Part shown: piece by piece, positions 1 to 39,143 of the stretch
Position numbering within the stretch: the first letter of the stretch is position 1
How the letters are laid out: each line of letters starts with the position of its first letter
NCBI GenBank assembly: GCA_030037895.1
Contig: JASHPW010000024.1
Coordinates: 1 to 39,143 of the forward strand
Source: Xanthobacteraceae bacterium
GTDB lineage: Bacteria; Pseudomonadota; Alphaproteobacteria; Rhizobiales; Xanthobacteraceae
Length of the DNA: 39,143 bases
Direction: 5' to 3'
The notes under the pieces: model-generated
The model's input: the letters and a program-made list of their open reading frames with translations, nothing else
Told to the model about the DNA's origin: nothing
Databases searched by the model: none
Position numbers and translations under genes: made by a program

Positions 1-1691
1 GTGCGGCGGACGGTGTAGGCGGGGTCGAGCTCAAGTCCTGCTGCAGCCGCCGAGCGTGCGGCTTCTTTTTGGCCGAGATGCGCCAGCGCGCAAGCCAGGA
101 GGAATTGCGATAATGGAAAATTTCTGTTCGCCTCGATCGATCTACGCAACCACATTGCCGCTGCTTCGTCATCGCCCAAACATAGCTTGGCAAAGCCCCC
201 CAACATCGCCCAGATATACAAATTGCTGTCGCGCGGCGAGAGCCTGATGCCCTCCTGGACATGCCACTCGGTTTCCTCGGCGCGGCCAATGACCATCTTG
301 GCACAGGCCAATACGCCGCCTTGAGCATGCGTCAAATTCCGGTCAAGCGCCAAGGCACGTTCGGCTTCGGCGATGGCCATCGATCCACGATTCGTGTGAA
401 TGCAGACAAGCCCCAACCAGGTATGCGCCCAAGGATGGTTGGGTGCGAGCGCTAGGGCTTTGTTCAGCGCCGCTTCCGCCGATACGAGGCGCGCTGCGCG
501 ATCATCAGCCAAGCCCCCGCCGACCAATTCTGCGTCGATTCTTGCCTGGCCCACCAGCGCGTCGACATTATTCGGATCGAGTTCCAGTGCCCGTTCAAAG
601 CAGGCGCGTCCCTTGGCGAAGTATTCGGGGTGCACACCCCGGTTCGCCCAAGCCATCCCCTGGAAATAGAGGTCCATCGAATCCGGGTTGGGTGCCTGCT
701 CCGCGCGGCGGGCTTCGAGCGCGATCAACTCCGCGTTTAAGGCGTTGGCCAATCGCGCGACGATTTCGTCCTGCATGTCGAATAAATCTGCGATGGGCTT
801 GTCGAAACGTTCCGCCCATAGATGGATGCCGGTCTCTGCACTGATAAGCTGCACGTTCACGCGGAGCCGGTTGTTACCCCGCTGAACGCTTCCTTCCAGC
901 ACGTAGCGAACCCGAAGGTCGCGTCCGATCTGCTTAACGTCGACATGCTTGCCCTTGTAGGTGAAGGCTGTGTTACGTGCGATGACAGCCGCGCCGGAAA
1001 TTCGAGACAAATCCGTCGTTAGACTCTCGGTCACGCCGTCGACGAAGTATTCCTGCTCGGGATCGCCACCCAAATTGGCGAAGGGCAAGACCACGATGGA
1101 CAGACGCGGTGCTGGAGATGGCGCTGCGGTTTGCGCCAATGACGCAGCCGGCTTCGCCTGGGCGGGGACGCCGACCTGCAAAGAATAGGCCCGGATCGGT
1201 TGGGCGATATTTTTGAGCTGTTGCTCGCCCATATCGCTGACCGCAAAATCGAGCCTGGCTTTCACTTGCCGATAGGCGTCCTCAGACAGGCAGATTGAGC
1301 CAGGCTTGGCGATCCCCTCGAGCCGCGCCGCGATGTTGACGCCATCGCCCATAAGATCGCCGTCACTCTCCTCGACCACGTCGCCGAGGTGAATGCCGAC
1401 GCGAAACTCAATGCGGCGCTCAGGAGGAAGGCCGACATTTCGTTCGATCATGCCGCTCTGCACCTCGATGGCGCACCGCACGGCATCCACCACGCTGCGG
1501 AATTCGACGAGGCTTCCGTCGCCGGTACGCTTCACGATGCGCCCATTATGCACCGCAATGGTAGGATCGATCAGGTCGCTGCGGAGCGTTCGCAGCCGCG
1601 CCAGCGTGCGGTCTTCGTCCGCGCCGGCAAGGCGGCTATACCCGACAATGTCGGCTGCCAGAATTGCTGCAAGTTTCCGCTGCTCCGACAC
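1..1691 (-). CDS. Class III adenylate/guanylate cyclase with TPR domain (partial)
   Basis: The protein should make a cyclic nucleotide, most likely cAMP, as a cytosolic signalling enzyme. The N-terminal ~170 residues are a class III cyclase domain: AADIVGYSRL carries the first metal aspartate (about D14), KRTGDGSL carries the second (about D58), and GDGVNIAARLE is the conserved late motif. A TolB-like segment follows (SIVVLPFANLGGDPEQEYF, then VLEGSVQ), and then TPR-like helices reach the window edge. The start is GTG at 1691, chosen because AGGGAGG lies 7 nt upstream. About 563 codons are visible without a stop; the 3' end lies outside the window. Cyclase-TolB-TPR fusions are abundant in Bradyrhizobium-type genomes. 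The input signal and exact nucleotide product cannot be read from the sequence. Confidence 0.9.
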   Translation of the reverse strand, partial: MSEQRKLAAILAADIVGYSRLAGADEDRTLARLRTLRSDLIDPTIAVHNGRIVKRTGDGSLVEFRSVVDAVRCAIEVQSGMIERNVGLPPERRIEFRVGIHLGDVVEESDGDLMGDGVNIAARLEGIAKPGSICLSEDAYRQVKARLDFAVSDMGEQQLKNIAQPIRAYSLQVGVPAQAKPAASLAQTAAPSPAPRLSIVVLPFANLGGDPEQEYFVDGVTESLTTDLSRISGAAVIARNTAFTYKGKHVDVKQIGRDLRVRYVLEGSVQRGNNRLRVNVQLISAETGIHLWAERFDKPIADLFDMQDEIVARLANALNAELIALEARRAEQAPNPDSMDLYFQGMAWANRGVHPEYFAKGRACFERALELDPNNVDALVGQARIDAELVGGGLADDRAARLVSAEAALNKALALAPNHPWAHTWLGLVCIHTNRGSMAIAEAERALALDRNLTHAQGGVLACAKMVIGRAEETEWHVQEGIRLSPRDSNLYIWAMLGGFAKLCLGDDEAAAMWLRRSIEANRNFPLSQFLLACALAHLGQKEAARSAAAAGLELDPAYTVRR

Positions 1692-1883
1692 GACAACCTC
1701 CCTGCAGCAAGTTCAAGAGTAGCACAACTGTGGGCGTAAGAATGATTGGCGGAAGCTATTGGAGGGTTTCCTCCATTGGCGATGTCGCTTCCTGGCACAA
1801 AGCGTCGGAATGCCATTTGGCCGACAAACCGTCGCTTCCGGGGAAGAACGGGCGCGGTTCGTCGGGGCGATCCGGCAACGCGA

Positions 1884-2291
1884 TCAATAGCGGATGACGG
1901 GCGGCAGCTTCTTGGCGCTTTCGATCCAGCGCCTGACCGTGTTCACCGACGGTAGAAGCTGCACCAGCTTGCGCCGGTCATTGGCTTCCTTCATTTTTTC
2001 GACGAGCTTCTGCGGATTGCGATATTTGAGCTCGTTGACCGTTTGGACGCCGACGGTGCGCAGGAGTTCCGAATATTCCCAGCCGACGCCTTTCACGCGC
2101 ATGCGATCGGCGGCGGTCACCCAATCGAGCACGCGCTTCTCGTCGGTTCCGGTCTTCTCGGCCACCTTGATGCGCTGCTTCGGCGTTTTCGCCGACCGCA
2201 GCAGGCTCACCGTCGTGCGGATCCCTTCCGACTTCAGGATCAAGGCGATATCGGCGCCGATGCCGCGAATATCGGTGATGGGATACTCCAT
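1884..2291 (-). CDS. DUF4332 domain protein (helix-hairpin-helix-like)
   Basis: This 135-residue soluble protein resembles the DUF4332 family. ITDIRGIGADIALILKSEGI near the N-terminus and MRVKGVGWEYSELLRTVGV in the middle are two helix-hairpin-helix-like GhG turns, the kind of fold used for non-specific DNA binding. The end is basic (RRWIESAKKLPPVIRY). No catalytic residues are visible and the cellular role is unknown. It lies on the same strand as the DUF2267-like gene upstream, 50 nt away, and may share its transcript. The ~190 nt between it and the cyclase holds no recognisable gene. Confidence 0.75.
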   Translation of the reverse strand: MEYPITDIRGIGADIALILKSEGIRTTVSLLRSAKTPKQRIKVAEKTGTDEKRVLDWVTAADRMRVKGVGWEYSELLRTVGVQTVNELKYRNPQKLVEKMKEANDRRKLVQLLPSVNTVRRWIESAKKLPPVIRY

Positions 2292-2341
2292 CGATTCCTC
2301 CCCTCAGCCGCGCAATATCGGCCCCTCAGGCAAGTCCGCAC

Positions 2342-2698
2342 TCAAACGAATTGCGCGAGGCCGGGGATGGCGGCGACAAACGCGCCGACCTCGTCCTCGC
2401 CGACTTTCTCGCGCGCATAGGCGATGAATTGCCGGGTGATGTCCTGCACCTGCCCCATGCTCAGCCCGGCGGCCATCATGCGCATGCCCGCGCCCATCAC
2501 CCCGCCCATGCCGCCGCCGTCTTCGCTTGCGGCTTTCCGCATCAGGGTCTCGGCGCCGGGAAGTTTGGCCAAGAGCGGTTGCACCTTGTCGGCCGGTCCC
2601 TCCTTGGCCAGGAAGTCGAGTATGATGCCGACCGCTTTTTCGGTGGTGGCTCGGTCGATATCGAGATTGGTAACGAGACGCCCGATCAGGTCGTCCAT
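2342..2698 (-). CDS. Small helical protein, DUF2267/DUF2780-like
   Basis: A 118-residue acidic helical protein. The N-terminus (MDDLIGRLVTNLDIDRATTE) and the C-terminal VGAFVAAIPGLAQFV resemble small DUF2267/DUF2780-type proteins, which have a Gly/Met-rich linker (GGGMGGVMGAGMRMMAAGL here) between helical halves. The ATG at 2698 is chosen because a G-rich Shine-Dalgarno (GGGGGG) sits just upstream; a longer reading to 2764 adds residues that look untranslated. The function is unknown. The family assignment is from general resemblance only. Confidence 0.65.
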   Translation of the reverse strand: MDDLIGRLVTNLDIDRATTEKAVGIILDFLAKEGPADKVQPLLAKLPGAETLMRKAASEDGGGMGGVMGAGMRMMAAGLSMGQVQDITRQFIAYAREKVGEDEVGAFVAAIPGLAQFV

Positions 2699-3226
2699 GA
2701 TGCCCCCCGGCAACATTGCTCGGCACGTTTTTGCCATAATGTACATTCGCATGCGGCGTGACAAGCGAATGTCGGCGGAATGGACGGTTTGACGCGCTCA
2801 TAAGTTTCGAACGTTGCAAACATGCAACGCTTTGCCCCCGACCGGCGCTATGACGACCCCGCTATAAATACCGAGGCAACGTTTTTCGGCCCCGATTGTC
2901 GAAGATGTCGGCGGCTGGAGAAGGCGAATTGTGGCCAATCCGGATCAGACGGGAAAATTTTGTCGGCAAGAGTGACAATGAGGAATATCTCGCGTTCGCT
3001 CTCGCCAACGTCCCGGCCTTGCCGCCGGCGTGACCGGGGCACGGCCTCGCCCTTGACGACCTCGCGGCAGGTTGCTCGAAATATGGCGCGCGCCGTAGTT
3101 GCCGGCGTCGCGACTGCAGTTGTCGCCGAGTTGACCAAAGCGACCGGCAGCAGGAGCGCAGGCTCGATCGGCAAGGCCGTCCTGCGTGGCAGCACGCATG
3201 ACGGCGTCATGAGGCACGGTGACATC
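2699..3226. other. Gene-poor stretch with possible small ORF
   Basis: This 528-nt stretch lies between two divergent genes and should contain the promoters of both. No regulatory motif stands out. The M20 peptidase reading frame stays open upstream to 2822, but that extension is Arg/Ser/Cys-rich and unlike the family, so it is probably not translated. A 42-codon ORF in another frame runs from ATG 2905 to TGA 3033. Its product contains SDNEEYLAFALANVPALPPA, which looks more protein-like than chance frames. It has no clear ribosome site and could be a remnant of a decayed gene. Confidence 0.4.
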
Positions 3227-4642
3227 ATGGTGGCGTCCGAAATTCTGCCCGCGGTTCTCGCGCGTATCGACCGTGATCTCGACGCGAGCCTCGATCGCTT
3301 GTTCGCATTGTTGCGCATCCAGTCAGTGTCGACCGATCCGGCCTATGCCGCGCAATGCCGCGCCGCGGCCGAGCACGTCGCGGCCGACCTGCGCGGCCTC
3401 GGATTCGAGGCCGGCGTGCGTCCGACTGCCGGCAATCCGGTCGTCATCGGCAAGAGCGGCAACGGTCGGATCGGCGGCCAAGCCGGCGGACAGGCCCCGC
3501 GCGTGCTGTTCTACGGCCACTATGACGTGCAGCCCGTCGATCCGCTCGATCTGTGGACGACCCCGCCGTTCGAGCCGCGCCTCGAGACGCTCGACGGCGG
3601 ACGGAAAATCATCGCTGCGCGCGGCGCCAGCGACGACAAGGGCCAAGCCATGACCTTCGTCGAGGCGTGCCGCGCGTTCAAGGCCGTGACCGGCAGCCTG
3701 CCGCTCGACATTACCATGATGATCGAAGGCGAGGAGGAATGCGGCTCGAAGCACCTGTTCGCCTTCGTGCGCGACAATGCCGACGAGTTGCGGCGCGACC
3801 TTGCGCTCGCCTGCGACACCGGCATGTGGGACGCGCAGACGCCGTCAATCACGACCTCGCTGCGCGGGCTTCTTTACGAGGAGGTCAGGCTCACCTGCGC
3901 CGACCGCGATCTGCATTCAGGGGTGTTCGGCAGCGCCGCGCGCAATCCGATTCATGTGCTTGCGGATATTCTCTCCGCGCTGCACAAGCCGGACGGCTCG
4001 GTTGCCATTCCCGGCTTCTACGACGGCGTGAAAGAGCTGCCGCCGGGAATCAAGGCCGATCTCGCCGCGCTTGATCTCACCCCGGAAAAATTCCTCGGTC
4101 CCATCGGGCTGAAAATCCCGGCCGGCGAGAAGGACCGCATGCTCATCGAGCAGATCTCGACGCGGCCGACCGCCGAGATCAACGGCATCGTCGGCGGCTA
4201 TACCGGGGAAGGCGCCAAGACCGTCATTCCCGGCAAGGCCATGGCCAAGGTGTCGTTCCGCCTGGTCGGCGCGCAGGACCCGAATAAAATCCGCGCCGCG
4301 TTCCGCAACTTTGTCCGCGCCCGGCTTCCTGCCGATTGCGCCGTGGAGTTCGGCAATTTCGGCAGCGCGCCGGCATTCGACGTGGCCTTCGACAACCCGG
4401 CGCTCGGCAAGGCGCGCGCCGCGCTCACCGCGGAATGGGGCAAGAAGGCGGTGACGGTCGGCGCCGGCGGCTCGATTCCGATCGTCGGCGATTTCAAGAC
4501 CGTGCTCGGCATGGATACGCTGATGGTCGGCTTCGCGCTCGACGACGACCGCGTGCATTCACCCAACGAGAAGTTCGATCTCAAGTGCTTCCACAAGGGT
4601 ATCCGCAGTTGGGCGCGGATTCTGGCGGCGCTGGCGGGATAA
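3227..4642 (+). CDS. M20 family metallopeptidase (dipeptidase-like)
   Basis: A 471-residue cytosolic zinc hydrolase of the M20 family (carnosinase/CPG2-like dipeptidases), which cleaves small peptides or N-acyl amino acids. The di-zinc ligand motifs are in order: YGHYDVQPVD (H near 98), GASDDKGQ (D near 136), EGEEECGS (near 167-171), ACDTGMWD (near 200) and HSPNE close to the C-terminus. A dimerisation domain sits between them (HSGVFGSAARNPIHVL). ATG 3227 is preferred because the length then matches the family; ATG 3209 is in frame and possible. A downstream convergent gene starts 5 nt after the stop. The substrate cannot be told. Confidence 0.9.
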   Translation: MVASEILPAVLARIDRDLDASLDRLFALLRIQSVSTDPAYAAQCRAAAEHVAADLRGLGFEAGVRPTAGNPVVIGKSGNGRIGGQAGGQAPRVLFYGHYDVQPVDPLDLWTTPPFEPRLETLDGGRKIIAARGASDDKGQAMTFVEACRAFKAVTGSLPLDITMMIEGEEECGSKHLFAFVRDNADELRRDLALACDTGMWDAQTPSITTSLRGLLYEEVRLTCADRDLHSGVFGSAARNPIHVLADILSALHKPDGSVAIPGFYDGVKELPPGIKADLAALDLTPEKFLGPIGLKIPAGEKDRMLIEQISTRPTAEINGIVGGYTGEGAKTVIPGKAMAKVSFRLVGAQDPNKIRAAFRNFVRARLPADCAVEFGNFGSAPAFDVAFDNPALGKARAALTAEWGKKAVTVGAGGSIPIVGDFKTVLGMDTLMVGFALDDDRVHSPNEKFDLKCFHKGIRSWARILAALAG

Positions 4643-4647
4643 CGGCG

Positions 4648-5447
4648 CTATCCGCCATGTGCGGTCCGCCAACGGCCGGTCGCGGCCGCCGCGGAAAGAT
4701 GCGTCAGGAATTGCGCCGGCAGATCGCACGGCAATAATGCCGGCGCGTCGCAATGATCGCTCATCGTGGTCATCGCTTGCGTCCGGATGTCGATCGTCTG
4801 GCCGCACAGGGCGTGGAAGCGAGCGACGATGGCGGCGAGCGCTTCGATGTCGGCGTCGATCAGGACCGATGCCGCAGCGGTGACGCAGCGCTCGCCGGGG
4901 CCGCATAACTGCCAGTGCTGCGCTAGGCCGGCGATCTTGGGCCGGCAGCGGCGAGATCGTGGCGGCCGTCGCAGAACGCTCCCGGTGTTTTGCCGACGCG
5001 GGCGACGACGCCGAAATCGGCCAGGGCGGCGCCGATCAGCAGGCCAAGCTCGTCGTAGATGCGATCCATCGAAATTTCGCCGAGGGGATATCTCGCTATC
5101 ATTGCGATCTGCACGGTGCCCGGACCGATCGGAAAAACGCCGCCGCCGGAGCGGCGCACCAGCACCGGCCAGCCAAGTTCCGCGAGCCGCGCCGTTGCTG
5201 CGGCGAAGTCCGGCCAGCGCGTCTGGCTGCGAGTCACGATCAATGCGGGTTGCGAGCGCCAAATGAGGATCGTCTGCTGGCGAGCACCGGCGGCGATCTG
5301 GTCGGCAAGCGCGTGTTGGCGCCGCAAGCCGATCCCCGCCGACTCGGGGTCGCCAGCGACGATGATTTGCCAGCCGGTGGCGCGTGCGCCCGACGGAAGC
5401 CGATATCGGCCGGCCGCGCCCCCACCGAAGGCCGGCCGTTCAGGCAC
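4648..5447 (-). pseudogene. Lipoate-protein ligase A-like gene with a frameshift
   Basis: The enzyme would attach lipoate (or octanoate) to a lipoyl domain through an acyl-AMP. The 5' part reads as a LplA/biotin-ligase fold: LVRRSGGGVFPIGPGTVQ is the substrate-pocket motif and GAFCDGRHDLAAAG precedes the catalytic lysine. That frame then hits TAG at 4924. The expected continuation, PKIAGLAQHWQLCG with the lysine that binds the acyl-adenylate, is in the next frame and runs on to TAG at 4648. A one-base loss within the GGCC/GCC-rich run near 4935-4945 explains this. It is either a real pseudogene or an assembly error. The GTG at 5447 overlaps the lipoyl-domain gene by 8 nt; a TTG at 5462 is an alternative. 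The last gene of the dehydrogenase operon. Confidence 0.8.
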
Positions 5448-5682
5448 CGTCGATCCGGCCAATCAGCGTTCCGGGCTTCACCACGCCGTCCTTGGGAACG
5501 AGGATATGCAACCGCCCGGCCGCGGGAGCCGTGATGTCGAACACGGTCTTTTCGACCATCAATTCGGCGATCTTGGCTCCGGCTTCGACGCTGCTGCCGT
5601 CACGATAGAACCAGTTGCCCACGACCCCCTCGGGTATTTTGCTGGTATCCCAAAGCCCTTCGGGCACGGCGACGTCCGACAA
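5440..5682 (-). CDS. Free-standing lipoyl-domain protein
   Basis: An 80-residue single lipoyl (biotinyl/lipoyl) domain. The modified lysine is K45 in ELMVEKTVFDITAP, at the tip of the usual beta hairpin, and the conserved glycines (RDGSSVEAG, KDGVVKPGTLIG) frame it. There is no peripheral-subunit-binding domain and no acyltransferase domain, so this is not a full E2. The start is TTG at 5682, supported by AGAAGGGG 7-8 nt upstream, inside the end of the E1 beta gene. It lies in the order E1 alpha, E1 beta, lipoyl domain, lipoate ligase, so it is probably the swinging-arm acceptor of the E1 reaction. Confidence 0.85.
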   Translation of the reverse strand: MSDVAVPEGLWDTSKIPEGVVGNWFYRDGSSVEAGAKIAELMVEKTVFDITAPAAGRLHILVPKDGVVKPGTLIGRIDGA

Positions 5683-5683
5683 G

Positions 5684-6706
5684 TCAGTGCCCCTTCTTCA
5701 CGCTGTCACGGACCGCCTCGGCGACCTTGCCGGCGTTGGGCAGCGCGAACTGCTCCATCGGCCGTGAATAAGGAATGGGAATATCGGGATAGGCAAGCCG
5801 GCGCGGTTTTGCTTTGAGCACCGTTGGATCACGCTCGACCACCGAGGCGATGATCTCCGCGGTCACGCCGAAGCTCGAATAGTCCTCGTCGACGACGATG
5901 AGCCGTCCGGTCTTGGCGACCGACTTGAATACCGCTGCGCGGTCGAGCGGCACCAATGTGCGCAGGTCGATGACCTCGACATCGATCCCCTCCTTCGCCA
6001 GTTGCTCCGCGGCATCGAGCGCGTGATGCACCATCATGCTCAGAGCGACGACGGTGGCGTCCTTGCCGGGCCGCACCACCTTGGCCTCGCCGAACGGGAT
6101 CTCATAAGCCTCGTCCGGCACCTCGGTCGCCGCCCGTTCCGGCGAGGCCATCCACGCCAGGCCCTGCAGGCCCTTGTGGAACATGTACAACACCGGGCCG
6201 TCGTCGCGGATAGCGGAAATCATCAGCCCCTTGGCGTCATAGGCGTTCGCGGGCACGGCGACCTTGAGGCCGGGCATATGGGCGAAGGTCGCGTGCAGCG
6301 TCTGCGAATGCTGGCCTGCATCGCTGTAGCCGCCGCCGGTCGCGGTCATGATCACCATCGGCACTTTGCAATTGCCGCCGGAGAAGTAAATGTTCTTGGC
6401 CGCCAGATTGTAGATGGCGTCCATGCAGACGCCGAAGAAATCGACGAACATCAGCTCGACGATCGGCCGCATGCCGGCCATCGCCGCGCCGACGCCGGCG
6501 CCGATGAAGGCGGTCTCGGAGATCGGCGTATCGCGGATGCGCTGATCGCCGAACTCGGCGAGCAAGCCCGTGGTGGCGCCGAAAATGCCGCCATAGGTGG
6601 CGATGTCTTCGCCCATGACAAAGACCGAAGGATCGTTGCGCATTTCATTGGCAATGCCTTCGGCGATGGCGTGCGACATCGTGAGGATGCGGTTGCTGCT
6701 TGGCAT
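5684..6706 (-). CDS. 2-oxoacid dehydrogenase E1 beta subunit
   Basis: This 340-residue protein is the beta subunit of a thiamine-diphosphate-dependent 2-oxoacid dehydrogenase E1 (pyruvate, acetoin or branched-chain type). The N-terminus has the pyrimidine-binding domain (VFVMGEDIATYGGIFGATTG, DTPISETAFIGAGVGAAMAG with the catalytic-region glutamate), and the C-terminal transketolase domain follows (VVALSMMVHHALDAAEQL, EVIDLRTLVPLDRAAV, LIVVDEDYSSFGVTAEI). GGGAG lies ~8 nt before ATG 6706. The alpha gene is 51 nt upstream and the lipoyl gene begins 1 nt downstream, so they form one transcription unit. The substrate is not determined by the sequence as I can read it. Confidence 0.93.
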   Translation of the reverse strand: MPSSNRILTMSHAIAEGIANEMRNDPSVFVMGEDIATYGGIFGATTGLLAEFGDQRIRDTPISETAFIGAGVGAAMAGMRPIVELMFVDFFGVCMDAIYNLAAKNIYFSGGNCKVPMVIMTATGGGYSDAGQHSQTLHATFAHMPGLKVAVPANAYDAKGLMISAIRDDGPVLYMFHKGLQGLAWMASPERAATEVPDEAYEIPFGEAKVVRPGKDATVVALSMMVHHALDAAEQLAKEGIDVEVIDLRTLVPLDRAAVFKSVAKTGRLIVVDEDYSSFGVTAEIIASVVERDPTVLKAKPRRLAYPDIPIPYSRPMEQFALPNAGKVAEAVRDSVKKGH

Positions 6707-6757
6707 GGCGTTGTCTCCCGAATGCGATTTTGTTGATCGTTGGATTGTGCAGAGGCT

Positions 6758-7744
6758 TCAGGCAAAGACGTGCTCGAGCGCTTCGGCGGGAGCCGGGTAG
6801 GCGCTTTTGCGGGCGAAGGCGAAGGCTTCGTCCACCTCCTTGCGCGCCGCAGCGAGCGCGGCGTCGGCTTCCGCGACCGTCACTCCGCGGTTGGCGGTCA
6901 TCTCCTTGCGCAGCCGCTCGATCGGATCTTTCGCCTTCAGCGCGGCGACCTCGCCGGCCGGGCGATAGACTTCGGGATCGCCCTGGAAATGCCCGTAATA
7001 GCGATAGGTCTCGATCTCCATGAGAGTCGGGCCGCCGCCCGAGCGGGCGCGTTCGATGGCTTCGCCCGCGGCGGCAAAGATCGCCAGCGTGTCGTTGTCG
7101 GCGATATGCACGCCGGGAATGCCGTAAGCCACGGCGCGCACGCTGTTGTCGGCGACCGCCGTCGATTTCGACTTCGGCACCGAGATGGCCCAGGAATTGT
7201 CCTCGATGACGAACAGCACCGGCAGATTCCACCGCGCCGCGAGATTGAGCGCCTCGTGGAAGGCGCCCTGGTTGGCGGCGCCTTCCCCGACATAGGCGAC
7301 CGCGACCGCCTTGGTGCCGCGCATCTTCGCCGCCAATGCCGCGCCCACGGCCGGCCCGGTGCCTTCCGCGACGATGCCGCTGCAGGCGAAATTCACTTTC
7401 GGATCGAGCAGATGCATATGACCGCCGCGGCCGCCGGCCAGGCCGGTCTTCTTGCCGAAAATCTCCGCCGTCATCCTGTTGAGATCGACGCCTTTGGCGA
7501 TTGCCTGATGATGCGGTCGATGGGTTGCGGTCACCGTGTCCTCGGAGCGCAGATGCACGCAGATGCCCGCCGCGCACGGCTCCTGTCCGGCGGAAAGATG
7601 CATTTCACCCGGTACCGGGCCGGCACCGATGTCGAATTTCGGCGATTTGCCCTCCATATAAGCCGCGGCCATGCTGTCCTCGTAATAACGTGCCTTGGCC
7701 ATGGCGGCATACATCCACAGCAATTGTTCTTTCGTCGGCTTCAT
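6758..7744 (-). CDS. 2-oxoacid dehydrogenase E1 alpha subunit
   Basis: The 328-residue alpha subunit decarboxylates a 2-oxoacid or acetoin on thiamine diphosphate and passes the acyl group to a lipoyl arm. Diagnostic motifs are GEMHLSAGQEPCAAG, TATHRPHHQAIAKG, GRGGHMHLLD and the cofactor motif VGEGAANQGAFHEALNLAA. In that motif the usual GDG aspartate is glutamate. The C-terminal ETYRYYGHFQGDPEVYR is the E1 alpha loop. Length fits the short acetoin-dehydrogenase/PDH-like group. GGAGGAG sits ~6 nt before ATG 7744. It is the first gene of the operon; the ~180 nt upstream should hold the promoter, but I see no clear box. Confidence 0.93.
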   Translation of the reverse strand: MKPTKEQLLWMYAAMAKARYYEDSMAAAYMEGKSPKFDIGAGPVPGEMHLSAGQEPCAAGICVHLRSEDTVTATHRPHHQAIAKGVDLNRMTAEIFGKKTGLAGGRGGHMHLLDPKVNFACSGIVAEGTGPAVGAALAAKMRGTKAVAVAYVGEGAANQGAFHEALNLAARWNLPVLFVIEDNSWAISVPKSKSTAVADNSVRAVAYGIPGVHIADNDTLAIFAAAGEAIERARSGGGPTLMEIETYRYYGHFQGDPEVYRPAGEVAALKAKDPIERLRKEMTANRGVTVAEADAALAAARKEVDEAFAFARKSAYPAPAEALEHVFA

Positions 7745-7926
7745 GAGACTCCTCCGCTCCCAATTTGCCCGGCATCGCCGGCTGGCGTTCTCCCGGCTTG
7801 GATATGCAATATCTGCGTCGCGTTATCACTATGGGAACGGTGTCCTCCGCGACGCCTTGATCCTGATCAAGACGCACGCCGGCGCAGCCGCATCGCTGCG
7901 CCGCAATGTCCCGGTTGTTGCCGACG

Positions 7927-8451
7927 TCAATCGGTCGCCGCGGCGATCAGGCGCGGACTGACGAACCGGTCCAGCCGGCCGGCGTTCGGATGCAGCCGCG
8001 ACCAGTCGTCGAGGGGAAAATCGATGACGACGAGGCCGGACGTCGGCAGTTTTTCGGTGATACGCTCGCGCGCCTCCACGTCGCCGGAGGCGATCAAACG
8101 CACCGCGAGGTCGTGCAGGCCCGGATTGTGGCCGATGACCAGGAGCGCGTGCGCGTCGCGCGTCTCGCGGATGATGCCGAGGAGCTTCTCGACGCCGGCG
8201 TTGTAGATGCGTTCATCTTTGACGAGCCGCGGCACCTTGGCAAAGGCCGCGGCGACAAGCGTCCAGGTCTGTTCCGCGCGCGTCACCGGCGAGACCAGAG
8301 CGAGGTCCGGAACGAGGCCGTGGCGCGCCATGTAGGCGCCGACGACGGGCGCGTCGTCGCGACCGCGCTTGGTGAGCTTACGGTCGCGGTCGCGCGCGCC
8401 GGGCTCGGGGCGCTCGGTCTTGGCATGACGCAACAGCAGCAGACGACGCAT
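7927..8451 (-). CDS. SixA-like histidine phosphatase
   Basis: A 174-residue histidine phosphatase of the short SixA branch. LLLLRHAKTE holds the RHG-type catalytic histidine (here RHA), SPVTRAEQTW the second arginine and LLVIGHNPGLHDLA the second histidine. Known SixA removes phosphate from histidine phosphotransfer domains, but most relatives are uncharacterised. ATG 8451 is preferred because MRRLLLLRHAK is the normal family start; AAAGG is upstream. An in-frame extension to 8595 would overlap the divergent oxidoreductase gene and is not family-like. Confidence 0.85.
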   Translation of the reverse strand: MRRLLLLRHAKTERPEPGARDRDRKLTKRGRDDAPVVGAYMARHGLVPDLALVSPVTRAEQTWTLVAAAFAKVPRLVKDERIYNAGVEKLLGIIRETRDAHALLVIGHNPGLHDLAVRLIASGDVEARERITEKLPTSGLVVIDFPLDDWSRLHPNAGRLDRFVSPRLIAAATD

Positions 8452-8543
8452 GCGGCGGCCTTTGGCGGCGAGGTCGCTTTCTCGGCCCCGGGAGTCTAGC
8501 ATAGGCGGCCGCCTGCCGGCACTGGCGCGGAACAATAACGGCG

Positions 8544-10142
8544 ATGGATCCGAGCGATACCGCAGCTTACGGCGAAAGCTGGTACGCGGTGACAATGGTG
8601 GGGGCGACGCGGCGGCCGCAGCTCACGCTCGACCTCGATGTCGACGTCTGCGTGATCGGCGGCGGGCTTGCCGGACTGACGACGGCGCGCGAGGTGGCCC
8701 GGCGCGGCTGGTCGGTCGCGCTGGTGGAAGCCGGCCGCATCGCGGCCGGCGCCTCGGGCCGGAACACCGGGTTCGTGCTGCCCGGCTTCGCCGCCGAGGT
8801 CGACAGCCTCATCGCTCGTGTCGGCCTGCCGCGCGCCAAGGATTTGTGGGCGCTGTCACAGGCCGGCCTCGAATACGTCCGCGACACCGTCCGCGACGAA
8901 ACCATGGCCGGCATCGATCCACAGGACGGCTGGCTCTACGTCTCCAAGACCGACAATGGTGATGAGTTGCGGCGCTTCGCCGAACGCCTCGGCGAAGTCG
9001 GCTGCGAGATCGAGGAATGGCCGACCGAGCGCGTGCGCGCGGCGCTGCGCAGCGAGCGTTACTTTCACGCCATCCATTATCCGCGGGCGATTCACATCCA
9101 CCCGCTCAATTACGCCCTCGGTCTTGCCGCCGCCGCCGAGCGCGCCGGCGCCCGCATCTTCGAGCACACGCCGGCCACCGCCATCGATCCCGCGGGCGTG
9201 CGCAAGCGCATCGTCACGCCGGCGGCGCGGCTGCGCGCCAATCACGTCGTGCTCTGCGGCAACGTGCAGATCGGGGCGGTGATGCCGCGGCTTGCGGCCA
9301 CGCTCATTCCGGTCACGACCTATGTGATCACGACGGCCCCGCTCGGCCCGCGTCTCGGCGAAGCGATCGGCTATCGCGGCGCGGTCAGCGACACGGATCT
9401 GGCCGACAATCACTATCGCATCGTTGGCGGCGACCGGCTGATGTGGTCGGGCCGGGCGACGACGTGGACGCGCCATCCGCGTCGCTATGTGCGCGCGTTG
9501 ACCGCGGACATCAGGAGGACCTACCCCCAGCTCGGCGAGGTGGCCGTCGACCATGCCTGGTGCGGCACCTTGGGCAATACCATCCACCGCATGCCGCAGA
9601 TCGGCGAGCTCGGCCATGGCGTATGGCTGGCGAGCGGCTTCGGCGGCCACGGTCTCAATACCACGGCCTTGGCCGGCAACCTCATCGCCCGCGCGATCGT
9701 CGACGGCGATCAAACCTGGAAGCAATTCACGCCGTTCGAGCTCGTTTGGGCGGGCGGACTTCTCGGTCGCGTGGTGGCGCAAATATATTATTGGAGCAAA
9801 CGGCTGCGCGATGCCGAGGCCGGGCGCCGTGCCCGCGCCGCCGAGATCGCGCGCCGGCGCGTGCACGCGGCCGAAACGGTGCCCGCGGCCGAACAACAGC
9901 ACCCCGTGGCGGCGAGCGAGGACGCCGCTGCGCCGGAGACGATGGCGCAGGCTGTGCTCGTGCCCGACCTCATTCTCCCGCCGGCTGCCGGAGTGGACTC
10001 TCTTCCGCCACCCGCCGGCGTGGACTCTCCTCCGCCCGCTGCCGGCATGGAGCTGCCGGCGCAAACGCCAACTCCGCCGGACATCGTCGCCGCCGCGAAA
10101 CCGCCGCGGCGTCGCAAGCGGCGTAAGCGAGCCCCAACGTGA
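8544..10142 (+). CDS. FAD-dependent oxidoreductase, DAO family
   Basis: This 532-residue flavoprotein has a Rossmann FAD motif at residues ~33-50 (VCVIGGGLAGLTTAREVARR), followed by GRIAAGASGRNTGFVLPGF, typical of amino-acid/amine oxidases such as gamma-glutamylputrescine oxidoreductase (PuuB). The C-terminal flavin loop is WLASGFGGHGLNTTALAG. It probably oxidises a secondary amine or amino acid. After residue ~430 comes a low-complexity tail with Ala/Pro repeats, ending in the basic PPRRRKRRKRAPT; the tail is not part of the enzyme fold. ATG 8544 leads directly into the conserved N-terminus. The substrate is unknown. Confidence 0.88.
   Translation: MDPSDTAAYGESWYAVTMVGATRRPQLTLDLDVDVCVIGGGLAGLTTAREVARRGWSVALVEAGRIAAGASGRNTGFVLPGFAAEVDSLIARVGLPRAKDLWALSQAGLEYVRDTVRDETMAGIDPQDGWLYVSKTDNGDELRRFAERLGEVGCEIEEWPTERVRAALRSERYFHAIHYPRAIHIHPLNYALGLAAAAERAGARIFEHTPATAIDPAGVRKRIVTPAARLRANHVVLCGNVQIGAVMPRLAATLIPVTTYVITTAPLGPRLGEAIGYRGAVSDTDLADNHYRIVGGDRLMWSGRATTWTRHPRRYVRALTADIRRTYPQLGEVAVDHAWCGTLGNTIHRMPQIGELGHGVWLASGFGGHGLNTTALAGNLIARAIVDGDQTWKQFTPFELVWAGGLLGRVVAQIYYWSKRLRDAEAGRRARAAEIARRRVHAAETVPAAEQQHPVAASEDAAAPETMAQAVLVPDLILPPAAGVDSLPPPAGVDSPPPAAGMELPAQTPTPPDIVAAAKPPRRRKRRKRAPT
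9981..10061 (+). repeat. 27-bp minisatellite inside the oxidoreductase gene
   Basis: Three 27-bp units start at 9981, 10008 and 10035. They encode nine-residue blocks PAAGVDSLP, PPAGVDSPP and PAAGMELPA in the disordered tail of the flavoprotein. The unit is a multiple of three, so copy-number change would keep the frame. The third unit has diverged most. Confidence 0.75.
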
Positions 10143-10355
10143 CGAGGCCATGCGTAGGCGCGGCGATCGGGGCGGATTGCGGGAGGACGGGCAATAATGG
10201 GTTAATCATAGGGTTTGATTCGCCCGCTTGATGGTCACGAACAAATCGGCAACAACCGTGTCGGTCCGGTGCCCAAATAGGCGATCCGCTTTCGCTTTCT
10301 GAATATATATTTGCGCTATGATGATTCCGGGAATGGAGCGGGGGGCGCTTTCTCG

Positions 10356-11207
10356 ATGTCACTGACGCGCGGATTGGCGATCGCCGTGTTTCTTGCAGCG
10401 ATGCGCGGCATCGCCGCGGCGGCCGATCTGTCGGTGCCGGCGCCAACGCCCGCTGTGCCGCCGACCGACACGGCAGTGCCCGCATCCGATTGGATCGTCA
10501 CGCTCGGCGCCGAGACCCGTCTGGTTCCGGCCTGGCCGGGCGCACCGATCACCGAACCCATGGTGAGTGGCCTGCCGCTTTTGGGCATTCGCCAGCCTGG
10601 AACCCCGCCTGTTTTTTTCGGCGAGCGCGACAGCTTCGGATTCAGGGCCTTTGACTTCGGCGCGTTCAAGTTCGGCCCCGCCCTGAAACTCATCTGGCAG
10701 CGCAATGCGTCCGCCTATCCCGAGCTGAACGGGTTGGGCAACGTCAATTACGCGCTGCAGGCCGGCGGCTTTGCCGAATTCTGGGCGGTGCCGTGGCTGC
10801 GGCTGCGCGGCGAGGTCCGTCAAGGTTTTGGCGGCGAAACCGGCGTCACCGGCGATCTGTTCCTGGATGCGATCGCGCCGCTCGGACAATTCAGGTTCTC
10901 CGCCGGACCGCGGATGACCCTGCAGACGACGCCGGCGGTCAGTCCTTATTTCAGCATCAGCGCGGCGCAGGCCGTCGCCTCGGGGTTGCCGGCCTACAGC
11001 GCGACCGGCGGATTCTATTCATATGGCGCCGGCGGCAAGGTGGAATATTTCTGGAGCCCGCAATGGGAGACTCACGGCTTCGTGGAATATGAACGGCTCA
11101 CCGACTCGGCTGCCGATTCCCCGCTCGTGACCGAGCGCGGCTCGCCGAACCAATTCACCTTCGGGGCGGGCGCCACCTATTCCTTCGCCATGAAGCCGTT
11201 GTGGTGA
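10356..11207 (+). CDS. MipA/OmpV-family outer-membrane protein
   Basis: The product is 283 residues with a signal peptide (SLTRGLAIAVFLAAMRGIAAAADL, cleavage after AAA) and a Pro-rich linker, then a beta-barrel pattern of alternating aromatic and polar residues (FGERDSFGFRAFDFGAFKFG, GGFAEFWAVPWLRLRGEVRQ). It ends in FTFGAGATYSFAMKPLW, with an aromatic C-terminal residue as in outer-membrane barrels. The family is associated with murein-scaffold or porin-like roles; the specific role is unknown. ATG 10356 is chosen because the signal peptide then starts cleanly. The AT-rich ~200 nt upstream (GAATATATATTTGCGC) probably holds the promoter. Confidence 0.8.
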   Translation: MSLTRGLAIAVFLAAMRGIAAAADLSVPAPTPAVPPTDTAVPASDWIVTLGAETRLVPAWPGAPITEPMVSGLPLLGIRQPGTPPVFFGERDSFGFRAFDFGAFKFGPALKLIWQRNASAYPELNGLGNVNYALQAGGFAEFWAVPWLRLRGEVRQGFGGETGVTGDLFLDAIAPLGQFRFSAGPRMTLQTTPAVSPYFSISAAQAVASGLPAYSATGGFYSYGAGGKVEYFWSPQWETHGFVEYERLTDSAADSPLVTERGSPNQFTFGAGATYSFAMKPLW

Positions 11208-11347
11208 TTGCAGTGCGCCTTCGGCGCGCGCTCACGCGGGCCGAAGCGCATCCACGGCCCGGCAATTTCTGCCCGCAGGCCGGCATTATCCGTCCAGGCA
11301 CGACCGCGGCTCCGCTGTAAGCCATTGAAACAGCATGTTGAACCTCA

Positions 11348-11363
11348 TGGCACGGCGCTTGCT
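11348..11363 (+). promoter_or_regulatory. Sigma-54 promoter of flgE
   Basis: TGGCACGGCGCTTGCT is an exact fit to the sigma-54 -24/-12 consensus TGGCACG-N4-TTGCW with GG and GC ten bases apart. It lies 74 nt before the flgE ATG. Hook genes are sigma-54 dependent in Caulobacter. Confidence 0.88.
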
Positions 11364-11436
11364 GCAAGCGGGCCGGAGTAGGGCGCCCGGTCGTACCCGC
11401 CGCTCGTTGAGTTGAGGATCGAGTTGGAGACGTGTC

Positions 11437-13485
11437 ATGGGTATCTTTGATGCATTGACCACCGCCGTCGCGGGGTTGCAGGCGCAGTCGTTCGCGCTGC
11501 AAAACATTTCCGGCAACATCGCCAATTCGGAGACCACCGGATACAAGGAAACGGACACGACCTTTGCGGACATGGTTTCGGCCGCCGCTCAGGGGCAGCA
11601 GTCCGCGGACGGAGTAACCGCCAACTCGGTCGCCACCAACACGGTGCAGGGGACGATCGAAAGCACGTCGGTGTCGACCGACATGGCGATCAATGGCGAC
11701 GGCTTTTTCGTCGTCGCGATGCCGACCGGTACTGCCGACAACGAGCCGGTATTCAGCGGCGTCGACGATTATACGCGCGCCGGCGACTTTCAGTTGAACT
11801 CGGACGGATATCTGGTCAACGGCTCGGGCTATTATCTGATGGGCATTCCCCTCGATTCCTCCACCGGCAACCCGGTCGGCAACACCCCCGAGGTTCTGCA
11901 GTTCAACGACGAGTTCGTGCCGGCGGAGGCGACGACGGAGATCACTTATCAGGCGAACCTGCCGAGCGATCCGAGTTCGGGGATATTGGACCCGGTCGAT
12001 TTCGAAGCCAACCCGCTCGCCGGCGCGCCTGTCGCGGCGGAGATCGACGGCACCGGCGCAACCCTCAAGCCGGACGCGGCGGCTGTTGGAACAAGTTCGG
12101 GCGTTGATCTCACCTCCGACACCACGCTTACTTCGCTGGGTCTGACGACAGGTGACACGTTTACGATCGACGACGGCACGACGACGACGACGTATACCAT
12201 AGCGTCAGATGACACGATCACGGCCGACAACGGCACGGACACGGAGACATATGACTCTGCGGGATCAGAAAACACGGTCGGCGACCTGATAACCGCGATC
12301 AACGGTGGCGCTACGGGCGGTAACCCTACGGTCACTGCCGCCCTCAATTCGAGCAACGATCTCGTTCTCACCGGCGCCAACGATACGGTCTTGATCACCA
12401 CCGGGGGCACCGGCGCGAGCGATGTTGGCTTCGGCTCGGGCAATAATTCGTTTGACCCGACCAATTTGCTGACGCAGGGCGCCGTATCGCCAGGCCAGAC
12501 TCTGACCGTCTCGGTGGGTGGCGGCCCGGCGCAGACCATCACCTTCGGCACCGGCACGGGCGAGGTCGCCACTTTGACGCAATTGCAGAGCGCGGTTCAG
12601 GGTCTCACCGGCGTGACCGGCACGGTTAACACCGCGAATGGCGATATCACGCTGACGGCGCAAAGCCCGACCGACAGCATCACCGTCGGCGGCACGGCAA
12701 CGGCGGAGGAGTTCGGCATCCAGAACACCACCGCGCTTCCCGCCAACGGCACCGTCGTCGCCAACGACTCCACGACCTTCACCGATCAGTCGATCGACGG
12801 CGGTTCCATCACGGCTTATGACTCCGAGGGCAATCCGGTCAACGTGCAGTTCCGCTGGGCGGAAACGAGCAGCGGTACGTGGCAGCTCTTCTACGAAACC
12901 GATTCAAGCGCCACCGGCACCGAAGCCCAATGGCAAAACGTCGGCACCACGTTCACGTTCAATTCCAGCGGTGAATTGACGCCGCCAATCTCGAGCGTGG
13001 CGATCGATAACCTGACGGTGAACGGCGACAATCTCGGCAACGTCCAGCTCAATTTCGGCGCCAACGGCCTCACTCAGTTTGCCGATTCAAGCTCGAGCAG
13101 CGAGGCCACGGTGAACACGCTGCAGCAAAACGGCTACGCCGCAGGCACGCTGCAATCAATCGCGGTCAACGATCAGAACGAGATCACGGGAACGTTCTCC
13201 AACGGGCAGACCATTCCGTTGGCGCAGATCACGCTGGCGACGTTCTCCGGAGCGGACTCCCTTCAGGCGCTTAATGGCCAAGCCTATGCAGCCACCACCG
13301 ATTCAGGACCGCCGGTCTACGGCGCCGGCGGCACCGTCGAGGGCAGCTCGCTCGAATCCTCCAACGTCGATATCGCGACGCAATTCAGCGATCTCATCGT
13401 GGCGCAGCAAGCCTACTCGGCCAACGCCCGCGTGATGTCGACCGCCGACCAGATGATCCAGAGTTTGCTGCAAGTGATTCAATAA
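11437..13485 (+). CDS. flgE: Flagellar hook protein FlgE, enlarged
   Basis: FlgE polymerises into the hook joining rod and filament. N-terminal D0 motif LQAQSFALQNISGNIANSET and C-terminal QFSDLIVAQQAYSANARVMS are the conserved rod/hook/filament ends. At 682 residues it is much longer than a typical ~400-residue hook protein. The excess is two flagellin-IN-like domains at about residues 225-345 and 350-430 (TVGDLITAINGG, GQTLTVSVGGGPAQTI). GGAG lies 7-8 nt before ATG 11437, and a sigma-54 site lies further upstream. flgK starts 51 nt downstream, so it heads a flgE-flgK-flgL operon. Confidence 0.95.
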   Translation: MGIFDALTTAVAGLQAQSFALQNISGNIANSETTGYKETDTTFADMVSAAAQGQQSADGVTANSVATNTVQGTIESTSVSTDMAINGDGFFVVAMPTGTADNEPVFSGVDDYTRAGDFQLNSDGYLVNGSGYYLMGIPLDSSTGNPVGNTPEVLQFNDEFVPAEATTEITYQANLPSDPSSGILDPVDFEANPLAGAPVAAEIDGTGATLKPDAAAVGTSSGVDLTSDTTLTSLGLTTGDTFTIDDGTTTTTYTIASDDTITADNGTDTETYDSAGSENTVGDLITAINGGATGGNPTVTAALNSSNDLVLTGANDTVLITTGGTGASDVGFGSGNNSFDPTNLLTQGAVSPGQTLTVSVGGGPAQTITFGTGTGEVATLTQLQSAVQGLTGVTGTVNTANGDITLTAQSPTDSITVGGTATAEEFGIQNTTALPANGTVVANDSTTFTDQSIDGGSITAYDSEGNPVNVQFRWAETSSGTWQLFYETDSSATGTEAQWQNVGTTFTFNSSGELTPPISSVAIDNLTVNGDNLGNVQLNFGANGLTQFADSSSSSEATVNTLQQNGYAAGTLQSIAVNDQNEITGTFSNGQTIPLAQITLATFSGADSLQALNGQAYAATTDSGPPVYGAGGTVEGSSLESSNVDIATQFSDLIVAQQAYSANARVMSTADQMIQSLLQVIQ

Positions 13486-13536
13486 GACAGCGGGTAGGCC
13501 GTTGCCAGGTCTGCGCGGTAGCTGAGCGGAGGCACA

Positions 13537-15396
13537 ATGGGCCTTTCTCAAGCGTTGTCGGCCGCCGTAGCCGGCATAAATGCTACCCAGCAAAGTCTTT
13601 CGGTGATCGCCGGCAACGTGGCGAATGCCGATACGACCGGCTACGTCAACGAGAGCGTTAATCAGACCGAAGTCGCCACGGAAGGCCAGACTGGAACAAG
13701 CGTCGACGTCACTGGGGTCAATCGCGACCTCAACACGTTGCTGCAGAGCCAATTGTGGACGGCAACCTCCGGCGATTCTTATGCGGACACGGCGTCGCAG
13801 TTCTATCAGGAGCTCCAGCAAATCTACGGCACGCCGGGATCCTCTACATCTTTTGACGCGATTTTCGACGATTTTACCACGGCGGTGCAATCGCTCGCGG
13901 CGGATCCGAGCTCGTCTTCCGAGCAGACCGCCGTCATCAGCGCGGCGCAGCAGGTGGCGCAAACGCTGAATTCGATGACGACAAGCATTCAGCAATTACG
14001 CACGGAAGCGGAGCAAGGCATCGCGTCCGATGTGCAGTCGGCGAACGGTTTGCTTCAGCAGATCGCCCAGATCAATGGGCAACTCCAAAGCTCCACCACT
14101 TCCGACAGCGCGACGGCAACCCTTGAGGACCAGGAGGGTGAGGATATTACTCAGCTCAGTCAGCTGATGAATGTCAACGTGGTGCAAGGTTCCAACAACC
14201 AGGTTTCCATCTTCACCAGCACGGGCCAGCAACTCGTAGCCGGAACGCAAGCCTCGCAGCTCAGCTTCGATGACGTGGGGACGCTGTCCGCCACCGCGCT
14301 ATGGAGCGCCGATCCGAGCGAAGATGGGGCGGGCACCATCACGCTAACATCGCCGGGCGGCGCCACGACGGACCTCATCGCGACCGGTGCCATCCAGTCC
14401 GGTCAACTCGCCGCCTACGTCCAGATGCGCGATGACATTCTGCCGCAGGCGCAGGACCAACTCGACGAATTCGCCAACCAGATGTCGCAGGCGCTGTCGA
14501 ACCAGACGACGAGCGGAACTGCGGTGACGTCCGGATCGCAGTCGGGATACAGCATCGACACCAGTTCGCTCCAGCCCGGCAATACCATCCAACTCACCTA
14601 TACCGACAGTACAGGCACGCAGCAGACCGTGACGATCGTGTCGCTCGGCGCCGGGGGAACGCTGCCGCAGAATTCGTCGGCTTCGGGAAATCAAGAGATC
14701 GGAGTGGATTTTTCCGGCGGCGTGGCTTCGGTCGTGGCGCAGCTCAATGCCGCGTTGGGAACAAATCTACAATTCTCCAATCCTTCGGGGACGGTCTTGC
14801 AGGTGGTCAATAACAACAGCAGCACCACCGTCGACTCGTTGTCGGAGACCTCGACGGTGACGTCGCTCACCAGCGGCAGCGCCGCGCTGCCGCTGTTTAC
14901 CGACAGCAACGGCGAGCCGATCACCGGCGCCAACACCTCTAGCGGCTCGCAGACCACGGGCTTGGCCGGCACCATCGAGGTCAATCCCGCGCTCGTTTCA
15001 TCGCCGTCCAGCCTGGTCGATTACTCCTCGGATACCGCCTCAGGCGACACGACGCGCCCCAATTTTATCCTCAATCAGCTGACCGACGCATCGCTGACAT
15101 ATTCGCCGACCACCGGCGTGGGCAGTCAGACGCAGCCCTACAGCGGTACGCTGACGGACTATCTGAGCCAAGTAGTCAGCCAGCAGAGCCAGGCGGCGAA
15201 CGCGGCGACCAATCTGCAACAGGGCCAGGACACCGTCTTGAGCACGCTGCAACAGAGCTTCAACGATCAATCCGGCGTCAACATCGACACCCAAATGTCG
15301 AACCTCATCGCGCTGCAAAACGCCTATGGCGCCAATGCGCGCGTGATGTCGACGATCCAGGATCTGATGCAAACGTTGCTGCAAGTGGGGGCGTAA
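13537..15396 (+). CDS. flgK: Hook-associated protein 1, FlgK
   Basis: FlgK forms the first junction ring between hook and filament and is exported by the flagellar type III system. The 619-residue protein begins MGLSQALSAAVAGINATQQS and contains SVIAGNVANADTTGY, the FlgK form of the rod/hook motif; it ends with LIALQNAYGANARVMSTIQD, the C-terminal D0 helix. A Ser/Thr/Gln-rich variable middle is present. GGAGG lies 6-7 nt before ATG. The stop codon overlaps the flgL start by 1 nt (TAATG), indicating translational coupling. Its export chaperone FlgN is encoded at 25383-25835. Confidence 0.95.
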   Translation: MGLSQALSAAVAGINATQQSLSVIAGNVANADTTGYVNESVNQTEVATEGQTGTSVDVTGVNRDLNTLLQSQLWTATSGDSYADTASQFYQELQQIYGTPGSSTSFDAIFDDFTTAVQSLAADPSSSSEQTAVISAAQQVAQTLNSMTTSIQQLRTEAEQGIASDVQSANGLLQQIAQINGQLQSSTTSDSATATLEDQEGEDITQLSQLMNVNVVQGSNNQVSIFTSTGQQLVAGTQASQLSFDDVGTLSATALWSADPSEDGAGTITLTSPGGATTDLIATGAIQSGQLAAYVQMRDDILPQAQDQLDEFANQMSQALSNQTTSGTAVTSGSQSGYSIDTSSLQPGNTIQLTYTDSTGTQQTVTIVSLGAGGTLPQNSSASGNQEIGVDFSGGVASVVAQLNAALGTNLQFSNPSGTVLQVVNNNSSTTVDSLSETSTVTSLTSGSAALPLFTDSNGEPITGANTSSGSQTTGLAGTIEVNPALVSSPSSLVDYSSDTASGDTTRPNFILNQLTDASLTYSPTTGVGSQTQPYSGTLTDYLSQVVSQQSQAANAATNLQQGQDTVLSTLQQSFNDQSGVNIDTQMSNLIALQNAYGANARVMSTIQDLMQTLLQVGA

Positions 15397-16889
15397 TGAG
15401 CATTACCGGACCCGGCTCGGTCACCGCCACCAATCTGCTGGCGCAGAACAACATCTTCAATCAGCTCGACACGTTGAGCCAGGAGCTTGGCACCGGCGAG
15501 GCCGCGACGACCTATTCCGGCCTGGGCTCGCAGGCCGGGCTGGCGCTGCAGCTCAACGCGCAGCTCGAAGCGATCGACGGCTACAGCAGCACGGCCACCA
15601 CGGTCGGCACAACCTTGAGCATCGCCCAATCGGCGCTAAGCCAGCTAAGTAGCATCAGCGATTCGGTCTCGGAATCGCTGAGCGATCAAGGCGATTTTTC
15701 GCTCGATAGCACCGGGCAGACGTCCACGCAGGAATCCGCGGCCTCTTATCTCGACGAAATTCTATCCCTGCTCAACACGCAAGTTGGAAGCAGCTACCTG
15801 TTCTCCGGCAGCGCGACGGGTCAGCCGTCCGTCGCCAGCGCCGATACGATTCTCAACGGCAACGGGACTCAGAACGGACTTGTCCAGGTCATACAAAACC
15901 AGTTGCAGGCCGACGAGGGTGTCAACGATACCGGTCGTTTGTCGACCGCGGTAAGTGGATCGCAGCTGACGCTAAGCAGCGATGGCTCTCCATTCGGGTT
16001 TCAGCTTTCAGGCGTAACTTCGAGCCTGACCGGTGGGTCAGCGAGTGGCCCGACCGGCTCGCCGCCGACGATTACTGTCAATCTTGGCGCTGACACGGCT
16101 GCTGGCGATACGGTTACGTTCGACCTTACGCTCCCCGACGGTTCCACGCAGAACATCACGCTGACGGCGACCACCGCCTCGCCGCCGGGCACAAACCAGT
16201 TCACCATCGGCACCGACGCGGCCTCCACTGCGACTAACATGCAAACTGCGCTCAATACCGCCGTTTCCAGCCTCGCGCAGACGGCACTGCCGGCCGCTTC
16301 CGCCATCGCCGCCGCCAATAATTTCTTTTCGGACCCGCCGCAGGTGCCAAACGGTCCGCCCTACGACACGGCCACGGCCTTGGTGGACGGCAGCGCTACT
16401 ACGGTCCAGTGGTACACTGGCGGAAACAGTTCGACGCCGTTGCAGACCGCGACGGCGCAGGTGGGGTCGTCGCTGACCGTCGCCTACGGCATGCAAGCCA
16501 ACGAGCCGGCCATCACCTCGCTCCTTGCCAACGTCGCCGTGCTCGCCGCCACGACCTATTCCGCGAGCGATTCGAACGCGGAAGCAAGCTACGACGCGCT
16601 TTGCCAAAGCGTCCAAACGAACCTCAGCGGCCAATCGGGCACGCAATCGATCAGCGATATCGAAGCCAACCTCGCCAACGCGCAGACCACCATCACCAAC
16701 GCGACGGCAATAAACACGCAGACGCAGACCACATTGCAGGACATGCTGCAAGGGGTCGAAGGCGTCAACGACAACCAGATCGGCGAGGATATTCTGACGC
16801 TGCAGAACGATCTCTCGGCGTCGATGTCGGTGACGGCGCGGCTGGCGCAGATGAGCCTCGTCAATTATCTCGCGCCGGTGACCGGTTAG
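15396..16889 (+). CDS. flgL: Hook-associated protein 3, FlgL
   Basis: FlgL is the second junction protein and is flagellin-like at its ends. The N-terminus (TATNLLAQNNIFNQLDTLSQ, then ELGTGEAATTYSGLGSQAG) and the C-terminus (SVTARLAQMSLVNYLAPVTG) fit alphaproteobacterial FlgL. An insert of roughly residues 200-310 (VNLGADTAAGDTVTFDLTLP) resembles the IN-type modules of FlgE, making the 497-residue protein longer than the ~300-350 residues usual elsewhere. The start overlaps flgK by 1 nt. It is the last gene of the operon; a repeat element with hairpins follows at once. Confidence 0.9.
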   Translation: MSITGPGSVTATNLLAQNNIFNQLDTLSQELGTGEAATTYSGLGSQAGLALQLNAQLEAIDGYSSTATTVGTTLSIAQSALSQLSSISDSVSESLSDQGDFSLDSTGQTSTQESAASYLDEILSLLNTQVGSSYLFSGSATGQPSVASADTILNGNGTQNGLVQVIQNQLQADEGVNDTGRLSTAVSGSQLTLSSDGSPFGFQLSGVTSSLTGGSASGPTGSPPTITVNLGADTAAGDTVTFDLTLPDGSTQNITLTATTASPPGTNQFTIGTDAASTATNMQTALNTAVSSLAQTALPAASAIAAANNFFSDPPQVPNGPPYDTATALVDGSATTVQWYTGGNSSTPLQTATAQVGSSLTVAYGMQANEPAITSLLANVAVLAATTYSASDSNAEASYDALCQSVQTNLSGQSGTQSISDIEANLANAQTTITNATAINTQTQTTLQDMLQGVEGVNDNQIGEDILTLQNDLSASMSVTARLAQMSLVNYLAPVTG

Positions 16890-16890
16890 A

Positions 16891-17014
16891 GAGCATGATC
16901 CGGAAAAAGCCTGCCCCGGACTTGATTCGGGGTGGAAGCCGGTTTTCCGAAAAGATCGCTCCACCAAAAAGCTGGAGCGTGATGACAACTCGAAGATAAG
17001 TCGTCATCACGCTC
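16891..17014. repeat. Composite inverted-repeat element after flgL
   Basis: Nested palindromes start 2 nt after the flgL stop. Outer arms 16897-16907 (GATCCGGAAAA) and 16943-16957 pair apart from a small bulge; an inner CCCCG/CGGGG pair lies at 16914-16932. A second perfect 12-bp inverted repeat follows, GAGCGTGATGAC at 16975-16986 and its complement at 17003-17014. The CATGATCCGGAAAA/TTTTCCG pattern is typical of short intergenic repeats scattered in Bradyrhizobium-like genomes. It may also help end the flg transcript, although no T-run follows. Confidence 0.7.
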
Positions 17015-17058
17015 TAATGCGGGCGAAGGTCGGGCGCGGCCGGACGTGCATACCCTAT

Positions 17059-18636
17059 TTACGTCTCTGGGCCGGCCGCCGCCGAAGCGGTCGCTGCGGC
17101 GGATGCCGCGGTATAAGGGCCGAGCTCGGCGAATAGCGGTCCAAGAATCGCTTCATATTTGCGCCAGCGCCCCACCGCATTCCGATAGATTGGTTTGCGA
17201 ACCTGAACCGCACTGGCGGTGCGGATCGGCCGTTCGTTGCGGTAAAAATCGAGGCAATGCGCATCCCAGGCAAGGCCGCAATGGGAAACGATACGCCGCG
17301 CCACGCCCTCCAGATCGCCGACCAGCTCCTCGTAATGTACGTCCATGATGCGCCCGGGCGGCAGAACGCCGTGCCAATGCGCCATCAATTGCCGATAATG
17401 CCGATAGTAGCGGCCAAGCTCGGCGAGATCGTAAGTGTGCTCATGCCCTCTGGTGAAATGCATTGAGAAGCAGGACAGGCAGGTGTCGACGGGATCGCGC
17501 ACGGCGTGAATGATCGTGGCGTTGGGCAATACCAAATGGATGAGGCCGACAAAGAGAAAATTCACCGTCATCTTGTCGGTAATGCGCATTGCCGTCGGCG
17601 CCCGCTCCGTGACGCTGTCCACATAAAGCTTGCCCAAGGTGCGGAATTGCTCGGGCGACATTTCCAGCGTCATTTCCGGAAAACGGGGCGCGCCGGGCAG
17701 CCGATTGCGGATCGACCCCGCGACTTGATCGAGCAGCGGAATCTCGCCGGCACCGGAGATCTGCGGGTGGCTCGCCAATATCTGCTCGATGAGCGTCGTC
17801 CCCGAGCGCGTCATGCCGACAATGAACACGGGAGTTGCCGACGGCTCGCCGCAGCCTTGGCGCGCCTGAATAAAGTCGCGGCCGATCAATGCGCGGATCA
17901 GGTCCATCCGGCCAAGCGTGTCGGCTTCGTCGTAAACGATCTGCCGGCGCTTCAGCCGATTGGCGCTCGTGAGATGCGGTGACGCCGATTCGGGACGGTC
18001 CAGACTGTCATAGGCCTTGGCCAGTGCGAAATGCAGGTGCATCTGGTCTGCGATCGGAAGCGTCGCGGAATTCTCCGCCGCGTTCTCGAGCGCGGCGAGA
18101 TAACGGCCGCCGGCGGCGAAGGGCGTGATTGCGGCCAAATTGTCGTAATAGGAAAAATTCCCTGGCGCCAGATCGATAGCCCGTTCGAAGAATTGTTGCG
18201 CCTCCTTCAGCCGTCCTCTTTCTTTCAACAGCAGTCCCAGGTTGTTGTAAGCGCCGGCGAAGCGCGGGTTGCCCTTGATCGCTTGCCGGTATTTGGCCTC
18301 GGCTTCATCGAATCTCTCCAGCTCCGCAAGCGCGAGGCCCCAATTACAAAGCGCCTCGGGGTAATTGGGTTTCAGTTCAATGGCGCGTTGAAATGCGGTG
18401 GTCGCTGCCGCGAACTTGCCCAAGGCGCTGAGCGCGTGGCCGAGGTTGTTATGGATCTCCGGAAGAGCGGAGTTGAGTGCGATAATCCGCCCGTAGAGTT
18501 GAATCGCCTCGACAAACCGACCGGCTTGGTGACGCGTAAACGCATCTTTGCAAAGCGACAGCAGCTTGACGTCAAGCCGCATAAGCGCGGGATTGGTTGG
18601 GACTTTTTTTGATCGCGCGGGTAAAGAATTGGGCAC
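17059..18636 (-). CDS. TPR-sulfotransferase fusion
   Basis: The 525-residue protein has TPR repeats at about 25-225 (for example IHNNLGHALSALGKFAAATT and AYNNLGLLLKERGRLKEAQQ) and a sulfotransferase domain from ~268. VFIVGMTRSGTTLIEQILAS is the 5'-phosphosulfate-binding loop for PAPS, and IIHAVRDPVDTCLSCF holds the 3'-phosphate-binding RDP motif. It should transfer sulfate from PAPS to a protein or glycan. The position beside flaF and flagellin suggests a secreted or filament-linked acceptor, which is inference. The start is GTG 18636; ATG 18582 is an alternative. A CtrA-like box lies ~80 nt upstream. Confidence 0.88.
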   Translation of the reverse strand: MPNSLPARSKKVPTNPALMRLDVKLLSLCKDAFTRHQAGRFVEAIQLYGRIIALNSALPEIHNNLGHALSALGKFAAATTAFQRAIELKPNYPEALCNWGLALAELERFDEAEAKYRQAIKGNPRFAGAYNNLGLLLKERGRLKEAQQFFERAIDLAPGNFSYYDNLAAITPFAAGGRYLAALENAAENSATLPIADQMHLHFALAKAYDSLDRPESASPHLTSANRLKRRQIVYDEADTLGRMDLIRALIGRDFIQARQGCGEPSATPVFIVGMTRSGTTLIEQILASHPQISGAGEIPLLDQVAGSIRNRLPGAPRFPEMTLEMSPEQFRTLGKLYVDSVTERAPTAMRITDKMTVNFLFVGLIHLVLPNATIIHAVRDPVDTCLSCFSMHFTRGHEHTYDLAELGRYYRHYRQLMAHWHGVLPPGRIMDVHYEELVGDLEGVARRIVSHCGLAWDAHCLDFYRNERPIRTASAVQVRKPIYRNAVGRWRKYEAILGPLFAELGPYTAASAAATASAAAGPET

Positions 18637-18712
18637 GGGGGCCGTCCAAAATGGCGCTTCACCACAAGCCGGTTCGCAGCGCGCCGCCCCAGCACAATCG
18701 ATAAGGGATTAT

Positions 18713-18729
18713 GGTGAACGAGATGTTAA
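18713..18729 (-). promoter_or_regulatory. Candidate CtrA box upstream of TPR-sulfotransferase
   Basis: On the minus strand it reads TTAACATCTCGTTCACC, i.e. TTAA-N7-TTCACC, one base from the TTAA-N7-TTAACC consensus. It is ~77 nt upstream of the GTG start. Weaker than the boxes at 20881 and 27452. Confidence 0.45.
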
Positions 18730-18863
18730 CGGCGGGCTCGGCTCTCGCTTCCATTCGTCCGCCGCCGCCCTGATGCGGCGGAGAACATCGGCGGGCGTTC
18801 GCGGGGCTCGCGGATTGCGCCCTCGCCCCTCCGCGCAAGGTCCGTGAAAAAGGCGACCGGAGG

Positions 18864-19229
18864 TTAGTGTTTGCCGCGCAGGGCCGCGGCGATGCCGCGA
18901 TTGATCTTGATGATCGTTTGCAGGTGTCTTGGCTGCGGCTTGGTCATCAGCGAGAACGTCTCGCCCATGACGAAGGCGCCGATCTTGACGAGGTTGTCGC
19001 GGATCGTGGTCGGCAGCTTGTTGTCGGTCCGCACCACGGCGTCGATGAATACCGTCCAAAGCCGGCGATTGTACATGAGCGCGTCGTCGAGACCGCGCGG
19101 CTTGCCCTGCCAGGAATCGTGCACCTCCTGCAGTTTGGCGGCGGCTTTCAGGAGCAGGGTGGCTTCCAACTCGCGCGGCGGCACCGTTTCCCTGGCGGTT
19201 TTAGCGTAGGCTTGGCTGGCGTAGTGCAC
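18864..19229 (-). CDS. flaF: Flagellin synthesis regulator FlaF
   Basis: FlaF is an alphaproteobacterial cytosolic protein needed for flagellin production and export; in Caulobacter it works with the translational repressor FlbT. The 121-residue product shows the family pattern: ASQAYAKTARETVPPRELEA, ALMYNRRLWTVFIDAV, LPTTIRDNLVKIGAFV and LIxIN-type KINRGIAAAL at the end. It is transcribed in the same direction as flagellin, 232 nt behind it and past a strong terminator, so it probably has its own promoter. No flbT gene lies next to it. Confidence 0.92.
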   Translation of the reverse strand: MHYASQAYAKTARETVPPRELEATLLLKAAAKLQEVHDSWQGKPRGLDDALMYNRRLWTVFIDAVVRTDNKLPTTIRDNLVKIGAFVMGETFSLMTKPQPRHLQTIIKINRGIAAALRGKH

Positions 19230-19295
19230 GGTGGAGGTTTCCGTTCGCGGACAATCGGATTGCGCGGCTTCGCCAAAGCTTTGTACGGCTCGCCT

Positions 19296-19311
19296 GTTAA
19301 GATTCGATTAT
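19296..19311 (-). promoter_or_regulatory. Weak CtrA-like site upstream of flaF
   Basis: The minus strand reads ATAATCGAATCTTAAC, i.e. ATAA-N7-TTAAC, ~67 nt before the flaF ATG. The spacer contains GAATC, a GANTC site of the CcrM methylase. The first half is a poor match, so this is tentative. Confidence 0.3.
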
Positions 19312-19343
19312 TGATACCGTCGATGGAAGGCGCGATGACGGGA

Positions 19344-19380
19344 GCAAATAGCGAGTGGCCGTTGCTTCTTCGCTATTTGC
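19344..19380. repeat. 11-bp perfect inverted repeat between flagellin and flaF
   Basis: GCAAATAGCGA (19344-19354) is repeated as its exact complement at 19370-19380 around a 15-nt loop, with some further pairing outside (TGGAA and TTCCA). It lies between the flagellin terminator and the flaF promoter region. It has no T-run; it may be an operator, a second terminator hairpin or a mRNA stabiliser. Confidence 0.6.
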
Positions 19381-19402
19381 CGTTTTCCATTGGCTATTCG
19401 GC

Positions 19403-19434
19403 AAAAAAGAGCGGCGGGGTTTTCGCCCCGCCGC
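19403..19434 (-). terminator. Rho-independent terminator of flagellin
   Basis: In the flagellin direction the sequence is GCGGCGGGG, a 6-nt loop, CCCCGCCGC (19434-19411), then TC and a run of six T (19408-19403). This is a textbook intrinsic terminator 28 nt past the flagellin stop. Confidence 0.93.
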
Positions 19435-19461
19435 CTTTGTCCGAACCTGTACCAGAAGAAG

Positions 19462-20607
19462 TTAGCTGAACAGCTTGAGCACCGACTGGTTCGCCTGGTT
19501 GGCGATCGACAGTGCCGAGATTTCCAACTGCTGTTGGGTCTGCTCGGTGAGCAGGTCGGCGCTCTCCTCGTTCTGGTCGGCCGCCACCAGGTTGCTGGCG
19601 CCGGTCTGCAACGTGTTGATCATGTTGGTTGTGAACGTCTGCCGGGTGCCGATAACGCCGGAATTGGTGCCGAACGTCTCGGTCTGGGTTTGCACCAGCG
19701 TGATCGCGTCGTTGATGTCGCTAATCGCGCCGGTGAGCGCGGTGCTGTCCTGGAAGGACCCGGCGCCCGAGCCGCTGATCGTCGACAGTCCAAGGCCCGC
19801 TGCGTCGTAATTCACGCCGTCAATGGTCAATGAACTCGTCCCGGCCGCGTCGAAGTTGATTATCAGATTGTCGCCGTTCAGGAGATTGACGCCGTTGTAG
19901 CCGGCGTCCGAAGCCATCTCATTGATCTGCGTCAGCAGCGTGTTGTAGTTGTCTTGCAGCGTGGTGCGGGTGGAACTCGTGCCGTAGACGGCGTTATTGG
20001 CGGTGGCGCTGGTGGTCAAACCAAGGGTCGCCGTCAACGCATTGGCGTCAATCGTGAAGCTCGTGCCGGGCGAGTTGGCGGTGAGCACGATTTCGCCGTT
20101 GTGGTCGCTTGCGGTCAAGGCGCCGGCGCTGCCGAGGCCGGTTACCGCATTGATCGCGGCTTCGATTTGGCTCGCGGTTTCGCTCACCGATACGGAGACC
20201 GCATAGACGCTCCCGCCCACCGAGATGCTGAGAACGCCCGCCGTCGCGACCGTGGCGGTGGTGACGGTGGTCGATCCGGTCGTCGTCGCCACGTCCTGGC
20301 TGGCCTGCTGCGCCTGCTGCACCGTGGACAGCGCCTGTTCGAGCAGGCTGGTCAGGCCGGTGAGGCCGTTGGTGGCCGCGTCGATGGTTTGCTGGCCCTG
20401 TCCGATCTGGTCGAGCAAGGAGGAGAGCGAGTTGGCGGTGTTGGTCAGATTCTGCGACGTGAAATAGGCGCTCGGATTTTGGGCGGCGGAGTTGACCGCG
20501 TCGCCGGTGGCAAGCGCTTCCTGGGTGGTCGTCAGTTCGGCGGACGTTTGCTGCAGCGATAGCAGGTTCTGCCGAATACCCGCCGTCAAGGTGACGTTAC
20601 TGGACAT
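19462..20607 (-). CDS. fliC: Flagellin
   Basis: The filament subunit, 381 residues. The N-terminal D0/D1 helices (SSNVTLTAGIRQNLLSLQQT, then TGDAVNSAAQNPSAYFTSQN) and C-terminal ISALSIANQANQSVLKLFS are conserved flagellin ends. The variable middle (about 120-205) is an IN-like module (GVLSISVGGSVYAVSVSVSE) related to those in FlgE. It is Ser/Thr-rich and Cys-free, suited to surface glycosylation. GAAGGG lies ~8 nt upstream of ATG 20607. A strong terminator follows, so it is monocistronic. I did not find a convincing sigma-54 or sigma-28 site in its leader. Confidence 0.96.
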   Translation of the reverse strand: MSSNVTLTAGIRQNLLSLQQTSAELTTTQEALATGDAVNSAAQNPSAYFTSQNLTNTANSLSSLLDQIGQGQQTIDAATNGLTGLTSLLEQALSTVQQAQQASQDVATTTGSTTVTTATVATAGVLSISVGGSVYAVSVSVSETASQIEAAINAVTGLGSAGALTASDHNGEIVLTANSPGTSFTIDANALTATLGLTTSATANNAVYGTSSTRTTLQDNYNTLLTQINEMASDAGYNGVNLLNGDNLIINFDAAGTSSLTIDGVNYDAAGLGLSTISGSGAGSFQDSTALTGAISDINDAITLVQTQTETFGTNSGVIGTRQTFTTNMINTLQTGASNLVAADQNEESADLLTEQTQQQLEISALSIANQANQSVLKLFS

Positions 20608-20949
20608 AGTCGTAAACCCTTCTGGTTACAGGCCGTACTGGCTTGCACTTGCTGTACGTGCCGTGCCGGCGCGTGCATGGTCCGATCGAAACGATCGACC
20701 GCCGAAGGTTTGCCGCATTTCGCTTAAAGACGCGTAAATCTGGGTACGGCTGATGACGCCGGCATAAATTTGCGGCCCGACGCCGGGGAATCGCGCGCTA
20801 TTTGGGGCCGTCAGAGTTTTGCGTTCGCCACGCCGGCGCCGCAGATATTTCGATGTGTTCGGCGGTTTTCGCGCGTCCGCTTAATCCGATATTAACCACT
20901 CATGTTCACTGGTGGTTAACCATAATCGGAAACTTACAGCGCCAATCCG
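20608..20949. other. Divergent flagellin / glycosyltransferase intergenic region
   Basis: This 342-nt region should carry the flagellin promoter and leader on the minus strand and the glycosyltransferase-like gene promoter on the plus strand. Near the flagellin end, 20679-20700 (GGTCCGATCGAAACGATCGA and two more bases) is an almost perfect hairpin with one bulged base; it would lie in the flagellin leader and could be a site of post-transcriptional control. At the other end are two CtrA-like boxes. No ORF here looks real. Confidence 0.6.
20881..20923 (+). promoter_or_regulatory. Two tandem CtrA boxes
   Basis: TTAATCCGATATTAACC (20881-20897) is an exact TTAA-N7-TTAACC site. A second site, TTCA-N7-TTAACCAT, follows at 20905-20923. 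The pair ends 26 nt before ATG 20950. CtrA is the known alphaproteobacterial cell-cycle and motility regulator binding this sequence. Either the glycosyltransferase-like gene or flagellin, or both, could be the target. Confidence 0.75.
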
Positions 20950-21774
20950 ATGCACGGATCGTCGACGATACCTACGGCCTTCGAGATTGGTGCCGCCAGG
21001 TCCGCGGCCACCGCGCCCGCGACCGGCACAGCGGTCAACCTCGTCGTCGCGACGCCGTGCTTCGGCGGGCAGATTTCCGCTCTCTATGCGACATCGCTGT
21101 TCAAGCTGCAAAAACTGGTGCGGGGATACCGCGATTTTAACCTTAAGGTCCTGTTCAAGGACGGCGACGCGCTGATCACGCGGGCGCGCGCGAGCCTGAT
21201 AGCGCAGTTTCTCGAAGACGCAGCCGCGACCCATCTGTTGTTCGTCGATGCCGATATCGGTTTCGAGCCGCAGCAGGTCTTGCGTCTGATCGAATGCGGC
21301 GCCGACATGTGCGCCGCGATCTATCCGGTCAAGCTGATCGACTGGGGCAAGGTCAGATCGACCATCGCGGCCGCGCGTCCGCATCCGGCCGCCGCGTTGA
21401 ACTACGTGTTCGAGGTCGAGGATCCCAATGCCGTGACCGAAAAAGGCGGATTCGTCAAAGTCCGCTACGCCGGCACCGGCTTCCTCATGATCCGTCGCCA
21501 GGCATTGGAGCGGATGTGCGCGCGCTATCCGCAGCTGCAATATAAGCGCGACCATTCGCTCGATGCCGCGACCGCAAGCGACAGGAGATTCGCCCTGTTC
21601 GAATGCATGATCACGGAAGACGGCACTTACCTGAGCGAGGATTTCGCCTTCTGCAAGCGCTGGACCGACATCGGGGGCGAGATCTGGGCGGACCTCGGCA
21701 GCAAGCTCAGCCACGTCGGCTCGATGACATTTTGCGGCGATCTGTCTTCGCAGTTCGTCCCCGCCGGCGCGTAA
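20950..21774 (+). CDS. Glycosyltransferase-like protein with DxD motif
   Basis: This 274-residue protein starts a GT-A-like Rossmann fold at residue ~29 (VNLVVATPCFGGQISALYAT) and has HLLFVDADIGFEPQQVLRLI at 95-114, with D100 and D102 forming the nucleotide-sugar/metal DxD. FVKVRYAGTGFLMIRR and YLSEDFAFCKRW resemble the acceptor-side motifs of such enzymes. It probably transfers a sugar. Divergent placement beside flagellin suggests the filament or its glycan as acceptor; this is inference. ATG 20950 is 26 nt behind two CtrA boxes, so a short leader is expected; I see no strong Shine-Dalgarno. Confidence 0.7.
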   Translation: MHGSSTIPTAFEIGAARSAATAPATGTAVNLVVATPCFGGQISALYATSLFKLQKLVRGYRDFNLKVLFKDGDALITRARASLIAQFLEDAAATHLLFVDADIGFEPQQVLRLIECGADMCAAIYPVKLIDWGKVRSTIAAARPHPAAALNYVFEVEDPNAVTEKGGFVKVRYAGTGFLMIRRQALERMCARYPQLQYKRDHSLDAATASDRRFALFECMITEDGTYLSEDFAFCKRWTDIGGEIWADLGSKLSHVGSMTFCGDLSSQFVPAGA

Positions 21775-21781
21775 CGGCGCC

Positions 21782-22657
21782 TCAGGCCAGCAGATCGACC
21801 AGACTGCCGCTCACGCCGTCAGCGCTCAGAATGGATGCGGCGCTGCTTGCCATCTCCTCCGCCAACGACTCAACGGTGCTGCTGGAAGACGTGCTGGATT
21901 TGCTGGTGGAAGATGTGCTTGTGCCGGAAGTCGAGCTGGTGTCGGTGGAGGAGGTCGACGCACTCGACGAGGTGGTCGCCGTTGAAGAGGCCGCTTGCGG
22001 GCTGAAGGTGTCATTTTCGCTGCCGAAGCCAAGCGCGGCGGCGTCGTTACCACTGCCCGAAACGGTGACGGTCTCCGTGTCGTCTCTTGCGGTGATGACC
22101 AAGTTGCCGCTGGAGTTGATCGAAGCGGTCACGAAGGCACTACCGGAGTTTATGGCGTTGATCAGGTCACCGACGGTATCCGTTCCCGTCGACGTATATT
22201 GTGTCGTGTTGGTGCCGTCGCTGACGCTGAATGTGCCGCCCGGGAGAATCCCCAGGGCAAGAAGCGACGTGGTCGTCGTCACCGGCACGGTGCTCGTTCC
22301 GGTCGCCGGGGTTACCGACGCGCTCGATGAAGCGGTGCTCGTGGCCGCCGAAGTGGACGATGCGTCGGTCCCGCTTGATGACGAACTCGTCGACGTGCCG
22401 TTCAGCACGCTCTGCACCAGGGCCGAAATTTGGCTGTTGACGCGGTTCAAGGCGGTTTCATTGGCGATGCTGGACAGGCCTTTTGACAGGTCGGTCTCGG
22501 CCGTGCTCATGGTGTTGATCAGTGAATCGTCCGCCGTCGACGCTTGGCTTTGGGCTTGCGCCTCACTCCAATAGTTTTGATCCTGCTGGTAGAACGATTG
22601 GCTCTGGTTCCAGTAGCTTTGATCTTGCTGCCAGAACGAGACGCTTTGGATGCTCAT
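21782..22657 (-). CDS. Ser/Thr-rich orphan with FlgE-like IN domain
   Basis: I know no named family for the whole protein (291 residues). Residues 7-34 are two 14-residue repeats, SFWQQDQSYWNQSQ and SFYQQDQNYWSEAQ. A helical Gln/Asn/Ala stretch follows, then a Ser/Thr linker, a module at ~125-221, and a second Ser/Thr linker. The module (LLALGILPGGTFSVSDGTN, TDTVGDLINAINSG, ASINSSGNLVITA, ALGFGSENDTFSP) closely parallels the first insert in FlgE (TVGDLITAINGG, ALNSSNDLVLTG, VGFGSGNNSFDP). There is no Cys and no signal peptide. This fits a protein exported by the flagellar system and perhaps glycosylated. It converges on the glycosyltransferase-like gene, with 7 nt between. Confidence 0.8.
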   Translation of the reverse strand: MSIQSVSFWQQDQSYWNQSQSFYQQDQNYWSEAQAQSQASTADDSLINTMSTAETDLSKGLSSIANETALNRVNSQISALVQSVLNGTSTSSSSSGTDASSTSAATSTASSSASVTPATGTSTVPVTTTTSLLALGILPGGTFSVSDGTNTTQYTSTGTDTVGDLINAINSGSAFVTASINSSGNLVITARDDTETVTVSGSGNDAAALGFGSENDTFSPQAASSTATTSSSASTSSTDTSSTSGTSTSSTSKSSTSSSSTVESLAEEMASSAASILSADGVSGSLVDLLA

Positions 22658-22738
22658 GGCTTCTACCGTTTCGCGATCCGATCGCCCGCCCCGCGTTCAT
22701 GCCAAGATACCGTTAATTTAGCGTGTTCATACAGATGA

Positions 22739-22757
22739 TTTACGCTCGGTTAACCAT
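22739..22757 (+). promoter_or_regulatory. CtrA box upstream of TPR-glycosyltransferase
   Basis: TTTACGCTCGGTTAACCAT fits TTTA-N7-TTAACCAT, one base off the consensus. It is 75 nt before ATG 22832 and 82 nt before the divergent orphan gene. A further TTAA at 22713 lies nearby. Confidence 0.65.
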
Positions 22758-22831
22758 CTTGTCCGACTTTGCATGGCGACAGGGCGGGCACGAGCGACTT
22801 CGCGGCGGCTTCGTGCGGATTTCGGTCTCGC

Positions 22832-25399
22832 ATGGGCAAACTTGCAACAACGCGGCGTTCGCATGAGGCGGCGCAGTCCATTGCGCGGGCGCTGACGCTG
22901 CACCAGCAGGGCGAGCTTAAAAAGGCCGGGCAAATCTACGCGTCCGTTCTTGCCGACGACCCACGCAATTTCGATGCCCTGCATCTGAGCGGGGTGCTCA
23001 GCCACCAGCAGGGCCGGTCGGTCGAGGGCTTGCGCCTGGTCGCCGCCGCGCTCAAGGCGAGACCCGGATCGACGGATGCTCTCGCCAATTATGCGGTCAT
23101 TCTCGATGCGCTCAGGCGCCATGAAGAAGCGCTGAAAATTTTCGACACCGTGCTGACGATGCGCGGGAGTGACGCCGGCACCCATTACAATCGCGGCAAT
23201 GCACTCAAGGGTCTCGGCCGTTACACCGAAGCTTTGGCGAGCTATGGCCGGGCGCTGGCGCTGGCGCCCGGCCACCTCGACGCGCTCGACAATCGCGGCA
23301 GCACGCTGGCGGCGCTCGGTCGCCACGAAGAGGCGCTCGCCGACTATGACAAGGTGCTGGCGCTGCGGCCGCGGCACGTGAAGGCGCTCAACCGGCGCGG
23401 CATCGCGCTCGGAGCGCTCAAGCGGCCGGAGGAAGCGCTTTCCGCATACGATGCCGCCCTGGCCGTCGAGCCGGGTGACGCGGAGGTGCTGAACAATCGC
23501 AGCGTGGTGCTGGCGGAACTGGGCCGGTTCGAGGAGGCGCTGCAAAGCGCCGAGCGGGCGCTCGCCGTCAAACCGGACTACGCCGACGCGCTCTATAATC
23601 GCGGCAACGCTTTCATCGGGCTTGGACGCGCCGAAGAGGCGCGCGCGAGCTACGAAGCGGCGCTCGCGCTGGAGCCGCAACGGCTCGATGCGCGCAACAA
23701 TCTCGGTCTGGTGCTGATGAGTCTCGATCGGTCCGCCGAAGCGCTGGCGAACTACGACAGCGTGCTCGCGATCGATCCGGATCATGTCAAAGCGCTGCAC
23801 AACCGCGCCAATGCGCTGGCCACGCTGGATCGCTTCGAGGAGGCGCTTGCCTCGTGCGACAAGGTGCTGGCGAAAGATCCGGCGCAGGTCGACGCGCTCA
23901 ATACCCGCGGCGTCGTGCTCGGCAAGCTCGACCGCCATGACACGGCCCTGGCGAGCTTCGATACGGCGCTGGCGGCGGCGCCCGATCGCGTCGACATTCA
24001 TATCAATCGGGGTATGGCTCTTTTGGAACTCGGTCGGATCGAGGAGGCTCTGCAAGGCTTCAACAAGGTCATCGCGCGCGAGCCCGACAACATCGCCGCC
24101 CTGGTCAGCCGCGGACACGTCTTGGCCAAAGACAAGCGCTTTGCCGAGGCTTTGGCGAATTACGACCGGGCGCTCGAGGTCGAGTCCGACCATGCGGGCG
24201 CGCTCATCGATCGCGGCGTCGCGCTTGCGGAATTAGACCGCGTCGATGAGGCGCTCGCTTCTTACGAGAAGGCGCTTTATGACGGGCCGCATATTGTCGC
24301 CGCCTTCGTCAACCGCGGCAACGCTCTGCTCAAAGTGGGGCGCATGGAGCAGGCGCTCGCCAGCTACGCCGCGGCGCTCGCGCGCGAACCGGACAATGCC
24401 GACGCCAAATTCAACATCGCGATCGCTCGTTTGTGCAAGGGAGATTACCGCGCCGGCTGGGAGGGATACGAGTACCGGTGGAAGCGGAAGGATCTGAAGG
24501 CGCAGCGCGGCGACTATCAGCAACCCGTCTGGCAAGGCGAAAAGGAGCTGAATGGAAAGACCATCCTGCTCCATGCCGAGCAGGGCCTGGGCGATACGAT
24601 TCAGTTCGTGCGCTATGCGCCGCTGCTCGCCGCGGACGGTGCCAGCGTGCTGCTCGCCGTCCAACCTCCGCTTAAGAAGCTCATGTGCTCCGTGCCGGGG
24701 GTTTCCGCCGTGTTCACCGACGGCGAGGTGCTGCCCGATTTCGACACACACTGCCCGCTGCTCAGCCTGCCGCTGGCGTTTGGAACCGAGCTGGCAACGG
24801 TGCCGACCAACATTCCTTATCTGCGGCCGTATCAGGAGCGCATCGATATGTGGCGACCGCGGCTGCCGGAGAACGGGCGTCCGCGGATAGGGCTGTGCTG
24901 GGCGGGAAACCCGGAGCACTTGAACGACCGCAATCGTTCGATGCCGCTCGAACGCCTCGCCAGTGTCCTCTCGATAACCGGCCTCGACTTCGTCAGCGTG
25001 CAAAAAGACGTCAGCGAGGCGCAGGCGGCCATCCTGCGCGAGCACGGCGTCGTTCAGCTCGGCGGGCAATTTGCCGATTTTGCCGACACCGCCGCTGTGG
25101 TCGCCATGCTCGATCTTGTCATCGCGGTCGATACCTCGGTTGCGCATCTTGCCGGCGCCCTGGGCAAGGCGGTCGCATTGCTGGTGCCGTTTTCGCCGGA
25201 TTGGCGGTGGCAGCGCGATCGCACCGACAGTCCCTGGTATCCGACCATGCGGATATTCCGGCAAACCGCGTTCGGCGATTGGGACGGGCTGGTCGAGCGG
25301 CTGCGCCAGGAGCTGGTCGACGTCGCGTGCCGCCCGTCATCCCGGGCTCGCGCTTCGCATCCCGGGAATGACGGCAATTCGCCTACAGCTTGCGGCTGA
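22832..25399 (+). CDS. Large TPR-glycosyltransferase (SPINDLY/OGT-like layout)
   Basis: An 855-residue protein made of about 15 TPRs (for example THYNRGNALKGLGRYTEALA and ALYNRGNAFIGLGRAEEARA) up to ~550, then a GT-B-like domain: KTILLHAEQGLGDTIQFVRY, RPRIGLCWAGNPEH, LVIAVDTSVAHLAGALGKAV and SPWYPTMRIFRQ. The layout recalls O-GlcNAc transferases, while the catalytic half is nearer the GT9-like type linked to flagellar loci. It likely glycosylates Ser/Thr of secreted or filament proteins. ATG 22832 is preferred, since ATG 22769 would sit too close behind the CtrA box. The last ~20 residues are encoded by a palindromic repeat. The 3' end overlaps convergent flgN by 17 nt. Confidence 0.85.
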   Translation: MGKLATTRRSHEAAQSIARALTLHQQGELKKAGQIYASVLADDPRNFDALHLSGVLSHQQGRSVEGLRLVAAALKARPGSTDALANYAVILDALRRHEEALKIFDTVLTMRGSDAGTHYNRGNALKGLGRYTEALASYGRALALAPGHLDALDNRGSTLAALGRHEEALADYDKVLALRPRHVKALNRRGIALGALKRPEEALSAYDAALAVEPGDAEVLNNRSVVLAELGRFEEALQSAERALAVKPDYADALYNRGNAFIGLGRAEEARASYEAALALEPQRLDARNNLGLVLMSLDRSAEALANYDSVLAIDPDHVKALHNRANALATLDRFEEALASCDKVLAKDPAQVDALNTRGVVLGKLDRHDTALASFDTALAAAPDRVDIHINRGMALLELGRIEEALQGFNKVIAREPDNIAALVSRGHVLAKDKRFAEALANYDRALEVESDHAGALIDRGVALAELDRVDEALASYEKALYDGPHIVAAFVNRGNALLKVGRMEQALASYAAALAREPDNADAKFNIAIARLCKGDYRAGWEGYEYRWKRKDLKAQRGDYQQPVWQGEKELNGKTILLHAEQGLGDTIQFVRYAPLLAADGASVLLAVQPPLKKLMCSVPGVSAVFTDGEVLPDFDTHCPLLSLPLAFGTELATVPTNIPYLRPYQERIDMWRPRLPENGRPRIGLCWAGNPEHLNDRNRSMPLERLASVLSITGLDFVSVQKDVSEAQAAILREHGVVQLGGQFADFADTAAVVAMLDLVIAVDTSVAHLAGALGKAVALLVPFSPDWRWQRDRTDSPWYPTMRIFRQTAFGDWDGLVERLRQELVDVACRPSSRARASHPGNDGNSPTACG
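25334..25374. repeat. Palindromic CGTCATCCCGGG-type intergenic repeat
   Basis: Arms CCGTCATCCCGGG (25334-25346) and CCCGGGAATGACGG (25361-25374) pair with one bulge around a 14-nt loop. This kind of repeat is common between genes in Bradyrhizobium-like genomes. Here it lies inside the last codons of the TPR-glycosyltransferase and gives its odd tail. Confidence 0.75.
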
Positions 25400-25835
25400 T
25401 GGCGAGCGGCCGGCCGTGCTTGGGATCGGGCGCCGTCGTGCGGCCCGTGGCGCCGTAGACCTGCGGCGAAGCCTTGCGGGCGAGGTCGCCCGAGAGCCGC
25501 CGCACGATGCCTTCCGAAACCGCGTGGGCGGTGGCGAGCACGACCATGTTCTTCTGCAACGCCGCGCGGAACCTCTCTTGCAGGCGCTGGAGCGCGGCGC
25601 AGCGTTCCGGCGCCGATTGCAACAGGAATTTCGCATTCGCCTTCAGCCGGTCGCCCCGGGCGAGAAGCTCGCCCGCGAGTTCGGCTTTGGTCGGTCCGAG
25701 GCCGGCCGCCATGCGCACCTTGCCCGCATGCACCAGCGCCGTCTCCTGTTCAACGACGCCGCACAGTGTCTCGATCACGTTGCTCACGTCTTCGATGGCC
25801 TTTTCGGCCTCGGTGGTCCTCGTGATCAGGCTCAT
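25383..25835 (-). CDS. flgN: FlgN-family flagellar export chaperone
   Basis: A 150-residue mostly helical cytosolic protein with the FlgN pattern: AIEDVSNVIETLCGVVEQET, a helix with AELAGELLARGDRLKANAKF, and a C-terminal disordered tail (GATGRTTAPDPKHG). FlgN binds FlgK and FlgL before export; both partners are encoded at 13537-16889. ATG 25835 overlaps the flgJ stop by 4 nt, so it is translationally coupled in a flgI-flgJ-flgN unit. Sequence conservation is low in this family; assignment rests on pattern and position. Confidence 0.8.
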   Translation of the reverse strand: MSLITRTTEAEKAIEDVSNVIETLCGVVEQETALVHAGKVRMAAGLGPTKAELAGELLARGDRLKANAKFLLQSAPERCAALQRLQERFRAALQKNMVVLATAHAVSEGIVRRLSGDLARKASPQVYGATGRTTAPDPKHGRPLAISRKL

Positions 25836-26161
25836 GACGCGCTCGCTCCTTGCTGCTTGAGCAATTCGGCATAGACATGGGAGGCAATGCCGATGCCGCC
25901 ATTTTTGGCGAACATCTTGGCGTATTGGTCGGTCAGGAACGAGCGCCACACTTTCAAGGCGCCCTTGCCGCCGAACGGACCGTCGCCGTCGATTGAGGTG
26001 AACATCTGCTGGAACATGGAATTGAGGAACATCGCCTCGAAATCGCGCGCCGCGGCCTTCGCGTTGCTCTTGAACTTGAGCGCGGCTTGAGCCTGCGCGT
26101 CCTTTGCGTCCCCGACCGAGGTGAGCGACAGGCCGAGTTCGCTGGTCGCCAAGCCGGTCAT
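25832..26161 (-). CDS. flgJ: Rod-binding protein, FlgJ N-terminal type
   Basis: This 109-residue protein is the rod-capping half of FlgJ. ARDFEAMFLNSMFQQMFTSI and GALKVWRSFLTDQYAKMFAK, then GGIGIASHVYAELLKQQ, are the family motifs. The muramidase domain of enterobacterial FlgJ is absent, as usual in alphaproteobacteria; a separate hydrolase must open the peptidoglycan. It overlaps the flgI stop by 1 nt (TGATG) and the flgN start by 4 nt. Confidence 0.9.
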   Translation of the reverse strand: MTGLATSELGLSLTSVGDAKDAQAQAALKFKSNAKAAARDFEAMFLNSMFQQMFTSIDGDGPFGGKGALKVWRSFLTDQYAKMFAKNGGIGIASHVYAELLKQQGASAS

Positions 26162-27270
26162 CACAGCATCTCGATGTCGGCCTGGATGGCGCCGGCGGCC
26201 TTGATCGCCTGCAGGATGGAGATGAGGTCGCGCGGCCCGATGCCGAGCGCGTTGAGCCCATCGACGATCTGCTGCAGCGAGACTCCCTCCTGGACGAGCG
26301 CGAGCTTCTTTCCCTCCTCGACAACGCCGACATTGGTGCGCGGCACCACGGCGGTGCGGCCTTTGGAGAACGGAGCGGGCTGGCTGACCTGCGGCGACTC
26401 CGAGATCGTGACGGTGAGGTTGCCCTGCGCCACGGCCACCGTCGACACCCGCACGTCGCGGCCGATGACGATCACGCCCGAGCGCTCGTCGATGACGATC
26501 TTGGCCGCTTCGTCCGGCTCGACCTGCAATTGTTCGATGTCGGTCAGCATCGCCACCAGATTCTGGTTGAATTTCTTCGGCAGCGTGAGTTGCACGGTGG
26601 AAGGATCGAGCGGCTCGGCGACCGGCGAGCCGATATAGTCGTTGATGGCGACGGCGATGCGCTTGGCCGTGGTGAAGTCGGCGTTGCGCAGGGCAAGGCG
26701 CACCCGCCCGAGCTGGGCCAGCGAGAAGTCGATTTCGCGCTCGATGATGGCGCCGTTGGGCAGGCGGCCGACGGTCGGAACGCCGCGGGTGATCTTCGCC
26801 GCCTCGCCCGCGGCCTCGAAGCCGCCGATGGCGAGCGAGCCCTGGGCGACCGCATAGACGTTGCCGTCGGCGCCAAGAAGCGGCGTAACCAAGAGCGTGC
26901 CGCCGAGCAGGCTCTTGGCATCGCCCAGCGCCGAGGCGGTCACATCGATGCGGGTCCCTTGCGTCGCGAACGGCGGCAAATTGGCGGTGACCATGACCGC
27001 GGCGACATCGCCGGTGCGCAGCTGCTGGCCGCGGATGTTGACGCCGAGCCGCTCCAGCATGCCCTGCAGGGATTGCTTGGTGAAGGGGGCATTGTTGATC
27101 GTATCGCCGGTGCCGTTGAGGCCGACGACGAGACCGTAGCCGATGAGCTGATTCTGCCGGATGCCCTCGATATTGGCGAGGTCCTTGATGCGCGAGGTCG
27201 CTCCCGCCGTCGAAACGGCGCCTACAAGTATCGCCAGCGCGGCAAGCGCGAGCCCAGGCGTCCCTTTCAT
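26161..27270 (-). CDS. flgI: Flagellar P-ring protein FlgI
   Basis: FlgI forms the periplasmic P ring around the rod. The 369-residue precursor has a signal peptide (GLALAALAILVGAVSTAGA) and then the highly conserved RIKDLANIEGIRQNQLIGYG and LVVGLNGTGDTINNAPFTKQ. VTASALGDAKSLLGGTLLVT and DLISILQAIKAAGAIQADIE confirm full length. ATG 27270 is chosen at the signal peptide, with GGGGAG and GGAG just upstream; longer readings have no signal peptide. A sigma-54 site lies 36 nt upstream. It heads flgI-flgJ-flgN and is divergent from fliX, as in Caulobacter. Confidence 0.96.
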   Translation of the reverse strand: MKGTPGLALAALAILVGAVSTAGATSRIKDLANIEGIRQNQLIGYGLVVGLNGTGDTINNAPFTKQSLQGMLERLGVNIRGQQLRTGDVAAVMVTANLPPFATQGTRIDVTASALGDAKSLLGGTLLVTPLLGADGNVYAVAQGSLAIGGFEAAGEAAKITRGVPTVGRLPNGAIIEREIDFSLAQLGRVRLALRNADFTTAKRIAVAINDYIGSPVAEPLDPSTVQLTLPKKFNQNLVAMLTDIEQLQVEPDEAAKIVIDERSGVIVIGRDVRVSTVAVAQGNLTVTISESPQVSQPAPFSKGRTAVVPRTNVGVVEEGKKLALVQEGVSLQQIVDGLNALGIGPRDLISILQAIKAAGAIQADIEML

Positions 27271-27305
27271 CTCCTGCTCCCCAAGAGGTCGGACAAAAGG
27301 TTGGA

Positions 27306-27321
27306 TGCCATTTGCGTGCCA
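27306..27321 (-). promoter_or_regulatory. Sigma-54 promoter of flgI-flgJ-flgN
   Basis: The minus strand reads TGGCACGCAAATGGCA: an exact -24 TGGCACG, GG and GC ten bases apart, and one mismatch in the -12 box (TGGC for TTGC). It lies 36 nt before the flgI ATG. Confidence 0.75.
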
Positions 27322-27451
27322 AGCTGCGTGCCACGCCGGAAGCGCCGCCAAGGTATTGAAATCCGGCAGTAAAATTTTATAGACCGGCGACGGCTTGTGG
27401 CAGCATGCCTTGCCGGTTGCGGCAATTATTGCCGGCTCGTGGCGGCATTCT

Positions 27452-27470
27452 TTTACCGCCCATTAACCAT
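27452..27470 (+). promoter_or_regulatory. CtrA box upstream of fliX
   Basis: TTTACCGCCCATTAACCAT fits TTTA-N7-TTAACCAT. It ends 20 nt before the fliX ATG. In Caulobacter fliX is under CtrA control and divergent from flgI, which is what the layout shows here. Confidence 0.75.
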
Positions 27471-27490
27471 AACGGCCCACCTTGCCGGGC

Positions 27491-27904
27491 ATGCGCGTCC
27501 ATGGACCGAACGGGACGGCACTCGCCGCGGCGCCGCCGCCGGCGGTGCGGCGCTCGCCAAGCGGCACTTTCTCGCTCTCCGAAGCGGACGCGCCGTCGGC
27601 GCAGAGCGCGGCGGTTGCCTTGCGCACGCTTGGCGGCATCGACGCGCTGATCGCGTTGCAGGGCATCGAGGATCCGGTGGAACGCCGCAAGCGCGCGGTC
27701 AAGCATGGCCGCCGCGCGCTCGACGCGCTCGACGAGCTCAAGCTCGGCCTGCTTGCCGGCACCCTCGACCAGGCGACTTTGTTACGGCTGAAATCGGTCG
27801 CCGCCGACCTCAAGGATGGCTCGGGCGATGAAAAGCTCGATCAGGTTCTCGGCGAGATCGACCTGCGGGTCGCGGTGGAATTGGCCAAGGCCGGATTGAA
27901 CTGA
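27491..27904 (+). CDS. fliX: Flagellar assembly regulator FliX
   Basis: FliX is an alphaproteobacterial regulator that ties completion of early flagellar structures to FlbD, the sigma-54 activator. The 137-residue product has a Pro/Ala-rich N-terminus and a conserved C-terminal half: LGGIDALIALQGIEDPVERR, KHGRRALDALDELKLGLLAG and LDQVLGEIDLRVAVELAKAG. ATG 27491 is used; a TTG at 27482 is in frame. Its presence with sigma-54 sites before flgE, flgI and flgF is consistent with FliX/FlbD control of those operons. Confidence 0.93.
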   Translation: MRVHGPNGTALAAAPPPAVRRSPSGTFSLSEADAPSAQSAAVALRTLGGIDALIALQGIEDPVERRKRAVKHGRRALDALDELKLGLLAGTLDQATLLRLKSVAADLKDGSGDEKLDQVLGEIDLRVAVELAKAGLN

Positions 27905-28074
27905 ATCGTCCCTTCCGGCCGAAGCCGAGCGGGGCGCGCGGCGCCGGTCTGCAACCGGGCAGCCGCCGGCGGTAGCCGGCGCCATCATCGTTATTGTCAC
28001 CGTCATGGACGCTCGATATATAGGCCAGCCTCGCGGGAGGTCCTTGCGCAGTCGCGTGCGGGGAGTAGAGGGAC

Positions 28075-28551
28075 ATGCGGTCGGTGAAGCGCACAAACGA
28101 TCGACCCGACGACGCGTCCAACAGGAACGGCAAGAGCATCCGGCCACTGGAGAAAGCCTACCGGCCTTCGGACAAGGAACCGTTCATGAACGAGCGCCAG
28201 CGGGAATATTTCCGCTTGAAGCTGCTCAATTGGCGTGAAGATATCCTCAAGGAAGCCAAGGAGACGCTGCAGCATCTCCAGGACGACAGCCAGAACCATC
28301 CCGACCTCGCCGACCGCGCTTCCTCGGAAACCGACCGCACGATCGAATTGCGCGCCCGCGACCGCCAGCGCAAGCTGATCGCCAAGATCGACGCCGCGCT
28401 GCAGCGCATCGAAGACGGCACCTACGGCTATTGCGAGGAAACCGGCGAGCCGATCTCGCTCAAGCGCCTGGAAGCGCGCCCGATCGCCACGCTCTCGATC
28501 GAAGCCCAGGAACGCCACGAGCGCCGCGAACGCGTCTACCGCGAAGAATGA
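28075..28551 (+). CDS. dksA: DksA/TraR-family RNA polymerase-binding factor
   Basis: DksA binds RNA polymerase in its secondary channel and, with ppGpp, adjusts transcription to starvation. This 158-residue protein has the coiled-coil tip region (DLADRASSETDRTIELRARD) and the C-terminal zinc-finger region IEDGTYGYCEETGEPISLKR. Only one of the four zinc cysteines is present (in YGYCEE), so the finger is degenerate. ATG 28075 follows GAGGGA. It sits 170 nt after fliX; whether they share a transcript is not clear. Confidence 0.93.
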   Translation: MRSVKRTNDRPDDASNRNGKSIRPLEKAYRPSDKEPFMNERQREYFRLKLLNWREDILKEAKETLQHLQDDSQNHPDLADRASSETDRTIELRARDRQRKLIAKIDAALQRIEDGTYGYCEETGEPISLKRLEARPIATLSIEAQERHERRERVYREE

Positions 28552-28609
28552 ATGGCGCGCGCCCGCGCCTGCGGCGACCGCTGTCTTAAGCTTTTGTTCA
28601 CCACGAATA

Positions 28610-28626
28610 CTTACCCCTCGTTAACG
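28610..28626 (+). promoter_or_regulatory. Weak CtrA-like site upstream of second TPR-glycosyltransferase
   Basis: CTTACCCCTCGTTAACG matches TTAA-N7-TTAACC in seven of the ten fixed positions. It lies 57 nt before ATG 28683. Tentative, listed because three related genes in the window have better sites. Confidence 0.3.
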
Positions 28627-28682
28627 GTCGAAGGCCGCAGCCCGGATTGCGCGGCGCGCAATTCGGGGCAAGCGACACGCCA

Positions 28683-30395
28683 ATGCCGCTCCGGATTTCG
28701 TTCCGCTCGATCCGGGCTACAGAACTTCGCGCACCGATGCCGCAAGAGTCATCGCAACTTTCGCCGCCGAACCTGTCGCGCCTGCTTCGCCGCGCGCAGC
28801 GCGCGCACGCGGAGGGCGATCTCGTCAAAGCGGAGCGGCTCTACAACGCGTTGCTGCAGCATGATCCGGACAATTTCGACGCGTTGCACGACCTCGGCCG
28901 GATCAATTATCGGCGCGGCCGGCTCGATGCGGCGCTGGCGCTCATTCAGGCGGCGCTGCGGACGGATCTTTTTCGCGCCGACGGATTCGCCAGCCTGGGG
29001 CTCGTGTTTCATTCCCTGAAGCAGTTCGAGCGCGCGCTCAAGAGCTACGACGAGGGCCTGCGCATCGCGCCGGACGACGTGGAGTTGCTGAACCGCCTCG
29101 GCGTGGCGCTGCTCGAGCTGCGCCGGCCGCGCGAGGCGCTGGAAACTTTTGAACGCCTGCTCACCCGCGATCCTGACAACGTCGACGCGCTCGGCAATCG
29201 CGGCAATGCGCTGCACAGGCTCAACCGCCCGCAGGAGGCGATCGCCGTTTATGACCGGGCGCTTGAGCTTGCGCCGGGAAATGCCCAGCTCTGGACCAAC
29301 CGCGCCATCGCGCTGCGCCGGCTCGATCGGCCGCATGAAGCGCTGATGAACGTGACCATTGCCCTCGTCTGCGCCCCGGATTTTGCCTCGGCTCGGTTCG
29401 TGGAGAGCGCCGTGCGCTTGACCTTGGGCGATTTTGCCGCGGGCTGGCGCGGTTACGAATCGCGCTGGAACGGGGCGCTGGCGCCGCAGCGGCGAAATTT
29501 CGCGGCGCCGCTGTGGCTGGGCCGGGAATCGCTCGCCGGCAAAACCATTCTCCTCCACGCCGAGCAGGGTTTTGGCGACACCATCCAGTTCGTGCGCTAT
29601 GCGCCGCTGTTGGCCGCGCGCGGCGCCAGCGTCGTGCTCGAAGTCCAGCCGCAACTGGCGCGGCTGTTGTCGCGCACGGCCGGCGTCGAGACGGTGGTCG
29701 CGCGCAAGGAGCCGTTGCCGCGCTTCGACGTCCATTGTCCGCTGCTCAGCCTGCCGCTGGCATGCGGCACCGAACTGCCAACCATCCCCGCGCATGTTCC
29801 CTATATTGCGGCGGTCGCCGAAGAGGTTGCCGCATGGCAGGTGCGCTTGCCGCGGCGGCCCCGCGTCGGATTGGCGTGGGCCGGAGAGCGGGCGCACGAC
29901 AACGACCTCAACCGTTCGATCCCCCTTGCGACGCTTGCGCCGATACTCGACGTGCCCGACCTTGCCTTCGTCAGCCTGCAGCACGACGTCCGCGAGGAGG
30001 ACGCCGCGGTCTTGCAAAGCCGTCCCGACCTGTTGCCGATCGGGTCGAAATTCCGCGATTTCGCCGACACCGCCGCCGCGATCGCGCCGCTCGACGCGGT
30101 GATTTCGGTCGATACCGCGGTCGCGCATCTCGCCGGCGCCATGGGCAAGCCGCTGTTCCTTTTGCTGCCCTTTGCCGCAGATTTCCGCTGGTTGCGCGAG
30201 CGCGCGGACAGCCCCTGGTATCCGACCGCGCGACTTTTTCGCCAACCGCAATTCGGCGATTGGCACAGCGTCGTTGATGAATTGCGGCGGGAGCTGGCGC
30301 GCTTCGGCAGCGTCCTTCCTTCCCTTGCCGGCGCCGCCCGCCGGAGCATGAGGGTCGGGGATGATCTCGTCGCTTCGCTCTTCGCGCTGACTTAA
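28683..30395 (+). CDS. Second TPR-glycosyltransferase
   Basis: A 570-residue paralogue of the protein at 22832-25399. It has about six TPRs (for example LLRRAQRAHAEGDLVKAERL and ALGNRGNALHRLNRPQEAIA) in place of ~15, and an equivalent catalytic half: KTILLHAEQGFGDTIQFVRY, PRVGLAWAGERAHDNDLNRS, VISVDTAVAHLAGAMGKPLF and DSPWYPTARLFRQPQFGDWH. It probably modifies a flagellar or surface protein. ATG 28683 has GGGG about 10 nt upstream; ATG 28737 is also plausible. A weak CtrA-like site precedes it. Confidence 0.83.
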   Translation: MPLRISFRSIRATELRAPMPQESSQLSPPNLSRLLRRAQRAHAEGDLVKAERLYNALLQHDPDNFDALHDLGRINYRRGRLDAALALIQAALRTDLFRADGFASLGLVFHSLKQFERALKSYDEGLRIAPDDVELLNRLGVALLELRRPREALETFERLLTRDPDNVDALGNRGNALHRLNRPQEAIAVYDRALELAPGNAQLWTNRAIALRRLDRPHEALMNVTIALVCAPDFASARFVESAVRLTLGDFAAGWRGYESRWNGALAPQRRNFAAPLWLGRESLAGKTILLHAEQGFGDTIQFVRYAPLLAARGASVVLEVQPQLARLLSRTAGVETVVARKEPLPRFDVHCPLLSLPLACGTELPTIPAHVPYIAAVAEEVAAWQVRLPRRPRVGLAWAGERAHDNDLNRSIPLATLAPILDVPDLAFVSLQHDVREEDAAVLQSRPDLLPIGSKFRDFADTAAAIAPLDAVISVDTAVAHLAGAMGKPLFLLLPFAADFRWLRERADSPWYPTARLFRQPQFGDWHSVVDELRRELARFGSVLPSLAGAARRSMRVGDDLVASLFALT

Positions 30396-30398
30396 CGA

Positions 30399-30440
30399 AC
30401 AAAAACTCGCGGCCTCCGGAGGGGAGCTTCCGGAGGCCGC
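30399..30440 (-). terminator. Intrinsic terminator of the flgF-flgG-flgA-flgH operon
   Basis: A perfect 12-bp stem GCGGCCTCCGGA (30409-30420) and its complement (30429-30440) with an 8-nt loop. Read on the minus strand it is followed by GAGTTTTTG, so it can end the flgH transcript. On the plus strand there is no T-run, but the hairpin may still help end the TPR-glycosyltransferase mRNA. Confidence 0.75.
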
Positions 30441-30489
30441 GCCGCATCGGGGTCCACTCGCGCTGCGCGGAGAACCCCGGGGAGAGGAA

Positions 30490-30588
30490 ACGGACGATGG
30501 ACGACAGATATCAGAAACTTGAAAGACTTCGGATGTTTGCTCCCGGTGGCGACCTTCTCTCATCCGTCGTCTGTCGTCCGTCGTCCGT
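30490..30588. repeat. 19-bp inverted repeat behind flgH
   Basis: ACGGACGATGGACGACAGA (30490-30508) is the complement of 30570-30588 at 18 of 19 positions, spaced by 61 nt. The right arm is itself part of a GTCC/GTCG-rich run ending 2 nt before the flgH stop codon. No gene lies inside. It could be a REP-like element. Confidence 0.65.
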
Positions 30589-30590
30589 CA

Positions 30591-31355
30591 TCAGAACGGC
30601 AGCAGAATATCCGCCGCCTGCTGACCCCAACGCTCCGTCTGAATGTTGGTGAGCGTGCCGCGGCCGCCATAGGCGAGGCGCGCCTCGGCGATTTTCGGCA
30701 ACTCGATGGTATTGTCGCTCTCGATGTCCTCGGGCCGGGCAACGCCGGCGACGATGAGCTCGCGCATTTCGGAGTTGAGCCGAACCTCCTGCTTACCCTC
30801 GATCACCATGTTGCCGTTCGGCAGAACCTGCGTCACCACCGCGGCGACGTTGGTCACCAACTGATCTTGTCGGTTGATCGTGCCGCTGCCGTTGCTCTGC
30901 GAGTTGCCGCTGGCGGTCAACAGCGAGCCGGGCAGGAACTTTTGTGCCGCCGGGGAAAGCGCCTGCGCGCCGAGGAAATTGCTGAGTTCGGTATCCTCGG
31001 TGGTGCTGCGGGTGAGCTGGGTTTGATCCTGGAATTCCGCCGTGTCGTTGATGTTGACCTTGACGGTCAATATGTCGCCGACCTGGTGCGCCCGCTGATC
31101 GTTGAAGAACGCGCGCGAACCGTTGCGCCAGAGCGAATTGGGATTGTAGGAGACCGGCTGCGGGATGGGCATCGGCATCTGCACCGGTTTGTAGCCGGGC
31201 TTGCTCGTCGGGTTGTCGATCGGCGAAAGCGGCGGCGGGTCGCCGAACGTCTTCAGCCGCTCTTGCAAGGAGGCGCAGCCGCTCAACAGCGACAGCAACG
31301 CGGCGGTGCCGAGCAGCGAGCGTGCATGTCGGAAACGCATCGTGGATTTGAACAT
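30591..31355 (-). CDS. flgH: Flagellar L-ring lipoprotein FlgH
   Basis: FlgH forms the L ring in the outer membrane. The 254-residue precursor has a lipobox (LLSLLSGC, lipidated Cys at about residue 27) and core motifs SLWRNGSRAFFNDQRAHQVG, DILTVKVNINDTAEFQDQ, NGNMVIEGKQEVRLNSEMRE and ERWGQQAADILLPF. ATG 31355 or ATG 31340 are both possible; the signal peptide fits either. It is the last gene of flgF-flgG-flgA-flgH and is separated from flgA by a tandem repeat array. Confidence 0.95.
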   Translation of the reverse strand: MFKSTMRFRHARSLLGTAALLSLLSGCASLQERLKTFGDPPPLSPIDNPTSKPGYKPVQMPMPIPQPVSYNPNSLWRNGSRAFFNDQRAHQVGDILTVKVNINDTAEFQDQTQLTRSTTEDTELSNFLGAQALSPAAQKFLPGSLLTASGNSQSNGSGTINRQDQLVTNVAAVVTQVLPNGNMVIEGKQEVRLNSEMRELIVAGVARPEDIESDNTIELPKIAEARLAYGGRGTLTNIQTERWGQQAADILLPF

Positions 31356-31359
31356 TTAC

Positions 31360-31451
31360 TTCACTCGCTGCTACTACTTCACTCGGTGCTACTACTTCAT
31401 TCGGTGCTACTACTTCATTCGGTGCTACTATACTTCACTCGGTGCTGCTTA
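31360..31451. repeat. 18-bp tandem repeat array between flgA and flgH
   Basis: Five units start at 31360, 31378, 31396, 31414 and 31434. The plus-strand unit is TTC(A/T)TTCGGTGCTACTAC-like; the fourth unit is 20 bp long and the fifth diverges at its end. The fifth unit encodes the last codons and the stop of flgA (SSTE-stop), so the array looks like a repeated copy of the flgA 3' end. It fills the gap to flgH and covers its ribosome-binding region. Confidence 0.88.
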
Positions 31452-32475
31452 CCCGGTGCTCTTGTTGCGGGTTCTCGGACTGCTGATCGGAGGAATTCGG
31501 CTGCGGTGCGTTCTCGGCGAAGCGCGTGGTGATGGCGGTCACCGTCACCCGATCGGGGCCGGATACGAAGCCGTGCACCACACGTTTGGATTCAACGTTG
31601 AGGACGCCGATCGTGTCGCCGAGCGCGCCGGAATCCTGTGCCAGGCCGCGCAGCGTCAGCGTCACCCCCGGCGCCTCGTAGACGAGGGTTACGGTGTCGC
31701 TGCGCTGCACGATCATCGGTTTCATCAGATCGGCGTCGCGCAGCGGCTGCCCCGCGCGCAACTGGCGGCGCGCAACCATCCCGACCGCCGCCTTGATGTC
31801 GGTGACGGCGGTGCCATCCGCCTTCGGCTGCCGCTCGATGCTCAGATCGGACGCTTTGAGCACCTCGCCGCGCTCGACCGGGCGCGTGAGCGTCACGGTG
31901 TCGATCGTCTCGATGGCGGTGCCGGTGAAGCGGGTCGATTGCCGGCGCAATGCCGCGCTCCCCGGCAGATCGAAGGTCACGTCGAAACGCGCCGTGCGCG
32001 GATCGTAGGTGAGCGCAAGCACCTGCAGGTCGCCGGTCACGTTCGGCTCGACTTGCAGCGTGCGTACCGCGTGGTCGAAGTTGATCATAATGTCGCGCGC
32101 CGCGCCGAAGCCGTATTGGCCTTCCAGCTCGTGCGCGATCCGGGCGGAAATCTCCGACGGGGCGATCGCGCGGCTCGCCCGCGTGACGATCACTTCCGAA
32201 AGCCCGCGGGTGTCGATGCCGATGAGCTGATGCGGCCGGATCGCCGCGACGACGAGTTCGGTCGCGACCGCGCCGCGGGTGCCGAGATCCGGCGCGCGGA
32301 AGATCGGCACGTCGGCAACCGGTCCGGCGTTCTCGACGAGATCGCCGATGCGCACGATGTCGCTGGTGACGGTGACGCTGGCGCGCAGCGCCGGCGTCGC
32401 GTTCTGCGCGCCGGCAGCGGTCGCAAACAGGGCCGCCAAGCCGAAGGCCCAGGCGCAGATGACGGAGCGGATCAT
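31435..32475 (-). CDS. flgA: P-ring assembly chaperone FlgA
   Basis: FlgA is the periplasmic chaperone for P-ring (FlgI) assembly. The 346-residue precursor has a signal peptide (CAWAFGLAALFATAAGAQ), an N-terminal DIVRIGDLVENAGPVADVPI domain and a C-terminal SAF domain (LTRPVERGEVLKASDLSIER, VGMVARRQLRAGQPLRDADL). It is longer than enterobacterial FlgA, as in other rhizobia. ATG 32475, 14 nt after the flgG stop, has AAAGG upstream; TTG 32493 is less likely. The Gln/Ser-rich tail runs into the tandem repeat array. Confidence 0.93.
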   Translation of the reverse strand: MIRSVICAWAFGLAALFATAAGAQNATPALRASVTVTSDIVRIGDLVENAGPVADVPIFRAPDLGTRGAVATELVVAAIRPHQLIGIDTRGLSEVIVTRASRAIAPSEISARIAHELEGQYGFGAARDIMINFDHAVRTLQVEPNVTGDLQVLALTYDPRTARFDVTFDLPGSAALRRQSTRFTGTAIETIDTVTLTRPVERGEVLKASDLSIERQPKADGTAVTDIKAAVGMVARRQLRAGQPLRDADLMKPMIVQRSDTVTLVYEAPGVTLTLRGLAQDSGALGDTIGVLNVESKRVVHGFVSGPDRVTVTAITTRFAENAPQPNSSDQQSENPQQEHRVSSTE

Positions 32476-32489
32476 CACATGAGCCTTTC

Positions 32490-33278
32490 TCAACGCATTA
32501 GTTGCGAGGTCGTCTGCAGCATCTCGTCGGCCGCGGTGATGACCTTGGAATTCATCTCATAGGCGCGCTGCGCCGCGATCAGGTTGGAGATTTCCGTCAC
32601 CGCCGAGACGTTCGATTGCTCGAGGCTGCCCTGCAGCAGCGTACCGGCGCCGTTGATTCCCGGCAGGCCGTCCTGCGGCTGGCCCGAAGCGGGCGTGGCG
32701 GTGAACAGGTTGTCGCCGTTCGCCTGCAGGCCGGCGTCGTTGATGAAGGTGGTGAGCGTGAGCTGGCCGAGGATGCTCGAGGTCGTGCTGCCGGGCAGCG
32801 TCACCGAAACCTGGCCCTGCTGGTTGATGGTCAATCCGGTCGAGTTCTGCGGGATGGTGATGGTCGGCTGAACGAGGTTGCCCTCGGCGGTGACGATGCG
32901 GCCCTGGTTATCCATCTGGAAGGAGCCGTCGCGCGTGTAGCTGTAGGTGCCGTCGGGCATCAGGATCTTGAACCAACCCGCGCCCTGGATGGCGACGTCA
33001 AGCGTATTGCCGGTCTGCTGCAGCGTTCCCTGCGTCATCAGCCGCGGGGTGCCGACGGTCTTCACGCCGGAGCCGAGTTCGATGCCGACCGGAAGGATAT
33101 TGCCGTTGTCGGAAGCTTGCGCACCGATGCGCTGCACGTGCTCGTAAATGAGATCCTGGAACTCGACGCGTTGGCTCTTGAAGGCGGTGGTCGTCATGTT
33201 GGCGATGTTGCCGGCGATGACCTGGACCTGGAGGTCCATGGCCGCCATTCCGGTTGCCGCAGTATCAAGCGCACGCAT
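32490..33278 (-). CDS. flgG: Distal rod protein FlgG
   Basis: FlgG forms the distal rod. The 262-residue protein starts MRALDTAATGMAAMDLQVQV and has IAGNIANMTTTAFKSQRVEF, DVAIQGAGWFKILMPDGTYS and the C-terminal EISNLIAAQRAYEMNSKVIT; length is the family norm. It is exported without a cleaved signal. It lies between flgF (18 nt upstream) and flgA in one operon. Confidence 0.97.
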   Translation of the reverse strand: MRALDTAATGMAAMDLQVQVIAGNIANMTTTAFKSQRVEFQDLIYEHVQRIGAQASDNGNILPVGIELGSGVKTVGTPRLMTQGTLQQTGNTLDVAIQGAGWFKILMPDGTYSYTRDGSFQMDNQGRIVTAEGNLVQPTITIPQNSTGLTINQQGQVSVTLPGSTTSSILGQLTLTTFINDAGLQANGDNLFTATPASGQPQDGLPGINGAGTLLQGSLEQSNVSAVTEISNLIAAQRAYEMNSKVITAADEMLQTTSQLMR

Positions 33279-33296
33279 GATGTCGCTTTCTCAACC

Positions 33297-34073
33297 TCAA
33301 TTCGATGAACTCGGCGCCTGCGCCAGTTGCTGCAGCGCGTTGCGGCGCTGGTCGCCCTGCTGCTGAATAATGTTGGCGATGTCGTTGTAGTTCTGCGTGA
33401 TCTCGATCATGCGCGCCATCTCGACGACCGCGCGCACGTTCGACTTCTCGACCGCGCCTTGCACCACGCGGGTGCTTGACGGCGCCGGAACGGGGTTGAC
33501 GCCCGCCGGCGCCATGAACGTCGAGCCGCCGTCCTTCCGCAACTTTTGCCGCTGGTCGAAGGCGACGATCTGCAATTGTCCGCGCGGCGCATCCACGGTG
33601 CTGGCGCCTTCGCGCACCGTGATGATGCCGTTGGCACTGATGTTCACGTTGTGATCGGTGACCTGGAAGGTGATCGGACCGGAATTGCCGAGCACCTGAT
33701 CGCCTTCGCTGGTGACGAGCTGGCCGGCGCTGTTGATGCTGAGCGAGCCGTTGCGGGTGTAGCGTTGGCCGCGCGGCGTCTGCACCACGAGGTAGCCGCG
33801 GCCGTCGATGGCGACGTCGAGCGGACTGCCAGTGTGCTCGATCGCGCCTTGGCTCAGATCGATCCAGGTGGCGCGGTCCTGCACGAAGTCGATGCGCCGG
33901 TCGTTGCCGGAGAACTCATTGTCGCGGGCGCCCGACATGAGGAATTCCGAAAACGCCGCGTTGTCGGCCTTGTAGCCGACGGTGTCGATGTTGGCGATGT
34001 TGTTGGCGGTGACGTCGAGTTCGTGACGAAGCGCCATCTGCCGCGACAAGCCGACGAGAAGAGCATTCTCCAT
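33297..34073 (-). CDS. flgF: Proximal rod protein FlgF
   Basis: FlgF is a proximal rod subunit. The 258-residue protein starts MENALLVGLSRQMALRHELD and has VTANNIANIDTVGYKADNAA, DVAIDGRGYLVVQTPRGQRY and the C-terminal EMARMIEITQNYNDIANIIQ. Start ATG 34073 has GGGGAG ~7 nt upstream. A sigma-54 site lies ~94 nt upstream, so flgF heads flgF-flgG-flgA-flgH. Confidence 0.96.
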   Translation of the reverse strand: MENALLVGLSRQMALRHELDVTANNIANIDTVGYKADNAAFSEFLMSGARDNEFSGNDRRIDFVQDRATWIDLSQGAIEHTGSPLDVAIDGRGYLVVQTPRGQRYTRNGSLSINSAGQLVTSEGDQVLGNSGPITFQVTDHNVNISANGIITVREGASTVDAPRGQLQIVAFDQRQKLRKDGGSTFMAPAGVNPVPAPSSTRVVQGAVEKSNVRAVVEMARMIEITQNYNDIANIIQQQGDQRRNALQQLAQAPSSSN

Positions 34074-34166
34074 CGGTACACTCCCCTGAGAGCTTGGAAG
34101 ATGCGGTCTTCCCGGCAGCTTCCGCGCGCCGCCGCCGGCTCTCCCAAGCCGCGGCAGGTCACGATC

Positions 34167-34182
34167 TGCAGAAGTCGTGCCA
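34167..34182 (-). promoter_or_regulatory. Sigma-54 promoter of flgF-flgG-flgA-flgH
   Basis: The minus strand reads TGGCACGACTTCTGCA: an exact -24 box, GG-N10-GC spacing and one mismatch in the -12 box (CTGC for TTGC). It lies 94 nt before the flgF ATG, behind an A/T-rich stretch. Confidence 0.8.
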
Positions 34183-34310
34183 ATTAAAAAAATTCCGGAA
34201 AACAGGCATTTAGGCGTTATTGCCCGGCCGCCAAAGCGGGCAGAAAAGCCCGCCATTTATGCTCCCCCCGGCAAATACTTCCTGCCGGGCGGGCCGCGAG
34301 CAAGTTTCCG

Positions 34311-34318
34311 TTAACCAT
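34311..34318 (+). promoter_or_regulatory. CtrA half-site upstream of fliL
   Basis: TTAACCAT is the known CtrA half-site; the partner at the N7 position (GCAA) matches poorly. It is 118 nt before the fliL ATG. Confidence 0.5.
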
Positions 34319-34435
34319 TCCTCCCTAGCTTCGATCGCGACGGCGCCGCGTCCGACGGCGTCGGACGGCGCTCGCGGCGTTGGTTCTGCGTTCTCTCCCG
34401 CGGCTGCGTGCGCATGTCACGCAAGCGGAGCGGTG

Positions 34436-34975
34436 ATGGCCACGAAGACCGAGGCGCGGCTCGAAGCCGAAGACGCGGAAGCCGATGGCGAAGAGGGAGA
34501 AGCTCCCGCCAAGCGGCGCTGGATCCCCTTCAAGCTGTCGCGCAAGCTCATGCTGATCGTGGGCGCCGCGCTCGTGCTTCTCGTCGGCATCGGCGGCGGC
34601 GCTTATTTCTTCCTCTTCGTCGGCCACGGCAAGGCGGCGGAGGTGGCCGCGGTCCCCCGGGTGAAGCCGCCTGCCTTCCTCGATCTGCCCGACGTCCTGG
34701 TGAATCTCTCGTCAAGCGGCAGCGAGCGCACGCAATATCTCAAGGTCAAGGTCACGCTTGAACTGCCGGACAAGGCGATGGCGGCGCAGATCCAGTCGGT
34801 CATGCCGCGCCTCTTGGACGCATTCCAGACTTATCTGCGGGAATTGCGGCCGACCGATCTCGACGGCTCGGCCGGACTCTACCGGCTCAGGGAAGAACTG
34901 ACGCGGCGCGTCAATGCCGCGATCGCGCCGAGCCGGGTCAATGCCGTGCTGTTCAAGGAAATCGTCGTCCAGTGA
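34436..34975 (+). CDS. fliL: Flagellar basal-body protein FliL
   Basis: FliL is an inner-membrane protein that surrounds the stator and supports torque. The 179-residue protein has an acidic cytosolic N-terminus, one membrane segment at ~38-60 (LMLIVGAALVLLVGIGGGAY) and a periplasmic SPFH-like domain with FLDLPDVLVNLSSSG, YLKVKVTLELPDKAMAA and AVLFKEIVVQ at the end. GGAG lies ~7 nt before ATG 34436. fliM follows after 26 nt, in one operon with DUF6468 and the MotE-like gene. Confidence 0.94.
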   Translation: MATKTEARLEAEDAEADGEEGEAPAKRRWIPFKLSRKLMLIVGAALVLLVGIGGGAYFFLFVGHGKAAEVAAVPRVKPPAFLDLPDVLVNLSSSGSERTQYLKVKVTLELPDKAMAAQIQSVMPRLLDAFQTYLRELRPTDLDGSAGLYRLREELTRRVNAAIAPSRVNAVLFKEIVVQ

Positions 34976-35001
34976 CTGATCTGAAACCAGGACGGTAGCC
35001 G

Positions 35002-36207
35002 ATGGCCAAGGAACAGATCGACCAGGACGCGCTAGCCGCCGAATGGGGCGTCGCGCTCGAAGCCGAGCAGGATGCGGCGGCGGGCGCGAGCGCGGCGGCG
35101 CCGGTTGACGCCGAACCCGGCACCGAGGCGGCGGCGCAGTGGGCGACGATGGTCGATGACGGCCAATTCATCCAGGCGGCGAAGGGCGGCGCCGAGCGCG
35201 TCCTCACCCAGGAGGAAATCGATTCGCTCCTGGGCTTCAGCCTCGCCGACGTCTCGCTCAACGATAATTCTGGCATCCGCGCCATCATCGACTCGGCGAT
35301 GGTCTCCTACGAGCGGTTGCCGATGCTGGAGATCGTCTTCGACCGGCTGGTCCGGTTGATGACCACCTCGCTGCGCAACTTCACCTCGGACAACGTCGAG
35401 GTGTCGCTCGACCGCATCACCTCGGTGCGCTTCGGCGACTATCTCAACTCGATTCCGCTGCCGGCCATCCTCGGCGTGTTCAAGGCCGAGGAATGGGAGA
35501 ATTTCGGCCTCATCACCGTCAATTCGAGCCTCATCTATTCCATCATCGACGTGCTCCTCGGCGGCCGCCGCGGCCAGACTCCGATCCGCATCGAAGGCCG
35601 CCCCTACACCACGATCGAGACCAACTTGGTCAAACGCATGATCGAGGTGGTGCTCGCCGATGCCGAGCTTGCCTTCAAGCCGCTCTCACCGGTGAAATTC
35701 AACATCGACCGCCTGGAGACCAATCCGCGCTTCGCCGCCATCTCGCGGCCGGCAAACGCGGCGATCCTGGTGCGGCTACGCATCGACATGGAGGATCGCG
35801 GCGGCACGATCGAGCTGCTTTTGCCTTACGCCACCATCGAGCCCATTCGCGACGTGCTGTTGCAGATGTTCATGGGCGAGAAATTCGGCCGCGACCCGAC
35901 CTGGGAAGGCCACCTTGCGACCGAGATCGGCCAGGCTGAAATCGCAGTCGACGCGGTACTTTACGAGGCGCCTCTGCCGTTAAAGCAAATCATGAAGCTC
36001 GACGTCGGCGACACGCTGATGCTCGAGCTCAAAGCCGACGCGCCCGTGCTGGTGCGCTGTGGCGAGGTGATGCTGACCGAAGGCCGCATGGGCCGCGTCG
36101 GCGACCGGGTCGCGGTGCGCGTCAGCAAGCCGTTACGCAAACCCAACATGACGCTCGCCATGTTCGAAGCGGCGGGCGGCGCCGGCAACCGGATGGAGGC
36201 ACAGTGA
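35002..36207 (+). CDS. fliM: Flagellar motor switch protein FliM
   Basis: FliM is the middle component of the C ring and receives CheY-P. The core is clear: SLRNFTSDNVEVSLDRITSV, GDYLNSIPLPAILGVFKAEE, GGRRGQTPIRIEGRPYTTIE and the C-terminal SpoA domain (PLPLKQIMKLDVGDTLMLEL). The EIDSLL motif that binds CheY at the extreme N-terminus in enteric FliM is here near residue 70 (VLTQEEIDSLLGF), behind an acidic/Ala-rich extension with QDALAAEWGVALE. Length 401 residues. The stop overlaps the next start by 4 nt. Confidence 0.96.
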   Translation: MAKEQIDQDALAAEWGVALEAEQDAAAGASAAAPVDAEPGTEAAAQWATMVDDGQFIQAAKGGAERVLTQEEIDSLLGFSLADVSLNDNSGIRAIIDSAMVSYERLPMLEIVFDRLVRLMTTSLRNFTSDNVEVSLDRITSVRFGDYLNSIPLPAILGVFKAEEWENFGLITVNSSLIYSIIDVLLGGRRGQTPIRIEGRPYTTIETNLVKRMIEVVLADAELAFKPLSPVKFNIDRLETNPRFAAISRPANAAILVRLRIDMEDRGGTIELLLPYATIEPIRDVLLQMFMGEKFGRDPTWEGHLATEIGQAEIAVDAVLYEAPLPLKQIMKLDVGDTLMLELKADAPVLVRCGEVMLTEGRMGRVGDRVAVRVSKPLRKPNMTLAMFEAAGGAGNRMEAQ

Positions 36208-36731
36208 CGAACGGCATTGCCATGATCATCGACGCGCTGGTCGCCGTCCTGCTCATGCTGACAATCGGTTACTGCATGCTGCTCAACCGACGGCTCAAGC
36301 TTCTCAAAGCCGACGAGCAGTTGTTGCGGGCGACGATCTCGGAACTCGTGACGGCGACCGAGATCGCCGAGCGCGCCATCGGCGGGCTCAAGCTCACGGT
36401 CGGAGAATGCGAGAGCGGCATGGCCGAGCGCCTGCGCCGCGCCGAGCGGGTTACCGTCGAGCTTGATCGCAGCATCGCGGCCGGCCAGAGCGTGCTCGAA
36501 CGTCTGTCGCAGATCGTGGCCGCCGGCGGGGGCGGCAAGGGTGCCGACGCGAACCCGGCCAGCCCGACCGGCCCAGCCGGCCCGGCACCCGCGCAGCGGC
36601 GGCAGTACGACGTGTGTCCGCCGCGCCGAAACGCGGTGAACGCGCCGCGCCACGATGCCAAAGCGCTCGCGGCAGCCGCGCAAGCGTTCGCTGAAAGGCT
36701 GCGGATGAAGGTGTACGGTTTCGCGGCATGA
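36204..36731 (+). CDS. DUF6468 membrane protein of the fliM operon
   Basis: The 175-residue protein has one N-terminal membrane helix (MIIDALVAVLLMLTIGYCML), then a long charged helix that looks like a coiled coil (LKLLKADEQLLRATISELVT, AERLRRAERVTVELDRSIAA), a Gly/Pro/Ala linker and an Arg-rich end. It matches the DUF6468 proteins found behind fliM in rhizobia; function unknown, but the position suggests a motor role. The start is GTG 36204 overlapping fliM by 4 nt; ATG 36222 is possible. The stop overlaps the next gene by 4 nt. Confidence 0.82.
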   Translation: MTNGIAMIIDALVAVLLMLTIGYCMLLNRRLKLLKADEQLLRATISELVTATEIAERAIGGLKLTVGECESGMAERLRRAERVTVELDRSIAAGQSVLERLSQIVAAGGGGKGADANPASPTGPAGPAPAQRRQYDVCPPRRNAVNAPRHDAKALAAAAQAFAERLRMKVYGFAA

Positions 36732-37696
36732 TCCGCTTCACCCGCCTCATCCGCGATCTGCGCCTTATTCCAATCGTGTTGATCGCGAGCGCTTGTCTCT
36801 TGGTCTTGAAGACGGCCGATTTCCTTCTTGACCGCGGCTATCTGACGACGGCCGATCGTGCGCGGGCGGAGGATGCCGATGCGACCGTCATTCACGCCGC
36901 GCCGGACGTGCCGCAACCGGGCGAGACGCAGCAATCCTGGGCGCAGCAGATGTTCAATTTCCCCGGTCCGAGCGGCGCGCCGCCGGCCGCTTCCGCCACG
37001 CCGCCGCTTCCCGCTATCGCATCGCTTGCCGCCGACGATCGCGACGCCGACATTACCGGCTCCATCGCGACCGACAAGACCAAGGCGAAGGGCGAAGCAG
37101 GCGCCGCTCCTGGCAAGGACGGCAAAAACGGCAAAGGTTCCCGTGACTCCAAAAAAGCCAAAGACTCGACCGCGACAGACGGCAAGGACGTCACGCCGGC
37201 AAGCGGCACGGTGATTCTGAGCAACGGTTCGCCGCTGCCTTCCGGCGCCGAGCGCACCATTCTCGAACGATTGCAGCAGCGCCGGCAGGAGCTCGATAAG
37301 CGCGCCCGGGAACTCGATATCCGCGAAGGTCTCATTCAAGCCGTCGAGAAACGCGTGGACGGCAAGCTTGCCGCAATCAAGGAGGCGCAGGCGCAGCTCG
37401 GCGCGGCGACGGAGAAGAGGGACGAGGCCGAAGCCGCCCGTTTCAAGGGCCTCGTCACCATGTACGAGAACATGAAGCCGCGCGACGCGGCAAAGATTTT
37501 CGATCACCTCGAGATCGCTGTGCTGCTCGAAGTGGCCTCGCAGATCAATCCGCGGAAAATGTCGGACATTTTGGCGCAGATGTCGCCGGAGGCGGCCGAG
37601 CGACTGACCGTGGAGCTTGCAAGCCGCGCGCAAACGGTGGCGAAGAGCGGCGCCGACGAACTGCCGAAAATCGAGGGACGGCCGACCACGCCGTGA
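36728..37696 (+). CDS. MotE-like flagellar protein
   Basis: The 322-residue protein has an N-terminal membrane/signal segment (LIPIVLIASACLLVLKTADF), a low-complexity Ala/Lys/Asp-rich linker, a coiled coil (ILERLQQRRQELDKRARELD) and a C-terminal MgtE-N-like helical domain (MYENMKPRDAAKIFDHLEIA, ISQINPRKMSDILAQMSPEA-like segment). This matches MotE-type proteins; in Sinorhizobium MotE is a periplasmic chaperone for MotC, which is also exported. Same-function assignment is inference. The ATG overlaps the preceding stop by 4 nt. Last gene of the fliL operon. Confidence 0.82.
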   Translation: MIRFTRLIRDLRLIPIVLIASACLLVLKTADFLLDRGYLTTADRARAEDADATVIHAAPDVPQPGETQQSWAQQMFNFPGPSGAPPAASATPPLPAIASLAADDRDADITGSIATDKTKAKGEAGAAPGKDGKNGKGSRDSKKAKDSTATDGKDVTPASGTVILSNGSPLPSGAERTILERLQQRRQELDKRARELDIREGLIQAVEKRVDGKLAAIKEAQAQLGAATEKRDEAEAARFKGLVTMYENMKPRDAAKIFDHLEIAVLLEVASQINPRKMSDILAQMSPEAAERLTVELASRAQTVAKSGADELPKIEGRPTTP

Positions 37697-37841
37697 GCCG
37701 CGTGCAACGCGACCTTGGTCGCGGGATCGGATCGGCCGGTCGGTTGCTCGCTCGCGGGAAAGCGGGGGAACCCGATCGGTCGTGGCGCGTTTCAATCAGC
37801 AATCGCGGGCACGCCAATCGCGCCGGCGCCAAGGGAACATC

Positions 37842-38129
37842 ATGGTCCATACCTCGACAAAGCCGACCCATTTCCACCGCGTTTTCGGCGACGCAAAAAA
37901 GCAGGCCGGCGGAGTGGCCGATGCGATGACCGACGCCGCTCAGGACGTCTACGGACAAGCCCGCGAAAGCGCCGCCGATGTCGTCGACACGGCGCGCCGG
38001 GCGGCGCGAAGGACGGCCGGCTCATTGGCGCAGGCGCTGCGCGACACAATCGAGCATCAACCGTATGTGGCAGTGGCCATCGCGCTGGGCGTGGGATGGC
38101 TGTTGGGACGAATGCACCGCCCGCTGTAA
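37842..38129 (+). CDS. DUF883 (ElaB/YqjD-like) membrane protein
   Basis: A 95-residue protein with a long amphipathic helix (AMTDAAQDVYGQARESAADV, then DTARRAARRTAGSLAQALRD) and a C-terminal membrane anchor (YVAVAIALGVGWLLGRMHR). This is the DUF883 layout of ElaB/YqjD, inner-membrane proteins that bind ribosomes in stationary phase in E. coli; a stress role here is inference. AAGGGA lies ~5 nt before ATG 37842. The ~145 nt between it and the MotE-like gene shows no gene. Confidence 0.75.
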   Translation: MVHTSTKPTHFHRVFGDAKKQAGGVADAMTDAAQDVYGQARESAADVVDTARRAARRTAGSLAQALRDTIEHQPYVAVAIALGVGWLLGRMHRPL

Positions 38130-38286
38130 TTGTGCCCCGGCGCTCCCCCAGAAATCCGTAAACATGGCCGGGTCGTGGGACAGGCACGGCCGGATGCTCT
38201 TCGACGGACATCGGCGGTTAAACGCCCTATGCCTGCGGGCTTCGCCTTGGTACTCTTTCTTCTTCCGTCTATCGAGGGAGGTTCCC

Positions 38287-38700
38287 ATGCTGTCGCGAAG
38301 AGAATTCAGTGCCTGCGCGATCTGCGCCGCGACCGGTTTTGCCGCCAGTGCGGTCGGCGCGACCGAAGCCCGGGCCGCCGGCGGGATCAAGCGAACGGTC
38401 CTGCACAAGATCGATTTCCCCGGCGACAAATACGTCACCGTCCTGGTCGCGGTTGACATCGATCCCGGCGCCACCGTAGCGCGCCATACGCATCCCGGAG
38501 TCGAGTCCGCTTATTGTCTGGAAGGCACGTTCGATCTGTCCGTGAAGGGCGAGCCGACCAGGACCGTCAAGGCGGGCGACGGGTTTCAGATTCCACCCTT
38601 TACCCCGCACAGCGCCCGCAACGGCGACAAGCCCGTGAAGTTGGCCATCACCTACGTCGTCGAGAAGGACAAGCCGCTCGCCTCGCCGGCGCCGGAATAA
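38287..38700 (+). CDS. Tat-exported cupin protein
   Basis: The 137-residue precursor carries a twin-arginine signal (SRREFSACAICAATGFAASA, cleavage near ATEARA) and a single cupin_2 domain. Metal-ligand histidines are in ARHTHPGVESAYCLEGTFDL and the second cupin motif is in GDGFQIPPFTPHSARNGD. Such proteins are small periplasmic metal-binding or dioxygenase-like proteins; the substrate is unknown. GGGAGG lies ~6 nt before ATG 38287. It converges on corA with a strong hairpin between. Confidence 0.85.
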   Translation: MLSRREFSACAICAATGFAASAVGATEARAAGGIKRTVLHKIDFPGDKYVTVLVAVDIDPGATVARHTHPGVESAYCLEGTFDLSVKGEPTRTVKAGDGFQIPPFTPHSARNGDKPVKLAITYVVEKDKPLASPAPE

Positions 38701-38738
38701 GCCGGCGACCGACCACGCCGACAAAACCGAGGTCCTCA

Positions 38739-38768
38739 CGTCTCGGCAAATGATCTTTTGCCGAGACG
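38739..38768. terminator. Hairpin between convergent cupin and corA genes
   Basis: A perfect 12-bp stem CGTCTCGGCAAA (38739-38750) and its complement (38757-38768) with a 6-nt loop. It lies between two converging genes. There is no T-run, so it may be a weak bidirectional terminator or a 3' stabiliser. Confidence 0.65.
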
Positions 38769-38787
38769 ACGCCATGTGTCGCGCCGG

Positions 38788-39143
38788 TCAGATCCAGTCC
38801 TTGAGCTTGAACCATATGAGCGGCAACAGCGCGGTGACGACCACCAAGGCGAGCGCGTAGGGATAGCCCCACGCCCAATTGAGTTCCGGCATGTTCTTGA
38901 AATTCATTCCGTAGATGCCGACGACCAGCACCGGCGGAATGCCGACCACCGAGGCGATGGTCAAGACCTTCATCACCTCGTTCTGGTCGATGTTGATGAT
39001 GCCGGTGGCCGCGTCCTGGAGAAGCTGCACGCGGCTCACCAGGCCCTCGGCGAACTGCGCCAGCGAGGCGATATCGGACGACACCACTTGCAGCCGCTTG
39101 GCCATCTCCGGCGCAATCCATTCGCTGCTCCGATCCACGGCAA
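38788..39143 (-). CDS. corA: CorA-type magnesium/cobalt transporter, C-terminal part
   Basis: Only the C-terminal ~118 residues are in the window; the gene begins beyond the right edge. The segment has the long stalk helix, then TM1 (VLTIASVVGIPPVLVVGIYG) running into the signature GMN motif (YGMNFKNMPELNW) and TM2 (YALALVVVTALLPLIWFKLK). This is the CorA pore and allows Mg2+ uptake across the inner membrane. The gene is convergent with the cupin gene. Confidence 0.9.
   Translation of the reverse strand, partial: AVDRSSEWIAPEMAKRLQVVSSDIASLAQFAEGLVSRVQLLQDAATGIINIDQNEVMKVLTIASVVGIPPVLVVGIYGMNFKNMPELNWAWGYPYALALVVVTALLPLIWFKLKDWI

Follow-up and report, generated by a model that had tools for sequence, protein, structure and literature searches.

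A Flagellin_IN-type module on an unnamed helical scaffold in a candidate flagellar accessory protein of Xanthobacteraceae

The P0001 gene and its flagellar surroundings

The window, the whole stretch of 39,143 nt that was analysed, is the entire contig C148 of a Xanthobacteraceae assembly of 3.27 Mb in 148 contigs that is ~90% complete. It carries an open reading frame, P0001, that runs from ATG to stop and encodes 291 residues (Table 1). Around P0001 lie genes for a flagellin and FlaF, for FlgE, FlgK, an FlgL-like protein with Flagellin_N, a TPR sulfotransferase, a rod-binding protein, FlgI, FlgA and FliM, and for two proteins with FlgE/F/G domains, which we take to be FlgG and FlgF. The original prediction placed P0001 among flagellin and glycosyltransferase genes. 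The flagellin is matched by Pfam; the glycosyltransferases are less clear-cut. The 274-aa product of the convergent gene at 20950 finds no Pfam family and is a putative glycosyltransferase from a reading of its sequence, and the C-terminal Glyco_transf_9 match of the divergent TPR protein reaches 20.4 bits against a cut-off of 22.

The layout of this divergent neighbour resembles that of the flagellin glycosyltransferase FlmG of Caulobacter, a CtrA-dependent protein of TPR plus GT-B type whose TPR part binds flagellins (PMC7591256). The two share the two-part layout, and CtrA-type sites lie between the neighbour and P0001; however, FlmG modifies flagellins, and the Glyco_transf_9 match of the neighbour stays below the cut-off.

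P0001 is a real gene, since it has orthologs in 14 of 20 same-genus genomes (its own counted) and is under purifying selection. Over four pairs, dN/dS is 0.08-0.22 for residues 1-86, 0.13-0.21 for the central module and 0.11-0.32 for the tail; the Ser/Thr linkers give 0.18-0.71, with one value for linker 1 not computable. A genome scan yielded twelve relatives, all of them MAGs, which bear the labels Xanthobacteraceae, Hyphomicrobiaceae, Hyphomicrobiales or Proteobacteria. A profile search of 248 family genomes found full-length matches in this genus only.

The flagellar context of P0001 is conserved. In 13/14 ortholog loci the divergent neighbour is homologous to the TPR protein, and the 20950 gene, which has strong matches in 15/20 genus genomes, lies on the other side in 12/14, followed by flagellin in 11 and by the contig end in one. 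P0001 is ~5 kb from the 20950 gene in G001, and its neighbours differ in G016. Six genus genomes are without P0001 (G002, G007, G011, G012, G017 and G019). Neither flagellin nor FlgI was found in G011 and G012, the G019 contig stops ~140 bp beyond the neighbour gene, and a different ORF occupies the syntenic place in G002; G007 has flagellin and FlgI, yet P0001 was not found there. Weak matches in G021 and G050 were rejected as orthologs; by eye, they are flagellins bearing such a module.

Table 1. Coordinates of P0001, its parts and associated features (window positions unless a locus is named)
Feature	Position	Strand	Remarks
FlgE	11437-13485	+	hook protein of the window
FlgE first insert	12205..12471	+	homologous to the P0001 module
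FlgE second, diverged IN-like insert	12457..12747	+	own branch in the tree
TPR + sulfotransferase protein	17059-18636		Sulfotransfer_3, 161 bits
FlaF	18867-19229		
Flagellin	19462..20607	-	PF00669 + PF00700
Convergent neighbour (20950 gene)	20950..21774	+	274 aa; no Pfam match at E up to 1
P0001 ORF	21782..22657	-	291 aa; stop codon within coordinates
C-terminal tail, residues 263-291	21785..21871	-	conserved; end GSLVDLLA; alignment, dN/dS
Ser/Thr linker 2, residues 222-262	21872..21994	-	composition
Flagellin_IN beta module, residues 115-221	21995..22315	-	Pfam match, FlgE homology, model, Foldseek
Ser/Thr linker 1, residues 87-114	22316..22399	-	low pLDDT
Head + predicted long helix (14-85), residues 1-86	22400..22657	-	homologous to unnamed stand-alone family
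Two tandem 14-residue repeats, residues 7-34	22556..22639	-	private to this genome
Second conserved upstream block with TTAAC	22699..22725	-	~55 nt before P0001 start codon
CtrA-type box between P0001 and TPR gene	22739..22757		full site TTTACGCTCGGTTAAC, 1 mismatch, overlapping exact half-site TTAACCAT
Divergent neighbour, TPR repeats + C-terminal Glyco_transf_9	22832..25399	+	Glyco_transf_9 sub-threshold; FlmG-like layout
Second protein with C-terminal Glyco_transf_9	28647-30395		sub-threshold; TPR-like part by eye
Tandem repeat	31357-31446		18-base unit, 4.9 copies
Stand-alone gene of G032	L127 9728-10096		
Stand-alone gene of G073	L126 9549-9836		

A Flagellin_IN module between Ser/Thr linkers

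P0001 begins with a head and a predicted long helix, ends in a conserved tail and carries between them a beta module flanked by two linkers. Ser and Thr make up 71% of linker 1 and 80% of linker 2, versus only 25-27% of FlgE, FlgK, FlgL and flagellin. The pair of 14-residue repeats that had been predicted in the head is present: the copies are identical at 10/14 residues, a value that none of 20,000 shuffled versions of residues 1-86 reached, and at 31/42 positions as DNA. The pair is a private duplication, however, and not a trait of the family; a motif search finds one copy in 12/13 orthologs of other genomes and zero in 1/13.

The full-length protein falls into no family of Pfam, NCBIfam or PHROGs, as anticipated by the original prediction. 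It matched none of the plasmid sequences searched, and the ortholog profile found no match in the PDB by sequence. A Pfam scan at E up to 1 returned PF07196 alone; Flagellin_N and Flagellin_C, the Flg_bb_rod, D1, D2 and Flg_bbr_C domains of FlgE and the N- and C-terminal domains of FliD were all absent at this threshold. The one match, to Flagellin_IN (PF07196), covers residues 142-191 with 28.9 bits in the protein scan, above the curated cut-off of 22.7; in the genome scan with PF07196, P0001 scored 33.3 bits and was the sole match at E up to 0.001. The module itself is a known domain. Profile searches of the two parts gave a flagellar type for the module and, for the N-terminal ~86 residues, an unnamed family that the original prediction had missed.

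The structural model of P0001 is confident only within the module: block means of pLDDT are 87-94 over residues 121-190, 59-76 over 191-220 and 43-66 over residues 1-86. A Foldseek search of the PDB with this model placed Vibrio flagellin filaments on top, followed by FliD and FliC D2/D3 chains. Three Vibrio flagellin matches lie at E up to 0.001 (best 1.9e-4), and the flagellin, FliD and FliC matches span 1.9e-4 to 1e-2; TM-scores by query length are low, at 0.19-0.28, and from E 7.7e-3 upward the list also includes phage baseplate and tail chains. The predicted fold of the module is like that of the outer domains of flagellin, FliD and FliC.

The closest relative of the module in the window is the first insert of FlgE. 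BLASTP aligns P0001 148-220 with FlgE 266-341 at 38/78 identical columns (49%, E 6e-14), and this alignment encloses all three short stretches on which a colinear likeness to the insert had been proposed. A second, weaker stretch (E 2e-4) links P0001 to the second FlgE insert. The two IN-like inserts of FlgE stand in tandem (12205-12747), the second strongly diverged, and neither gives a PF07196 match at E up to 1. Inserts of the FlgE type were also found outside the genus, in four genomes (G121, G166, G095 and G224).

The best tree unites the 14 P0001 modules in one group next to the FlgE first inserts (support 55/92); the group is present in 52% of 200 bootstrap trees, the bootstrap is unsettled, long branches are flagged and a placement of the group within the FlgE modules is not firm. 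The scaffold probably gained the module in one event, with the FlgE first insert as source. Since tree support is weak, this single capture is the simplest, not a firm, reading. We also considered whether the modules of P0001 and FlgE evolve in concert inside each genome; this is unsupported, as the P0001 modules group together.

Although it scores as a Flagellin_IN domain, the P0001 module is carried by a helical scaffold, with a Ser/Thr linker on either side, and not by a flagellin, FliD, FlgK or FlgE, and P0001 is without the rod, D1, D2 and C-terminal domain matches that FlgE shows. Other axial proteins also carry the IN motif; FlgK1 of Rhodobacter sphaeroides, for example, has three or more copies (PMC7277832). 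What is new is therefore not the domain but the architecture in which it is found here, together with the family of the scaffold. The matches listed in the literature searched, outside which most subscription journals lie, include no description of such an architecture.

Stand-alone relatives of the scaffold and CtrA-type sites

Profile comparison places residues 1-86 of P0001 in an unnamed family whose other members are small stand-alone proteins. The ortholog profile matches such proteins in other genera at its N-terminal positions only (G027, E 2.7e-6; G094, G139 and G193, E 2.5e-4 to 3.2e-4); these values refer to one genome each, and across 248 genomes just the best remains significant. 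With the four added to the orthologs, the profile found matches in 47/248 family genomes, and a larger profile, which holds some of the proteins it finds, in 58/248 (18/47 genera); both counts include the 14 of the genus. A profile built from 16 stand-alone proteins only was run against 2,687 reading-frame segments of at least 60 aa from 20 loci of the genus. Its top 14 segments are exactly the 14 P0001 orthologs, at E 3e-8 to 1.1e-5 (P0001 itself 1.6e-7), and the next segment follows at 0.11. The stand-alone profile matched 14/297 genomes of the order, own genome included (P0001 6.9e-7 in the genome scan); the matches in G372, G399 and G482 arise by construction, their proteins being part of the profile. 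Outside the genus, stand-alone matches come from 57 genomes, 44 in the family search and 13 in the order search.

The stand-alone proteins have 72 to 157 residues, depending on the starts chosen. Three members gave no Pfam or NCBIfam match above cut-off, and two gave none against PHROGs. Models of P0001 and of a stand-alone protein each predict one long helix from residue 14 to ~84 at low confidence (helix 14-83, mean pLDDT 62, in the stand-alone protein). By eye, the C-termini of several stand-alone proteins resemble the LVDLLA of P0001 in their hydrophobic-D/N-hydrophobic pattern; the similar tail of the G032 protein is longer.

Genomic context was examined at 24 of the 57 extra-genus genomes with a match. 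When 17 loci were searched with the window's flagellar proteins, a query set without FlhA, none gave a match; the nearby frames of 12 of these loci were read and include no FlhA. Among seven further loci, flhA adjoins the stand-alone gene in three, all from another family (G390, G416 and G458; FHIPEP, E < 1e-258), and the remaining four show neither flhA nor a match to these queries, so that 21/24 loci have no flagellar neighbour. At 5/17 loci (G027, G094, G139, G119 and G112) the stand-alone gene adjoins another small-protein gene. It is this small neighbour, not P0001, that resembles YjfB_motility (PF14070): in G027, G112 and G119 it is the only match per genome, sub-threshold at E 0.03-0.23. 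No match reaches the cut-off, however, and there is none in G094 and G139, where a homolog of the small gene is present, or in the window genome.

FlgI is found in all 14 scaffold positives of the 297 order genomes versus 221/297 overall, which is weak evidence because the positives come from few families. Flagellin is present in 53/58 scaffold-positive versus 151/190 other family genomes (p 0.048), a small difference. Two genomes, G032 and G073 (99% and 97% complete), have a stand-alone gene, detected at E 1.5e-9 and 2.2e-9 with a profile built without them, and show no Flagellin_N or FlgI matches. These homologs speak against a strictly flagellar role of the scaffold, which was rejected as a strict flagellar marker.

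The CtrA consensus is TTAA-N7-TTAAC or the half-site TTAACCAT (PMC3692519). Two conserved blocks lie upstream of P0001. The first, GATGGTTAACC..GTAA with variation, is present in 13/14 orthologs and missing in G016; the TTAAC of the second is found in 14/14, G016 included, and reads ATTAAC in 12. An exact half-site lies upstream of 10/14 P0001 orthologs and a full site with at most one mismatch upstream of 6/14. The window holds four exact half-sites versus 0.17 expected; they lie between the flagellin and 20950 genes, between P0001 and the TPR gene, and upstream of the FlgI and FlgF genes. Sites of this type occur often in the loci compared, however, with full sites upstream of 33/137 and half-sites upstream of 28/137 predicted genes. 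Against this background the 6/14 and 10/14 for P0001 are a smaller excess than against shuffles, which preserve only the single-base composition, and P0001 shares the site type with its flagellar neighbours without standing out. Since G016 is without both the GGTTAACC box and the divergent TPR neighbour, this box may be an element of the TPR gene. P0001 is a candidate member of a CtrA regulon: the full site and half-site at 22739-22757 fit the consensus but are shared with the divergent gene.

A full site (at most one mismatch, within 200 bp) lies upstream of 13/26 stand-alone genes, drawn from 24 genomes, versus 13/309 control genes, which are other crudely predicted genes of at least 150 aa in the same loci (Fisher p 8e-10, for genes that are not independent). 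The 13 positives represent 8 genera and 4 families; two genomes gave tandem pairs. These pairs of the stand-alone protein, in G463 and G041 (L174 9663-10218; L177 9697-10252), have a full and a half CtrA-type site upstream of the 5' copy.

Possible export and role of P0001

Axial proteins typically lack Cys. The original prediction described P0001 as free of Cys and of a signal peptide, and both features are borne out. No Cys occurs in the 3,889 residues of the 14 P0001 orthologs, the 1,551 residues of 16 stand-alone proteins or the 8,692 residues of 13 FlgE proteins; seven cytosolic-type neighbours contain 2 to 11 each, FlgL and FliM one, and FlgK, flagellin and FlgI none. Because exported FlgL has one Cys, its absence is no strict export mark. 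Hydrophobicity of the first 60 residues reveals no Sec-like stretch in P0001, whose most hydrophobic 15-residue window scores 0.04 versus 2.37 in FlgI, presumably a Sec substrate.

From the absence of Cys and of a Sec stretch, the Ser/Thr linkers and the FlmG-like neighbour we infer an exported, possibly glycosylated accessory. P0001 would have arisen from two older parts, a scaffold and a Flagellin_IN module. The scaffold, a small Cys-free helical protein, would comprise residues 1-86 and probably the C-terminal tail; the module would have been placed once between helix and tail, most likely from the FlgE first insert, with Ser/Thr linkers on both sides. Such a protein could exit through the flagellar export gate without a Sec signal. 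Its helical ends would dock on an axial or export part of the flagellum, and the module would point to the outside like its counterparts in flagellin, FliD or FlgE. Before export, the FlmG-like TPR protein encoded by the divergent gene might modify the linkers in the cytosol. What can be read directly from the genomes is conservation, purifying selection, homology of both parts, synteny and regulator-type sites. We give even chances to the reading of P0001 as a flagellar-regulon accessory that displays a hook-type domain, would be exported and might be glycosylated and bind hook or filament. The observation behind the original prediction is confirmed, and its interpretation is partly supported.

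A broader proposal is more tentative, and we lean against it: that Hyphomicrobiales have an overlooked protein family, small, helical and without Cys, which is under CtrA-type control and engaged in flagellar export or assembly, and that in a single Xanthobacteraceae genus one member gained a hook outer domain between its helix and its tail and became a secreted, probably glycosylated accessory of hook or filament. If these readings are true, P0001 is a flagellar accessory of a layout without a family in Pfam, NCBIfam or PHROGs, and a hook outer domain is shown moving into an unrelated scaffold. P0001 would then also be a candidate non-flagellin substrate for an FlmG-like protein, and a small-protein family with CtrA-type sites, adjoining flhA in some genomes, could be tested in cultured relatives.

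P0001 could instead act in the cytosol, for example as a FlgE chaperone or as a handle or decoy for the TPR protein, which would recognise it by the module shared with FlgE; the divergent TPR-protein homolog in 13/14 loci fits this, as does the flagellin binding of the FlmG TPR part (PMC7591256). However, the homologous modules in this search lie in exported proteins of FlgE and flagellin type, and P0001 has no Cys. Ser/Thr-rich linkers, here at 71% and 80%, would also be unusual for a chaperone, and we hold this reading unlikely.

We put an equally low probability on a non-flagellar role at the envelope or pole, with the scaffold part of a CtrA-linked cell-cycle programme and P0001 merely resident in a flagellar cluster. 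It would account for the 21/24 stand-alone loci without a flagellar neighbour and for the stand-alone genes of G032 and G073, and CtrA-type sites are not, as a rule, specific to flagellar genes. On the other side stand the flagellar module and synteny of P0001, flhA beside the stand-alone gene in three genomes, the sub-threshold YjfB_motility neighbour in three genomes and, weakly because few families contribute, FlgI in 14/14 order positives versus 221/297 overall. That P0001 is a functionless, decaying duplicate of a flagellin or FlgE piece is very improbable: its long low-complexity linkers and private internal duplication could be read this way, but dN/dS of 0.08-0.32 in the three structured parts does not fit relaxed selection in all parts, and the termini and upstream blocks are conserved.

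Further features stand out elsewhere in the window. The TPR + sulfotransferase protein within the flagellar cluster points to possible sulfation of some flagellar component. Another protein with a C-terminal sub-threshold Glyco_transf_9 match is encoded beyond the divergent TPR gene, followed by a short tandem repeat (Table 1), and several relatives carry further TPR-protein homologs.
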